Shown here: positions 1 through 64,000 of the stretch, piece after piece | Position numbering within the stretch: the first letter of the stretch is position 1 | How the letters are laid out: each line of letters starts with the position of its first letter | Assembly: GCA_030581615.1 (NCBI GenBank) | Contig: JAKTTT010000033.1 | Coordinates: 179,786 to 243,785 of the forward strand | Direction: 5' to 3' | Source of the DNA: Alloascoidea africana | Lineage: Eukaryota > Ascomycota > Alloascoideomycetes > Alloascoideales > Alloascoideaceae | Length of the DNA stretch: 64,000 nt | Position numbers and translations under genes: made by a program | Notes under the pieces: model-generated | The model's database searches: none | The model's input: the letters and a program-made list of their open reading frames with translations, nothing else | What the model was told of the DNA's origin: nothing

Positions 1-3000
1 TCAAATATCCTAATTCACAGAAGGAGAGAGCGCGCAGTTGATGCACTTCGATTTGAAGGTTGATGTCAAGACTATACTGAGGATCAGAAAGTCGCTTCGT
101 TTCGTAAATCTTTGTCAGGCTTATTACAACTGCTGGGAATCCATGAACTGATAGTAAGTGAACAATGGACAAAAACAGCTCTTTATCCATTTCGATCATT
201 GAAACCATGGCGAGAACAGATTTTGGTTTGTTTTCAGGGAATTTTATATCGAGATATGAAATAAAATTCCCAACAACTCCAGTAAGTTGTTCAAAGCTTA
301 TCGAGTCTTGGAACACATAAAGTTGGAAAAGAATTGTGTTTGTAATGACACCAGAATTAAAGCTACCATAGGTTGTTCTCGATAATAGGTCATCAACTAG
401 AGGAGCCAACTCTTCAACTTCGTTATTGTTAAATTCGAGTGCTCTCGGTATATAAAATCTGATGCAAAACAGCATAAATAATGGATAGGTTTCATTGTAA
501 AGCTCCACAAGCTTTGCAAATAGTCCCGAAAAAACCTCATGGTGGAGATTCTTAAGGTTTGAAGCATGTTGCATGACTATCAACACCAAGCACCCGCGTT
601 TGGGATCTAGGGATGAGGCAAAGTTTTCGGGAACGTTTTTCAAAGAATTGAGACAGAATGCCAAACATTTGGATAATGTACCATATGCGCTTGTTGTTTT
701 AACCAGCCGGTCATATAACTGTATTAGTACATCATCATCATCATCATCATCATTATTCAATTCCGGTGATGTTAAATGATCGTCGATTTCCATAAATAAG
801 TAGAGTGAATCTAAGCCCGATTTGATAGAAAGATCATACTGTTTCGACTCTGCCAGAAAATAGCATAACTTTTCATATTTTGACCTTAAGGAATCCAGAT
901 TTGTGTAACCTGTCAATTTTAAATAACAGGTCTCTAGATGAATCGAGTCAAACCACAGTTTTTGAATCTGTTCAATAACTGATGATTCTGAGACGGGCAT
1001 GGAGACATTTTTCAACTTTAATCCAAAGTTGTAATACATATTTGATAGATTTTTAATTCTCTTTAAATGAGAAGGATTTGTTGATTCTGTTTGGGTAAGT
1101 ATCCCGCTCATCAACTCAAGGAGACGAACAATTCGCATATAGTCGGTGATCACATCAAAATCTTTCACAAATACAAAGAACTGATCTAGAATGTTGAGAT
1201 ATCCCCTCTCGAGTGATTCACTTCCATTTTCTCGCCACTTTTTGATGAATTCGAGAACACAGACAAGCATCTCATCGTTGTTTTTCTCTACTGCACGCTC
1301 TGTGAAATTGAAAAGGTGGACCTGCAACTCTTTATTATCCCAGTATTGTACCAAGTTATGTTCCCGTATCAATGACACTATTCTCGGATAGTTGTGTTCG
1401 TCATTAACACTTGACTTTAACAGCCTTATCAAGTTTCTACAAATGTTTTGTTGTGGAACTTCCAATTGGCTTTTGTATTTGCTCCATTCAAAAGCTCTAG
1501 ATCCCTTCTGTAGCAGTTTCATATGTTAGTGGGGTCAAATCGTTGTTCAAAAATCGTTAGAATCATACCAATTCATCATGTAAACCTTGGAAAGTGTACA
1601 ATAACTCCGCAACTGTATCCAACTTTTTCAAATCCTGTTTACATTCACAAAATCCAGCAAGAATCGGGGAAAACTTTTCGTATATGAATGCTCGCGTTTC
1701 CAAGTTTGCCAAAGCTGTATCTATCGTAGCAGCCATGGGTTGCAATTTTTTGTCAATACTATCATTATCATGATTCCCTCTTGTCGGATCGATCTGTATA
1801 GACAGAAAACGTAGTGAGATTTTCAACAGGGTATTTTCCAAATTCTTCAAGTCTCCAATGTTACTCGAATCCAAATCAGAACACTTTGCCTTTTCAGAAA
1901 TCGAATCCAACAGTTTTGACAAGTATTTTAAACGAGCTGGTCGTAATTTGGCATCAAGACACTTGTTGGCCCAATTTATAGGATTGTTTTCATTCTCATT
2001 ACTGAACAGAAACACAACTTGCGAGAGCGGTAATTCCAACTCTATCTGCTCTTTAGAAAGCTTTGATAAACATTGTAGTAGAAAAATTGAGCTTGTTATT
2101 ATCATGGTAGACAAAGCGCTTGCTATATCAGTGTTGGAATTGGGTATTTTATATTTCAACAACTTGCTCCAATCGTTTTTTTTGCTACTCCTTTTCTTGT
2201 CAAGGTCATTATTTTCATCCCGACATTCACCCCAGGATTTCGATACCATATCCAATGCCGTGTTTAACCGCAGATATAGTTTCCATAATTCCTCCAGAGC
2301 CGTTTTAATCATGCCCATTTCAATCAGCCGAAGCACAAAATTTGAGTGTTTTTTATCAATGTTAATATCATTTGCATTTTGTTGTGACGCTTTCAGAATA
2401 TCGAACGCCATTGAACAGTTACGAACAATTAGCTCTGTAGGTATAGTTGAGGAAATGGTATCTGGTTTGGATCGTAATCCTGGTGTAGAACGCGTACTGG
2501 TCGATCGTGATCGGCCCAGTGACACTGGCTTGTTGCTGGCTGCTTCCAAAGCACCAGGTGTTTTCGAGCGTGATTGCGGCCTCGACTTTGCAGACTGTTT
2601 CTGGAGTGATGGAGCTGAGGTCTTGGAAACAATGGATCGATGGTTTATAGCCTCTACATCGTTTACACCGTGGTGCATTTGTCGTTTGATTTTGTCGAGC
2701 GCATCCATAGAGGTTGAAATTATCTTTAACGCCTTTCCAGCATCAGGCTCTGTCCCATGCTCAAGCTCAGGTCCTAGACCATCCATTGATATTAGTCCAC
2801 TTTCAGGTATTGGTAAACCGGGAGATTTAGATGTTTGAGAAGACCCTTTAGCCCTCGTTCTTCGTCCTTTTGTGGTTGGTTTTGTTGTGCGTGAAGCAGA
2901 TGAAGACGATGATTTTGATGATAGAGAATCATCATTCGAATTCGAGTTTGTGTATGAGCTTGAGTCAGGGGCAAGCAACAAAGTTGAATTATCGGTCTCA

Positions 3001-3137
3001 TGAATCTCTGCCCTCATTATCTCAGACCGCGGAGTCTTTTGTAGAGTTGCCACAAGCAGTTTATTCAAAATAGAGAGTGAATGTAATGTTGTCGCATCAC
3101 AGGGTATAGAAATGGGGGATATCGCCAAATCTGCCAT
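1..3137 (-). CDS. ESP1: Separase (Esp1/Cut1-like), 5' part, C-terminus outside window
   Basis: Two exons: 1569-3137 (523 codons from ATG at 3137) and <1-1507. The intron at 1508-1568 (61 nt) has a GTATGA donor, a CTAAC branch motif and a CTACAG acceptor, and joins the frames in phase 0. About 1025 residues are visible. The first ~60 residues precede a long Ser/Thr/Lys-rich disordered stretch (~60-230). An all-helical TPR-like repeat region starts near residue 235 with the segment ending LEELWKLYLRL, which resembles the N-terminal helical part of fungal separases. Separases are cysteine proteases that cleave cohesin at anaphase. The catalytic His/Cys (peptidase C50) would lie beyond the left edge, so the identification rests on fold-like similarity only. 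A run of seven Asp codons (GAT repeats near 731-755) interrupts the helical region. It could be another large TPR-like protein. Confidence 0.66.
1508..1568 (-). other. Spliceosomal intron of the separase gene
   Basis: On the minus strand: donor GTATGA, branch motif ACTAAC 20 nt before the acceptor AG. Removing it joins exon 1 (ending HDELV without the stop) to exon 2 (starting KGSRAFEWSK) in phase 0 and removes the in-frame TGA that follows the donor. Confidence 0.8.
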
Positions 3138-3420
3138 TTGTGTGTATTACGTGTACTGGAAAAGTCTCGTGAGCGTGTCAAGAAGATGCAGTTTTCTGTA
3201 AGCGTGACAGTCGGGGACAACAAAGATGAATCAGCCCGTGTTTCCAATCACAGTGAGTCTGAAAATGCACTTTCCATGTCTCTTTGGAAGAGGTGAAGTT
3301 GATGTGTTTTCGGTGGAGGTTGTAGGTTTCCAGTTGTCATGCCAACCACCAAGAGGAAAATCTGGCAACGATGGGAATTTATATTTCCAAAAAGTACTAA
3401 AGCACACGAGTAGTAAACAG

Positions 3421-3442
3421 GTCTATCTAGATAGCTATAACA

Positions 3443-3474
<32 letters not shown>

Positions 3475-3495
3475 GATTATTATGACAGGTAGTTA
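3421..3495. repeat. GATGAT trinucleotide microsatellite
   Basis: Imperfect (GAT)n run between the separase start and the MNN10 stop. It sits in a non-coding gap of about 390 bp, in which nothing else is recognisable. Confidence 0.6.
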
Positions 3496-3529
3496 AATAG
3501 GAAGGAAAGTGATAAAAGTAATGTTGTTT

Positions 3530-4735
3530 TCAGAAAATGTTCCACCAGCTGTTCTTCTCATGTAACGTTTTGCTGAGGGCTTTATAGTGTTCAATTTCAT
3601 CCCAACAGTTTCTGCCCCACTGACAACCAGCCATGTTTATCAAAAAGTCTCGATCAGTTTCGTTATAGAAAAACTGGGGGTCGTTTGCAGCATCAGGACA
3701 TGCGCCTGGGGGGAAAGCGTTAATTTTCTTCAAAGGCACGAAAGCTGTTCTGCTGCGAATCCAACCTTGAGTGCCGTACAAAGTTTCAAAAGCATCCTGT
3801 TCCTTGTGTTCCCATTCCATGTGTTTTTGTTCGTAGAATACAGGGTCCCACCATATGTCAAGAAGAGACTCTGTCCATACACTTCTGCGGATGAAGAAAC
3901 TCCCCAGATTGAAGCCTCCGCAATCCTGGGTGATGACGAGATCGATGGGCTGTGAGAGATCTGTGTTTTCAATCTGGAGCGGCATGCCCAAGGGGTTGAA
4001 GTAGTCCAATGTTCGGTGAGTTTCTGAGTCCAATTTGTTCAAAAACAAGTTCTCAAGAGAGACTTGGGGTTCCATGATCAAGGTGTGCAAATCAAGCCAC
4101 CAGAACCACTCTGCATCAGGGAATTGTCTCATGGTGCTACGCAATACATCCACTTTCTCCCAACTTTCTCTCCACTCGTGACTGTATCTCTTACGGGCGG
4201 TCATATCTCGAATTGCAAGTTGGTATCCATGTCTCTTGGCGTAGGCTTTCTTGTTGGCGATACTGCTTCTCTCGATAGACCATTCCTGGGTACCTTTCCA
4301 CTTGTTCACGCCGCCATCTTCGTTTGCGGCCAGCACGATGACCACGCCTCCTCTTTTGCTGGCCTTGATACCAGATCCAACAGCCCCCGTTGAGTCTGTG
4401 TAGACCTGGCCAATACCAGGATCAGTTATTGCATTTGCAGGTTCTCCAGGAGTATTATGTTGGTCGTGGAAGCCCGAGCCGTAGACCGAGCCGACGACAG
4501 TGTCCCTTGAGCCTTCTGGTAAGATACTAAAAGGGCTTGTAAAAATGCTACCGAGGGGAGTGAGTAGAAGGACGACCAAGGTGATGAGCAGGGCCAGGAC
4601 GACGGTCCTTTTGAGCTTGTCGAGTTGTCTGAAACGTATCAGTAGTCTTGCCAGCACATTGCTGCTTCTCTTGCGCGATCTGAACTTTGACGACGAGTCT
4701 TCATCGTTGGCGAATGACGTGTCCTCCTTCATCAT
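3530..4735 (-). CDS. MNN10: Alpha-1,6-mannosyltransferase, GT34 family (Mnn10-like)
   Basis: 401-residue type II Golgi membrane protein: short basic cytosolic tail, one transmembrane helix at ~44-60, stem, then the GT34 catalytic domain at ~128-395. Residues shared with yeast Mnn10 include VIVLAANEDGGVNKW at 132, NKKAYAKRHGY at 161, the ITQDCGGFNLGSF block and NAFPPGAC. It would act in the M-Pol II complex that extends the alpha-1,6-mannan backbone of N-glycans. The usual WWLDLD metal-binding motif reads WWLDLH here (D215, H217). ATG at 4735 is followed by a second in-frame ATG at 4732. It is divergent from the DUF202 gene; the shared 289-bp gap starts with a 17-bp tandem repeat. Confidence 0.9.
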   Translation of the reverse strand: MMKEDTSFANDEDSSSKFRSRKRSSNVLARLLIRFRQLDKLKRTVVLALLITLVVLLLTPLGSIFTSPFSILPEGSRDTVVGSVYGSGFHDQHNTPGEPANAITDPGIGQVYTDSTGAVGSGIKASKRGGVVIVLAANEDGGVNKWKGTQEWSIERSSIANKKAYAKRHGYQLAIRDMTARKRYSHEWRESWEKVDVLRSTMRQFPDAEWFWWLDLHTLIMEPQVSLENLFLNKLDSETHRTLDYFNPLGMPLQIENTDLSQPIDLVITQDCGGFNLGSFFIRRSVWTESLLDIWWDPVFYEQKHMEWEHKEQDAFETLYGTQGWIRSRTAFVPLKKINAFPPGACPDAANDPQFFYNETDRDFLINMAGCQWGRNCWDEIEHYKALSKTLHEKNSWWNIF

Positions 4736-4739
4736 GGCG

Positions 4740-4773
4740 AAGAGCTGGGGAAAGCTAAGAGCTGGGGAAAGCT
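4740..4773. repeat. Two tandem copies of a 17-bp unit
   Basis: AAGAGCTGGGGAAAGCT occurs twice head-to-tail (4740-4756, 4757-4773), followed by a degenerate third start (AAGCTAAGAGCCGGGG). It lies five bases 5' of the MNN10 start codon, so it would be in the mRNA leader. Confidence 0.85.
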
Positions 4774-5024
4774 AAGCTAAGAGCCGGGGCGTAATCAGAG
4801 AGATTCGAAGCGAGGGCAGGGCCTAAAGCAACTGAAGCTGGTGGGACTAAAAGCCTCATTAGTGTAAAAAGATAGAGAGCAGCTTTCGTGTACACCCGGA
4901 CACCCGTCTTTATCCAGGCACCAGACCGCGATCAAGGAGAGACGACTCTTCCTTTTGGTTGTATTTGGTCCCTTTGAGACACTATCACCCCAGCAGCTCT
5001 TATCTGATTGGGTTGGGATTTGCA

Positions 5025-5918
5025 ATGAACAGTATAGCGTCGAATGAGGACTGTGAAAACCAGCTGACTTCCCACGGCGCTGAGCGGACTTTGCGCTCTC
5101 CGTCGCAAACCCAAAAGCGTCTGGGGCAGGAGCCTATTGAGGAGGAAGAAGAAGAAGAAGAAGAAGAGACGGAAGATCACTTTGGCTCCAGGCCAACGTA
5201 CCCCCAGTTTTCGGTTCCTACGTATGGAATTGTGTCCCCTGAGAGAGCTTATCCGGCCGTGCCAGGCCCCAGTCCCGACACGGTCTCTGAGCAGACGCCG
5301 CTTTTGCTGGCAAATGCCCCCTTGTCTCGCTCGCACGAGCACGAGTACGAGTACGAGTACGAGAGGACGAGCAGCCTCCAAAGGCCCAACGGGCTGCTCC
5401 AGGCTGTCCTAGCCGAACTGTCCTCGCTAACCAGCACCACTAGTGAGATGGTCAAGACCGTGCTCCGCACCTCGCTTGTCTTTGACGTCAAAACCTCTGA
5501 GACCCGGGACATTCTACAGGCAGAGCGGACATTCCTTACCTGGATTAAAGTTGGACTAATGCTGGCTGTCCTTGGGTGTGGGATTCGGTTCAACTTCAGG
5601 TTCAACACGTCGGACCCCACAGAATCCGCGCCAGCGCCAACGCCAACGCCCAGTCCTGCTCCTGCTCCTGCTCCTGCTCCCGGTCAGGGCAGGGGCAGAG
5701 AGACACACCCGGACGTGGTGATGTTCATGAGCATCGTGTTCCTGCTACTGGCCCTGGCCTGCTTCATCACAGGCATCTGTGTCTACGTGTACGCCATCTA
5801 CCGGTACGCGACGGAGCGCGTGCACGTCATGAATACGTGGATGGTGACGCCGGCGTTCGTGAGCGTGGTGGCCGTGGTGTTCGGGCTCACGGTCGCGCTG
5901 ATGGTGATGGGCGAGTGA
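5025..5918 (+). CDS. DUF202 (Vtc1-like) membrane protein, YDR090C-like
   Basis: 297 residues from the first ATG at 5025; the open frame extends upstream to a TTG at 4959 without an ATG. Acidic run (poly-Glu) at ~37-50, then a Ser/Pro-rich cytosolic region with repeated HEYEYEYE. The DUF202 signature (RDILQAERTFLTWIKVGLML) covers ~155-185 and includes TM1. A long Ala/Pro loop (APAPTPTPSPAP type, ~198-228) separates it from TM2 (~234-256) and TM3 (~272-293). DUF202 is the membrane module of vacuolar transporter chaperones, but no SPX or polyphosphate polymerase domain is present, so the function is unknown. The 3' half is strikingly GC-rich compared with neighbours. Confidence 0.8.
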   Translation: MNSIASNEDCENQLTSHGAERTLRSPSQTQKRLGQEPIEEEEEEEEEETEDHFGSRPTYPQFSVPTYGIVSPERAYPAVPGPSPDTVSEQTPLLLANAPLSRSHEHEYEYEYERTSSLQRPNGLLQAVLAELSSLTSTTSEMVKTVLRTSLVFDVKTSETRDILQAERTFLTWIKVGLMLAVLGCGIRFNFRFNTSDPTESAPAPTPTPSPAPAPAPAPGQGRGRETHPDVVMFMSIVFLLLALACFITGICVYVYAIYRYATERVHVMNTWMVTPAFVSVVAVVFGLTVALMVMGE

Positions 5919-6054
5919 GCTGATCTAGCGAACTAGAGACGAGAAATAGACTTTATATATACCCCACTGTCCGAATTACCCCGCCGTCCATGTGAAAACC
6001 GCTGATGGAATCGATTAGCCCGATCCGTGCAATCACACTATCGCCGGCCAGCGA

Positions 6055-6060
6055 CCTCGG
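6055..6060 (+). promoter_or_regulatory. CCTCGG box (FarA/Ctf1-type fatty-acid response element)
   Basis: CCTCGG lies 91 bases 5' of the acyl-CoA oxidase ATG and 23 bases before a TATATATA. CCTCGG is the core bound by FarA/FarB in Aspergillus and by Ctf1 homologues in yeasts. Binding here is inferred from the motif and context only. Confidence 0.45.
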
Positions 6061-6082
6061 TCTGCCGTTGTGCAAAGGGCCA

Positions 6083-6090
6083 TATATATA
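6083..6090 (+). promoter_or_regulatory. TATA box of acyl-CoA oxidase
   Basis: TATATATA 61 bases before the ATG at 6151, the only good TATA element in the compact 5919-6150 intergenic region apart from TTTATATATA at ~5951. Confidence 0.5.
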
Positions 6091-6150
6091 TGTCTGTTCT
6101 TCCCCAGACCAGTCCTCCCGGTATCTGTATCTGTCCAAGACCTCTGCACC

Positions 6151-8247
6151 ATGGCCTCCTACGCTCCTCTCACAAACCTCGCCGACGAACGTGCAAACAC
6201 AAACTTTAATCCCAGGCATCTCACGGACTTTTTGTCCGGCTCGCCAGCGCGCACGGCGATGGTCGAGAAGCTCGCCATGGAGATTGAGCGCGACCCAATC
6301 TTTGCGAACGACGACATTTATGACTTGCCCAAGGATGCCGTGCGCCAGAGGACAATTGAAAAGATTGCAAAGCTCGCGGAGCATCTGACCACCGATACAA
6401 TCGACGAGTTCAGGACGCGGATGACCCTGGTACAGCTGACAGACATGTCCACCTACACCCGTCTAGGCGTCCACTTTGGCCTTTTCCTGAACACTGTGCG
6501 TGGCTCCGGCACCTCGGAACAGTTGAACTACTGGGCTTTCAAGAAAGGCGCTCTAGGATTGAAAAAATTCTACGGCTGTTTCGCCATGACCGAATTGGGC
6601 CACGGCTCGAACGTAGCGGGACTTGAGACAACTGCGACTTTTGACCCAGACTCGGATGAGTTTATCATCAACACCCCAAACATCCGCGCCACAAAGTGGT
6701 GGATTGGCGGTGCCGCCCATTCGGCCTCCCATACCGTTTGCTTCGCAAGGCTTATTGTCCGCGGGAAAGACTACGGCGTGAAGAGCTTTGTTGTTCCCTT
6801 GCGAAACCTTAGCGACTACACTCTGCGTCCAGGGATCGCCCTTGGCGACATTGGCAAGAAAATGGGCCGTGATGGCATTGACAATGGCTGGATCCAGTTC
6901 ACAAACGTCCGTATCCCCCGCCAGTATATGCTCATGAGATACGCCAAAGTAGACAGAGACGGAAACGTCACTGTCCCGCCTTTGGAGCAGCTTGCCTATA
7001 GCGCTCTCATCACAGGCCGAGTTTCCATGGTTTACGACTCGTACAGCATCGGACGCCGCTTCATCACAATTGCCCTTCGCTATGCCTGTTTGAGAAAGCA
7101 GTTTGGCACGCATGGAGATGACACAAAACCCGAGCTCGAGACCAAACTGATCGACTATCCTTATCACCAGCGTCGTCTAATTCCATATCTTGCCCAATTA
7201 TTTGCCATTTGGGCCGCTGCTACGAACCTGAACGACCAGTACGAAACAACTATTAAGAAGCTCGAGGACGTTGACCACGCGGATCTTGCTCAGCTATTCT
7301 CTGCAGTCAACGATGTCAAAGACCTATTTGCCACCTCTGCTGGAATGAAGGCCTTTGCCACCTGGGAAACCGCAAAGCTCATTGATGAGACCCGTCAGTC
7401 CGCAGGAGGCCACGGCTACTCTGGCTACAATGGATTTGGACTTGCGTATGATGACTGGGTCGTGCAGTGCAGTTGGGAAGGAGATAACAATGTCCTCATG
7501 CTTTCTGCTGGCCGGGGTCTAATCCAATCCTTTTTGGCAATCAAAAAGGGCAAGCCAGTCGGCCGCGCTGTCTCCTATTTGAAAGACTACAAGGACTTGG
7601 TGAACAACAAGGTCGGAACAAGAAAAATCACCGATCCTTCTGTCATTTGTGATGCTTTTAAAACTGTTTCGGCTTCGCTCATTGCGAAAACTGCCGTGAG
7701 ATATGAGTCCCTGTTGAAACAAGAAAACGGCAACGTTGACAAGGCCTTTGAGCTAATATCCCAAGAACGCTTCTTGATTGCTAAAATACATACTCGATAT
7801 ATGCTCATCAGCTCCTTGTTTGACAAAATTGCAACCATGGACAGTAAAGGTGCTCTGAATCAGCATCTCGACAACCTTGCACGGCTCTATGGAGTTTGGT
7901 CCATTGAGCAAGAGTCTGGTCTTTTTTTGCAATCTGGCTTTTTCACCTCCGCCAACATTGACGAGGTTCGCACCTCTGTGGATGAACTCAACAATGCGAT
8001 CCGACCTTACGTTATTGGAATCACAGATTCATTCAACCTTTCTGATTTTTACATCAATTCCCCCATTGGTGTTTACAACGGTGACATTTACGAAGAATAT
8101 TTCAAAAAGGTAAAGACTCAAAACCCTCCCCGCTATTTCAAAGCTCCTTACCACAATGATGTTTTGCTTCCATTTGTAACAAGACAGCGCGAAAAAATCA
8201 GTCAAGAGGACCTTGAAATTTTGGACATTGCTGATAGAGAAACCTAG
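6151..8247 (+). CDS. POX1: Acyl-CoA oxidase (peroxisomal beta-oxidation)
   Basis: 698 residues; start chosen at ACCATGG (6151), since the upstream extension to 6070 has no ATG. It shows the full acyl-CoA oxidase layout: N-terminal helical domain, CFAMTELGHGSNV FAD/substrate motif near 150-162, the middle beta domain with GIALGDIGKKMGRDGIDNG, and the C-terminal helical domain. The catalytic Glu sits in CSWEGDNN (E443). The enzyme performs the first FAD-dependent, H2O2-forming step of peroxisomal beta-oxidation. There is no C-terminal PTS1 tripeptide (ends DRET), as in other yeast acyl-CoA oxidases, which enter peroxisomes by a PTS1-independent route. A CCTCGG box and TATA element precede it. 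Confidence 0.95.
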   Translation: MASYAPLTNLADERANTNFNPRHLTDFLSGSPARTAMVEKLAMEIERDPIFANDDIYDLPKDAVRQRTIEKIAKLAEHLTTDTIDEFRTRMTLVQLTDMSTYTRLGVHFGLFLNTVRGSGTSEQLNYWAFKKGALGLKKFYGCFAMTELGHGSNVAGLETTATFDPDSDEFIINTPNIRATKWWIGGAAHSASHTVCFARLIVRGKDYGVKSFVVPLRNLSDYTLRPGIALGDIGKKMGRDGIDNGWIQFTNVRIPRQYMLMRYAKVDRDGNVTVPPLEQLAYSALITGRVSMVYDSYSIGRRFITIALRYACLRKQFGTHGDDTKPELETKLIDYPYHQRRLIPYLAQLFAIWAAATNLNDQYETTIKKLEDVDHADLAQLFSAVNDVKDLFATSAGMKAFATWETAKLIDETRQSAGGHGYSGYNGFGLAYDDWVVQCSWEGDNNVLMLSAGRGLIQSFLAIKKGKPVGRAVSYLKDYKDLVNNKVGTRKITDPSVICDAFKTVSASLIAKTAVRYESLLKQENGNVDKAFELISQERFLIAKIHTRYMLISSLFDKIATMDSKGALNQHLDNLARLYGVWSIEQESGLFLQSGFFTSANIDEVRTSVDELNNAIRPYVIGITDSFNLSDFYINSPIGVYNGDIYEEYFKKVKTQNPPRYFKAPYHNDVLLPFVTRQREKISQEDLEILDIADRET

Positions 8248-8557
8248 ATTTATGTGAATGGATAGACTATTTTTGTATAGTAGACCCCACCCACACGAAC
8301 CCCCATGTTTTATGTTTTTTGCTTTTTTATCTATACGTGAAATGAAATTGAAAAGTGACCTTTTTGTTGTTCCCCACACACTCTCTCTTTATCCTAGAAA
8401 TGTTCGAGGTTCGTCCACCAATCTTGTTCTTTATAGACATCTAAATCTATACAGAAAGCAGACAAAATCAAAGAAAAATGACTCTTAAAAAAAAAGTGAT
8501 TTGAAAAATAAAATAAAACAATGAACTAAAATAGCTTCCTTTCTGGCCTAGTTTATT
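8248..8557. other. Convergent 3' gap
   Basis: 310 bases between the acyl-CoA oxidase and kinase stops; AT-rich with homopolymer A/T runs (e.g. near 8488). No gene or RNA recognised. Confidence 0.6.
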
Positions 8558-10973
8558 TCACACTAACACACCGGTACCCTTACCCCGACGACTATTTGGT
8601 CCTCCCGTTTCAAATCTCTTCTCAAGCTCTTCCAAATCGGGATACTGCTTTGCAAAGAAATCCCCACTATCATCGTCATCTTCTTCAATGCCATCATCTG
8701 TGGTCACTCCACTTGCCTTCTTAGCCTTCAAATAGCTGGGTTTCTGAGGTCGTGGTGGTGGTGGAGGCTTTTTACTTCTAGCAATCTGTTTTGCTTTCAG
8801 CTTGCTTTTCTCCTCTTCTGATACCGTCGGTATTATTATATCCTCGTGATCTGGATTCGGAATCGAAGAGGTTCGTCTCATCTTAGGCATAGATTGTAAC
8901 ATACGTTCCCTTTCAAGATCCTCCTCTTCCCCGGTTTTCGCGTCTATTTCAATGTCTCTGTTTGATTTATTTGCCTTCAGTGGGAGATTCAAAGTCTTGG
9001 ACGGGAGACCTGTACGACCACCACCGTTTTCAGAAGAAATGGTTGCTTCCGATGTTTTGTTCGGCTTGATTAGACCAAGACTGATTTCCCGCCGCTGTGA
9101 AACAGGACTACCAAGTCCACTTGATCCAACAGGATCCGGTTTCAAAGGTATTGGCTTCGATGTAGTGGTGGTCGTTGTTCTTATCACTGATGAGCGTGAA
9201 GAAACTAAACCAGGAACCTTTGTCGTTGGAGACGCTAAAGAAACGACTGGCTTGGTGCCTGGAAGCGCTCCTCGGCCGCTGTCCTCTTCTGGCGTTTCGG
9301 TGTCTTTCCCATTCGTGGTTTCTTCTGTATATTTCCCATAGCCCGTTGCTGTTCTTAAAGGTGGCGGAGAGTCTGATCTATCAAAGAGCATTTGGATACG
9401 ACTCTGAATCGCATTCGCCCGTTTGCTAGGATGGTGATTATAAGAACTACCCAGGCTCTCGGTTTTGCCTGACTGTTTCTCCTTTTCTTGTTCTTCTCTT
9501 TCTTCCACTTCTTCATCATCACTATCCTGTTGATCATTACGAACCAAAGTCTGCAAAAAGTCTACGCTTGATTCCACATTGTTCTTCTTCTCTGCTCCCG
9601 GTGATAGCTCGATGGTGCTTGAATCCATCGACACCTCCGCCATCATCTTTTGTAATCTCTTGAATTCTACATCTCTATCGCGAGTGCGTTTTACATCTTC
9701 TTCCTTCTTGTGCGTCTGTGGGGACCGATCAAGCGCGGTTGCTTGTCGGCCTGGAGAAGCATTGTTTGCAGTAGTACCTGTTGGAGCCGCTGTGGGAGGA
9801 GCAGTCTTGTACTGGAGAATGGCACTTTTCGGTCTCTCTTTCCCAACTCTGCCTGTGGCATTAACCGGTTCACTCGACGTAGTCTTTTGTTGCTTTTGTT
9901 GTTGCTCCTGTTTTTGCTTTTGCAAATAGGCTTGAGAATACTTGTTGATGATGGGCACAGGCACGTTTCTCATTGAGCAAATCTCCTCCACAACCTGGTA
10001 AATGTTTGGCCGCACCCTTGGATCTTCCCGTAGTAGAATAGTAATCAGTCTCTTCATTCGATTCGAAATGTCGGAACGGGTATCTGGAAAGGTAAAAGTT
10101 GCATGCAAAATTCCTAGCTCACCCAGCTGTTCAAAAGGTGTCGTGTAGAAACAGAGCTTATAGATAAAGCAACCAATGGCCCAAATATCTGATTTTTCGT
10201 CAATCGGGAACCCCCTGTAAAGGTCCACCATCTCTGGTGCTCTATACTGGGGGGTTGTGTGTCTCATAATATCGTCCTGAAGCAGACCAAACTCCTGGGC
10301 GTCCCTTGGAGGTCTCAGCACAGGAGCAGCGGATCCAAAATCGCACAGTTTATAAACGCCATTACGGTCAATGAGCACATTTTCAATTTTGAGATCCCGG
10401 TGAAGCAGAGGAGGCTCGAGATAGTGCATTTCGGATACAGCCACTGAGATGTTGTATGCAATTTCGAGAATCTCGGGCTCGGTAAGCTTGTTTGTGAGCC
10501 TTGTGTTCATAAAGTCGATCAGGCCGTGCTTTTCACAATACTCCATCAATAAAAACACCTCGTATCCTATGCCTGAAGCCGTTCGAGAAGCATGCGAATC
10601 GATATAGCTCACAATGAACTTGCACCCGCTGAGTCGTCTCATAGAATCAACCTCCGCTCGTAGCAGGTTCAGACTTGGCTTGTCTGGCACAGCCACCCTT
10701 TTCAAACATGCCAACGAAGCACCATTGTGAGGAGGACTCACCTCAACAAGATAAACGAGTGAAAATCCACCTTCAAATTCGAAATTTTGATTCGTCTGTC
10801 AGTGGCTGTGTGTGCTTTCTTCTCGGGTTTAAATTTGGGGATTCGAGAAAACAAACCGAATCTGTCTACATACCTTGAGAAATGTACTTTTTGATGACAA
10901 CTTGGTGCGATCCCACCGTTAGCGGAGTGCCTGGAGGATAGGCATTTGGAGGTATCTTCCCGCTGTTGCTCAT
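8558..10973 (-). CDS. ARK1: Ark/Prk (AAK1/NAK) family actin-regulating kinase
   Basis: Two exons: 10874-10973 and 8558-10770, 770 residues. The 103-nt intron interrupts the glycine-rich loop: exon 1 ends KYISQ plus one base, exon 2 restores [14 protein letters not shown] 10973 is preferred over 11057, which adds an odd hydrophobic leader. The kinase domain covers ~10-290, with CLKRV (ATP Lys), [10 protein letters not shown] catalytic loop and DFGSA. The long C-terminal tail is disordered. Near its end is [15 protein letters not shown], matching the class of ligand bound by the Abp1 SH3 domain in Ark1/Prk1. These kinases phosphorylate endocytic coat proteins (Pan1, Sla1, epsins) and trigger patch disassembly. 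Paralogue assignment within Ark1/Prk1/Akl1 is uncertain. Confidence 0.9.
10771..10873 (-). other. Intron in the kinase glycine-rich loop
   Basis: Donor GTATGT, acceptor TTGAAG; the best branch candidate is CACTGAC, about 30 nt before the AG. Splicing converts a frame ending at KYISQGM into a complete kinase N-lobe. Confidence 0.85.
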
Positions 10974-11128
10974 GGTTCTCGTGGGCCCAGGACAAAGAAA
11001 GGAGGAGAAGAAGGGTTCCAATGAAAGAGCAAAGGGGAGCGTGGTGGTTACATGCATTTAGTCCTACGTATAGGCAGACTCATCGCGTATAAATACATCT
11101 TCTATACAAATCTATAAACATTAATTTT

Positions 11129-12350
11129 TCAGTAGGGCCTATACCGTGATCTTTTGGGTTTTGATTTTGATTTTGATTTTGATTTCGATTTTGATTTCGA
11201 CTTGTGTTTATGTGTATGCTTTGGGCTTTGTTCCGGTATCGTTTCACTCTCATCGTCTCCCCAGAACTGTTCTCGAGCGTTTAATCCAGGGTGCCTCCAT
11301 AGTCTCACAATACCGTCTTCTCCGCCAGTATATATAAGATCATTCTTGCAGTAGACTGCTCGGATGACCTCTTCTCCATGGCCCCCTTCTAGCATGATGG
11401 ACCTCGCTACGTCGATCTTCAGGTCACTGCCAAACGGTAGCAGCTTGATCTCAGACCGTGAATTGGCCCCAACGACGATATAGCCCGGTATCAAATCAAC
11501 AACGTATTCACAGCCAAGCGTCGGCCGAACATCTCCAAATTCAACCGGCTTCTTTTCTTCCCCTTCCTCTTCCCCGACCTTTGATGTGTCTTTGTCTTCC
11601 TCGATCTCGTCAAAACGGTTCAACTCGTGCACACTTAACGTTTCCATATGTGATAGTGCGTAAACCTGTCGCCGAGACAAGAACCCACACGAATGGATCG
11701 AGGCAAAGTTGATCGTCTGCAGGACTGCCTCGTCTGGATCCGCGATCGCCGTGTTATAAACGTGGACATAGCCATCTGTAGAGCCCGAGAGCAGTCCTTG
11801 AGAGTCTTCGGGGTGGAACTTGACCGCGGTGACGTCGTCATTGTGTGAGTCCATAAAAGAGGATAGCGTTTTGGTAGAAGCCCGAAAATCCCAAATGTGA
11901 ACAGCAGCGTCTACTCCGAGTAACTCTGTTCCTGCTGCAATTCGTCCCGTCTCCAGATGACTGTCGATACATGTTATGGGAGCCTTGTTTTCTTTGACAT
12001 TTTTTACTCACTGTTAGTAAAGGGTTACGCTTAGAAACAATTCAAACAAACTCACCAGCGCTCGCACTCCAAACAGAGCCAGCAGTTCTCAAGTCCCAAA
12101 TCTTCACGCCGTCTGTTCCACAGGAAGCAATCAAATTCTGTTTATCAATACTCTTCAGCCCAGTTATGGGTCCCCCATCGTGAGCATTCTTGGTGACCAA
12201 CTCCTGATCACTACGTTTCGCTTCTCCTCCAACTATTCGTAGAGATGAATCACTCAATGAGGCCACTACCCTCCTGTTGCACACTGGAGCCAGGTCAAAT
12301 ATATATTCGGACCCAAATGACCATTTTTCTGTATATTTAACAGTTGACAT
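11129..12350 (-). CDS. WD40 repeat protein, WDR89-like
   Basis: Two exons: 12056-12350 and 11129-11991, 385 residues. The 64-nt intron (donor GTGAGT, branch TACTAAC, acceptor TCAAAG) joins SASA to ENKAPITCIDS. WD-type repeats are visible at GPITGLKS..ASCGTDGVKIWDL, AAVHIWDFRA, DDVTAVKFHP..LLSGSTDGYVHVYN and VIRAVYCKNDLIYTGGEDGIVRLWR. The order and the insert between blades resemble the WDR89 family, whose function is poorly known. The C-terminus is a Lys-Ser dipeptide repeat encoded by a TTTTGA-type hexanucleotide repeat (11154-11205, plus strand). Stop is 155 bases before the kinase ATG, same strand. Confidence 0.8.
11154..11205. repeat. Hexanucleotide repeat encoding (KS)n
   Basis: About eight copies of GATTTT/GATTTC on the plus strand, in frame in the minus-strand WD40 gene, where it encodes alternating Lys and Ser. 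A candidate for length variation. Confidence 0.8.
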
Positions 12351-12728
12351 TTTTCTCTCTGGCGCTTGTGGTTTAAGTCTTTGAGTTTCAAAGAAATTTT
12401 TAATTTCAATTCAATAACTTAGCTCAACACTATTGGCTTGACTTTTAAATCACAAAAGTTCCTTCCCCTTTTTCTCCAATGCCGCAGGCATAAATCCTTC
12501 ACTTCTCTTCCATCTTCTCATTGTCAAGCTCTTCAATCTTCACTTCTTAGAAATTGGTTACCCGGCGTTAAGGTTTATGTAGGGTAACCCTGGAATTGGA
12601 GTCTCGAAAATGAAGAAATGGCATAACTGTCATGTGGTAGTTGGCATTGACGGATTTAAGGTTGATCCGACATCAAGATAGAAGACGTGTAAAGTTTCTT
12701 TACAATCTTATACTGTTATAATCCTACA
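12351..12728. other. Intergenic region with Reb1-like site
   Basis: Upstream of the WDR89-like gene. It contains TTACCCGG at 12558-12565 and a second dyad GGGTAACCC at 12582-12590. A possible frame (KKWHNCHVVVGIDGFKV, from ~12611) may belong to the transposase relic that follows. Confidence 0.4.
12558..12565. promoter_or_regulatory. Reb1-like site TTACCCGG
   Basis: Matches the yeast Reb1 core TTACCCG, about 210 bases 5' of the WDR89-like ATG (minus strand). The same octamer recurs upstream of BDP1 and FAP1 in this window. Confidence 0.45.
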
Positions 12729-13179
12729 GCAGAGCCAAGACATGACCAGCATCTGTGCTTTCTTAGTGGGATTGAAGACAAGATGCGACAAAACGTCAAT
12801 TTAGAGAGCTCATCATTTATGGTGATTCTGGTTATCAACAGACTAATGTACTTGCTTCTCCTTCCAGACCAAGACCGGAAGCCCATGGTTCACTAATGTG
12901 AATAATTCCATGAAAGCTGTTAGAGCTTCTGAGGAACATTCATATGAGTATACTAATGCTAATTACAGCAAGTTGAGCTACTATTGGACAAGTGCAATTG
13001 ATAAAAGTTGTGTTGCGGAGTATCTTTTGATGTTTGTTTTTTACTGTCTAATCTGTAGAATTGTTGTATGCCAAACCAGTTATCAAAAGCTTTCAGCGTA
13101 TATAGATTCCTATAAGTTGGCGCAGATACGTCGAAAGGTTTTTATATCTGATTACGCTTTGTGCAATTCTAAAGATTAG
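12729..13179 (+). pseudogene. DDE transposase relic (DDE_Tnp_4/Harbinger-like)
   Basis: Three plus-strand frames give consecutive parts of a DDE-type nuclease. AEPRHDQHLCFLSGIEDKM (from 12729) corresponds to the RRHD block. LIIYGDSGYQQTNVLASP (from ~12814) contains the second catalytic Asp in the family motif GD.xY. SPWFTNVNNSMKAVRASEEH (from ~12880) carries the terminal catalytic Glu. The remainder, to the stop at 13177, ends with a hydrophobic Cys-containing segment typical of these proteins. At least two frameshifts and no start codon show that it is dead. Assignment is from motif order; no terminal repeats were recognised. Confidence 0.55.
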
Positions 13180-14210
13180 ACAGTAAAACTTTCAGAAGAT
13201 GCTCCGCACCTACATAAAAGAAGCTATCCTCAGCGCTTGTGGACTCGCCCTTGAGCACGTTACTATGGTTGAATATCGAAGCATTCATGTAGCGGAGCAA
13301 TTGATTAACATTTTTTATTACTTCGAGAAACTGTCGGTTTATCGATTAATTGGCTTCGCCAGTGTACTGTGACAATGCCCCAGCGGTATCTCCATTCTCG
13401 ACATCGCTGTTGGGTACGGATGGGAGGTGTTCACTGATCTCTAGTTCTCCCTTCTCGCTTGTAATCTGGTGACCGCGCTTGAGAGGCTGAGAGCGAGGTA
13501 TGATTAATTACCTCGTCTTATACCCCTTTGGTTTGACATTTTAGCTGGCACTTAGACTTGTTCCAGTAAATTCATCTTGTAGCTAGGAGCGTATGCATCC
13601 TACAAATCTTTATATGGTGTTACTGGTGATAAACTCTGAAACTGTCTTGTATCAAGAAGAGTGTATTTTGTCGTATATATATTTGAAATGAATGATAACG
13701 TCTTTTATTATAGAATTGTTGTTCTGTACAGAGTTTATAGTGATTAATATTTACACAGATGCATATGCGATTCTACATAGTCAACGTCAGCGCAGGCAGA
13801 GAGTGCATCAGTTTTCGAAGCTCCAAGTGGTGCAAAACGTCCTCTGGCATTGATTGACAATGTAGAAATCGTCTCAAAGAAGAAAGAACTAAAGAGACTA
13901 TACCCAGAATGGCCTCAATGGGTTTATTCTTAAGTTACTGAGCATAATTTACAAAGGCTTTTATAATAAGCAATGCTATGGAAAGAAAATCTCTATGGAG
14001 AGAGAGCTCTCATACTACTTAAGAATAGATTCCTCATCAAGAATCGCTATATTACACTAACTTGCCGTATAACAGAAAAAAGTCATTATAGTTACTTTAA
14101 AGTGGTCCATAGTAAAACTAGCAAAGAAAATACAAATACATCATGTGTGGGAATATTTGAAACAGAGCACCTGAACAATGTTTGCTTGATTAATTGGGAT
14201 AATTGACCAA
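13180..14210. other. Gap with degraded minus-strand coding debris
   Basis: No intact gene. On the minus strand, a 50-codon open segment ends at ~13347 (reads IPRSQPLKRGHQITSEKGEL and onward), with GC-rich codons unlike its surroundings. A second segment near 13780-13930 reads TISTLSINARGRFAPLGAS. Both lack starts and are interrupted, so they are probably relics. A 7-bp-arm dyad (CGAGGTA/TACCTCG) lies at 13494-13515. Confidence 0.35.
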
Positions 14211-16990
14211 CTAGCCAACTTCAAGCTCTGAAGCGATCCTCAGTCGCTCCCGCTTAATCTCATCAATACCTCCCACCACCGTTTCGTTCCTCCTCAGCTC
14301 TTTCAGTTTTTGCGACCGACTCATCCTGACATTTCCGCCTGATAGACGCTCCCGCTCTCGTCTAGCCTGGATCTCCTTGTCCTCCTTCTTGGCTTTCTCA
14401 ATCGATTCCTTCTCCTTCTCCATGTCCTCTGCGTGTCTCTGTCTCACATCTTCCAACTCTTTCTCAATTTCATCTATCGTTTTCAAAGGCTTGCCCATTG
14501 CCGTCGAGATATCGTCTAGCGTAGCCCCCATTTTCCTCGACAGCGCGAGCTCCACGATATGTGGGTGCTTCCGCTCTTCTAACCGGAATTTGTTCTTGAT
14601 GAGTGCCCGCGTTCGGTATGGGAACAGTTTTGAAATTATGCCAAAGTCCGTGCCCCACATGGAAAGAGCTTTGAAAAAACGAATGTTTTCATCTGGTTCC
14701 CATTTGTCTACTTTACCCTTTTTCCTCGCATATGTTCCAGAATTAATAGGCCGTTCAAACGGGTTCTGAACTTCTCGCTCCCTATTATCATTCCCGAGAA
14801 TTGTGTTTGCATGTCTGTCTACTACAAGCGAATCTTGCTGAACTATGAGATTGCCATGCTCGTCCACTTGGAGCTGAAGAGTCGCAGACGGGCCAGCACC
14901 GTCGTCTCCTTGTAAAACAGCGGCTTCTAGCTTGGCCTCTTCTTCCTTCAACTCTTTCTTCCGTTCCTCGTCGTCATTCTCCACAACGGACTCGCCGTAG
15001 TTCACGTAAACAGTGTCCGAGAGCTGCTTCATTTCAGCATCCAATTTGTCGTTTTCCTCCTTTGTAAGCTCGACGCCTGTCATCCGGTCTCTAAACTTGC
15101 GCAAAACCTCAACTTTTTGTCGCTTCTTGGCCGCCATATTCTGTCTAATTTTCTTCTTTGCCTCTCTGACAAGCGTAATCTTGTCGGACGTTTGACCAAA
15201 GGGAACCGACTGTGCACAAAGCTCCGCGATAGTCATGGAATTCTCATTGATCACGATCTCTTCCAGCGCCTCTGGATCTTGCTGAAGCATAGAAATTGGG
15301 ACTTGCTTCATGTTATCCACGATAATAACCTCAGTTGAAACATACTTTGGTTTCTTGGTAGGATTCCCGTCTTCCTTTGCGTTTCCTTCATCATTCTCTT
15401 CCGCTTTCTCAACAGGTGCAGGCCTCTTTACCATTTTTAGTCGTTTGGTTTTGCGATCTATCTTGGGCACAAGGATTGTCGGTCCATCAATCACAATAGA
15501 ATCCTCCTCTTCTTCACTACTGTCAGGAGTCTTTACCTTTCGAATCCTTTTTTTAGGTTTATCCTCGGCTGCTGTCTTTGTCTTTGTCTTTGTCTTTTTG
15601 ATCCTTTTCCGAGATATACTGGCTTCATCCTCGTCGCCATCTTCTGAAGCTTTCACTTTTCGCGTTTTCCTTTTGGGCTTGTCCTTAGCTGCTTGCTTTC
15701 CTTTTGCCTTGGTTTTTGTAGCCTTGGTTTTTGTAGCCTTGGTTGCCTTTGTTACTTTTCTTCTCGAAACCTTGACCTTCTCCGTTGGCTCCTCCTCCTC
15801 TGTTTCCGGTTCATCGGGCATTTCAAATTGGGGTTCAGCGTCTGAATCGCTCAAACTAATATCCAAATCAGATACATCCCATTTCTTCCTCTCAGGAGAT
15901 TCTTTTCGTTTTTCCTTTAGCCTCCGAGACTTTCGCTTGGTTTTGTGTGCATTTGCTTTCTTGGGCGGGACTTTCCTCCTTGATCTTCTCTCAGTCTGGT
16001 TCTCTTTTCCTTCGTCTTCTATTTTCTTCATGTGTGACCTTAGTTGCCGTACGTTGATAGGCATGAATCCAAATCGTCTGGATCGCGTGATTTCCGGTTT
16101 CGTAGTATCTCCATTGTCTTCATCTTCATCATCGCTTTCCAGTTCTTTTTCGATGTTTGCTATAACTTGATCACTGTCATCCTCAATTGTCTGTTCCTCT
16201 CTTTCATTGTCATTTTCCTGTTTGTCATCTTCTTTCTCTATCTCCTCCGTAATTTCTTCAATCTCCTTCTGAACTTTGCTTTCATCTTTCCCCTTGTCTT
16301 TGTCATCTTCTTCTTCACCTTCAGTAAGACGGAAAGAAAATACTGGCTGTTCCTCCTCATCTTCATCTTCATAATCATCGTCTTCTTGGTTGTCAAGTTC
16401 GTATTTTTTCGTATTGTTTGTTTCTAACTTGGTTTTTACGCGTGTTAATTTCTCGTTTTGTTGTATAGGAATGGGTACTGGTTCGTCATTGCCCGTTTCT
16501 TCCTCTGGCTTTAGTTCTTTCTCTTGCTCCTTCTCCCTCTCTTTCTCTGGTTGTTGCTTTGTCTCTACCTGTTGCTCTTTCTCTAGCTCATGTTGTGTAT
16601 CTAGATCAAACTCTTGTTCTTGCTCTTTTTCTTTATCGTTTTGGGTCGAACCTTCACTTAGCTGTATATTCTCGTCAGGTTTCTCCAAGTGAACTTTGTC
16701 GTGTAGACTACTGGGCTCGTTTGTATTTGTCGGTTGCGTAACAGAATCCGTATTGTCAACAACAGCAATAGGGGATTTAGCCTCATCTTGAGAAACTTTA
16801 GTCGGTCTAGGCGTAGACTTGCGCCTTTGTGTTAATTTGGGCGCGAATCGTGCTCCGGATTTTCCTATATGATGATAAAATCAAGCTGTGTTAGACTTTA
16901 AAAGCACTTGTAATCTTCAAACTCAACAGAACCTCTTTTCAAATGCAAAGACAACAAAAAATTGGAATACATACGGACAACTGAACTCAT
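14211..16990 (-). CDS. BDP1: TFIIIB subunit B'' (Bdp1), RNA polymerase III initiation factor
   Basis: Two exons: a 16-nt first exon (16975-16990, ATG AGT TCA GTT GTC C) and 14211-16864, 889 residues. Splicing yields MSSVVRKSGARFAPKLTQRR, nearly the conserved yeast N-terminus. The long open frame alone would start at a TTG (16688) and lose ~58 residues. A long acidic/basic low-complexity region spans ~80-450 with TKATKTKA and KTKTKTK repeats. The extended SANT domain lies at ~725-775 (KWEPDENIRFFKALSMWGTDF, then RALIKNKFR). It is preceded by TIAELCAQSVPFGQ, a conserved Bdp1 block. Bdp1 completes TFIIIB with Brf1 and TBP at tRNA and 5S genes. Confidence 0.95.
16865..16974 (-). other. Intron after a 16-nt first exon of BDP1
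   Basis: Donor GTATGT, branch GTCTAAC, acceptor ATATAG; 110 nt. It splits the Arg codon of MSSVVR|KSGARF. Confidence 0.88.
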
Positions 16991-17459
16991 CCCTTCTCTA
17001 GTTCGTTGTAATATTAGCAGTAATAGCACAAAATAAAGTACAAATTGAGTGCGAGAACCGAGAGGGAAGCGATTTGTGTTGATATCAGGTTCACGTGACA
17101 GATATGTTACCCGGGGTATGCAAGGATGAGACGATGACGAACAAGATGAAGCAGGTACGGATTGAAGTATTCTGGTTAAGATCCAAAATTGCTAGAAAAG
17201 ATTGAAATCAACTTTTCTGTTGTTTGTTTAATGTGCGGTGCTTTAACCACCACCTCTTTTCTGAACCTCTACTGTTGTTTAAAGTCAGTCTAAAGGACCC
17301 AGAAAAGCACATTAATCATGGACACAATGTAAATAAAAAGGAAAGCCATTCTATAAATTATATTCTCTATGATTGAACTAAGTATAAACTCTATTAAAAT
17401 TCCAAAAGTTGAAAAATCAAAATCAAAAACACAAAAGGCACCTTTCTTTTTTTTGAAGT
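16991..17459. other. BDP1 upstream region
   Basis: Promoter side of BDP1 with TTACCCGG at 17107-17114. The remainder is AT-rich; no gene seen. Confidence 0.5.
17107..17114. promoter_or_regulatory. Reb1-like site TTACCCGG
   Basis: 117 bases 5' of the BDP1 ATG. Same octamer as at 12558 and (reverse complement) 27308. Confidence 0.45.
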
Positions 17460-17852
17460 TTAGTAATAAAACTGATCAGGCAAAAATCTATCTTGAACAT
17501 TTTTAAATTGAGGACTTGAGGCCAAACCCATCGTTAACAAGAGCCAAGCTATCGATGAGATAGCAAAGTTTTCAAAGCATTCTTTTCTTTCCCCCTGTTC
17601 TTGTCCATGTTGGTAATTTTGTTCCAGGTTATTATTACTACCAAAGCGGAAGAAAAAAGACTTGGAAAGACCATTGGGAGAAACTGCAGTAATAGTTGTA
17701 GGGACTTGTGATCTTTGTAAGAAATGCATTTTTCGAGTGCAAGGTCCTACAATTGCAAGAGATGATGATCTTGTTTGAAGAGCAAGAACACGGATTATTG
17801 TGAAAATTGGAGCTGGTTGGAGCTGAGATCTTATTATCATGGGTAGTGACAT
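17460..17852 (-). CDS. Hypothetical small protein, possible mitochondrial membrane protein
   Basis: 130 residues from ATG 17852. The first ~40 residues are rich in Arg, Ser and hydrophobics with no acidic residue, like a mitochondrial presequence. One hydrophobic helix (FAISSIAWLLLTMGLA) occurs at ~95-111, with a short tail ending PDQFYY. Not recognised. The size, presequence-like start and single helix would suit a small inner-membrane subunit, but this is inference and the frame could be spurious. Confidence 0.4.
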   Translation of the reverse strand: MSLPMIIRSQLQPAPIFTIIRVLALQTRSSSLAIVGPCTRKMHFLQRSQVPTTITAVSPNGLSKSFFFRFGSNNNLEQNYQHGQEQGERKECFENFAISSIAWLLLTMGLASSPQFKNVQDRFLPDQFYY

Positions 17853-19053
17853 TTTTGACAAGGCCTTTGAACTTGTTTTTGTATTCAGTTCGGGTTTTTG
17901 ATATTTTTGATACTTGAATCAGAAGATCCTGGGTACAATGTATATGATCGTAAGAATTAATCTTAGTGAAAATATGAATTGATGATGGTTAATGGAAAAA
18001 ATATGGGATTGGAGCAGGTATAAATAATGATTTTGATTCATCTCATGTGCTACACCTACAACATTTGAGACATTTTTCCATAACACTATTCCAATCAAGT
18101 CAGACATAAAAGGAAAAAAAGAAAGAAAGGGAAAAGGATGATATGAGTGGACTCAACGTTGCAATTGATTAATCACCAGATGATGATAGCCAAATAGAAA
18201 GAACAGACCGGAAAATGTAAGAATAAAAAAAAACGGTTCATCTTGCAATCTTTGGCAAGAAGCTAATTTAAAAATTACTATTGTTTGGTATTATTTTTAT
18301 GGTTAAAATGACTCAGACAGCCCTGTGAGTTTACTAGTTTAAGTGATGTAAAATTGTCAAGAGATGTCTACAACACATGGCTTGTCAATCTTTCCATTTC
18401 CAGATGTCAGATCTGGTGATGCCAACCTTCTTTTTTTTTGTACACACAACAACAGCCATTGGTTTCGGAGATGTGCCAAGGTAATAACGGCTACGCACTA
18501 GTTTATCATGGGTCTAACGTGACAACCATCTTCTCATCCTGGACACCAGCACCAGTACCAGTACCAGCACAATACCAACAAAAAACAGAGGATTGAAAAG
18601 TATGCATATTTTTGACCAAGTATACATATCCAGATCAGCCGAGCCCTGGTCTGGTCTAGTCTAGTCTAATGCAGACGGGTAGTAAAGATAGAATCGCCAT
18701 GCCATTTGTGGTCTGCTGATCTACGATCTTTTTTTGACCCCTAAATCCAATAACGTTGGTTTATGGATACCTCAGTATGAACAATCATAAAGAACATTCA
18801 AGAACGTTTTAACGGTCATCAATCCCTATCCAAAGGCGAGATCTTGTCACACTTGTGACTCAATATCATCATCATATGTCTGATCTTCACCAGCATCATG
18901 CCCTGTTGTTCATTCACGTTCTGCAATGATGCCAATTTGGAGATCCAATTCGTCAGTTCAACCCTTGATCCAGATAAGCACAGAAGAAAGGCCCGATTGG
19001 CCAATGTTGTGTGTGTAGTTCGGTTTAACTCAGATGTTTCATCCAAAATTCAT
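17853..19053. other. Long intergenic region
   Basis: No convincing gene. Contains a perfect Gcn4/AP-1 heptamer TGACTCA at 18309-18315, a CACCAGTACCAG-type short repeat near 18548-18570 and GGTCTAGTCTAGTC near 18650. An open frame on the minus strand at 18819-19046 has no ATG at its start. Confidence 0.45.
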
Positions 19054-20061
19054 TCATTTCAAAAGAATGCAAAAGTTGTTTCGATCCTTCCCATCATCCA
19101 AAATCTCTTTTTTACAAACGTTTTCTTCATTATTGAAGCTTTCGATTCGTTTCCTCCATGTTCTTACATTTTGGAATTCCACATTTTGAATTTTTTGCCA
19201 TAACCAATATTGAAGTTTTCTTGCACGATGGGTACGCACCAAAGTAAACCCGAGAATCTTCATTATCGCAGCCAGTTTCGTATCGTTAAAGTATCGAGAG
19301 TTCGCAAGACAGGGGAGAGGCAACACGAGGAAAAGCAATGGTGGAGGCATATCTGTATCTATTGTAGATGCCTTCAGAAACATTGCTATTCTTTTCAACA
19401 TTTCTCCACGCTCAGCAACACCAGGGACAAAGTTGATGACGAGAGAACAAGAAACCAAATCAAAATGGTCTTGGGTTTCAATCGGCACATCCATTTTCAT
19501 AAAATCCTGTTCTTGGATACCCGGTTCTTGAGAATGTAAATCTATTCTTGTCATATTGTAGAACCCACATTTTGAAATTTCGTTTTGCGTAGAGAGACAT
19601 CCAATTTCTAGCGCTCTCGCTCTCGGTTTCATTTTTTTGGTTTCTTTGAGGCTTGACCTGGACTTGCACCATTCCCCATATAACTCTTTTAACCAAGTCA
19701 CCAACATTTTGGAAGAATCACCCCCCCTCTGTTTGGTCTGACCTTGGACAGAAGCTGATTGATACACTTCCAATCCGCCATTTTGGTTAATTTCCTCGAT
19801 TACCGAGTCCAATTCCCTTTGGATTGCAACTTTATCAGAGGTTTGGGTTTGGGATTCGTTTTGTAAAGCAAGCTCTAGTTTCGCCTTTTGTTTGAGTAAG
19901 ACGTGAAACCGACGAATAATCCTTCTAGTTTTCTCCGGTTTTAGTGATTTGGGTATGTTACGGTGTTGTATCGAGTTGTGTTGTTTCTGAGTTATAGTCT
20001 GTGGTCTTGACAACAAAAGACCAGACTTTGGTTTCCGCTTTCCCTTAGTGGTCTTGCCCAT
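19054..20061 (-). CDS. BMT2: 25S rRNA adenine-N1 methyltransferase (Bmt2)
   Basis: 335 residues from ATG 20061. A basic N-terminus (KGKRKPKSGLLLSRP) is followed by the Bmt2-type block EKTRRIIRRFHVL and a Rossmann-like SAM domain: ALEIGCLSTQNEISK (motif I region, ~150), MTRIDLHSQ (acidic ribose contact), FMKMDVP and FDLVSCSLVINFVP (motif IV). Bmt2 makes m1A2142 in 25S rRNA in the nucleolus. It is divergently paired with MAK5, another 60S biogenesis factor, across 190 bases. The length is close to the Saccharomyces protein (about 320). Confidence 0.9.
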   Translation of the reverse strand: MGKTTKGKRKPKSGLLLSRPQTITQKQHNSIQHRNIPKSLKPEKTRRIIRRFHVLLKQKAKLELALQNESQTQTSDKVAIQRELDSVIEEINQNGGLEVYQSASVQGQTKQRGGDSSKMLVTWLKELYGEWCKSRSSLKETKKMKPRARALEIGCLSTQNEISKCGFYNMTRIDLHSQEPGIQEQDFMKMDVPIETQDHFDLVSCSLVINFVPGVAERGEMLKRIAMFLKASTIDTDMPPPLLFLVLPLPCLANSRYFNDTKLAAIMKILGFTLVRTHRARKLQYWLWQKIQNVEFQNVRTWRKRIESFNNEENVCKKEILDDGKDRNNFCILLK

Positions 20062-20146
20062 TCTCCAAGTCCCCTACTTCTACTCTAGTGCTTTGCGTTT
20101 CTTGGATTTTAGTTTTTTTCATGTTGGGGGTGATGGTGGGTGTATG

Positions 20147-20162
20147 GATGAGAAGAGATGAG
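20147..20162 (+). promoter_or_regulatory. Tandem GATGAG cores (PAC-like) in a shared ribosome-biogenesis promoter
   Basis: GATGAG at 20147 and 20157, spaced one helical turn (10 bp). GATGAG is the core of the PAC element (GCGATGAG) of yeast ribosome-biogenesis promoters; the 5' GC is absent here. It sits between the BMT2 and MAK5 starts. Confidence 0.4.
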
Positions 20163-20251
20163 AGATGAAGAAAAAAAAAATTAAAGATTGTATACTCTTC
20201 ACCAGAAACCGTGAAATTATAGACTCCAGTGCGTGTGGTGAGAAGAAAAAA

Positions 20252-22816
20252 ATGTCTGGATCACACAAGGGTAAAAAAAAGCCATTTCATAAAAGGGCAA
20301 AGGGCAAGAAAGAATTTACATCTCGCGACAAAACCGGCAAGAGTAAAGTGAAAAGCACAAGACCTAAAACTGGGAATGCAAAAGTGACAAAATCGGCTGC
20401 TACACCAAAGGGTAAAGTTGTAGCGGCAAGCAGCTTATCATGGAAAAAAGTAGATGCTGAGAATTTGGACGATGCGTATGGATTCTACGGGTTGGAGGAG
20501 ATTGATGGTGTGGATGTGGAGATTGTCAACGGGAAGGTAAATTTCATCAAGGTTCAAGAGCAGGATGAAGAGGAAGAGGAAGAGGAAGAGGAAACAGAGA
20601 TGGATGCTGATATGGAGGAGTCTAAGGATGGGATCTTGGAAGGTGATGTCGAAGAAAAAGAAAGAAAGAAGCGTGTTGAGAAAGCAGAGATTTCCAAGAA
20701 AAAGAAAAAGTCCAAGAAACCCAACAAGAAGGAAGCAGACGATGAACTGATCCATACTCCAAAGGACAACAAAAATCCATTCCAATTGCTATCTTCCATT
20801 TCCGAGGTTTCTCTCCCCAAGTGGACATTTCGAAAGCAATCTTTAAGCACAATACTTGATGAAGATGACACAGACAGTGAGATTGAGATTGATGGGGATA
20901 CAGAGACGATTTCATTATCACCGTATTTGTTACAAGGGTTGAAAGAGTTGGGTTTTACAAAACCATCTGAAATTCAGAAAAAATGTATCCCGGAGATTGT
21001 ATCTGGGTTGGACGTTATTGGTAAGGCATCTACAGGAAGCGGTAAAACTTTGGTCTATGGGTTGCCTATTCTTGACAGGATGTTGCAGCAGCAGAATGAG
21101 GAAGAAGACGAAGAAGAAGAAGAGGAGGTGGAGGAAAACGATGATGATGAAAAGGACGATGAGAATAAGAGTAAGAAAAGAAGAGCACCTATGGCGCTTG
21201 TGTTTACGCCAACACGAGAGCTCGCACACCAAGTAACAAAGCATCTGAACCAGGTAAGCAAGTACAGTCCACTCGGTGCGAATTGCATCATCAGCATTAC
21301 CGGTGGGTTATCTATCCAGAAGCAAGAGCGGTTACTTACCAAGTACCAACCTGGGATAATTGTTGCGACTCCAGGACGACTCCTTGAGATTATGGAGAAA
21401 GTGGATACAGTTTTAACGGAGCTTCGAAAAGTGCAGTTTCTGGTGTTTGATGAGGCCGATAGATTGTTACAGGATGGACATTTTGCAGAATTGGAAAGGA
21501 TTTTAAAGTTGTTGAAGAGCCGTGGTGATGGGAATGAAAGGTTTGATGACGAGGATACAGAGATGGATTCTGATAAAAAGAACAGGAAGCATAAGAATAA
21601 GAATAAGAATAGGGGTAAGAACAAGGTGAAGAATCTGGATGAAGGAAAACAGAGATTTCAAACACTTGTATTTTCAGCAACGTTTCAGAAAAGTCTTTTG
21701 TTCAATTTGGATAAGAATCATCATGGGAGAACAGAAGGGAAGGGAACAGACCTTGCAACAAACGAGGAGATGGTTCAATTGTTGCGGTCCAAGCTTGGGT
21801 TTTCAAGAAAGGTTCAATTTATCGATGCAAATCCAGTTGGGAAACTAGCGGCTGAGATTGTGGAGGCAATTGTGGAATGCAAGGGACCCGTTGAAAAAGA
21901 CTTGAGTCTATATTACTTTCTGTTGATGTACCCTGGACGAACTCTTGTGTTTGCGAATTCGATCCAGAGCGTCAAGAGAATCGCTTCTATGCTTGGGGAG
22001 TTACAGGTAACGAGCTTTGCGATCCACTCAAACATGATTCAAAAGCAACGGTTACGGTCTTTAGAGCGGTTCAAAGCCAGTATGGACTCTGGCAAGAGCA
22101 GCGTTTTGGTAGCCACTGACGTTGCCGCTCGTGGGTTGGACATTGCGGATGTGGACCATGTTATCCACTATCACCTGGCAAGAAGCGCAGACATGTATAT
22201 ACACCGGTCTGGAAGAACAGCCCGGGCAGGCAAAGAAGGAGTCAGTTTGGTGCTGTGTTCCCCCCAGGAGGCAGCAGGCCCACTACAAAAGCTACGAAAG
22301 CTGCTGGCAGGCGGGGCCAAGATGAAGATGCTGCCCATGGACCACGACGTGCTGAAGCAGGTGCGGCCGCGGGTGGAAATCGCCCAGCGGCTGGCGGACT
22401 CGACGGCGGCAACGCAGAGCGAAAACAAAGACCGCAACTGGCTGTCTGAGGCCGCCCGCGATCTGGGGCTGGACGGCGAGGACGAGTCCGAGCTGGCCGC
22501 GGTGCTGGGCGAGGACGACAAGCTGCGGAAGAAGCGCCGCCGCAACGAGGCACGTGCGCTGTCACGTGGGGACGCGGCTGCGATGCGCGGCGAGCTGCGG
22601 TGGCGACTGGCCAACGAGCGGGTGCGGGCCGGCGCGGTGCTTGCGGGCCGGCGCGGGTATCTGACGGGCGGCGTGGTGAACCTGGCGGCGGCGATGGCTG
22701 GCGGCAGTGGCAGTGGCAGCAGCGCTGGCAGTGGCAGTGGTAGTGCTGGGCGTACGGGTGTGCTGGGCCACGAGGGCCGCCGCGCCGTGCGGGTAATAGG
22801 TAGCAAGGGTGTATAG
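20252..22816 (+). CDS. MAK5: DEAD-box RNA helicase Mak5 (60S ribosome biogenesis)
   Basis: 854 residues from ATG 20252 (AAAAAATGTCTGG). An upstream in-frame ATG at 20165 would add 29 residues with no Mak5 similarity, so it is not preferred. It has the Mak5-specific block FYGLEEIDGVDVEIVNGKV (~73). Helicase motifs: Q motif (GFTKPSEIQKKCIP), I (ASTGSGKT), Ia (PTRELAHQ), GG, Ib (ATPGR), II (DEAD), III (SAT), V (ATDVAARGLDI) and VI (HRSGRTAR). Acidic Glu-rich inserts sit at ~105-120 and inside RecA1. The last ~150 residues end YLTGGVVNLA..GHE as in Mak5, with a Gly/Ser repeat insert. Codon usage flips from AT- to GC-rich near 22300. Confidence 0.95.
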   Translation: MSGSHKGKKKPFHKRAKGKKEFTSRDKTGKSKVKSTRPKTGNAKVTKSAATPKGKVVAASSLSWKKVDAENLDDAYGFYGLEEIDGVDVEIVNGKVNFIKVQEQDEEEEEEEEETEMDADMEESKDGILEGDVEEKERKKRVEKAEISKKKKKSKKPNKKEADDELIHTPKDNKNPFQLLSSISEVSLPKWTFRKQSLSTILDEDDTDSEIEIDGDTETISLSPYLLQGLKELGFTKPSEIQKKCIPEIVSGLDVIGKASTGSGKTLVYGLPILDRMLQQQNEEEDEEEEEEVEENDDDEKDDENKSKKRRAPMALVFTPTRELAHQVTKHLNQVSKYSPLGANCIISITGGLSIQKQERLLTKYQPGIIVATPGRLLEIMEKVDTVLTELRKVQFLVFDEADRLLQDGHFAELERILKLLKSRGDGNERFDDEDTEMDSDKKNRKHKNKNKNRGKNKVKNLDEGKQRFQTLVFSATFQKSLLFNLDKNHHGRTEGKGTDLATNEEMVQLLRSKLGFSRKVQFIDANPVGKLAAEIVEAIVECKGPVEKDLSLYYFLLMYPGRTLVFANSIQSVKRIASMLGELQVTSFAIHSNMIQKQRLRSLERFKASMDSGKSSVLVATDVAARGLDIADVDHVIHYHLARSADMYIHRSGRTARAGKEGVSLVLCSPQEAAGPLQKLRKLLAGGAKMKMLPMDHDVLKQVRPRVEIAQRLADSTAATQSENKDRNWLSEAARDLGLDGEDESELAAVLGEDDKLRKKRRRNEARALSRGDAAAMRGELRWRLANERVRAGAVLAGRRGYLTGGVVNLAAAMAGGSGSGSSAGSGSGSAGRTGVLGHEGRRAVRVIGSKGV

Positions 22817-23183
22817 CGAACAAACCTGTCTGTGCTCGTTGTAGGTGTGTGGGTGTCCGCGGTCGGAGTGCGGGCGGGGAGGGGCCTACCCCACCTGGCC
22901 GAGCTGGGCGGCTCCTGGGCTCCCAGCCGGCGACCAGCAAGAAGCTCCAGAACAGCTTTTTCGGCCGCTGGGCGCTAGGGCTGGAATCCAACATCTGTTT
23001 TCCGTATCGGCTTTGGAGCTGGACGTTGAAACTGGTCCTTTGGGCCAATCCGGGGTATTTAACTGCCCCTGAACCGCCTTATTTCGTCCAGTTCCTTTAC
23101 CCCAGACCAGAAAGAAGCGTTCCTCCAGGCCTCCTCCCCCTCGTCCTCAAGTAGTGTGTTGCTCTGTTGCTCTGTTAGTTATA
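22817..23183. other. GC-rich intergenic region upstream of 2-methylcitrate dehydratase
   Basis: Continuation of the GC-rich segment that begins within MAK5, up to ~22980, then a pyrimidine-rich leader with GGGTATTTAA at 23053. No gene seen. Confidence 0.55.
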
Positions 23184-24746
23184 ATGCGCTCCTTCTTCTC
23201 ATCCTCCGCAGCATCTCCTCTTAGATCAATCTCCCGTGCCGCAGCGTTTACAAAACCAATCTCTGCCTTTAAAGCTCCTGTTTCCACCCCTTTCCTGCGC
23301 TCAATGGCTACCATCAACACCGACAACGTTCGTCCCCAGTCCGACAAGGTCATTGCCGACATTGCGGACTACGTCCACAACTACAAGATCGACTCGCCTC
23401 TCGCTTTCGAGACCGCCCGTCTCTGCTTCCTCGACTCTCTCGGGTGCGGTCTCGAGGCCCTGAAGCACCCCCAGTGTGAACAACTCCTCGGACCAATTGT
23501 CCCTGGCACTTCTGTCCCCAACGGTGCTAGAGTCCCCGGTACTGACTACGTCCTGGACCCAGTCACCGCCGCTTTCAACAACACCGCAACCATCCGTTGG
23601 CTCGACTTTAACGACTGCTGGCTCGCCGCTGAATGGGGTCATCCTTCCGACAATTTGGGCTCAATTCTCGCTGTCACTGACTACTTGACCCGTGCAGGTG
23701 TGAAAAATTTCACCGTCCGTGATGTTCTCGAGTCCTTGATCAAGGCTCACGAAATCCAGGGTGTTTTGGCATTGGAAAACTCCTTCAATGCCGTTGGTCT
23801 CGATCACGTCTTGCTTGTCAAGGTCGCCTCCACCGCCGTTGTCTCAAAACTCCTTGGCCTGACCCAGGAACAGACTGTCGACGCCATCTCCCAGGCCTTT
23901 GTCGATGGTCAGTCTCTTCGTACTTACAGACACGCACCCAACACCATGAGCAGAAAGTCATGGGCCGCTGGTGATGCCGTTGCCAGAGCCGTCAACTTGG
24001 CCTATCTCGTCAAGCGTGGCCAAGGTGGCATGCCCTCAATTCTGACCGCCAAGACCTGGGGTTTCTACGATGTTCTCTTCAAGGGTCAAGAGTTCAAGTT
24101 CCAGCGTCCTTATGGCTCCTACGTCATGGAGAACGTTCTCTTCAAGATCTCTTTCCCCGCTGAGTTCCACGCCCAGACCGCCGTCGAGGCCGCTCTCACC
24201 CTCCACCACCAATTGAAGGAGAAGAACGTGGGTGTTGACCAGATCAAGAGCATCCGCATCAGAACCCAGAACGCTGCCATGCGCATCATCGACAAGAAGG
24301 GTCCTCTTTACAACTACGCCGACCGTGATCACTGTATCCAGTACATGGTTGCCATCCCCTTGATCCACGGCCGTTTGACCGCAACCGATTACGCAGACGA
24401 CATTGCCTCCGACCCCCAGGTCGATGCTCTCCGAGAGAAGATGACCTGTGTTGAGGACGAAAGATTCACCACAGAATACCACGAGCCTTCCAAGCGTTAC
24501 ATTGGTAATGCCATCGAAATCACTTTGGAAGACGGAACTGTTCTCGATGAGGTTGAGGTTAACTACCCCATCGGTCACAAGAACAGAAGACAAGAAGGTA
24601 TCCCCGTTCTCCTTGAGAAATTCGAAAGACACTTGAAGGGAAGATTCGACCAAGCCCAGGTTGATTCCATTCTTAACAAATCCGATGAAAAAGTAGGTGA
24701 CTTGAGCGTCTCTGAATACCTCGACCTTTTCGTCAAGAAGAATTAG
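23184..24746 (+). CDS. PDH1: 2-methylcitrate dehydratase, mitochondrial (PrpD/MmgE family)
   Basis: 520 residues from the first ATG at 23184. A clear mitochondrial presequence (MRSFFSSSAASPLRSISRAA) precedes the PrpD fold starting near residue 40. Conserved blocks: FLDSLGCGLEALK, NDCWLAAEWGHPSDNLG (substrate/active-site region), YRHAPNTMSRKSWAAGDA and FKISFPAEFHAQTAVEAA. The enzyme dehydrates 2-methylcitrate in the methylcitrate cycle that detoxifies propionyl-CoA. ALK in the second block uses CTG where relatives have Leu. Codon bias is strong (C-ending codons), suggesting high expression. Confidence 0.95.
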   Translation: MRSFFSSSAASPLRSISRAAAFTKPISAFKAPVSTPFLRSMATINTDNVRPQSDKVIADIADYVHNYKIDSPLAFETARLCFLDSLGCGLEALKHPQCEQLLGPIVPGTSVPNGARVPGTDYVLDPVTAAFNNTATIRWLDFNDCWLAAEWGHPSDNLGSILAVTDYLTRAGVKNFTVRDVLESLIKAHEIQGVLALENSFNAVGLDHVLLVKVASTAVVSKLLGLTQEQTVDAISQAFVDGQSLRTYRHAPNTMSRKSWAAGDAVARAVNLAYLVKRGQGGMPSILTAKTWGFYDVLFKGQEFKFQRPYGSYVMENVLFKISFPAEFHAQTAVEAALTLHHQLKEKNVGVDQIKSIRIRTQNAAMRIIDKKGPLYNYADRDHCIQYMVAIPLIHGRLTATDYADDIASDPQVDALREKMTCVEDERFTTEYHEPSKRYIGNAIEITLEDGTVLDEVEVNYPIGHKNRRQEGIPVLLEKFERHLKGRFDQAQVDSILNKSDEKVGDLSVSEYLDLFVKKN

Positions 24747-25693
24747 AAAGTTAGTTAGTGTTGTTGATAGAGAAAGTTTACTAGTTGCTCTTGCTCGTGG
24801 ATCGAGCAAAAAAAATGAAAATCATCCTTTTGAAAAACGCATCTATAGTTTTTTCTAAATACGAATTGAAATGATAAAGTTTGGAAACGATCATCATAAC
24901 CTTTTGTAGTTTTTATTCCATTGTTTTAACTAACTTATCTGAAAATTTGAAAATTTGAAAGTTCTCAATTTGGTTTTGGTTTACCCAGCCACCCACCGGC
25001 CGGTTTCTGATGTTGGGGTAACGTGATCTCCTTTGATCATCGCGCGCCTGGGAAAAAATGCAAGTGTGTGGGTTGGAGCTTAACGTTTGAATCATCCAGG
25101 CTCTCAAATCATTGAAGATGTTGTTTCAGGTAAATCAACAAGTTGCTGTTATTTTGAAAGAAAACATTTAACCAATGTTGATCATCATCTCATCAGGGAA
25201 CATTTAGATGATTATTACAGGAAAGAGAGAGAGTGTGTGTGTGTCCTATAAAGCTTTACAAAGCTCGTTTGTTCCTGGTTAAAGGATCTTTAAATGGTCG
25301 AAAGGCAATGGAAACTCATATCAACTCGGCTTCCGAGTAGTGTTTAAATTTCCATCTGAACTAAAGAAGAAATCGTTAGAAACGAACCACCATGCAAAGT
25401 ATACTGATCTGTCGCCCAAATGAAAGTCATTTTCATGGCTTTTGGGTTTTTGCCCAGCTAGAAGGTATTGCTGCATCTATGTCAATCCAACAGTAGCTAT
25501 AGACATGTGGCAACAAAAATGAAACTCTTCGGTTTGGGTAAACTACGCGCTACAAAATTAAAAGAGAAAAGAATAAATAAATTAAGAGATATGTACAACA
25601 TTAACAGAAAGATTATATTAAGAGCAAGAAGAACGTGTCTCAGTGCAAGTACTAGGATGTGCCAAGTCTGATATGAGTAGCTCTACCGCTCCG
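24747..25693. other. Gene-poor region, left part
   Basis: AT-rich, with short GT repeats near 25230. No supported gene; the frames present lack ATG starts or family features. Confidence 0.5.
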
Positions 25694-26053
25694 CTAATAT
25701 GACGAAGCAAGACAGAGAGGTCTGATGGATGTGTTGTTGACACTCTGTTGACCTAACCTTGTCTTACACCAATTGGTACCTTTCCTGTCTTTGTCAGGGT
25801 ACTTGATAATCTTGACATGGTTAGTTTTGTCATGATGGGTGTTCATGTGGTCTATCCATCCACCTTCCTCCTCTCGCGTCTCTGTTTCACTTGTCACGAA
25901 GTGTGTGCTTCTCTTGGCGTCTGTTTGATTCCTTTTTAGAATACTCAATTGGCGGTCTTCCTTTTTGATCTGGTACTTGACTGTCCAGTTAGCTTGTATA
26001 GCGTTCTTAATTCTTCCTTCACCATCCTCGACCGTGTTTGGTAGGCAAGGCAT
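25694..26053 (-). CDS. Hypothetical hydrophilic protein (doubtful)
   Basis: 119 residues from ATG 26053, highly charged, no membrane segment, not recognised. It ends beside the long palindrome (left arm starts at 26165). The amino-acid composition looks protein-like, but a chance frame or a mobile-element fragment is possible. Confidence 0.22.
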   Translation of the reverse strand: MPCLPNTVEDGEGRIKNAIQANWTVKYQIKKEDRQLSILKRNQTDAKRSTHFVTSETETREEEGGWIDHMNTHHDKTNHVKIIKYPDKDRKGTNWCKTRLGQQSVNNTSIRPLCLASSY

Positions 26054-26164
26054 TTCCCCGTTCCATAACAGTTGTGGTATTTGACGTGTTTGAAGGTGAA
26101 TTGTCGGGCTTAGCTGTGCGGTGTGGAAAAGATATTTCGCAAATTCGGCTTGATTCCGACCTGT

Positions 26165-26495
26165 GTAGAGTGTTTTATAAATTATTTTTGTTCCAAAATT
26201 GCAAGAAATTCCTAACCTTTGAACCGCACTCTACGCTTTTTGTCACTACCATCTTTTTCTTGCCAGGGCATTTCTATTTTCACTATAAGAATATGTTTTT
26301 CTATTACTACGAAACATCTATGGACAAAAGTAGAGCTACTTTTCATACCTTTCGTAGTAATAGAAAAACATATTCTTATAGTGAAAATAGAAATGCCCTG
26401 GCAAGAAAAAGATGGTAGTGACAAAAAGCGTAGAGTGCGGTTCAAAGGCGATTTCTTGCAATTTTGGAACAAAAATAATTTATAAAACACTCTAC
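26165..26495. repeat. Nearly perfect 331-bp inverted repeat (foldback/hairpin)
   Basis: Left arm 26165-26314 and right arm 26350-26495 are reverse complements except for one internal difference (TCCTAA against CG). The 35-nt centre holds its own short dyad (AAAAGTAG/CTACTTTT). CACTCTAC or its complement occurs four times: at the outer ends and again ~60 bp inside each arm. Transcription from either strand would give a long, almost fully paired hairpin. There is no coding content. Confidence 0.97.
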
Positions 26496-27307
26496 GCTGG
26501 ATGACAGAATCTAGTCGTTAGGAGTTTGGTCCGTGAAAGTAGTCTGTAAAAAGCTTAATCTATTAGAAATGAAATAGAGACTCCTCTTATGTAGATAGAG
26601 CTATGTAGCTACAATTAAGGTGGTTGGCAAGAGGTTGGCTTGGTCTCAGAGAGTGGTTGGCTTGCATACCAAAAGTAGTAAGACAGTCCTTGTGAGTGAT
26701 AAGCCATCTCATTATAACACTTAGATATCAATAAAGTTATCGAGAAGGGAGAAGGGAGAAAGACTAGACCAAACATCCGTGTTATCTCCACAACTAATTA
26801 GCTCGTGATTTATCCATGAGCAAATTAACCGAACGTTTTATGTAAGCTCAGACACTCCGTTTTGTTTATTTGCTCTGTCATTGCTTAAAACAACACTTTA
26901 CGAACCATTGAAGAACTTGGACATAATCCCATCCTTTTAGCACAGCATTGATCAAAAAGAATGGCAATTCGATCAAGAAATGATGATTTAAGATTGAAAT
27001 CTGGTGACTACTCTAATCACAAAAACCCTTGCAAAGTTGTACCTGTGCGGTGGATAGGGTAATCAATCAAAAAGACTTTGTGTAAAAAGCATGGAAAATA
27101 ATGCATACAAATTCATGGAGCACAGAATAAGTATTCCGCGTTAGGAAACACTTCTTTGGTAGCAATTAAATCATTAGATAGTTCTTCACAACTTGGTCAT
27201 ATGGCTTCAATAGAAAAGAGGCATTTGCCTTTTCCAATCATTTTGTAGTTTTTGTGTTTGTGTTTGTGGTTTTTTGTGAATTAAGCGCCGAGATATCAGA
27301 TATCGAA

Positions 27308-27315
27308 CCGGGTAA
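27308..27315. promoter_or_regulatory. Reb1-like site (CCGGGTAA)
   Basis: Reverse complement of TTACCCGG, 425 bases 5' of the FAP1-like ATG, next to a GATATC dyad. Confidence 0.4.
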
Positions 27316-27649
27316 CCACTATTTCCCAAACCTTCTCAGCCCTTCGTTAGTCAGCACTTACCTACACGCATAGATAGAGGCACTTTCACAATGAGACCAG
27401 CTAATCTCGGCCAGTGATACGCAATGACCAGACTCCAGCTCTATTTGATCGTTTGATTCAGTTTTCGGATCTCAGGCACTAGTATTGGCTGATGGGCCAG
27501 AGTTGGGAGCTGAAGAGAACCACCCAAACATGACAACTAAAACTAAAATCACCCATACACCCTTCTAATCTGGGTCGTTGCCATTTTTGAAAAGATTTGA
27601 GCATCATTATGAGTAGCAACGGCTAAGAAACTAAAAGTGGAAATAGAGG

Positions 27650-27657
27650 TATATAAA
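27650..27657 (+). promoter_or_regulatory. TATA box of the FAP1-like gene
   Basis: TATATAAA 83 bases before the ATG at 27740. Confidence 0.5.
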
Positions 27658-27739
27658 TGGGCCAGGAAGACATCTGAATATCCATTATCTTTTATTCCCT
27701 CTTTAATACTTTTAAAAAGCTATTATTACTACTATCCAT

Positions 27740-30700
27740 ATGCCTGGTATCGACACAATAACGGAAACGGAGACTGAACTTGTTCACCAGATACATGATT
27801 CTAGTCTATACATCAACCAATATGTGAATAACGATATGGACACCACAGATGACGACACCACAGACGATGATGAAACTAGTTCTGATGAGAATGAAGAACA
27901 CTCTATTGCTGATGAAGACCTAGGAGATATCATCACCAGGGAAATTGCAGATGGCACATACATTTGTCTTGTCTGTACTTGTGAAGTGGATTCAAATTCT
28001 CACGTTTGGAGTTGTAGACTATGCTACAGAGTCTACCATTTGAGTTGTATTAGGGGTTGGGCGAAAAAAGGTTCTTCTACAGCTCATGATACTAAACAGT
28101 GGAAATGCCCTTCTTGCAACGGCACAACCTCCAAAATTCCTTCCCAGTACAGATGCTGGTGTGGGAAGATTGCACACCCTTCCCCCAATGTGTTCAATCC
28201 CCATAGTTGTGGCAATACCTGTAACGTTCCTCTCAAATCCTGTGTCCATGGATGCCCATTACAATGCCATCCGGGCCCCCATGCTGCTTGTACGGCTCTT
28301 AGTCCTTTTCTGCCCTGTCGGTGCGGGTTTGCAAAAGAGCAGTGGGCATGTAGCGTTGCACCTTATGGCGGTTGGCAGTGTAATCGGATATGTGATGAAA
28401 TCATGCCCTGTGGGAAACATGTATGCGGGAAACGATGTCATGATGGCCTCTGTGGACCCTGTACTATCGAATCCGAGGAAAAATGTTACTGTGGACGGCA
28501 TTCCAAAATGATGAAATGCCATGATAGAAAGCCAATCCCAATCTCTTCTTCACAGGGATCTGTTGGTTGTTATTCGTGTGAAGAAACCTGTGATGCTTTA
28601 CTGGATTGTGGAATACACAGATGTAATCTAAAATGTCACCAAGATACACCATCTTCAAGCCCTCACAAGTGTCCGAAAAGTCCAGATGCAATCAAGTTTT
28701 GTCCCTGTGGCAAGTCCAGAATCGAGACTTTACTAAGCGGACATAACAGAACAAAATGTACAGACCCAATTCCAACATGTAAACAAATCTGTGGGAAACA
28801 ACTACCCTGTGGACATAATTGCCCTCATTACTGTCACGAGGGCGCCTGTGAACCATGCCACGAGATTATAAAACGGAGATGTAGATGCGGGTTCTCAACA
28901 TACCTCGTCTCCTGTCTATTTGCCCAAGCTGGCGGTGTGCCTAGATGTAAACACCGATGTGATGCATTTCTCTCATGTCGTAAACATCGTTGTGGTCAGA
29001 TATGTTGCGAATTTGAACAAGCTGCAAGTGCTCGGGAAAAAGAACGACGCAAAAACAGTAGACTCAGGTCCTCGCCAAATAACAGCAACGCTACAGCAGA
29101 TGTGGAAGCCGTTCATGTCTGTACTAAAGTGTGCGATAAACTGCTAAAGTGTGGGATCCACAGGTGTCAAATGATGTGTCATATGGGTCCTTGTGACCCT
29201 TGTTTGGAACTGAACTTCCACGATTTGAGCTGCCCTTGTGGCAAGACCGTTATTCCTGGACCCGTAAGATGTGATGTCAAATTGCCCCCTTGCAAGTATC
29301 CATGCACAAGAACTTTGGAATGTGGACATAAACAAGTTTATCATCTGTGTCATGACGATAGCGTGAAATGTCCTCCTTGTGGAATTTTAACTACCAAAAG
29401 TTGCGCCTGCGGCAAGAAGCAAGATATGGTAGCGCCTTGTTCCCAGCCCTCTGAACTCATCTCATGTGGTCAACCGTGTGGGAAACATCTGTCCTGTGGT
29501 ACACATCTGTGCAAGCAAATCTGTCACCCTCCAGGTCAGTGTCCCTCAAAGTGTACAGCCAAGTGTGGCAAGAAGCGCACAGGGTGTGGGCATCCATGTC
29601 TGGATTTATGTCATTCTCCTTTCAAGTGTGATGATTCGAAACGATGTCGGGTGCTGGTAAAGTTGAGTTGCGAATGTGGAAACGTTCAATTGAAAAAAGC
29701 ATGTGGTTACTCTTCTTCATCGCCAACTTCCTGTGTTGGTCAGGTCTTGCCCTGTAATGGAGAATGCGCAAGACTCGGTAGGAATAGAAGACTACTTCAG
29801 GCTTTACAACTGGGATCCGACGACCATAACGCGCCAATTCCAATTCCCTCACGGAATCCTCTACCACTAATCCCGACAGGCAGCGAATCAGCTGGTGGGG
29901 ATGAGGGAGATACAATGCTTGATCCAACTGCAATTTCTTTGTACAGCAACCTCATGTTGTCTTTCTACATGAAAAACCCAACTTGGTGTAAACAGATTGA
30001 ATCGCAGCTATGGGACTTTACAAACAGTTGTAACAACAGTAATAATGATACCGGAAAAGCTAAAAGCAACGCTGTTATACGTTTCAAGCCAATGCGAAGC
30101 CCCCAACGACAATTTATTCATATGATGTGTGAGGTTCTAGGTTTGAGATCAGAGGCACAGGACGTGGAACCCAATAGAAGCGTTGTCGTTTATGATTCAG
30201 GATTGGCAAAAGTGCCTGGGATGCGCATAGAAGAGGCCATTAAAGCTCAGGCCCTCCTCGTCAAATCTAAACCTATCGAGAAACAGTCTAGTGATTTTCA
30301 AAGTTTAGCTTCAGTTCCACAACAAGATTCAACCTTAGATTTGCACACTACTTCCACTGCATACTTGGACTCGCCATTCAATGCTTTTCTGATTCAGGAC
30401 TGCAAGCATGGCCTGACAACACAAGATTTGGAAACTGCATTTGAACCGACTTTGAAGCCTGCTGCATCATCATCCTCTAATACTGGTTTTGGGGTTAAAT
30501 ATCTCAATGACTCTGAGTTTCTGCTTGTGCCTACATCAAACCTGGAGTATGCTGCTATGAGTTCGCTCCTCAAACCACTTAATCACATCGTCAGACATCG
30601 TTCGTTGGCATTTAACGTCACACTCTGTAAAATTACAACAGATGATGCTATTAGGCCTCCAATTCTGCTACAAGTAGATGGCAAGATTTCCTCTAAACCG

Positions 30701-30796
30701 GCAGAAGAGGTTGGAACTAAAAAAGCAAAAACGTTTTTTCCTATAACTAAAGGACGGTGGGAAGATTGGGTTGAAGAAGATGACGATGATTATTAA
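27740..30796 (+). CDS. FAP1: NFX1-type zinc-finger protein, Fap1-like
   Basis: 1018 residues in one exon. Acidic N-terminus (~35-60), an atypical RING/PHD-like Cys-His cluster at ~75-130 (CLVCTCEVD..CRLCYRVYHLSC..WKCPSC), then about ten NFX1-type fingers of the C..CGxHxC..xCHxGxC type to ~690. An R3H-like segment follows at ~790-815 (RQFIHMMCEVLGLRSEAQD). Saccharomyces Fap1 binds Fpr1 and competes with rapamycin; NFX1 proteins are putative E3 ligases and nucleic-acid binders. Its 3' end converges on the chitin synthase with only 28 bases between stop codons. Confidence 0.92.
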   Translation: MPGIDTITETETELVHQIHDSSLYINQYVNNDMDTTDDDTTDDDETSSDENEEHSIADEDLGDIITREIADGTYICLVCTCEVDSNSHVWSCRLCYRVYHLSCIRGWAKKGSSTAHDTKQWKCPSCNGTTSKIPSQYRCWCGKIAHPSPNVFNPHSCGNTCNVPLKSCVHGCPLQCHPGPHAACTALSPFLPCRCGFAKEQWACSVAPYGGWQCNRICDEIMPCGKHVCGKRCHDGLCGPCTIESEEKCYCGRHSKMMKCHDRKPIPISSSQGSVGCYSCEETCDALLDCGIHRCNLKCHQDTPSSSPHKCPKSPDAIKFCPCGKSRIETLLSGHNRTKCTDPIPTCKQICGKQLPCGHNCPHYCHEGACEPCHEIIKRRCRCGFSTYLVSCLFAQAGGVPRCKHRCDAFLSCRKHRCGQICCEFEQAASAREKERRKNSRLRSSPNNSNATADVEAVHVCTKVCDKLLKCGIHRCQMMCHMGPCDPCLELNFHDLSCPCGKTVIPGPVRCDVKLPPCKYPCTRTLECGHKQVYHLCHDDSVKCPPCGILTTKSCACGKKQDMVAPCSQPSELISCGQPCGKHLSCGTHLCKQICHPPGQCPSKCTAKCGKKRTGCGHPCLDLCHSPFKCDDSKRCRVLVKLSCECGNVQLKKACGYSSSSPTSCVGQVLPCNGECARLGRNRRLLQALQLGSDDHNAPIPIPSRNPLPLIPTGSESAGGDEGDTMLDPTAISLYSNLMLSFYMKNPTWCKQIESQLWDFTNSCNNSNNDTGKAKSNAVIRFKPMRSPQRQFIHMMCEVLGLRSEAQDVEPNRSVVVYDSGLAKVPGMRIEEAIKAQALLVKSKPIEKQSSDFQSLASVPQQDSTLDLHTTSTAYLDSPFNAFLIQDCKHGLTTQDLETAFEPTLKPAASSSSNTGFGVKYLNDSEFLLVPTSNLEYAAMSSLLKPLNHIVRHRSLAFNVTLCKITTDDAIRPPILLQVDGKISSKPAEEVGTKKAKTFFPITKGRWEDWVEEDDDDY

Positions 30797-30824
30797 AAAA
30801 ATGCTATTTATATACTTTTTGTAA

Positions 30825-33323
30825 TTATGCCCATTTTGCAGCAATCTTTTTAATGATTCCCATAATCCTATATACGCAAGACCCTGTAAACCTGATAAAG
30901 GAAAGCGAAACCAATGTCCATAAACTAACAGTGATGAATATCTGTTGTGATTTTTCCATAAACGCAACAACAGAAGCCATATTGCTTACATGCTTGAGTC
31001 CAATCGCTTTCACAAGTGCCACAAGCGCAAAATTCGAAAACAACCAGATTAGAACAAACTTTGTTCGAATAAATGCATTATGGTCATTTGTTTGATCCTC
31101 TATGGATAATTTCGATTCTATAGCCATTGAGGGAAATGGTAAACCTTGGAGTACTGCCAATTGTTCCATGTAAATCTGATCAATTATAGCAGGTTCATCC
31201 AAAACGTGAACCTCTTTGCCATTCTTGCCAATCCTAGCGCCATCTTCCATTTTTTTCTCTCCGCCATCTTCTCCTTTTGTCCCCCATGACATATCATCAA
31301 GATTGCAAAATGCATAAATGTTTAAAACATTGATGAATGTAGGGTATAAAAGCAGATACTGGATTGAGCTCGTTATCAAATGCCAGGGCTGTAAGTATAG
31401 CAAAGAACTCAGAATATAGCTTGAATAAGTCACAAAAGCAGGTAAGATCATATCTCGGAGCATTTCATCTTTCAGTATCATTTTCACATGTTTCAAGCGT
31501 TTAAACGATTCTATGGATAAAAAAACGATTGCAAAGACAGAATAACACATGACAAGTGAAAATGCCAGGGAAATACAAAAATAGAATTTGGAGGTACCTT
31601 TTGGTCTATTCCCAAATGAAAGGATAAAAGTGCATATCAAACAACAAATGTAGATCCAGTTAAGCACTCCACCAAGTGCAGTTGCAGTGACCATTCCAAG
31701 AGGTGACATGTTTTGGTTAGCCAAACTAAACGCAAGAATGTTGAAAATTAAATAGAAAATCCCAATTGAAAACCAAGACATGATGAGATTTACCGCTTGG
31801 TAACAAAACTGAATACAAAATCCAATAATTCTCCATTTGGAATGAGCGGTTCTGAAAAGTTTCACGATATGAGTCAATGAATAGAAGCCTGCAAAGAAAG
31901 AACCGTTGATCCATCTTCTCCTTTGAAGAATGAATTCAGGAAGGCTTGAAGGAACATCTGTTTCTGCAGTTGCCCCACTGCAATACTTCAATATCCAATT
32001 GGAACCCTTTTTCGCTACAACTTCAAAACACAAAAGCCGATCCTCTGCAAGATATCTATTTGTTTCAAAGATTCCTATCTCTTGTATATCAGCGACAACT
32101 CGTTCGGATCCCCCATGATTCCGTGTTCTTTCGCCTCTGAAATACTTTTCCAGTGGTCCAATTCCGTTCACATTATTAAGGATAGCTCTGTAACGATAAG
32201 CAGAGAAAGCACCTGGAAGTACGCCAATGTACCCAAAAACGGACTCTAGCGGCTTATCCAAAATATTTGACATTTTGTATTCAAAGTTCTGAGCTGCAAC
32301 AAGAGGGTTCAACAAATGCCTAAACTTTCGACCAAGCATCGGTTTTATTTCGCCACACACTCCTCCAATTTGCGGATTCTGATCAAGCTCTGTCCATAAT
32401 CGGTAGAGCGAATTGGGACCAGGCTTTGTTCCCGCATCCAACAAGACGACCACCTCAGGTTTCAGAATGGGTGCAAATGCTTGGAAACACCATCTATGGG
32501 AATTTATCTTTTTTTCGTTTTTCTCCTTGAGACAAAAGATCAGCTGTACCGGAATGCTTTTTTTCATAGTGATATGTACACCTTCATCTGATTCTCTTTT
32601 TGAAATTCCAAGCATCGTTGTGTACTCATAGATGTGTGCTGTAACTCGTTTTTTGTTCACCACTTTTCGGGCAATTCTATCTTGATAAACGCCTAAAGAC
32701 GAGAGCAAGGCCATTGATCCTTTATGCATATTGTCTCGACCATCACAAACTATACAAACCGAGATCTTTTCCCAGGAACCTCTGCTCCATGTTCCGCCTT
32801 GATTCAACTCTGGCTTCATCATCTCCAAGCGCCGTATATTTCTAAAAACACCTTTCAGAGTTCTACCCAGCAGTCGATCATCCTCGTTGTACATTGTGAT
32901 CAGAACAAGCATTTCTGTTTTTCTGGGGATATTGTAACATGTCTGTCGCAAAGTCAAACCCTCCCTTATAAAGTCAGCTGGGTCACAGGTTGCCGCTGTG
33001 TACTTCAGGAGTCGACATTCTGCACCTATTTCCAAATTTGAATCCCAACCGTTGTGCTGAAGGATTCTTTTTCCCTTATACTGATCAAGTAGTTTTTGTG
33101 GTACCCGACATTCCATTACAAAGTTGTCATTAATCAATTGATAGTGGTTAAATCTATATATTCCGTTCTGTAAAGAACTAGTATCATCTTCCATGGATTG
33201 GCTTGAACTGCTACTACTGTTCAATTGGAGCATCATTTGATCATTTTGATCGCTTTTACTCCATGCGATATCTGGGGAAAAAGTGCATGTTTCAAAACTT
33301 TGTGTTCGTTTTGTGTTTTTCAT
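30825..33323 (-). CDS. Chitin synthase, division 1 (Chs1/Chs2-like)
   Basis: 832 residues from ATG 33323 (the open frame begins two codons earlier at a TTG). N-terminal CHS1N-type region (KRILQHNGWDSNLEIGAECR), then the GT2 domain: LVLITMYNEDDRLL, DGRDN, VVVLLDAGTKPG (Asp near 293), EDR (~426) and QRRRWINGSFFA (~466), all core catalytic motifs of chitin synthases. Several transmembrane helices follow to the C-terminus, forming the chitin channel. The extended N-terminus of fungal Chs1/Chs2 is short here (~50 residues before the first conserved block). Class I, II or III cannot be settled by eye. Confidence 0.95.
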   Translation of the reverse strand: MKNTKRTQSFETCTFSPDIAWSKSDQNDQMMLQLNSSSSSSQSMEDDTSSLQNGIYRFNHYQLINDNFVMECRVPQKLLDQYKGKRILQHNGWDSNLEIGAECRLLKYTAATCDPADFIREGLTLRQTCYNIPRKTEMLVLITMYNEDDRLLGRTLKGVFRNIRRLEMMKPELNQGGTWSRGSWEKISVCIVCDGRDNMHKGSMALLSSLGVYQDRIARKVVNKKRVTAHIYEYTTMLGISKRESDEGVHITMKKSIPVQLIFCLKEKNEKKINSHRWCFQAFAPILKPEVVVLLDAGTKPGPNSLYRLWTELDQNPQIGGVCGEIKPMLGRKFRHLLNPLVAAQNFEYKMSNILDKPLESVFGYIGVLPGAFSAYRYRAILNNVNGIGPLEKYFRGERTRNHGGSERVVADIQEIGIFETNRYLAEDRLLCFEVVAKKGSNWILKYCSGATAETDVPSSLPEFILQRRRWINGSFFAGFYSLTHIVKLFRTAHSKWRIIGFCIQFCYQAVNLIMSWFSIGIFYLIFNILAFSLANQNMSPLGMVTATALGGVLNWIYICCLICTFILSFGNRPKGTSKFYFCISLAFSLVMCYSVFAIVFLSIESFKRLKHVKMILKDEMLRDMILPAFVTYSSYILSSLLYLQPWHLITSSIQYLLLYPTFINVLNIYAFCNLDDMSWGTKGEDGGEKKMEDGARIGKNGKEVHVLDEPAIIDQIYMEQLAVLQGLPFPSMAIESKLSIEDQTNDHNAFIRTKFVLIWLFSNFALVALVKAIGLKHVSNMASVVAFMEKSQQIFITVSLWTLVSLSFIRFTGSCVYRIMGIIKKIAAKWA

Positions 33324-33674
33324 TATCAATCATTAAGTTGAATAGAAAGTTGTATGCTTTGGCGATCGTATCGCCGAAAACCAAAAGTTTTCTTACAGCG
33401 CTTAGTCTTTGTTAACAACTAAGATTATCCTTGATCCTTAACCACCCATTTTTCCAGAAAATTGTGCTTTCTTCCAAGTTTTTTTTGTTTTTCTTCAAGA
33501 TGTAATAGATAAAAATTGCCTTATCAAGATGCATGCCTAGACTTCCACTTTGGATTATCTTGCATGGGTTACCCCCCACGACTCGACAAAATTGAGTCGT
33601 TGAGAGGATTTTGTCTAACTCTTTTGACCTCTTTTTTTCCATCCTCCTTTTCTATTTCAAACTGTATCCTTATA

Positions 33675-35199
33675 ATGTCAGACACATCTTCGATCACATC
33701 TGATAACGGATTCCTGTGTCAATTTTCCGATGACTTGGTAGCGATCCCAGAGATCCAGAATCTCGGCGAGTCATATCTAACGTTTGGCTCTTTACTCCCC
33801 GAGGCCCAGCCCTTGAAAATTGCTGAGGATGGTGGGAAAGCCGGATGTGGTGGCAAGCTTTGGCCAGCTGGTGACTTACTATCTCGATATCTGATTAGAT
33901 TCGGGCTTTCAGGGCGGAGTCGTGTTGTTGAACTTGGAAGTGGAACAGGATTAGTCGGGTACTTATCGGTGAATGGATAAAAGAAGCTTTGAAAAGAGAG
34001 ACAAGTGCATGGATAAATGGACTGAATCTAACAATTTATGTTTGAAGATTGGCTTTGGGTTCAAACGAACGAAAAAAGGGGAATGAGGATATGAAGATTT
34101 GGATCACCGATCAAGAGTGAGTTTCGGGAAACCCTGAGCCATTTAAAACTAAACACAGACTAACAGCATTCTCTAGAAACATGATGCCGCTGATGGTTGA
34201 AAACACGAGTCTTAACAATCTCACGGATCGGGTCTTTCCTCAGGTTCTTAATTGGTAATTACTACTTTGCCTCCTCCCCATTGGAAATTCTCTTGACCCT
34301 GCTTCGGTTTTGGTTTTCTTTCCTCTCTTCTCTGCCAGATGTACTTTTTGATCCTCTCTGAATTGTTGTTCACATTTATGATCAAAAATGAAACTTTTGG
34401 CTGAAAAAGATTTCAAGTTTAATCACACCTTCCGAAGCAAAGCAACACGGAAACCAAGTTATAAGCACACAAGTCTAATCCTAAGACTGCTTCAACTTTG
34501 GGGCAAACCTTCTATCATATCTATTTAGGGGCGATGAAATTCCGGATTACCTAAAGAATGAGAAGGTCGATTGCATATTGGCTGCGGATTGCGTTTACAA
34601 CGAAGCCGCTTTCCCACTTTTGGAAAAGACATTACTTGATCTGTGTGATGAGGATACGTATGTGCTAATGTCGTACAAGAAGAGGAGAAAGGTATGTTTT
34701 AAATCGTGAATTTTACGTGTTGTTTTTGGTAATTATTCTAACACTTCTCAACTACATAGGCAGATGCAAGATTTTTCAAGGTGAGTTTCCTCAACCAGAA
34801 CGAATGCGGCAGAATCTTGAATGATTAACCTCGAATTTAAATGACAGGCCATAAAAAAGCACTTTACGGTTTTAGAGGTATGTCTGACCATGTTACAAAT
34901 GTTTTCTGATGGAGATAGCATATTAAACAACTTTGTAGATCAAAGAGTTCCCTGAATATGAGGAGTTCCACCACAATCGGGTCTATCTGTTTCAGCTACT
35001 ACGAAAGGCAAAGAGCAAAACCAGTATCAAAAAGGAGCATACTCTCTCCAACGCTAAACCACTAATTGGTACAAAAGAACTGACGCCTACAATATTGGTG
35101 AAAATTGATGGAAAAGCTGATCCTGCGAGTGTAATTATTGAAAATACTAAACTTGACCACGATTTAACAACGCATGTGATTGAAAAGCTTGTCATTTAA
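33675..35199 (+). CDS. EFM6: EFM6-type protein-lysine methyltransferase, seven exons
   Basis: Exons 33675-33958, 34048-34116, 34177-34254, 34529-34691, 34760-34780, 34848-34877 and 34939-35199 give 301 residues in frame. The order of blocks matches yeast Efm6: EDGGKAGCGGKLWPAGDLL, VVELGSGTGLVG|LALG (SAM motif I), KIWITDQE, VLNW|GDEIPDYL, ILAADCVYNEAAFPLLEKTL (post-motif with the DCVY signature), LMSYKKRRKADARFF and FQLLRK. Efm6 methylates elongation factor eEF1A. Exons 5 and 6 are only 7 and 10 codons. A ~60-residue C-terminal tail after FQLLRK is extra relative to Saccharomyces. Intron 1 has an unusual GTACTT donor. Confidence 0.9.
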
Positions 35200-35602
35200 A
35201 CATGAGCTTGCACTTCACAGCAAGCTTTTTCAAAGTTTATGATCCTTCTACACTTTTTCAATATCTGCAAGTTGTACTGCGATCATGTAGATTACTCAAA
35301 ATGAATAAAAGTATGATTTCTCCAAGCTGAGAAACCGTAAGTCTTATTTCTACGCCGCCAAGCTATTCTATACTTTTGAATACATAATAAAATCTCAATG
35401 CTGCAATTCAAGTTCTACTTAAAACGTTATTGAAAAGCATGGGGCTAAAAACAGCAACAATAGGGGAATAAATAAGTAGATGCAATAGAGCATACAAATA
35501 AATTATCAAAGACTTCGCAAGTAAGGCATATACGTTGAAAGGAAAAAAAAAAATAGGATAAAAACGGAGCTCTTAGGATAGCCTTTTCTTGGTCAAGCAA
35601 GC
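35200..35602. other. Convergent 3' gap EFM6/IDH1
   Basis: About 400 AT-rich bases between stops, with a poly-A tract near 35544. No gene seen. Confidence 0.6.
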
Positions 35603-37211
35603 TTAGATATTCTCCATCTCGCTCAAAACAGCCTTTGTGAATTCTGATGTGGAGGCATTACCACCCAAGTCCTTTGTCCTTACTTTTTGATCTGCAAGGA
35701 CCTTATAGGTGGCCTTGGAGATACGGTCGGCATGGTCATCAAGATTCAAGTGTCTCAACATCATGGAGGCACTGAGGATCATGGCAGTTGGGTTTGCCTC
35801 ATTGCGGCCCTCGATGTCGAGACCAACGTGACGACAACCAGGCTCGAATACAGCATGTTCACGACCGATGTTGACACCAGGAACCAGACCGGGTCCACCA
35901 ACGAGAGCAGTTCCGATGTTGGTTAGGATGGTGCCATACAGATTCGGGGTGACGAGAACATCGAATTGCTGAGGCCATGAAACTGCCTGCATAGACGCAT
36001 TATCGACAATCATGTCGTTGACCTCAATGTCTGGGTAGTCAGCACCAACCTCCTTCACGGTTTGCCTGAAAAGACCATCGGCAAGCTTCATAATGTTTGC
36101 CTTGTGGATTGCAGTCACCTTCTTCCGTCCATTCTGCTCGGCAAAGTCGAATGCAAAGCGGGCAATTCTCTCAGACTTGTACTTTGTGATGATCTTGAGA
36201 GACTCCACGACTCCCTTCACGGACTGGTGCTCGAGTCCTGAGTACTCACCCTCAGTGTTCTCCCTGATCAAAGCCATATCGATTCCATCTATTCTAGTCT
36301 TGATTCCGGGAATGTTTTTGATAAGGACAAGACTGGCAAAGATGTCCAACTGCTTACGGAGAGCGACGTTGAAGGATACATGTCCTGTCCTCTCGACTGG
36401 AGTGTAGAGAATACCCTTCAGACCAACCTTGTTTCTCTTCAAGGAGAGAATTGCCTCCTGAACCAGCTCGTCCGAGCTTCCTTTGAGACCGCTGACCTCG
36501 ATCTGCTCAAAGTCGATAGGCACGTTCTCTGCCTTGAAGATTGTCTTCACAGAGTCTGTAATTTCAGCACCGATACCGTCGCCTAGATAAAAAATTGATT
36601 TTTTGCTGTTAGAGACGTAATCCCTACAACTTGTATTGCAGTCAACCTCAATGTGAACATTCGCTGCACATTTCTTCTTTCCCGGATCAATTTCAAGAAC
36701 GCCGGGGATCCTTAAGCGCCGAAAGGAGAGAGAAGACAAGCAATTAAATACTAGACCCCCCTCCCCCTCTCCTTTTTTTTTTCTTGTTCCTCCGAGCCAC
36801 GCACTTTGTTCTTTCCGCCTCTTTTGTAACCTTGAAGGCCGTGAACCGGGGCAACTAAAATAGAAAAAAGAAAAAAAGGCGCTAATGCGAAAAAATGGGT
36901 TTACGACGAAATTTGAGGATTGACGAGAACAAGGACGTAGAGAAAATAGCTCTACGAAAAAGATACAAACATACCAGGGATTAAAGTGACAGTATACCGT
37001 CCACCATACTTCTTAGGCTCGAAAACCTCAGAGGAGGCCAAAGAAGCAAGAGAGCGTCTGCTTGTGGCTGCAAACAGAGGAGCGCGGATGGACTATCACA
37101 ATCAAAGGTTAGCCTGTTGTCCTTCTTGTCTCAATTGACAACAGCAGCAGATATAGTTAGAGTGACAGATTAGAATAAAGTGCATACTTTGGAAACGGCA
37201 GTTCTAAACAT
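35603..37211 (-). CDS. IDH1: NAD-isocitrate dehydrogenase subunit 1, three exons
   Basis: Exons 37188-37211, 36975-37092 and 35603-36582, 373 residues. Exon 1 encodes MFRTAVSK; exon 2 supplies the mitochondrial presequence and KKYGGRYTVTLIPG; exon 3 continues DGIGAEITDSVKTIF. Reading exon 3 back to its own ATG (36739) instead gives an artefactual N-terminus translated from intron 2. Family blocks: VALRKQLDIFASL, IRENTEGEYSGLEH, VTAIHKANIMKL, NLYGTILTNIGTAL and GCRHVGLDI. This is the regulatory-type subunit of the TCA-cycle enzyme in the mitochondrial matrix, partnered by Idh2. Splice signals: GTATGC/CTAAC/GATAG and GTATGT/CTAAC/TCTAG. Confidence 0.95.
36583..36974 (-). other. IDH1 intron 2 (392 nt)
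   Basis: Largest intron of the window. Donor GTATGT, branch CTCTAAC about 30 nt from the TTATCTAG acceptor; it interrupts the Gly codon of IPG|DGIG. Much of it is open in the IDH1 frame, which is why a longer false reading frame appears. Confidence 0.9.
37093..37187 (-). other. IDH1 intron 1 (95 nt)
   Basis: Donor GTATGC, branch GGCTAAC, acceptor GTGATAG; phase 0. Separates an 8-codon first exon from the presequence exon. Confidence 0.85.
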
Positions 37212-37444
37212 CGTCAGGGCCTTAATGTAGTAGGGTTGGAGTGAAATCGCTCTATCTTGTGGTGAGAGGGAATCGGGAGTTGAGGAAACTAGAAGTTGGT
37301 AAAAGAGAAAAAGAAATAAGCTTTAAAGAGCAAGAAGAAAAGGCAGCAATTGTTTTTTTCTGACCTCACACAAACTTTTCACCGGTATCTATCTATCTCT
37401 TGGTCTAATATTTCTCTATACTCCGAAACACGAAATTGCCAAAC

Positions 37445-37582
37445 ATGGTAATTCTCCGTGCATCTTGCCGAATTCGGGATTCATACACCCGTAAACCTAT
37501 TCCGATTTCCGTTCGGGTACACCCATACATCCTCGTCCATGGCGTCCTTCAATTTTCTGCGTGGATTTGGGCAAGAGAATAG
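37445..37582 (+). other. Upstream ORF before FMC1
   Basis: 45-codon frame (ATG 37445, TAG 37580-37582) ending nine bases before the FMC1 ATG. It is rich in Arg and hydrophobics. The ATG is immediately followed by GTAATT, so an intron starting here is an alternative reading. Confidence 0.35.
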
Positions 37583-37591
37583 GCAGGCACA

Positions 37592-38005
37592 ATGTCACAG
37601 GCCAAGTCGTTATACAAACAGATATACAAGGAGCTGTCACACCAGCTTACGCAAGCACACAAGATCCACTATGAGATTGATTTGAAGAAACACAATTCTC
37701 TGATGAAGTATAAGCAGTTACAGAAAACGCTATTGGCTGCGAACAACCAAGACAAGGGTGCTACTAGCCAACAGGTGGGAGAAGATAAGTTCCCAGAATT
37801 CAAAGCCCCCAAATACGAATCTCAGAACTTGAGAAAGTTTTTAGATCTGGATGCTGCACAGGCAAACGAGGTTTTACAATTCTTAAAATCCCAAAACACT
37901 TACCAGGTCCTTCTCGACAGGTACAACTCAGGAAACAAATATGACCAGGAAGAAATGGTCAAACTCACAGCGAGACGAGTTGGACTGGAAGTTCCTGAAA
38001 ATTAG
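37592..38005 (+). CDS. FMC1: ATP synthase F1 assembly factor Fmc1
   Basis: 137 residues. The LYR-like N-terminus (SLYKQIYKELSHQL) and the C-terminus LLDRYNSGNKYDQEEMVKLTARRVGLEVP closely follow yeast Fmc1 (LVDRYNPGNK..TANVVGLDVP). Fmc1 works with Atp12 in assembling the F1 alpha/beta hexamer in mitochondria under heat stress. IDH1 lies divergently upstream (gap 37212-37591), so two mitochondrial genes share that promoter region. Confidence 0.88.
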   Translation: MSQAKSLYKQIYKELSHQLTQAHKIHYEIDLKKHNSLMKYKQLQKTLLAANNQDKGATSQQVGEDKFPEFKAPKYESQNLRKFLDLDAAQANEVLQFLKSQNTYQVLLDRYNSGNKYDQEEMVKLTARRVGLEVPEN

Positions 38006-38310
38006 GCATGCCATTGGAAGGCTTGGTTTGGTCCAAAAGCAACACAAATCACATTATCTATATATTTTTTGTGTGTTTTATTGTATATAAATGCCCGTTG
38101 AACAAACAAAAATCAGCGTCATCATCATCATTTACAATTCTATAATATGCATCATATTTAAGGAAATCGTTGACGAAACAGTGTAGAGCCCCGAAAAGTC
38201 GTCAAATACATCTAACAAAGAAGAAAACCAACTGCAACTGGAAAGTGAAATAATATAGACATAAAGTGGTTGAAACAATACAATGAAATCAGATTCTTTG
38301 GTTTTTTTCT
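38006..38310. other. Convergent gap FMC1/glucoamylase
   Basis: 305 AT-rich bases with CATCATCATC near 38120. No gene seen. Confidence 0.6.
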
Positions 38311-40047
38311 TCAAGGATATCTGGAACGGAGAGTTGTTCTTTGCCGAACAGCACTCCAGAATGAGCCATAGCTCCATGTCAAGTCAGTTGCTCCTTTCAT
38401 GTAACCAGAGTCCCGGTCAAATTGTTCGCTCATGCTTCCATAGTAATCCTGATGTTCCCTAAGAACATCCAAGAATGAATCACCAAAGCTTAGGAGACCA
38501 TCAATAGTGGCGTTGTAGAGAGACGAATATGCACGGATTGACATAAACTGATCCTTTTTAAAGTCGCAGTTGTTAAGGTCGGAACCATGGTCGCTATGCA
38601 TTATATCAATGATAGATGTAAAGAAAGGTTCTGTCTTTTCGTCCAACTCAAGCATAAAATCTTTGTCTCTGGTGGCCAAATAGTCTGCAATTAGATAAAG
38701 CGAATGTGCAACTGTAGAAGTGCACAGGAACCATGGGTTACCCATTGAAGTGCCGTATCCATTGTACACATCTTCTGGGTACCTTCCAATACCAACTCCA
38801 ATGAGATTCGGCTTAATCCATCCGTTTCGAGCAAAAGAGTTCAATCTTTGCACGTTAATTGGATATCTCCATCTCATGTCAGTGATGAAAGAGTGCAAGG
38901 ATGAAATCACTTCAGGGGAGTATGGTTTGTACACAATATCCTCGAGTTCTTCCCCATTCCAAGATGATTCGTCCACAGCGTGTATCACTCCTAAGAACAA
39001 AGCAGCATCGAGACCACCACGATGGGAAAATCCTGGCGTTTCAACTAGGTGAAGCATATTCTCGCTCCAAAATTTATGTGAGACATATTCTCGCAGAAGC
39101 TGTTCTTGCTCATAGTAATACTTTGCTGCATGCTCATCATTAAAAGTGAGAGCGATCTTCTTGCCGAGAATCAAAGCTTTGAGTTGTACCATTGCAGTGA
39201 AAAAGTGAATGCCATCGACTTCTTCCCACAGATCAAAGCCGTTGGAACCCCAATAACGCGCGGTGTACTCCAGATCTGGCTTTATCAGAGTAAAATAAAG
39301 GTCCTCAAAGTCCTCTTTCTGGGCCCTTTCATGCTTAACCAAAGTGTTGATATATGTGATTGCAGTGATTGCCCGTAGTGGTGGACCATCCCTCTGTGGT
39401 CGACCCCAGTGATCAGTGAAAGGTTTACCATCAACCATGAATTTAGGTTCCCCCAGTCCAGACAAGTCCTTGTCGAACGACCCACTCGGGTTCGAAACAT
39501 GCTGGATATAGGCAGAAGTGTTTAGGTAGTTTTCGATGACAGTTTTCAGTGTGTCACAGTCGCCGTTTAGCTCATCAAATTTGAGAACAACCGACTTCAT
39601 TGTTATAGCAGCGTCTCGAACCCACTGGTAGTAATAATTAGGGTAGTGCTTAGAAGGGCTCGCAATAACAGTTCCGGGCAAGCCATCTGGGACGTTACTC
39701 CCAATGCCAGCGATGTTCTCGAGGATATTTTGAAATGATTTTTTTGTTTGTTGGCTGAGCCATTTCTCAAACTCTTCCTTCGGAATTAGGGAAATGGGCG
39801 GAGTCCATCCTTCGGGGTCAGTGTCTTGATCTGCCAGAGCGGCTTCGGATTGTGATGCAGTTTCGGTTTGTGGGGAAGCACCATATTGAAGAAGCAGCTG
39901 TGCCTGATTATTTATGCGATCCAATATCTCTCTTGAAGACAGTCCAAGGACCTGGATAGGAAAAGCCTCTGCTCTCGTCTGGAGCAAGCAGACAGTTAGA
40001 AAGCATGCAATTAACAGCGGAAACAAGCGCCAAGGGTGGAGTATCAT
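38311..40047 (-). CDS. Secreted glucoamylase, glycoside hydrolase family 15
   Basis: 578 residues. Signal peptide at ~1-27 (MILHPWRLFPLLIACFLTVC, then LLQTRAEA). The GH15 (alpha/alpha)6 domain runs from ~95: NVPDGLPGTVIASPSKHYPNYYYQWVRD, GLGEPKF, WGRPQRDGP, then GFDLWEEVDGIHFF with the catalytic acid Glu near 272, IGRYPEDVYNG..GNPWFL, and EQFDRDSGY with the catalytic base Glu near 540. It closely follows yeast glucoamylases of the Saccharomycopsis GLU1 type. It hydrolyses starch/maltodextrin from non-reducing ends. No starch-binding domain is present. An insert of about 50 residues (45-90) between signal peptide and domain is unusual. Confidence 0.94.
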   Translation of the reverse strand: MILHPWRLFPLLIACFLTVCLLQTRAEAFPIQVLGLSSREILDRINNQAQLLLQYGASPQTETASQSEAALADQDTDPEGWTPPISLIPKEEFEKWLSQQTKKSFQNILENIAGIGSNVPDGLPGTVIASPSKHYPNYYYQWVRDAAITMKSVVLKFDELNGDCDTLKTVIENYLNTSAYIQHVSNPSGSFDKDLSGLGEPKFMVDGKPFTDHWGRPQRDGPPLRAITAITYINTLVKHERAQKEDFEDLYFTLIKPDLEYTARYWGSNGFDLWEEVDGIHFFTAMVQLKALILGKKIALTFNDEHAAKYYYEQEQLLREYVSHKFWSENMLHLVETPGFSHRGGLDAALFLGVIHAVDESSWNGEELEDIVYKPYSPEVISSLHSFITDMRWRYPINVQRLNSFARNGWIKPNLIGVGIGRYPEDVYNGYGTSMGNPWFLCTSTVAHSLYLIADYLATRDKDFMLELDEKTEPFFTSIIDIMHSDHGSDLNNCDFKKDQFMSIRAYSSLYNATIDGLLSFGDSFLDVLREHQDYYGSMSEQFDRDSGYMKGATDLTWSYGSFWSAVRQRTTLRSRYP

Positions 40048-41481
40048 TAGTGTGGTTTATAGGGCAAAGGAAAATGTACTATTTAGTTTTGTTAGAGACC
40101 GAGTCAGTATCGGAGAATAGTAGAAGATGGAAAGAAGATCAAAGAAAGCAAAAAAAAAAATTTTGTGACAGAGATCATGGGCATTTATAAGGTACTTCAG
40201 GATCACAGTCACAGATTCTTTTTTTGAGGTGCGTTGAGTTTCTCCATGACCGCGCGCACGATGCGACCACCGGCCAAAAAAAAAACCTTTCTCCACGAGC
40301 GAGTCTATATCTGAGCCTGAAGCCCTTCCCACAAACACACTTCAAGTGTCCTTTCCCTCGTATTCTGGGGGCGATACGCACTGCCTGGATCAGCTCGAGT
40401 TTGAACGACGATCCTCGAGCTCAGTCCCGTCTGACTGCGCTGGCTGGTGGGAGACATGACCGTGGGCATGGAGCACGCGATGGGATTAGGGTTAGAGACA
40501 CGTCTCTCGGGCTGCCGCTTGTGACTTGTTCTGGTTTTGTGGGGTAAAGCCTCTGGATGACATCACTTGAGATCACATGTACCCTTCCGGGTTTATTTCT
40601 TTTTGCACGCTGCTCTCCCCCAGCTCGTTGCCAGGAATACCCAAAGCTAGATGATAATGCTGGATACAGATGGAAAGTGACCGCGGGACAAGGACTACGC
40701 GATACGGAAATATGTATTTAAGCGCTGTGAGGCCTTAAGGTTTTTGAAAGAAATAAAAAACAGGTGCCTTTGGAATGTGACAGTGACGGCTAGCGAGTGA
40801 GCAGCTATGAGCTGTGTAGCACAATATAGCAGCCCCTTCCTCTCCGATCCTATGATGATGTTAGATAGCTTAGGAGAGCAGCTTCTGCCACCCGTGTCTC
40901 TGCTGAATGTTCTCTAGTTTTTCACCTGAATCAAGCTCAACTTCAAGTAGCCACAAAATCTTTGGGTCGCTCTATGATCTCACATGCTGGGGACATATTG
41001 CCGTCAGCCTTGACAAAATGGATGATTCCGTTCTGTCCTTCTCACTCAGATCAGCATATTCAGCTTATACAGTCACGCTGACACTCTACTACGAAACAAG
41101 TCCCCTGAAGATCTTCCAATCCCAAAGCTGTTTTTGCATAGGTAACAAAAAAATATGTCCCAACTCTCAAAACGTGGATCTGCCAGTAAGATTCCTCGAT
41201 AGCCATTTGCTCCGGCAAAGTCCAGGGCGAAAATCGGGCTCTCGCTAATTAGAGCATTGATCCATGATTCTGTATAAAACTATTATTTTGATCTCCACAA
41301 CTCTCGCTTTAACGTTCTGTTTCGCTCTTTCGTACCAGGATTCGTATCCCCAGTGAAAGTGTTTCCCCACCAAGCCAGTTATAGGAGATGTGGGTGTATG
41401 GATGTTATCAACAAGAAGCGTGTGCAAAAAAAATTCCAAAACGGTAAGAGCCATTAAGGTACTTACTCAAAAATCTTTGAC
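40048..41481. other. Divergent gap glucoamylase/RIO1
   Basis: 1.4 kb without a supported gene. It contains an ATTAGGGTTAG telomere-like/Tbf1-like site at 40485-40495, a TATTTAA near 40713 and an ATGATGA/CTGA pair near 40851-40907 that only weakly resembles C/D boxes. Confidence 0.5.
40485..40495 (+). promoter_or_regulatory. Tbf1-like / telomere-type site ATTAGGGTTAG
   Basis: Two adjoining TTAGGG-type units in a divergent promoter region. Tbf1 binds TTAGGG at yeast promoters, including many snoRNA genes, and the repeat also resembles a telomere unit. Confidence 0.35.
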
Positions 41482-42936
41482 ATGAGCTTGGATTTAAACC
41501 CCAACGAGAAAAGCTTTGAAAGCTATCTGGCATCAAGCGATTCTGATTCAGACAGCGACTTTGATGACTCTTTTCCTAAGCGCAAGTCCTCGAGCTCACA
41601 GAAGAGCGTAGAGGATGATACTGGTAAAGATGAGAGGCATTCGATACTTGAAAAGTTTTCTTCCAAGATTAAGGTCGATGAGATGAATCTCTCAAAGGGA
41701 AAAACAAAGGTTGATAAAGCAAACAGGGCTACTGTTGAACAGGTTTTGGATCCCCGAACATTGAGAATATTGGTTAAGATGATCAATAGGGGTGTGATGG
41801 ATGAGATCAATGGCTGCATATCGACTGGTAAAGAGGCCAATGTCTACCATGCGCTATCCAGTTCTGAAGAGCTCCTGTTTAAGGACTTGGCAGTCAAAAT
41901 CTACAAAACTTCCATTTTGGTGTTTAAAGACCGTGATCGATACGTTAGTGGCGAGTTTAGATTCAGAAATGGCTATAGCAGGCACAACCCACGAAAAATG
42001 GTAAAAGTATGGGCAGAAAAAGAGATGAGAAATCTGAAACGGATACACCAATCGGGAATTCCTTGTCCCCAGCCACTTGAAGTACGCTCAAATGTTCTAG
42101 TTATGGAGTTCCTAGGTACCAGCGAGGCACCGGCTCCAAAGCTGAAGAATGCTGATTTGAGGGAAGATGAGTATCCTCAGGTTTACAACAGGCTACTGAC
42201 ATATATGAGAGTTTTGTACCAACAATGTCGCTTAGTGCATGCTGATTTAAGCGAATACAATACAGTTTACCATGACGGTGAGCTATACATAATCGACGTT
42301 TCTCAATCCGTTGAACATGATCATCCAAGGTCTCTAGAGTTTTTGAGAATGGATATTAAAAACGTGAACGACTATTTCAGACGGCAAGGTGTAGCTGTCC
42401 TTGGGGAGCGTACAATTTTCAAATTCATCACATACTCTGAATCAAGAACAAAGTCTAAGGAGGAGACAATGGATGAAATTGCTGAAAAGTTGGAAAAGAT
42501 CACTATTGATCATGACAATAGGGATGAAACAGAGGAAAATGCAGAAGAGCTTGACGATATAGTCTTCCGTTCCGTATATATCCCACAGACTCTTGATGAG
42601 GTAGTGGACTACGAGCATGACATTGAACTGTTAAACGAGGGCAAAGGAAATGATCTGCTCTACAGATCGTTGCTCTCTCATAAAAACGAAGGTGCAGAAG
42701 ATGGGGAAACTCAAGACCAGGAGAGTGAAGATGAGGGAGAGGATGATGGAAACAGTGAAGATGAAGATGAAACTTCGCAAGAGGATGAAGATGCTAAGCA
42801 TAAGCACAAAAAATTTGAAGACAAAGAAGCAAAGCGCGAAAGAAAGAAAGCCACAAAAGAAGACGCAAGAGAAAAGAGAAAGCATAAAATGAAGAAATCA
42901 CAGAAAAAAAAGTTAGTTAATAAGAAAAAGAGGTAG
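41482..42936 (+). CDS. RIO1: Atypical protein kinase/ATPase Rio1
   Basis: 484 residues from ATG 41482. RIO signature blocks: DKANRATVEQVLDPRTLRIL, STGKEANVYHA (nucleotide loop, ~114), LAVKIYKTSILVFKDRDRYV, GYSRHNPRKMVKVWAEKEMRNLKRI, VHADLSEYNTV (catalytic Asp near 255) and IIDVSQSVEHDHP (metal Asp near 271). The C-terminal third is acidic then very Lys-rich, as in yeast Rio1. Rio1 acts in late cytoplasmic 40S maturation (20S pre-rRNA cleavage) and rDNA stability. Confidence 0.96.
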   Translation: MSLDLNPNEKSFESYLASSDSDSDSDFDDSFPKRKSSSSQKSVEDDTGKDERHSILEKFSSKIKVDEMNLSKGKTKVDKANRATVEQVLDPRTLRILVKMINRGVMDEINGCISTGKEANVYHALSSSEELLFKDLAVKIYKTSILVFKDRDRYVSGEFRFRNGYSRHNPRKMVKVWAEKEMRNLKRIHQSGIPCPQPLEVRSNVLVMEFLGTSEAPAPKLKNADLREDEYPQVYNRLLTYMRVLYQQCRLVHADLSEYNTVYHDGELYIIDVSQSVEHDHPRSLEFLRMDIKNVNDYFRRQGVAVLGERTIFKFITYSESRTKSKEETMDEIAEKLEKITIDHDNRDETEENAEELDDIVFRSVYIPQTLDEVVDYEHDIELLNEGKGNDLLYRSLLSHKNEGAEDGETQDQESEDEGEDDGNSEDEDETSQEDEDAKHKHKKFEDKEAKRERKKATKEDAREKRKHKMKKSQKKKLVNKKKR

Positions 42937-43861
42937 AATAGTTGCTAATTCATTCATTTGTATTGTATACACAATCATGCCGTATTCCAGAAGTAAATTG
43001 TTTCAGAGAAAGCCAGACTGTAAATCCTATCCATGGGAAGCACTAGACACATTTAAACTGTGTGTTTCTTTACACTTGTAAGTTTCATTTTCCTAGTAAA
43101 ACATGAGTAGGAACTTCAAAGAAGAAACACAACACCTGTTTTGAAGAATGAATGTCAATAGTCGAAACATTTGCAGTGAACCGCCCTGCTTTCAAAAGTA
43201 AGACATTGCAAGCAAATGTTTTGTTTATCGAAGGCTTATCATTACTAGAACGGAACAGTCACATTGGTAATGATTTTCAGTTGGACTGTAATCGAAGTAT
43301 CATGCGCTTATTTTCAAGACTATGTTCTAAAGCCATCAAGCTCTGTCTCATCCAAAATGTAATAGTGATACACAAACTCCGAGGAAAACCTCTTTTTCTG
43401 GCAAGATCATCTTTATCGCCTATTAAGCAAAGAGATCAAACCCATAGCCCTGCTTAGTATCTTCCTTTGAGAAACAACAGTAAAAGCTTTTCAACAACTT
43501 CTATATTCGAGCACTCTTCATGATCTCATCTGCTACCCCCGTTTTCCTTTCACAGTTACCACAGCCTTCTTCACATAGTGTACCCAGAAGAGCTGCACTT
43601 GTGTAATGCCTTCTTTGAAGATTCTTTAAACAGAGCAGCAAGGCCCTTTATTGAACACCTTTCCTTGTTACAAGATTAGAGTTCTTGCACTTGCCTGCCT
43701 TCTACATCAGTGGCTCCCTCGAATGCTAATTCTAATCATTTCTGAGCTCCTCGGAGAATAGTGCTATACGTTCAACCATCCTCCCATCATAGTCTGTTCA
43801 GGTCGTAGTGACATAACAAAACTTCTAATATCTCTTGAACAAACAGAGACATTGACCAACC
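42937..43861. other. Gene-poor region after RIO1
   Basis: No intact gene. An open frame near 43550-43690 (contains IVYPEELHLCNAFFEDSL) has no start and ends after ~50 codons; its origin is unknown. Just before the next feature, IVLYVQPSSHHSLFRS (~43760) may be part of the copia relic. Confidence 0.35.
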
Positions 43862-44077
43862 CTCCATAAATATAAAAGGGGGTTTTTACTTCCGTCGAAA
43901 CAACTAGTCAAAAAAGGCTTCATCTTTGATACTACAAAAAAGCATCACTATTTCTGCAAAGAAGATGCTAATAATCTATTGTTAACGGGATGTGGGGATT
44001 CTGAATATGCAAGACCAGTAACTAAACACCTTCCAGTCATTGTTCCATTGAAATTTTTATTAACGCTGCTTTTTTGA
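43862..44077 (+). pseudogene. Probable Ty1/copia pol relic (GAG-pre-integrase region)
   Basis: 71-codon open segment without an ATG. KQLVKKGFIFDTTKKH, followed by a short stretch and NLLLTG, fits the copia pattern (L.KKG..V.F......I...G.L..TG) found between protease and integrase core. The segment LYVQPSSHHSLF upstream (~43767) resembles the LYVP..HNL motif that normally precedes it. No LTRs, integrase core or reverse transcriptase motifs were recognised. Confidence 0.35.
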
Positions 44078-46520
44078 AAGTGAGAGCACAAACTTACCTG
44101 ATGTACAAGAAAGATTCTACTGCCTTTTAGAATGATAAATGAAATTTGCGACTGAGCGTCTTGATTGTAAAATACAGAGGCACTTCCTTTTCTAGAAAAA
44201 ATTTAAACACTGCTTGCCCCAAAAAAGCAGAGCTCATCTCTGAAAATCACTTGCAGAAGCAATTGCGTTACACTTGTCGCACAAGAATCCCTCTGAGATA
44301 TTGTCTGAAACAATGTCTCAAACGTAGAATGCTTATTTGAGAATCATAACCAGCCTCTCTTTGGCAGGTCAATGTCATCAATAAATCGCTCGGATATGAC
44401 TCGCATGCGAAGAAACCACCAGATTGAGCTAGACTGCTACTCTTTTATTATCACGTAAAGTAATCTTGCCACTGCCTGGTCTCCCTGAATATGCATTCGA
44501 CCAATTGCTTTAGCAAGCATATGATTCACGCCTACTAATTGAATTGATTGATAAATATCTCGGCTCTAGTGGAGAGCTTGGAAACAATCCACTTAGCGCC
44601 ACTTTATATCCCTCGGAACAACCGTATAGAAGCTCTTTCATCACACATTTACGAATCATCTAGAATGGACATCCAGATCTGCGCTATTTTGTGCCCAATT
44701 ACCAATGTGTTACCCATAAATGACGGAGCAGTGTTCAAGACGATTTTTTGTTCGAGTTTTTTCTGCAGCACCATCTTAAAGCAGATTCGAAGAGGTCAAC
44801 ACTAGTATCTTGGAAAGCACAAACATTAAAAAGTCATTAATCAAAAATTCTACTTTGAAGGGGAAGCTCTTCCCAAAAGCACACTGCTGTGTTCTACTTT
44901 TCCCAATTGGCAAAAGATCAAGCCAACTTGTTTCCTTCTTGTAGTGTCCAGGCCGACATACCGTGGGTAAGCGTCCTAAACTTGCCAAGATGATTCGTAA
45001 AATATGAGATTCTCCCAACAAAGCCATGACATTAAAATTAAATCAAAATCTGCTTTTGGAGTGTCTTCCATGAAGTATTTGCAAGCGCGTCGACTAAGCG
45101 CTTTAACATACGCCCGCGGGTCGATGATCAACCAGCCAATAATATAGAGAAGGTAGCTAAGCGCTTGGAGCTAATGCTATTTTTGCTAAACTCTAAACTC
45201 TAGCTGTGTGCATTTTGTTCCAGAAAATACCCAAAACCCATAGGGCGAGAAATCAATTAAATTTCTTGGCCAAAAAGTCACAAACAAGCATTTCCACAAC
45301 CGTGGGGGAGACATGATTACGTATTCAAATAATTTTCCTGGTAAACCCGGGCAGATAGTACAAAACATTAAGCTTATGCCACAGCTATTAGTTCTTCCGA
45401 CACAAACACATTTTTGTCGGCGATGAGTCGGCAAAAAGACGAAGTTGAAGGATCTGCCCCTTCTAAGCGCATATTTTCTAATAGAGTTTAGGCTATTCTG
45501 GCCCCTCCGCAGAGAAAGTTCCATAGTTTCAAAATTATAACAACCAAGAAAAAAAAAGATGGGGTTATAAACTATGTGAAGTGAAGGATTAGCTCATTTA
45601 TTCCGCTTTTACGCCCAGATTATCAACATGGACAGAGCGCAAATTGAACGATGAAGGATTCATATGTCTATGTTCCTTGTTGATAGCAGAGTCGTAAACT
45701 GTATATAGTGATCTGTCCCTTAGAGGACACGCAAGTTCAGAAACAGAGACTTCGAGTAGCCACTTTTCATTTTCTCTTCTTCATGTAGCAATACACGCTT
45801 CCAGCAGTAGTTTTAGCACCAGAGAAGCAAAGAACGATCCGTAGACTCCAACATCTGGACAAATCGAAAAACCTTGTGGCGTCGGGGAAATAAGGAAACA
45901 AAGCTATCCTTGCCCGGCCATTGGCTGACAGCCGAACGAAAAATTGTTGAGGGCTTGCCTATTTGGGCACTTTAGGCAATGGCCCTGAACCAGTATTATT
46001 TTTTCATTTTGAGGCAGCGGCGGCTCGCATCTGGGCGCTGAAAACCTGGCGGAGACCTATGTGTCATTTTCCCAACTCTTTCCTGCCCTCCTTTATTTTC
46101 TTCTCCTACCTACTTTCGATACTCGTTAGCGCCTAAATACCACTTTTTCTTTGCCAGATTACTGGTTGTTTATAAGCATCTTTTCTATTTTATCGTATAT
46201 ACCTACAGAGGATATACGGACCCAAAAGCATCGAATCTCTGGATCTTTCTGATCTTCCATTCTCTATAGCCCCGCGCAAATCTACAGATTTGCCAGGAAA
46301 ATAGCATCGTTTTTTTTCTCTATCGTCTACTATTCTGCAATTACAGTTGCGCACGTTCCTCTGTTTGTGTTGAAGATTTCCTCTTTCATTTCCTTATCAT
46401 CTTTTTAATTATCATTTCGTTCGTCGTCCCCTTATCGGTCCAAAGCTTATTATCATCACGCTTTTCTTGGGCAAAGCACTACGTTGTTTTCCTCTATTCG
46501 CATATTAGCTGACTGATTAA
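44078..46520. other. Gene-poor region before carbonic anhydrase
   Basis: No intact gene. Contains scattered short open segments (e.g. minus strand 45186-45524, see findings), and a long pyrimidine-rich tract (46080-46480) that probably is the carbonic anhydrase promoter/leader. Confidence 0.4.
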
Positions 46521-46757
46521 GGCCGATTCGCATTCGCATTGAAGCTAGGAACATTTTGCCATTCTCCTGGTCTGGGAAAAGCCTTGCGATCTGCCTATTC
46601 TTATTTTTCAATTCCAAAACCCACTTTATCCTCCAATCCAGCTGCATCTCCTTCTGGCTGTCGTCGATCCTGCTCCTCCTCATCTCTACCGTCTGATACT
46701 AATCTCAAACATCTAGCCAAAACATATAAAAAGAAAGTGGTTCCCATAAATTCCGAA
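46521..46757 (+). other. In-frame, AUG-less extension resembling a mitochondrial presequence
   Basis: 79 open codons directly 5' of and in frame with the carbonic anhydrase ATG, after a TAA at 46518. The encoded segment has many Arg/Lys/Ser and only two acidic residues (D near 46695, E just before the ATG). Near-cognate starts such as TTG at 46539 exist. Alternatively the segment is joined to an unseen upstream exon: a CTGAC motif and AG lie just before 46521. Confidence 0.4.
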
Positions 46758-47522
46758 ATGTCATCTCCATCTGCAGAAAATCCCACTACACCATCCACCA
46801 TGACTGCTCCACATGCTGCTGAAACACAACAAGAACAGCACGCTCCATCCAAAACGCCCTTGTTCAAGCTGAACCACTCTTGTTCTATTTCAGACCTGCT
46901 CAACCACAACCATCAATGGGCTGACCGTACGGTACAAGAATACCCCACCTTGTTTCCTACAAATGCCCATGGACAATCGCCCCATACCCTTTGGATTGGA
47001 TGTTCAGATTCACGTGCTGGAGATACATCTCTCGACTTGTTGCCAGGAGAGGTTTTTGTTCACAGAAATATTGCCAACCTGGTGCCCTTTGGCGATTTAT
47101 CTTCCTTATCTGTGGTACAGTTTGCTGTTGACGTTCTAAAAGTCAGCAAGATTGTTGTTTGCGGACACACAGACTGCGGTGGGGTCTGGGCTGCCCTGGC
47201 CACTAGAAGAATCGGTGGAGTAATGGACCACTGGATTCGGAATATCAAGGATGTCAAGGCCCGAAATATGGCCATTTTGGATGCAATTGCCGACCCCGTT
47301 GAAAAATGCAACAAGCTAGTCGAGCTTAACGTCATCAGCCAGGTGCACAATGTCATGCGACATGAAAGCGTGGTGGAAGCTTTGGGAAGGGGGGATATCA
47401 AAGTTTATGGCGCGGTTTACAATGTGGCCGATGGCAAGATCAAACTGGTCGATGTTCCAGAGGACGAGCATCATGGGGAATACATAACTCAGATAGATGG
47501 CCACTCACTTGGAGGTCACTGA
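46758..47522 (+). CDS. NCE103: Beta-class carbonic anhydrase
   Basis: 254 residues from ATG 46758; a second ATG with a good context follows at 46800. Zinc and catalytic residues are visible: C82 and D84 in WIGCSDSR, H137 and C140 in VCGHTDCGG. Other family blocks are PGEVFVHRNIANLV and VVQFAVDVLKV. The enzyme supplies bicarbonate for carboxylation reactions and is needed for growth in ambient CO2. The frame is open for 79 further codons upstream (see the separate entry). Confidence 0.93.
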   Translation: MSSPSAENPTTPSTMTAPHAAETQQEQHAPSKTPLFKLNHSCSISDLLNHNHQWADRTVQEYPTLFPTNAHGQSPHTLWIGCSDSRAGDTSLDLLPGEVFVHRNIANLVPFGDLSSLSVVQFAVDVLKVSKIVVCGHTDCGGVWAALATRRIGGVMDHWIRNIKDVKARNMAILDAIADPVEKCNKLVELNVISQVHNVMRHESVVEALGRGDIKVYGAVYNVADGKIKLVDVPEDEHHGEYITQIDGHSLGGH

Positions 47523-48114
47523 TGCTATGATTGAATTTTACTTGATTTGTGTAATTAGAGTCTATCTTCGAATTTATTGACTTCACCTTTTTTTGTGTAT
47601 TTCTCTCTTTTTGAGTTTATCGTCATGACCTTCCTAGCTATTTCGAGCAAGCTTTATCGTCCGACTAAGAGGTAAATGCATGGCATTGGTCACGGCTTTC
47701 CACGCTGTTACGAACAAGCCAAGGTTAAGATGGAAAAATCTTTTATTCAATTGTGAAGGCTACTAATGTTGTGATAAGAATCGGAATTCAAATCGTTACG
47801 TAGACCGAACAATATGTATTCTAGACTTTAAACAGAAAAAGACAGAGACAGCCTTTACCCAATTAACACACATGGAAATGACAGTGATTCAATTAATCAC
47901 CTATTCTTGTACACGCCGCAACAACGCTATGACTTTAAATAAAATGGTTTCCAGGAATTGTTCTGCTCATGCTCTATATCTTCAACATGAAGCATATCAG
48001 TGACAACGATTACGCGTGATGCGTAAGTCACAGAACAGATCGCCATCGTTTCCCAAGGACAGGCCGATGAAGGTACTGTTAAAGAAATAGACAAGTCAGA
48101 ACCTTGGGTTGATA
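47523..48114. other. Intergenic region NCE103/COG6
   Basis: About 590 bases, AT-rich. Contains TGATTCAATTAATCA (47883-47897), an imperfect dyad. No gene seen. Confidence 0.55.
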
Positions 48115-51021
48115 ATGCCATCCACCGTCCCTGCTCCATTGGACTTGTCTCAGTCCTTGGATATTTCCCTCTCGACTCCTGCCATCTTTTCTCCGTTCTC
48201 TCCTGCGGTGGCTACCGGTCCTGCATCAAATACCAAATCCTACAAGTCCAAACAGGTTACGCTTCAATCGCTAATATCCAACAAACTTTCGGAGATTTTT
48301 ATCAACTCGTACACTGATAAGAATAATATAATAAGAAATGGCCTCGAAGCTTTGGACTATAAGCTGGTTCAGCTAAAGAAGCAATCAGCTATGGCACAGT
48401 CAACTGGAGCCACGTTTGCATCAGGGAAAGATACAACACCCAGCCATACCCGAAAGCAGAGCATTAGCGACGTTAAAATTGTCATTTCAAAACCACTCAC
48501 CATTAAAACACCGGCAAACATTGAAAATGGGGATTCTGAAATACTTATGGATGAGGAGGATGAAGAAGAAGATGAGGATGAGAAATACGACTCCATACTT
48601 TCCAACCCACGCAAATTAAAGTCCGACTTTGAGTATGATGTTATTAAACAGAATGCCAGAGTATTAAAACACTATAGCAAGCTTGTGTCCGACTTGAAAC
48701 CTATTGGCTCAGATATTGAGAAACTGAATGAGAGTTACAATTCAATGCGCCATCTGGTCAATTCGGTGAAAACTGTACAGACCAATGAATTTCTGACCAA
48801 AACTCAGGATATAAAGGATGAAATTTCAAAGATTGAACTAGAAAAGCTTTGCTGGGATGCATTTAGGGAAAAGTATTTTTTGAAAGAGTTTGAAGTTGAT
48901 ACGATAGTGGGAACTTATTTGGACACTTCTGATAATGATAACAGTAGCATGGATGACGAGTTTTTCAAATCTTTGAACAAGACCAAAAAAATCTACAAAG
49001 ATTCCCAAATATTGTTGACGATGGAGAATCAAAATATTGGGCTTGAAGTCATGAACAATATGAATTATTACCTTACAATTGCTTACGATAAGCTGCTAAC
49101 GTATCTTCGTTATCATCTTACAACCAGTTCGAATTTCGTGACTACAAATGCCAAAGTGAATCAGAAGATAAGAAAGTGTCTAATCTACCTCTCTGAAAGG
49201 CCAACTTTGTTTAATCAGATCATCGATGAACTGGCCGAGAAGAGGCAGGATAAACTGTACCAGAGCTTTCTATCAACACTTACAGATGAGCTGTACAATA
49301 TGCCCATGCTCCCTCCCTCTCATTCGAATGGATCACAGGCAGGAATACAACAAAAACCTAGAACGAGATCTAGAGTTAGTGCTGCTGCTGAGACTTTTTC
49401 AACACTATCAGGTTGGTCTGGTAGGTCAGGAAGTCACCGTAATGGTCGTGGAAGCCATCTAGATTTACAATCCTACGATCCACTAAGATTCATAGGCGAC
49501 TTGCTTGCTTGGGTTCACACCACTATTTTGAATGAAAAAGAGAACATAACCAGTCTCCTTGACACTGAGGATTTAAGTCTTGGATTTGAGATTGGATTGA
49601 GCAATCAGCCATGGTTAGTTAAATCAGACAACTCAGAAGAAATGAATTTGAAGCTTGAAAGGCGGCGCTCCAGTGCAGAGAATAAAAGTGACAAAGAAGG
49701 CACCACAGAAGAGGAGAAGTTAGACATTGACAAGACAATAGAATCTTTACTCGACAAATGCATCACTTCTGTTATTAAACCGCTTCAGAACAAGACAGAG
49801 CAAACGATATTTGCGATTAATGATCTGCCCACATTGTATCAAATATACAACTTGATCACCTTTTATAATGAGTTTATGATGAAGGATAAAAGGAAAGGTG
49901 TTGCATTATCCGATTCTTCATTTCTGGTAAAGTCTCTTTCTGACTTATCGTCCAGTGCTATGAACCAATTTAACAAGTGCAAAACCATGAAATTTAAACT
50001 GTGGAATGACACAGAGAATTACAAAACTATTCTGAACGATATTTTGCACTCTAAATCTACTTTACCATCTTCTTCGATTTCAGGAGGATCTCAACTTGAG
50101 ATTGCTGTTCCTGATTTCATTAATGAGTATTTGGCAATTTTCAAACAAGTGTTGACCTATTACGAAACTTCCGTTAATTTCTCTACTTTAGAGCTCTCTG
50201 CCCATGAAGATTTTGTATCTGCTCTCATAAATGATATGATTTCATTGGTCGATCTCCTCGCGAGTGACATTGTTCAGCATTACAAATCTCTATATCTAAA
50301 GAGGCAAAATGATAAAACTGCTGGTAAAGGAATTTCCAGATTTAGAGTGTTTTCAAGCAGTGTTGAACCCAACGGAGACAAAGAAGACATTAAATCTTTT
50401 GAATACAACTGTGATGGGTACATTTTCAAGTTAAACTGTTACGATGCGATAAAGATGAAACTCCAAAACTTTTCATTTACAAATGTGAAGATAGATGAAA
50501 TTGATAGAGCCATTGACATGACCAAGTTCGAAATTGTGGATAATCTGAATTTATGGATTTCAAGATACACGGGATTATCTCCATACATTGATTTTCTTGA
50601 AACCAATTCAAAATCTTTTGATGATGACGAGGACACTAACTCGAGTAAGCCAGAACTGGGTCTTGACCGTCACATCCTGGCACAGTCAGCCCTTTATAGG
50701 CCGGAAGCGTTGGTGGACCTAACTACCAAGATTACAGACTCTGTTCCAAATGTTTCAATCGAGCTGACCCATTTCTTGTTTCCATTATCTTCGCCGAAAC
50801 TTTTGGAGTTTATCATGAACGAATGTACCGAGAAACTAATTCGTGATTTCCATCGTTTGGAACAATCTGTTCTTCTCCTTGAATCGTTTCTGTCATCAAA
50901 CGCTTCTGAAGAGGAGGCAAAGGAATGGAAAGACAGAAACCTTATTGGAGACATACGACTCGTCTTTCCAAGAACTACTGAAGAGATTAAGCTGTTACTG
51001 GGGGCTGACAGTATACTGTAA
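48115..51021 (+). CDS. COG6: Conserved oligomeric Golgi complex subunit 6
   Basis: 968 residues from ATG 48115 (the frame extends two codons further to a TTG). A Pro/Ser-rich start and an acidic Glu/Asp stretch (~145-160) precede the COG6 helical part: RVLKHYSKLVSDLKPIGSDI, coiled-coil-like segments to ~260, SQILLTMENQNIGLEVMNNM with AYDKLLTYLRYHL, and DPLRFIGDLLAWVHTTI near 460. COG tethers retrograde vesicles at the Golgi, with Cog6 in lobe B. It is longer than Saccharomyces Cog6 (about 840) through low-complexity inserts. Converges on DPH1, 49 bases between stops. Confidence 0.86.
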   Translation: MPSTVPAPLDLSQSLDISLSTPAIFSPFSPAVATGPASNTKSYKSKQVTLQSLISNKLSEIFINSYTDKNNIIRNGLEALDYKLVQLKKQSAMAQSTGATFASGKDTTPSHTRKQSISDVKIVISKPLTIKTPANIENGDSEILMDEEDEEEDEDEKYDSILSNPRKLKSDFEYDVIKQNARVLKHYSKLVSDLKPIGSDIEKLNESYNSMRHLVNSVKTVQTNEFLTKTQDIKDEISKIELEKLCWDAFREKYFLKEFEVDTIVGTYLDTSDNDNSSMDDEFFKSLNKTKKIYKDSQILLTMENQNIGLEVMNNMNYYLTIAYDKLLTYLRYHLTTSSNFVTTNAKVNQKIRKCLIYLSERPTLFNQIIDELAEKRQDKLYQSFLSTLTDELYNMPMLPPSHSNGSQAGIQQKPRTRSRVSAAAETFSTLSGWSGRSGSHRNGRGSHLDLQSYDPLRFIGDLLAWVHTTILNEKENITSLLDTEDLSLGFEIGLSNQPWLVKSDNSEEMNLKLERRRSSAENKSDKEGTTEEEKLDIDKTIESLLDKCITSVIKPLQNKTEQTIFAINDLPTLYQIYNLITFYNEFMMKDKRKGVALSDSSFLVKSLSDLSSSAMNQFNKCKTMKFKLWNDTENYKTILNDILHSKSTLPSSSISGGSQLEIAVPDFINEYLAIFKQVLTYYETSVNFSTLELSAHEDFVSALINDMISLVDLLASDIVQHYKSLYLKRQNDKTAGKGISRFRVFSSSVEPNGDKEDIKSFEYNCDGYIFKLNCYDAIKMKLQNFSFTNVKIDEIDRAIDMTKFEIVDNLNLWISRYTGLSPYIDFLETNSKSFDDDEDTNSSKPELGLDRHILAQSALYRPEALVDLTTKITDSVPNVSIELTHFLFPLSSPKLLEFIMNECTEKLIRDFHRLEQSVLLLESFLSSNASEEEAKEWKDRNLIGDIRLVFPRTTEEIKLLLGADSIL

Positions 51022-51070
51022 TAACAAAACAATTAGTTCATTGGCATATGCTAAATTTCATATATATGCT

Positions 51071-52509
51071 TCAAAATATCTCCGTTTCCATGTCATTTTT
51101 CCCATCATTCCTGGTTTGCCTTGAGTCTTTGACTCTATCTGGATTTTGAGTGAGGCTCGAGTGGTCTGGCTTTTTCCCTCTTCCATAACCATTTGTAGAA
51201 TAATAGTCCATTGGATAACTATCTTTGCCCCATAGCTCGTCCTCTTCCATTAAAACCATTGCTTCATAAGGCGTGAGCAATGGCTTATTAAACGCATATC
51301 CCCAATCTATCGAAAGCCGAGGACAGGCAATTTGGACAAAGGCATCAATATCGGTAAATTGTGCCAGCTTACCTGGGAATATCTCAGACAAGAGTATAAC
51401 TGTGGCCTTGTAATTGTGTTCGCGAAATTTTTCTAGCAGATTGTCAACTGTTAATGTGTTTCCCTGTCGTCCTAAAGTCCCCAAGATAACCCCAAAGTGT
51501 CGACGGTGCTTGGTTACATTTGAATGTAATTCTGACCGTTCACATTTGGCTTCGCTAATGGCTTCCTTTCGGACCCTGTCCAACTCAGATATATCGTAGC
51601 CTTCGACTGTGAACTTTCGGGAGTAAGGATCGTACCGATACGCTGGAATATTTGGATTATGAATCATTGCACTCTCCAAATGAAACCGTCCATCTCCCAG
51701 ATATACCATTATGTCGAATTGTTCGGGATCAAGTTTTGCAGATGTACAGCCTAGTACTTCACCCCTTGAGAGTGGCGTTGCCTGTGGAGCAATGACACTA
51801 AGCTCCGAACCCCGTTCCTGCAACTTCTTTTTGATATTATGGATGCTGGGGTTGAACTGAATTGTGCTGAACATTGCTATTCTTTCGTTATCCCGGAAAT
51901 TTCTCTCCAGTGTGGCAATAACATGGTCCTCGTCAATTTCAATAGTTACAAACACATAAAGCACTTTAATCATCGTCACATCAATTGGAACAAGACAAGA
52001 GTGTGCATAATGAATCAGAATATCACAGTTTAAGGCCCGTGCAGTGAAATCGTCAACACAACAGGCCCCATAAGTAACATCACCCATAATAACAGTCTCT
52101 ATTGAGCAAAATTGTTCAAGGATATCTGAAACAATTAAGGAATATATCAACAAACCCTCAGGAAACTGAAGAGCCACTCTTTTTGCGTTTGGTATTTTCT
52201 TGATGTTCCATACTGTCTTGTGGATTTCAAAGTTGTAGTTTGAGGGCAGTAGTTTTATCGCTTCGTTAAGTGCTTGGTCATTTATAATCTCATCTGGGAT
52301 TTGGTTCAGAATTCTGCTTCTTTTGGGATTTCGGTTGGCTATATGGAACAAGTTAGTAAGACCTTTGCTACCCGAAAAAAGATGATGTACTGACACTTAG
52401 TAAGGAGCTTGGATTCCTTTCCGGTCACAATAGCATTTGGGTCGCTTTCCGACTTTTTGCCTACAAATCTCCTTCTTGGAACTCTTTTCGTTGTTTCGGG
52501 AACAGGCAT
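51071..52509 (-). CDS. DPH1: Diphthamide synthase subunit Dph1, two exons
   Basis: Exon 2 (51071-52338) carries nearly the whole protein. An upstream ATG at 52509 starts MPVPETTKRVPRRRFVGKKS, the Dph1-type N-terminus (RRRFIGRKSG in Saccharomyces), and needs an intron with branch TTACTAAC and acceptor ATATAG at 52339. The donor is less clear: GTCAGT at 52394 keeps frame (460 residues). Core: LLPSNYNFEIHKTVWNI, ALQFPEGLLIYSL, MGDVTYGACCVDDFTA (cluster Cys), YAHSCLVPI (cluster Cys) and IACPRLSIDWGYAF (cluster Cys). This radical [4Fe-4S] enzyme with Dph2 transfers aminocarboxypropyl to eEF2 His. The second Leu of LLPSNYN is a CTG codon. Confidence 0.94.
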
Positions 52510-52856
52510 CTTCCTCGTTTCATAGAAATCAAATCAAATATTCTGGAGTCGCAAAAAAAACTAAAAAAGATGGTTGTGATGACATAAGATACACGTCAGC
52601 AGCAAATTATGCAAGAAATGATTTTCCAAGACAACCAAAGAAGTTTAAGCGTACTTTGTCCTGAATATTAAATGATATAAATACAAGCTCACAAGGATCT
52701 CGACTCCTTTGCCTAGCAAAAATCTGTGAAAACTAGATAGTGCTTGAGGTTGTAACACCTTGATGGTCTCAAAAAGAAGCTGGAGGTTTTAGGCGTCTGG
52801 GCGTTATACAGGATGAAAAACAAACCAACAAAAAAAGACAACCGTCAAGTGTTAAC
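52510..52856. promoter_or_regulatory. Divergent promoter DPH1/SHQ1
   Basis: 347 bases between the two starts, with a TGATATAAATA TATA-like element at 52673. No further motif assigned. Confidence 0.4.
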
Positions 52857-54470
52857 ATGATCACACCGTTTTTCACTCTGACACAGGATGAGGAGTTCCT
52901 TTTGGTTAATATAAAAGCATCTCATATACGTTTTCAATCTGAAAGTTTGGAAATAATTGTTGAAGAAGATGGCAAACTTTTTGTCTTCGCGCTTCCACCT
53001 TACTACCTTCGATTGCGGCTTCCTGGTAGAGTAGCAGACTTTGATGAGGACGAAAGGAGTGAAAGCCGGTATGATTTAACCAGTGAGTGTATTGTGATCA
53101 AGTTAGTAAAGGTCACCAAGGGTGAAGATTTTCCAGACTTGGATCTATCTGCAAAACTTTTGGCCAGGAAAGGTGACATTGGAGGAGATAGTACTGGCGT
53201 TCTCCAAGGAAACACCACACTGATACAGGATTTGGATATCAAATCAGATTTTTTACAAGATGAAAAGAATGATGGTGGTTCGAAGATAATGACAATGAGT
53301 GAAGTTGAAGAAGCAGAAGCCTTTGATTGGGAAATATCCCAAGAATTGCCCAAGGTGGAGAGTTTGACATTAATGAACAAGTCTTACGGCTTTAACAACC
53401 AATACAATGGCATAATTGGCGTTTCAATATCGAATGGCAACGATATAAATGAGGTAGATGACCCTGAATCGATAAATTCTTATCAAGCCTTGACGGATGC
53501 AAGAATTGACATTGAAAATGCACGATTCAATAAAGATCATTATGCAAATGATTTTTTAGAGCTATATGATGGTGTCGACATAGATCATGACTATTGCTTT
53601 CTGAAAGAAATTTTGAACTGGAAATCGGACATGTCACAGGAGTTTCATAGTTGGCAGTCAAAACTAGCTTTGAAGCAGAAAAGCCAAGAAGCTGTTCAAA
53701 AGGGCACTCCTAGTTATATCCTTGAGTTTACTAAAGAGGAGCAAGAAAAGATACAGTCATTGCCGCTAAAATCTTTTCTTATTTCTAACCCAAAGAACAT
53801 TTACCTAAATCTGGCATCTCTCCTGTTTAGCTTTTGCTACGATAACAGGACAACACAGGGTGATCCAACTGTTGAGTCAGCCTGGACAATTGGAAAATTG
53901 ACTCCTCAATTTGCGTCTTTAGATGCGCAATTTCAAGCCCTGCGAGAAGCCATGGTTGCAAGCACGCGACGGTCTTTTATTTATCCCCTTTATCGGAATT
54001 GGGAATTGACAATGAAATGCTGGGAAGATGTGTATTATTTGACTAGGTTGGGACGGCGTGGAATACTCAGATCACTTTTAAAAATACGAGAAATGTTTCG
54101 TGTTCATGATATTTACTATGTTTATAACAGAATTTGGATTGAAGATTACTGTAATTGGATTCAAATTGACGGAGGAGCAACGGAAACAGCAATCAGAAGC
54201 TTAGCACATGAAATAAGACAGGTATATACTGGTCTTAATAAGAACGAGATAAAATTTGAAGTTCCGAAAGTGGAACTGGAATTGGAAAAGCCCGCCGTTT
54301 CGGGCGAAAAAGAGAACAATGATTCTAATGTGCTGAACATTTCACATGAAACGTTTGATCTGGATGAGCTGGAACAAATGGCGATAAGACTAGTGACTGA
54401 AGATACCGAAACGACAGATGATAGCACGGAAGGTTCGTCATCAGCTGTAGACAGCGATGACGAAGACTAA
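52857..54470 (+). CDS. SHQ1: H/ACA snoRNP assembly chaperone Shq1
   Basis: 537 residues in one exon. N-terminal CS-like domain (MITPFFTLTQDEEFLLVNIK, with FALPPYYLRLRLPGRV at ~45), then the Shq1-specific helical domain. There KNIYLNLASLLFSFCYDNRTTQGDPTVESAWTIGKLTP and the block around LTMKCWEDVYYLTRLGRRG (~383) are diagnostic. Shq1 protects Cbf5/dyskerin before H/ACA assembly. The acidic C-terminus is low complexity. It is divergent from DPH1. Confidence 0.95.
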   Translation: MITPFFTLTQDEEFLLVNIKASHIRFQSESLEIIVEEDGKLFVFALPPYYLRLRLPGRVADFDEDERSESRYDLTSECIVIKLVKVTKGEDFPDLDLSAKLLARKGDIGGDSTGVLQGNTTLIQDLDIKSDFLQDEKNDGGSKIMTMSEVEEAEAFDWEISQELPKVESLTLMNKSYGFNNQYNGIIGVSISNGNDINEVDDPESINSYQALTDARIDIENARFNKDHYANDFLELYDGVDIDHDYCFLKEILNWKSDMSQEFHSWQSKLALKQKSQEAVQKGTPSYILEFTKEEQEKIQSLPLKSFLISNPKNIYLNLASLLFSFCYDNRTTQGDPTVESAWTIGKLTPQFASLDAQFQALREAMVASTRRSFIYPLYRNWELTMKCWEDVYYLTRLGRRGILRSLLKIREMFRVHDIYYVYNRIWIEDYCNWIQIDGGATETAIRSLAHEIRQVYTGLNKNEIKFEVPKVELELEKPAVSGEKENNDSNVLNISHETFDLDELEQMAIRLVTEDTETTDDSTEGSSSAVDSDDED

Positions 54471-55091
54471 TAACGAGAGCCTATTTGTTGTCTAGAATAA
54501 ATTTCAATGGCCTGGTACAAACTCAACGCATATCAACAATTTTTCTCAACGGGTCTCGATTCTCCTACTTTCCAACCTCTACTTTAGCCATAATAACACA
54601 GAGCTTATGCTTTCCCCTCATGGAGACCGAGGAAACTGCACAAACGGCTAGAATAAGGTCCATATAATCTTTGTCTATTTTTTCTGGTGGGAACTGCTCT
54701 CAAGCACTTTTGCAACTCATCAACAAATAGCAAGTAGACAATTAAGATCTTTATAATTTTCAGTTCCTGTTCAAGTTGATTGTATTGGTTATCTGGTTTA
54801 ATAAGGGCAGAGATTCTTGTGGTTCATAGGGCTTAACAACTCTGAGTAAGTGCTGTTGTCAAGTCATTCTGCTGTTGCGCCCACGAAGGCCATACCGCTT
54901 CGGGCATTCAATTACACTTATTGCTATCTAAAGGGACCACCTGCAAGAAACCGCTTGATGATCCTGGGGAGGGATGCCACTTGCTGAAGAATGGCATTTT
55001 CATTTTTACTCCAAGGAAGGATCTGGACTGCTTAGCAATTGGCAGTGTCTAACATGGCAAGCCACAGATATATAATCCGTAACCAAGCGCG

Positions 55092-55118
55092 CAAGAAAGT
55101 CAAATAGCGACTTTCTTG
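55092..55118. repeat. Perfect 10-bp inverted repeat
   Basis: CAAGAAAGTC, 7-nt loop AAATAGC, GACTTTCTTG. Function unknown; far from the SHQ1 stop, so not an obvious 3'-end signal. Confidence 0.8.
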
Positions 55119-55330
55119 AAAATAAGTTTACTTTCAGTAGTGCTATTTGTTTTGAAGTTTTGGATTACGTGCAAGTTCAAAGAAGCGCTCAACCTGGGAT
55201 TGGTGGAAGCAATGAAGAGTGTTTGCGACGAGCTTGAAAAGCTTGAAAAGACTTGCGGATATACAGTATAGCATACGCAGGAGACTAAGCAGGGTTCAGC
55301 CTGCGGATTAACTTAGTGCTGCCGAAAGTA

Positions 55331-55337
55331 CGGGTAA
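55331..55337. promoter_or_regulatory. Reb1-like site (CGGGTAA)
   Basis: Reverse complement of TTACCCG, about 250 bases 5' of the BSD2 ATG. Confidence 0.4.
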
Positions 55338-55383
55338 CGTTACGCTCTACATTCTAAATTCCTGTTCCAATTGAGCGAGAACA

Positions 55384-55500
55384 ATGGAAATTCTGTTTCT
55401 TTCTTGTCCTCTCAAAGTTTCAAGAGTTCACAATGGACAGCAGTGGTTGGCGCCGATAGATTATACGCAGGACCCACAAGTGCAAGAGTTCGATCTGTAA
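55384..55500 (+). other. 38-codon upstream ORF before BSD2
   Basis: ATG 55384 to TAA 55498-55500, 88 bases before the BSD2 ATG. Ends APIDYTQDPQVQEFDL. It could act as a translational brake or be part of an unrecognised small gene. Confidence 0.3.
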
Positions 55501-55588
55501 TTAATAAATCTTGTGCCATCCCATCTCATCACATTTTTCACGAGATAGCTGATAATCAAGAAAAACTCTGCGAATAAAGTACCTACCG

Positions 55589-56785
55589 ATGTCAAGTTCA
55601 GATTCAACCAGCGGGAATGAAAATCTAGTATTGTGGTCTTTTGAATCTGGAGAATTTCAAAGCTACAAGTTAGAAACATCTGGTACCATTCACCCAGATA
55701 TGGAGGATTGTGGTACTCCGGAATCCGACTTTGATGTTCAATGTAATCCAGAAAAAGAGTTCAAGCCTGACAATTACAACGAGGCTATCTGTGTTTGTGA
55801 CAGTTGCGAAAGCCTTTTCAATGCATCGTTTCACGGTGGAGCACCATCAGTAGCAGGCTATGACATCTATCACAAGGATTTTGAGGGAGAAAGGTGCTTT
55901 GATAACTCATGTTTTGACTCGGCTTCATCTTCAAAATTAGTCCAATCTGTGAGAAACAGTAGCTTACAGAATTGCAACAATTCGAGCATCAGTTTAGAGA
56001 TACTTGAGAAATTAAAAGCGCCTACACAAATACAAGATATCAGGACAAAAGCCACCAGATTACAGTTTGTGAATGAGAACGATGGAGTATTCAATAATCT
56101 CATGGCAAAACCTTCTCCTCAGCACAGTGATGAACTTGACAGAGAATTGTCGAATCCGCCATCTTATGGAGATTTGTCGCAAGAATTAGCACCACCATCA
56201 TACTGTCAAATGTTTTCGTTGATGGCTCCTGATTTTGCAACAGGTATATACGATGGCGAGGTTATAGTAGAAGGTCTACCTGTTGGAACCGTTTTTGAGT
56301 TCGTCCTCTACTTGACTGGTTGTGTCCTTGGGCACGTTTGGGGCTGCATTTTGTTGTACTTGCTTCATTCTTCCAATGCCTCAAAACATGGATGTTGGGC
56401 TGGCCTTGGATACGTAGTTTCCCAGCTTGGATTAGAGCGAGTCATTGCGATCAACAATAGCAATTCAAGAATAGTTGCACAATCGATTAATGATATCTCT
56501 AGCAGTTTGAACAGCGAATTTAAACAGTTCAAGGGTTCCGCTTCAACGTCTCTTACTGCTTCTGAAAACACAGAAGCTCAAAGCCCAGCTTTATTTTACG
56601 CCATGATAGTACTCGGCATTTTTATGTTTTTCTATTCTATCTTTAATCTGATCCGCACTCGACGGATGGGCAAACAGGTAATGGAAAACTCCAAGCGTTT
56701 CAATCGGGCAAATTGGGGTTTCGCTTCTGGGACTGGGGACGAATTTCAAACTGCAATGCCCGAAGTTGGAGACGAACTGGTATGA
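55589..56785 (+). CDS. BSD2: Bsd2/Ndfip-like adaptor for the Rsp5 ubiquitin ligase
   Basis: 398 residues. The N-terminal half is low complexity and acidic. A DGVFNNLMAKPSP block (DGVFSN-type in Bsd2) is followed by two PPxY motifs (PPSY at ~190 and ~202) that would bind Rsp5 WW domains. Three hydrophobic segments at ~236-258, ~268-285 and ~333-354 are preceded by EVIVEGLPVGTVFEF, the Ndfip/Bsd2 signature. Bsd2 targets metal transporters such as Smf1 to the vacuole. The ~45-residue loop between segments 2 and 3 is Asn/Ser rich. Confidence 0.85.
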   Translation: MSSSDSTSGNENLVLWSFESGEFQSYKLETSGTIHPDMEDCGTPESDFDVQCNPEKEFKPDNYNEAICVCDSCESLFNASFHGGAPSVAGYDIYHKDFEGERCFDNSCFDSASSSKLVQSVRNSSLQNCNNSSISLEILEKLKAPTQIQDIRTKATRLQFVNENDGVFNNLMAKPSPQHSDELDRELSNPPSYGDLSQELAPPSYCQMFSLMAPDFATGIYDGEVIVEGLPVGTVFEFVLYLTGCVLGHVWGCILLYLLHSSNASKHGCWAGLGYVVSQLGLERVIAINNSNSRIVAQSINDISSSLNSEFKQFKGSASTSLTASENTEAQSPALFYAMIVLGIFMFFYSIFNLIRTRRMGKQVMENSKRFNRANWGFASGTGDEFQTAMPEVGDELV

Positions 56786-57325
56786 GATTGAAGGATATCA
56801 AGATTGAGATACTTTGGGAGATGCAAGCGTCCACATTCTTTGCAAAATTGGCATGTAAAATAAGATTTGAAGCCCACTACCACACCTTTTATTTTGTTAT
56901 TATTAGCAGGAGATGACGTTGAATATAAATAATTCTGAGTTCAGAATAATGTAGTACTCTATTGACCCTATTAACTAAACATAAACAATATCTGAGCTGT
57001 CGTAAAAGGGCGTAGTTAAAGGAAGATCCATAAAGTTTACTAGTAAAAGCGTGCAAAGTCACTAGAGTTTTCCATATATAGTAACCAACAATAAAAACCA
57101 CCAACAGGAAAGCAATAACCAGATGAGCCAAAAACAAAAAGTGTAGCTTTGTAGAACCGATATCGCATTCCTCTTTTTTCCTGTTCTCTAATCTTTATAC
57201 CAAGCAGCAAGGAAAGTTCTTTGATCTGAGAAACAAAAATAAGTGTACGAGTTGGTCCGAAATTATGTAATAATCAGCTTTTGGAGTTGACTAAAGTAAC
57301 AACCCAGGGGAAACCATCATTTCTA
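56786..57325. other. Convergent gap BSD2/Mpv17-like
   Basis: 540 AT-rich bases between stops; no gene seen. Confidence 0.55.
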
Positions 57326-58297
57326 TTATTTTGCCGCCGCTGCATTCTTCATTGATAAAAAGGTGTTCCAGAAAACACTCACTAATTGATGGTTAGAAAT
57401 CTTTTATTGATGAAATATAATATATGTGCTTACCTGAGGAAGAAAGGGGAATTTGGAATCTTCGAGGAACGAACAAAAAGTTGATAAACTGAACAGCTGG
57501 CCAAAGTGCATAATTTGCAACAAGTGTTTGAAGGTAAATTTTTCTTATCTTGTCCTTTAGGGTATTCTTATCGCCGTTTTCAATAACATAGTTTGAATAC
57601 GTGAAAAAACAATATAGCGAAATTGGGGAAAAGAACAGCTGATCAGTCAAAACCCGTTCTATTGTCGATAGCAAAATGTTTTCTGCATTGGCATACGCGC
57701 TATGAAGAATTGCGTACCATGGAACCTGAATAAGAGCCATAGTGAAGCCTTTTCAAAGGTTAGAGGATAAGAAAGGCAAAAAAACGTTATTGATCTCAAG
57801 CTCATACCCCACACCATGAAACCTGCCAGACGATGGAATCTGAATCCTTCCTGACTATTCTGCCATTTCAAATAATTCAAAGAAGACGATTGAACTGTGT
57901 GTTGGCTAGTATTACTGGTGGCACTGGAGATAGAGAGACGGTCACTTTCTTCATGCAATGCAAGCAGAATGTCATTGTCATCATCGTCATCAAAGGTGAT
58001 GCCACGGCCATTTTGGGTTTCCAAGAGGTCAAGATCGTCAGAGTTGGCTGAATATGACAATTGCCGTCTGGCACTTATGGTGGCTATGGTTTGGGCGAGG
58101 GTATCCGAAAGTCCATAGAGAATTAGATTTGTGGTTATGGAGGAAACAAACTTGTTTGTTTCGTATATGTTTTCGAATCTGAACGTGAGCCGTATTAGAA
58201 ATAAGAAAAAGAATACTATTAGAAATATATTGAGGAAGGGAAATGTAGACTGAGGTAGGAGCGAGCTAGGGAAGTGGTGTTTGAAGTTTGTGATCAT
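57326..58297 (-). CDS. Mpv17/PMP22-family membrane protein (YOR292C-like), three exons
   Basis: Exons 57808-58297, 57434-57748 and 57326-57381 give 286 residues. Splicing joins RLAGFMVWG to FTMALIQVPWYAIL, and SSS to VSVFWNTFLSMKNAAAAK, the family's conserved C-terminus; read unspliced, both ends are lost. The family core TTNLILYGLSDTLAQTI, then RLAGF..PWY, and NYALWPAVQFINFLFVP are clear. An acidic, Ser-rich loop of ~80 residues follows the second helix (~65-145), as in the longer YOR292C type rather than Sym1. These proteins sit in mitochondrial inner, peroxisomal or vacuolar membranes and are channel-like; the location here is not evident. Confidence 0.88.
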
Positions 58298-58814
58298 TTC
58301 CTTTGGAAGGCTTTGAAGGTATGTGCTGAGATACCAAGTCTGGATAGAGATCTCAGATGGAGGCCGTGGTGTAGCAGGGTAACAAAGCGAGACTTGAACA
58401 TGGGGATTTCGGTCAACTTTCTTGCCCAGAAACTAGTGATCAAGACTATTTTCTGTGACTTCTTACGAAAATCAGTAAAAGAGATGTTGCTATAGAATGT
58501 GCGCTTTTCTAATCAATAACTACAATGTTTCACATGATAGAGATTGCAAAGGAGCCAAAAAGAAGGATGAAGTTAGGACCAGGAACTCTCGCTTGTTCCC
58601 AAATCAAAGTAGTAACTGCAAAAGGGTTAATCTAAGCATATTCCTTCTATTTAACTTCATGAGGAATCCAAAATAAATGCAAGAATTAGTAAATTATAAA
58701 CAAAGCATGTAACAACAGTATCTTTTCCTTCTAAACGGCTTGGTCTTTGGATTGCTAGCCGCCCGCTGTTTCAAGACGAGTAAAAAACGCCGCTTTTAAA
58801 TTATAGAGAAACCT
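58298..58814. other. Gap Mpv17-like/PGA2
   Basis: About 520 bases between PGA2 stop and the Mpv17-like start, both minus strand; promoter of the latter. No gene seen. Confidence 0.5.
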
Positions 58815-59189
58815 TTATTCTTTTTCCAAAAATTCTTCAATGTCCTTATCGTTGTCATCATCTGCTGCTGCCCAGTCCTGCTGAACGCGAACCATCCTCT
58901 CGACAGCCTTTTGCTGGGCCTGAACCCGTCTTCGTGTTTTTTTACCCCATCCCCAACTCTGTGATTCTTCACTTTCTTTTGAGCCAGGTATTTCAACCAG
59001 TGCCTTTTGTCGCTCCTCCTCTTTGATCCTTTTGTCTTCCTCCACTTGTCTCGTCAGCTGCTTCTGTGCTAGGTGCTTCACAACTATCTTCCGTAGAAGA
59101 ACATAACCTCCAACTATAGCAACCAGACGAATATATGTCACAAAAGAATATGAAGCAAAATAGTCCGTTATAGTATCGATGATCGTCAT
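58815..59189 (-). CDS. PGA2: Pga2-like ER protein
   Basis: 124 residues. One N-terminal membrane helix within YIRLVAIVGGYVLLRKI (~19-35), then a charged helix KQLTRQVEEDKRIKEEERQKAL. The hallmark WGWGKKTRRRV (~78-88) is followed by an acidic tail (DKDIEEFLEKE). All three match yeast Pga2 (IRLVIIVGGYLLLR, FGWGKKTRRRVKRQQ, DIEELLEE). Pga2 is an essential ER protein affecting maturation of Gas1 and alkaline phosphatase. Confidence 0.92.
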   Translation of the reverse strand: MTIIDTITDYFASYSFVTYIRLVAIVGGYVLLRKIVVKHLAQKQLTRQVEEDKRIKEEERQKALVEIPGSKESEESQSWGWGKKTRRRVQAQQKAVERMVRVQQDWAAADDDNDKDIEEFLEKE

Positions 59190-60100
59190 TACTAGTTGAG
59201 TGACAAAACAGAGACAGTCAACGAATGTGTAGCCTTGTTAGGTGTGCTCTGCAGGTCGGGACACAATTTACTTAGTGTACCTGAGAATTGAGCTATCCAC
59301 CCTTTGTCTTTTGTTAACCTTATCGATGGATCAGGTAGCCTGTTTGTAGTCTCGTCTTTGTCCCGATGAAACTTTTGTTAACTCCAGGAAACAGTTTTAA
59401 ATATCTTCTGGGTGCAAAACGGTGATATTCTTTTGTCTACAAACACTGGTACCTATGACAGGACAGGTTGGCGCTATCAGAATGATGCCTGTTCAAGACC
59501 TCTTACGTTTGTCTAATAGCAGTTCGAATAAGAGAATACAGGGCCATTTGTTGGGAAACCAAAGAAACCAGAAGAATGAAAGCATGTGGCATTGATAGAA
59601 TTACTTTCCCTAAACTGTTTTAAGCCACCACGTCTCTTAACTGCTTGTGCCTGGACTAAACTCAGTGATTCAGAATGTTCTGCGCTTGGTTTTGTCATGA
59701 TTTTACTGGCACAGTAACATTCAATCTAGCGTGCCCCAAAAAGCTAGGTCCAGCTGACTACGACCAATATCTCTTTATACGCTTTGTTTTTACCACGACA
59801 TGCAAGGAAATAGACGAACTTTTTCTGACCTTTCAAAGGAAATTTTGTAAAGCACTGCCGAAAAACGATAGATAATATCAGATTTCGAATCCGAACGGGA
59901 ATCCATCGAACGGACACCTTCGGATAGTCTCGACAAATCTTTCTAATTAAAAACGAATATCTCGGTCCACGAAACATTTCTCCCACAATAACAAATATCA
60001 TATTTTACTGGCTATCTCGGTATGAAACGGGGTCAAAAGACAAGTACTTAAAACTTGATCTACTCTGTCAGGTAAATTGTGTAACTACCTAGTGAAAGGT
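59190..60100. other. Gap before pseudogene
   Basis: No intact gene. Short interrupted coding-like stretches occur near 59875-60060 and may be the 5' continuation of the relic that follows. Confidence 0.4.
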
Positions 60101-60884
60101 TTACAAGCTCAAGCCGACACTCTAACTAATTTGAAGAAGCTATCTTCTGCAGAAGAAAGTGCTTTAGCCGAGATCATTCTCGTCCTCTCTGATTGTGGAG
60201 GCATTGACAATTGGTATACATGAAATCTACCACTATATGGCGTTACCAATCCTACTGAGAATAGATGAACCGATAATGTTACCAGTCTTAAAGGAATACA
60301 ATATTTTGATACCGTGCTGCTAGGCGATGAAAGGGGAAATATTGAAGGATAGTGCTTGATGATTATAAGATTCGAACTCTTGAGTTTCTTTGATGCCACT
60401 GACGCTACCAAAACTAATATCTTAATCTGCTCATCTGATGGTTAGATTTACACATTAGTTGTGGCAGCGTTTTCTGTTGTCGAAGAGACCCAAAAGTCGA
60501 CCTCTGATGGAGAGGAACAAATCGGTGATGCAGTCCCTAACTTTACTTCCAGCTTACAAATGACAACTTTAGGATTATGAGATATCCCTTGAAATGACAC
60601 TTGTAAACAGCAGAATAAAAGATGGTCTTCCGTTACGCGGCTTAGGTGAATCGATTACTGTGTTTGACCAATCTTCTAATCTAATAACACAAAAAGGTGT
60701 CTCTCTATAGCTTGCCATTGCAGGAGTAGCACAAGGACTCAATATATAGACTACTTAATGTAACATCTTGAGTCTTAGAATTACCAAACTAGAAGGAAAG
60801 TCTTACGGTGTTAACGCAAAATTCCCAAATGATCGGTCTAGAGTGGTCCATAACATCTTCGATTTGGCAACTATACTCCTGATT
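60101..60884 (+). pseudogene. Decayed protein-coding relic of unknown family
   Basis: A single frame from 60101 to 60580 is protein-like over about 160 codons (LTNLKKLSSAEESALAEIIL near 60119, GVTNPTENR, FDTVLLGDERGNIEG) but has four internal stops. A second frame continues at ~60599 (LVNSRIKDGLPLRGLGESIT, with YGVNAKFPNDRSRVVHNIF near 60808) with more stops. No start codon. The protein family was not recognised. Confidence 0.45.
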
Positions 60885-61489
60885 TAAAGAACTGAGGGGA
60901 TCAACGTCAAGAGGCTGGAAAATATATAGTGCGAGGGGGCATACAGAGTGCAATCATGTCATTCTTATCGCAATAAAGTAAAACATAACATATATTCATC
61001 ACTACCAAGAAGTGTTTTTGGAAGTAGATTTTAAAGAAAAAATTCACAAATAACTTAACGGGTAGGTGGTACAGAATAAGGGAAACAAAAGACAATATAT
61101 ACTTGCAATATAGAAATAGTAGTAGAACAGGAGTTTATTCTGAGAATTTCTGAGGGTACAACACCTCTTTGCTTAATGCTCAGCATGTGAGTGTTCATAA
61201 ACTTTTCATTAAGTTTTAGAAGAGAACACTCTCACAATAAAAAATGTATTTACTAACCTGTTGAGTAAATCCTAGAAATTTTTAAAATAATTGAGGGAAC
61301 AGAACCTCTGTTCTGAACTCTCAAGTTTATGGCTCAGAGAATTAAAATTAAGTAGCTTAAAGAAGAAAACTAAAAATACAAACAAAGATTCATTTATACT
61401 CTTTGGCTTCAGTCTCATTATAACACCATTCTTGAATATACTGCGAATTTTGTTAATAATGATCACCACTTTTATAAACACGAAAATTA
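60885..61489. other. tRNA 5' flank with LTR-like debris
   Basis: AT-rich. Two similar 18-mers (61151-61168 and 61292-61309, 15 of 18 identical) lie 141 bases apart, upstream of a tRNA gene, where Ty-type LTRs often accumulate. TGTTGAG at 61259 could be an LTR start; no complete LTR was established. Confidence 0.3.
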
Positions 61490-61605
61490 GCTCCAGTGGC
61501 GCAGAGGTTAGCGCATCGTGCTTATAGCCGTTCAACGACGTCTATGCTGATGTCACGGTCGTGTGAGGAACGCGACGGTCGTGGGTTCAATCCCCTCCTG
61601 GAGCA
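61490..61605 (+). tRNA. tRNA-Ile(UAU) with 43-nt intron
   Basis: Acceptor stem GCTCCAG/CTGGAGC is perfect (7 bp). D arm GCGC-AGAGGTTA-GCGC. Anticodon stem TCGTG/CGCGA closes the loop CTTATA|A with anticodon TAT (34-36). T arm GTGGG-TTCAATC-CCCTC has one T-T mismatch. The intron (61527-61569) sits at the canonical position 37/38. A pol III terminator (T9) follows at 61611. The minor isoacceptor reads AUA; in yeasts this tRNA is typically intron-containing. Confidence 0.94.
61527..61569 (+). other. tRNA-Ile(UAU) intron
   Basis: 43 nt between A37 and A38. In Saccharomyces the intron of this tRNA is required for pseudouridylation of the anticodon (U34, U36) by Pus1; by homology the same may hold here. 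Confidence 0.88.
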
Positions 61606-63311
61606 TTTCTTTTTTTTTGAAGTTAGCTTAACGATTCTGCTCCTGTTGCAAAGCCGTTATTTTTTTTTAGAGATTTTGATCATATTACTTATTTATTAAT
61701 CTCTAAGCTTTTTCCAAAATTTCCAGATCCTCTGCTTTTGGTAGATAATTAAATCTTATGAGTACTCATATAATCATGTCAATCACAATCTATAAGGCAT
61801 CTCTGATTGTGTGAAGAAGTCTATCTTTTTCAATATAATAGAAAAATTTGACTACAAGATATGTAGCCTATAAAACAGGCTTATAACAAGCCTCTGGGTC
61901 AAATGTTGCCTAATATTTGAAGTGCAGGATTGGAAAGATAACAAGTGGAAAAAGATCAACCTTTTCTTCCCCATCTCAAACTTGTAGCAAGGCTGATCAG
62001 TTCCCGAAAACAAAGGACACCGGTCAGATTTAAACAAATCTATTCACTGGCATCAGTTTATCTATTGAAAGAGCATGATATTGTCTCAAGTGGTGTGGAC
62101 TATATCCCCAGATAAACAGAAGTAACCGTTATTGATGCAGATTCATTTTAAGGCAATTAGCGTTTGTATAAACTCTGAACAGTTGACGTCAATAAGAATG
62201 ATATGATATAGTAATAATTAACAGGTAGATTTAAGATGAAAGCCAATGGTAATGGGGAATGAAGGAAAATGGAAGCTTAAGAATGTGGGGATCAGAATTT
62301 GAGATATGGCGGCTGTTTAGTCATGATCGGGATTGGCCTGTCTTGGGATGGGCTTGGGCTAATTGCAGGTCTCATTACGATGACAGCAAATGGTTTCTTA
62401 ATTACTTTGGGGGAGAAACGATTAGGGTTTCCAAAGAGGTGGGAAATGCCTACTTCCAACTTGATAATAGCCTTGGTCACGTCACGAAGAGGGTACAAGA
62501 ATGGTTCAAATCCATAGGTTCAAATTGCTGTAATGACTGAAATTTGCTAGATTTTCATTCGGTCGAACATCTTTTGCGGCACTTTCAGGCTAATTTTGGT
62601 GAGTATTCAGAACAACTTGGAATTATTGGATTTCAAACAAGAATTGGCCATGTTTAAATTACAATTGCCATCTTCTTTTGCAGAAGTTGATTTAAAGTAG
62701 ATCAAACATAATTGATATCACAATGTCTTACAGGATCGTTGGGAGAATATTGACGGTTAAAGAGTTCAATGACAGCTCCATTCTACACGCTAGTAAAACG
62801 ACCAAATGTACAGAAAAATAACGATCTTGCAACCAACAGTCGCCACTGAACACCAAACATAAAAGCTCAGATCCGTGAGCTATAGTAGGAGACTGAAGGC
62901 ATATTTGGGGGGTAACGAACGGAGTTGGTGGTTTACAAAAAGTACTTGATCGTTTTATCGCTCACTGGAACTTATCTCCAATGGCTCCAGATAACAGACC
63001 AGGAAAGTATATTAATAATTTGATCCTATCATTGCTATTTAAACATCAAAAATTGCGAAAAAGCGTGATCGCAAGGGGAGTGTGTAGATACCAGAGGCTA
63101 CACAAAGATTTTCTGAGAAATTAAATTTCATCTTTCTTGAACTTTAAGAAAACGAAAAAGGAGTTCCGAAGACAAAGAAAATGCCAAATTTCCCTTTCCT
63201 GAAATAATCAAAACTTGAAAAAGGAAAACAATGAGAAAAAACCATGGAGTAATTATCAAGAAGGACAAGATTAAATGCCAAACCAACCTAATAAAAATGC
63301 AAGAAAAAAAA
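61606..63311. other. Gene-poor region right of the tRNA
   Basis: 1.7 kb without a supported gene; starts with the pol III T-tract. An open frame at 62259-62540 (93 codons, Trp-rich) is unrecognised and overlapped by other equally open frames, so it is not called. Confidence 0.4.
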
Positions 63312-64000
63312 TCATATCAACAACAAAAACCCAACAGCACCGAACACGGCCGCCGTCTTGGGGAAATTTTTCACGCCTGCTCCCGTGTATTGCTCTGGAA
63401 TAGAGGCAGAACCAGTTGCGATAGGTTGAGCACTACCAGTGTAACCGGAAGAAGAACTTTCCGCTTCATCCCCAATCGGAGAAACGGCAGTAGTTAACGT
63501 AGTTCCTGGCACAACAGGAGCAGCTGGAACAGTAGAGTCTGTAACAATTGCGGTTGCTAGCACAGGAGATTCTTGACTTCTGGTGATAACTGTGTCACAT
63601 TCGCTTTCTTCGCACTTGAAGGTTTTAGAAGAGCTAGCAACAGGAGTCTCTGTGCCTGTTGGGTATATGATGGAATCCAACGAAGTGGTCAGTCCATTAA
63701 CAGGTGGAGCCGATGTCTCGGTTGCTTTGGTGCCTGGAACAACGACAGTGGTTTTCACAGTAGATCCAGATGAAATGTAAGTTGTTGTAAGAGTTGCAGG
63801 TTTCTGGGAAGGTATAGTTTCCTTTCCAGTTGAATAAGTGACAGTCTCAGAAACCGAAGTGTCTGGAATGACGATGGTTGTCTTCACAGTAGATCCAGAA
63901 GAAATGTAGGTTGTCGTGATTGTGCTAGAAGGTTGAGGTCCTGGTACAGTCTCAGAAGTAGTAGTGCAAGGGATGACAATGGTGTCAGTAACAGTAGATC
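63312..64000 (-). CDS. GPI-anchored cell-wall repeat protein, C-terminal part (N-terminus outside window)
   Basis: Partial: open from the right edge (frame starts at 63998) to TGA at 63312. Ser/Thr-rich repeats of ~30-40 residues with the core TTTYISSGSTVKTT(I/V)V(I/V)P occur at least twice intact, plus a degenerate copy at the edge. A two-Cys motif (FKCEESECDTVITR) is followed by a Ser/Gly spacer and a C-terminal hydrophobic tail (AAVFGAVGFLLLI) preceded by small residues, a GPI-attachment signal. Such proteins are cross-linked to wall glucan and often act as adhesins or flocculins; the ligand domain would be beyond the edge. Confidence 0.82.
   Translation of the reverse strand, partial: STVTDTIVIPCTTTSETVPGPQPSSTITTTYISSGSTVKTTIVIPDTSVSETVTYSTGKETIPSQKPATLTTTYISSGSTVKTTVVVPGTKATETSAPPVNGLTTSLDSIIYPTGTETPVASSSKTFKCEESECDTVITRSQESPVLATAIVTDSTVPAAPVVPGTTLTTAVSPIGDEAESSSSGYTGSAQPIATGSASIPEQYTGAGVKNFPKTAAVFGAVGFLLLI

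Follow-up and report, generated by a model that had tools for sequence, protein, structure and literature searches.

How did a stretch of 331 bases that is almost its own reverse complement come to lie between two genes of a yeast chromosome? The stretch occupies positions 26165-26495 of the 64,000 bases of Alloascoidea africana DNA analyzed here (hereafter, the window), and an earlier note had described it as a near-perfect palindrome with a nested dyad at its center. Both descriptions were borne out: the stretch is a real, near-perfect inverted repeat with these coordinates. When its halves (26163-26333 and 26336-26498) were aligned, 158 of the 160 ungapped columns were identical. The alignment contains 14 gap positions, one of them an end gap produced by the uneven cut and the other 13 grouped in three blocks. 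Comparison of 26165-26495 with its own reverse complement by BLAST gave a single match (340 columns, 91.8%). Exact arms of 99 nt (26216-26314 and 26350-26448, 100% identity) are accompanied by further arm segments of 50 nt at 96% identity (26160-26209 and 26451-26500). In 20 Markov shuffles of the window, exact inverted repeats within 400 nt reached at most 11-14 nt, compared with the 99 nt found here; if the palindrome is excluded, the longest one in the window has 16 nt and belongs to a second foldback considered below.

The central dyad, AAAAGTAG-AG-CTACTTTT, has 8 bp on each side of AG, and its chance probability in a shuffled 35-nt spacer is 0.00245. Simple shuffling or random placement underlies this and the other probabilities given here, all of them calculated post hoc with the features already in view. 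RNA folding of 26160-26500 yielded -247 kcal/mol (z -44), and none of 100 shuffles was as good. The palindrome and the second foldback occupy the top four rows of a fold scan in 300-nt windows with steps of 100. The coordinates of the relevant features are collected in Table 1.

Table 1. Features of the palindrome and of the second foldback (positions in the window)
Feature	Positions	Strand	Basis or remark
Left arm, including left half of central dyad	26165..26333	+	Self-alignment
Right arm, reverse complement of left arm	26336..26495	-	Self-alignment
Palindrome center, 2 nt (AG)	26334..26335	.	Half-to-half alignment
Nested central dyad AAAAGTAG-AG-CTACTTTT	26326..26343	.	Shuffled-spacer chance 0.00245
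Central GTAGAG, repeat of 26165-26170; possible template-switch microhomology	26330..26335	+	Null P 0.02, post hoc
6-versus-2-nt block (left 6, right 2)	26210..26215	+	Exact placement alignment-dependent
Terminal motif GTAGAGTG, left end	26165..26172	+	Motif search
Subterminal motif (CACTCTAC on +), left arm	26227..26234	-	Inverted recurrence P 0.0036
Subterminal motif GTAGAGTG, right arm	26430..26437	+	Motif search
Terminal motif (CACTCTAC on +), right end	26488..26495	-	Motif search
CTG, possible target-site duplication, left	26161..26163	+	Flank direct-repeat scan
CTG, possible target-site duplication, right	26497..26499	+	Flank direct-repeat scan
Second, decayed foldback, about 206 bp	13008..13213	.	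Aligned arms 13014-13101 / 13126-13208
ATAAAAG, left direct repeat of second foldback; copy at 13214-13220	13001..13007	+	Null P 0.03

According to the earlier note, the arms differ at a 6-versus-2-nt block alone. That block does exist, but two further differences are found near the center. Read left against right, TCCTAA faces CG, CATC faces GG, and GAC faces nothing, so that the left arm is the longer one in all three blocks (6 vs 2, 4 vs 2 and 3 vs 0). The two mismatches of the alignment are a T/C pair just outside the left copy of the terminal 8-mer GTAGAGTG and one base inside the 6-versus-2 block; between the GTAGAGTG ends, the arms carry no substitution outside the three blocks. Such near absence of substitutions points to either youth or homogenization of the arms, and fits the proposal that the palindrome is recent or maintained. 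Judging from the second foldback, which is old and diverged, homogenization is probably not general in this region. Near-perfect arms might also betray an assembly or library artefact in the form of an inverted chimera. We consider this explanation quite improbable, as the arms differ in three blocks, the flanks beyond 26165 and 26495, where the inverted match stops, do not mirror each other, and the strongly diverged arms of the second foldback cannot come from a recent chimera.

The terminal inverted repeats have sharp ends, and unbroken identity of the arms stops at GTAGAGTG. The palindrome harbors four copies of this 8-mer, which reads CACTCTAC when it lies on the minus strand, in accordance with the previous claim that a motif occurs four times with nested symmetry; two other copies are found in the window, at 800 and 41082. 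The probability that the terminal 8-mer recurs in inverted orientation inside the arm is 0.0036. Because some inverted 8-mer is often present at an arbitrary place in the arm (23.5% of shuffles), we give weight only to the terminal position of GTAGAGTG. At the right end of the palindrome, the motif in common with the inner copies extends to 10 nt (GCGTAGAGTG). An element nested in another, as had also been suggested, is a possible reading of this four-copy layout, although the layout does not require it.

The trinucleotide CTG is the sole symmetrically placed direct repeat of at least 3 bases at the flanks of the palindrome, and had been proposed to be a target duplication. The sequence is indeed present on both sides, but direct repeats of at least 3 bases were found in 6 of 484 flank placements while arithmetic predicts about 7.6, and chance should, also by arithmetic, give a match of 3 bp in one or other of about seven symmetric near-end placements roughly once in ten. 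The CTG flanks are thus symmetric but not beyond chance, and no more than suggestive of a target-site duplication.

The combination of an end motif, an inverted subterminal motif and a candidate target duplication suggests a non-autonomous foldback element. We provisionally file the palindrome as a recent copy of a short, non-coding, MITE-like foldback element, a tentative reading to which we would assign somewhat less than an even chance. An element of about 333 bp (26164-26496) would have inserted into a fungal intergenic region. A putative transposase encoded elsewhere in the genome would bind GTAGAGTG at each end together with the inverted subterminal copy, and would excise and insert the element, leaving the 3-bp CTG duplication; the arms would have had too little time since insertion to diverge. 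In favor of this reading we count the sharp ends, the inverted recurrence of GTAGAGTG, the symmetric CTG, and a second foldback with one similar end. Counted against it are the lack of a second copy in the window or the collections searched, the unlike bodies of the two foldbacks, the second foldback's dissimilar left end, the unequal candidate duplications (3 and 7 bp), and the post hoc nature of the tests.

Nine stop-to-stop open reading frames (ORFs) of at least 30 aa overlap the palindrome. In the four longest (26011-26415 and 26216-26482 on the plus strand, 26215-26517 and 25694-26227 on the minus strand; the other five have 32-51 aa) there was no Pfam match at the curated cut-off, the sole match being YIF1 with an E value of 0.16. 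By these four ORFs, the palindrome lacks coding capacity, as MITEs and foldback elements do. No transposase was recognized in the 20 ORFs scanned among the 30 of at least 150 aa in the window; a non-autonomous element needs no transposase nearby. BLAST detected no second copy of the palindrome within the 64 kb, where matches to the arms are short and weak (17 nt at 94%, 26 nt at 81%). The 341-bp sequence 26160-26500 had no match in phages or plasmids in distant mode, and exact arm patterns had none in viral or prokaryotic contig collections; the collections searched being viral, plasmid and prokaryotic, these misses say little about a fungus. Among the origins that the earlier note had put forward, a foldback element or MITE is the one we favor, on account of the inverted GTAGAGTG and the second foldback, though with no second copy in the window.

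The second foldback is decayed: 64 of the 83 ungapped columns of its arms are identical, with one 5-nt gap, and the arm alignment stops 5-6 nt short of the direct repeats. It lies (13001-13220, repeats included) upstream of an ORF with WD40 repeats on the minus strand (11129-11854). The null probability of its 7-bp flanking repeat ATAAAAG was calculated from 1500 random placements (Table 1), and the candidate target duplications of the two foldbacks differ in length, 3 bp in the palindrome and 7 bp here. Read inward, its right end, GTAGGTGCGG, is one deletion away from the inner GTAGAGTGCGG of the palindrome. The window has four sites that differ from GTAGAGTGCGG by at most one edit, namely the two palindrome arms, this end of the second foldback, and 28881. 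The similarity of the right end to the palindrome, over 20 nt, has a null P of 0.025 (3000 random placements); the left end shows no likeness to the palindrome (best score 5.5 vs 8.5 for the right end). The idea that the second foldback is a copy of the palindrome body was rejected, as the alignment scores were 17 and 17 compared with a shuffled mean of 19.4. From the similar end we infer that the two foldbacks may be related. A bolder speculation is that both are members of a single, undescribed family of mobile hairpins in a yeast lineage, with GTAG(A)GTG ends repeated inverted in the arm, and that their transcripts are also a natural source of dsRNA; we regard this as a long shot.

The main rival explanation is a one-off inverted duplication during replication or break repair, a serious candidate though in our opinion less likely than not. 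A strand would fold back at the central GTAG-AG-CTAC, use its own arm as template for about 165 nt, and rejoin via a short microhomology. In the best-supported version, the right arm would have come first and 26165-26329 would have been copied from it, with the direct repeat GTAGAG on either side of the copy; small central changes would have reduced the symmetry afterwards. The 6-nt repeat, found at 26165 and 26330, has a null P of 0.0196 when any spacer cut and both directions are allowed. For the opposite copy direction the match is 4 nt only, a length reached by the same null in 23% of trials. The head-to-head duplication of the earlier note is kept as the main rival, in the form of a template-switch copy.

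Short inverted repeats are described as priming palindromic duplications in yeast in the excerpts consulted of PMC7999016 and PMC7467729, and the former attributes such duplications in Mre11- or Sae2-deficient yeast to repeats of 5-9 bp with spacers of 3-12 bp. The 8-bp central dyad with its 2-nt spacer is close to such repeats, the spacer lying just below the range. Hairpins can also arise by template switches, as stated in the part consulted of PMC8794818; the largest template-switch-like pattern named there, in rRNA genes, has 59 bp, unlike the copy of about 165 nt that would have to be made here. The palindrome thus resembles the template-switch (quasi-palindrome) mutations and foldback inversions of yeast in having a central short inverted repeat and junction microhomology, and differs from the chromosomal rearrangements described in the excerpts of PMC7467729 in being a local insertion. 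A template switch alone would leave unexplained the inverted copy of GTAGAGTG in subterminal position, the likeness of one end of the second foldback, and the presence of three differing blocks in arms that are almost free of substitutions.

A further explanation is that the palindrome is a hairpin-RNA locus that might be retained for Dicer-cut siRNAs, by analogy with the palindromic loci of Naumovozyma castellii; a role in RNAi might describe what the element does and not how it arose. A transcript would fold into a long, nearly unbroken stem, and inverted repeats able to give hairpin transcripts make up many of the N. castellii loci that yield the most siRNA, according to the portion consulted of PMC7528652. 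Those loci, however, are siRNA sources, while the palindrome is known from DNA sequence alone. In addition, Dicer and Argonaute genes have a patchy distribution among budding yeasts and RNAi is absent from most Saccharomycotina (PMC5499181, in excerpt), the arms have no further matches in the window beyond the short, weak ones mentioned above, and the second foldback has no clear excess of G-U pairing (five G-U against two A-C in seven transitions, with 12 transversions). We deem this explanation improbable, and selection on RNA structure in the second foldback was not upheld. Rfam searches at E values up to 5 returned 26 matches at the palindrome, mostly miRNA families and several with nearly equal scores on both strands, and five at the second foldback; all are below gathering scores. 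The sub-threshold miRNA matches were set aside as the presumed effect of any long hairpin.

The window is a gene-dense segment of a eukaryotic chromosome, and many of its genes are open over long, intron-free stretches. At least one Pfam family was recognized in 19 of the 20 scanned ORFs, including chitin synthase, COG6, SHQ1, diphthamide synthesis, acyl-CoA oxidase and glucoamylase (GH15). Two ORFs have as their closest solved structures acyl-coenzyme A oxidase 1 (5y9d), presumably from Yarrowia, and glucoamylase GLU1 (1ayx), presumably from Saccharomycopsis. The gene content as a whole suggests an ascomycete of yeast-like kind. The palindrome lies in an intergenic gap of about 3 kb between an ORF of the MmgE/PrpD family (23154-24746) and an R3H/NF-X1 ORF (27740-30796) whose product we take to be FAP1-like. 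Other observations in the window are a GC-rich patch (22201-23100; 0.60-0.74 in 300-nt windows vs 0.42 for the window) surrounding the 3' terminus of an ORF for a DEAD-box helicase, and a 59-bp direct repeat, 83% identical, at 63730-63788 and 63859-63917. A tRNA-Ile(UAU) gene with a 26-nt intron (61490-61605) was detected by ARAGORN with the intron option, missed without it, and also found by Rfam, whose sole match at gathering score in the entire window is a tRNA.

Inverted repeats flank some regional centromeres of yeasts, according to the excerpts of PMC5499181, and a centromere- or origin-associated inverted repeat was therefore considered. The GC content of 26001-28000 is 0.383, compared with 0.423 in the window, while the putative centromeres of Blastobotrys are troughs of about 6 kb with 31-33% GC in a 48% genome (PMC4022394, in excerpt). 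With no deep GC trough and gene-dense surroundings, we judge this reading very unlikely indeed.

Galileo, a foldback element of Drosophila, and Tm1, an element of root-knot nematodes, provide a comparison for the element that we tentatively favor. Like MITEs and foldback elements of this kind, the palindrome is short, has no recognized coding domain, carries arms inverted over almost its full length, and shows sharp ends and candidate flanking direct repeats. Unlike them, it lacks a second copy in the window, a documented empty site and a known transposase. To our knowledge, the GTAGAGTG ends match no named transposon superfamily. A search of the MITE and foldback literature on yeasts, mostly non-subscription, yielded no yeast MITE among the matches listed, which are mainly plant, animal and general works, with a few on other fungi or microsporidia. 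By term count, neither 'MITE' nor 'class II' occurs in the yeast genome review PMC5499181.

The element and template-switch readings make different, simple predictions for the ancestral allele: the right arm would be kept if a template switch occurred, and neither arm would be present if an element was inserted. A search for syntenic contigs via the R3H/NF-X1 protein gave two pattern matches in prokaryotic contigs, none of them confirmed, and none in viral contigs. Altogether, the palindrome is a real and modestly interesting structure, most likely either a MITE-like element, as which we provisionally file it, or a one-off copying accident through template switching, the serious rival. If it represents a MITE-like family, hairpin-type DNA elements would be added to a yeast lineage; if it arose by template switching, it would be a long example with nearly intact arms, useful to understand how long palindromes arise and survive.
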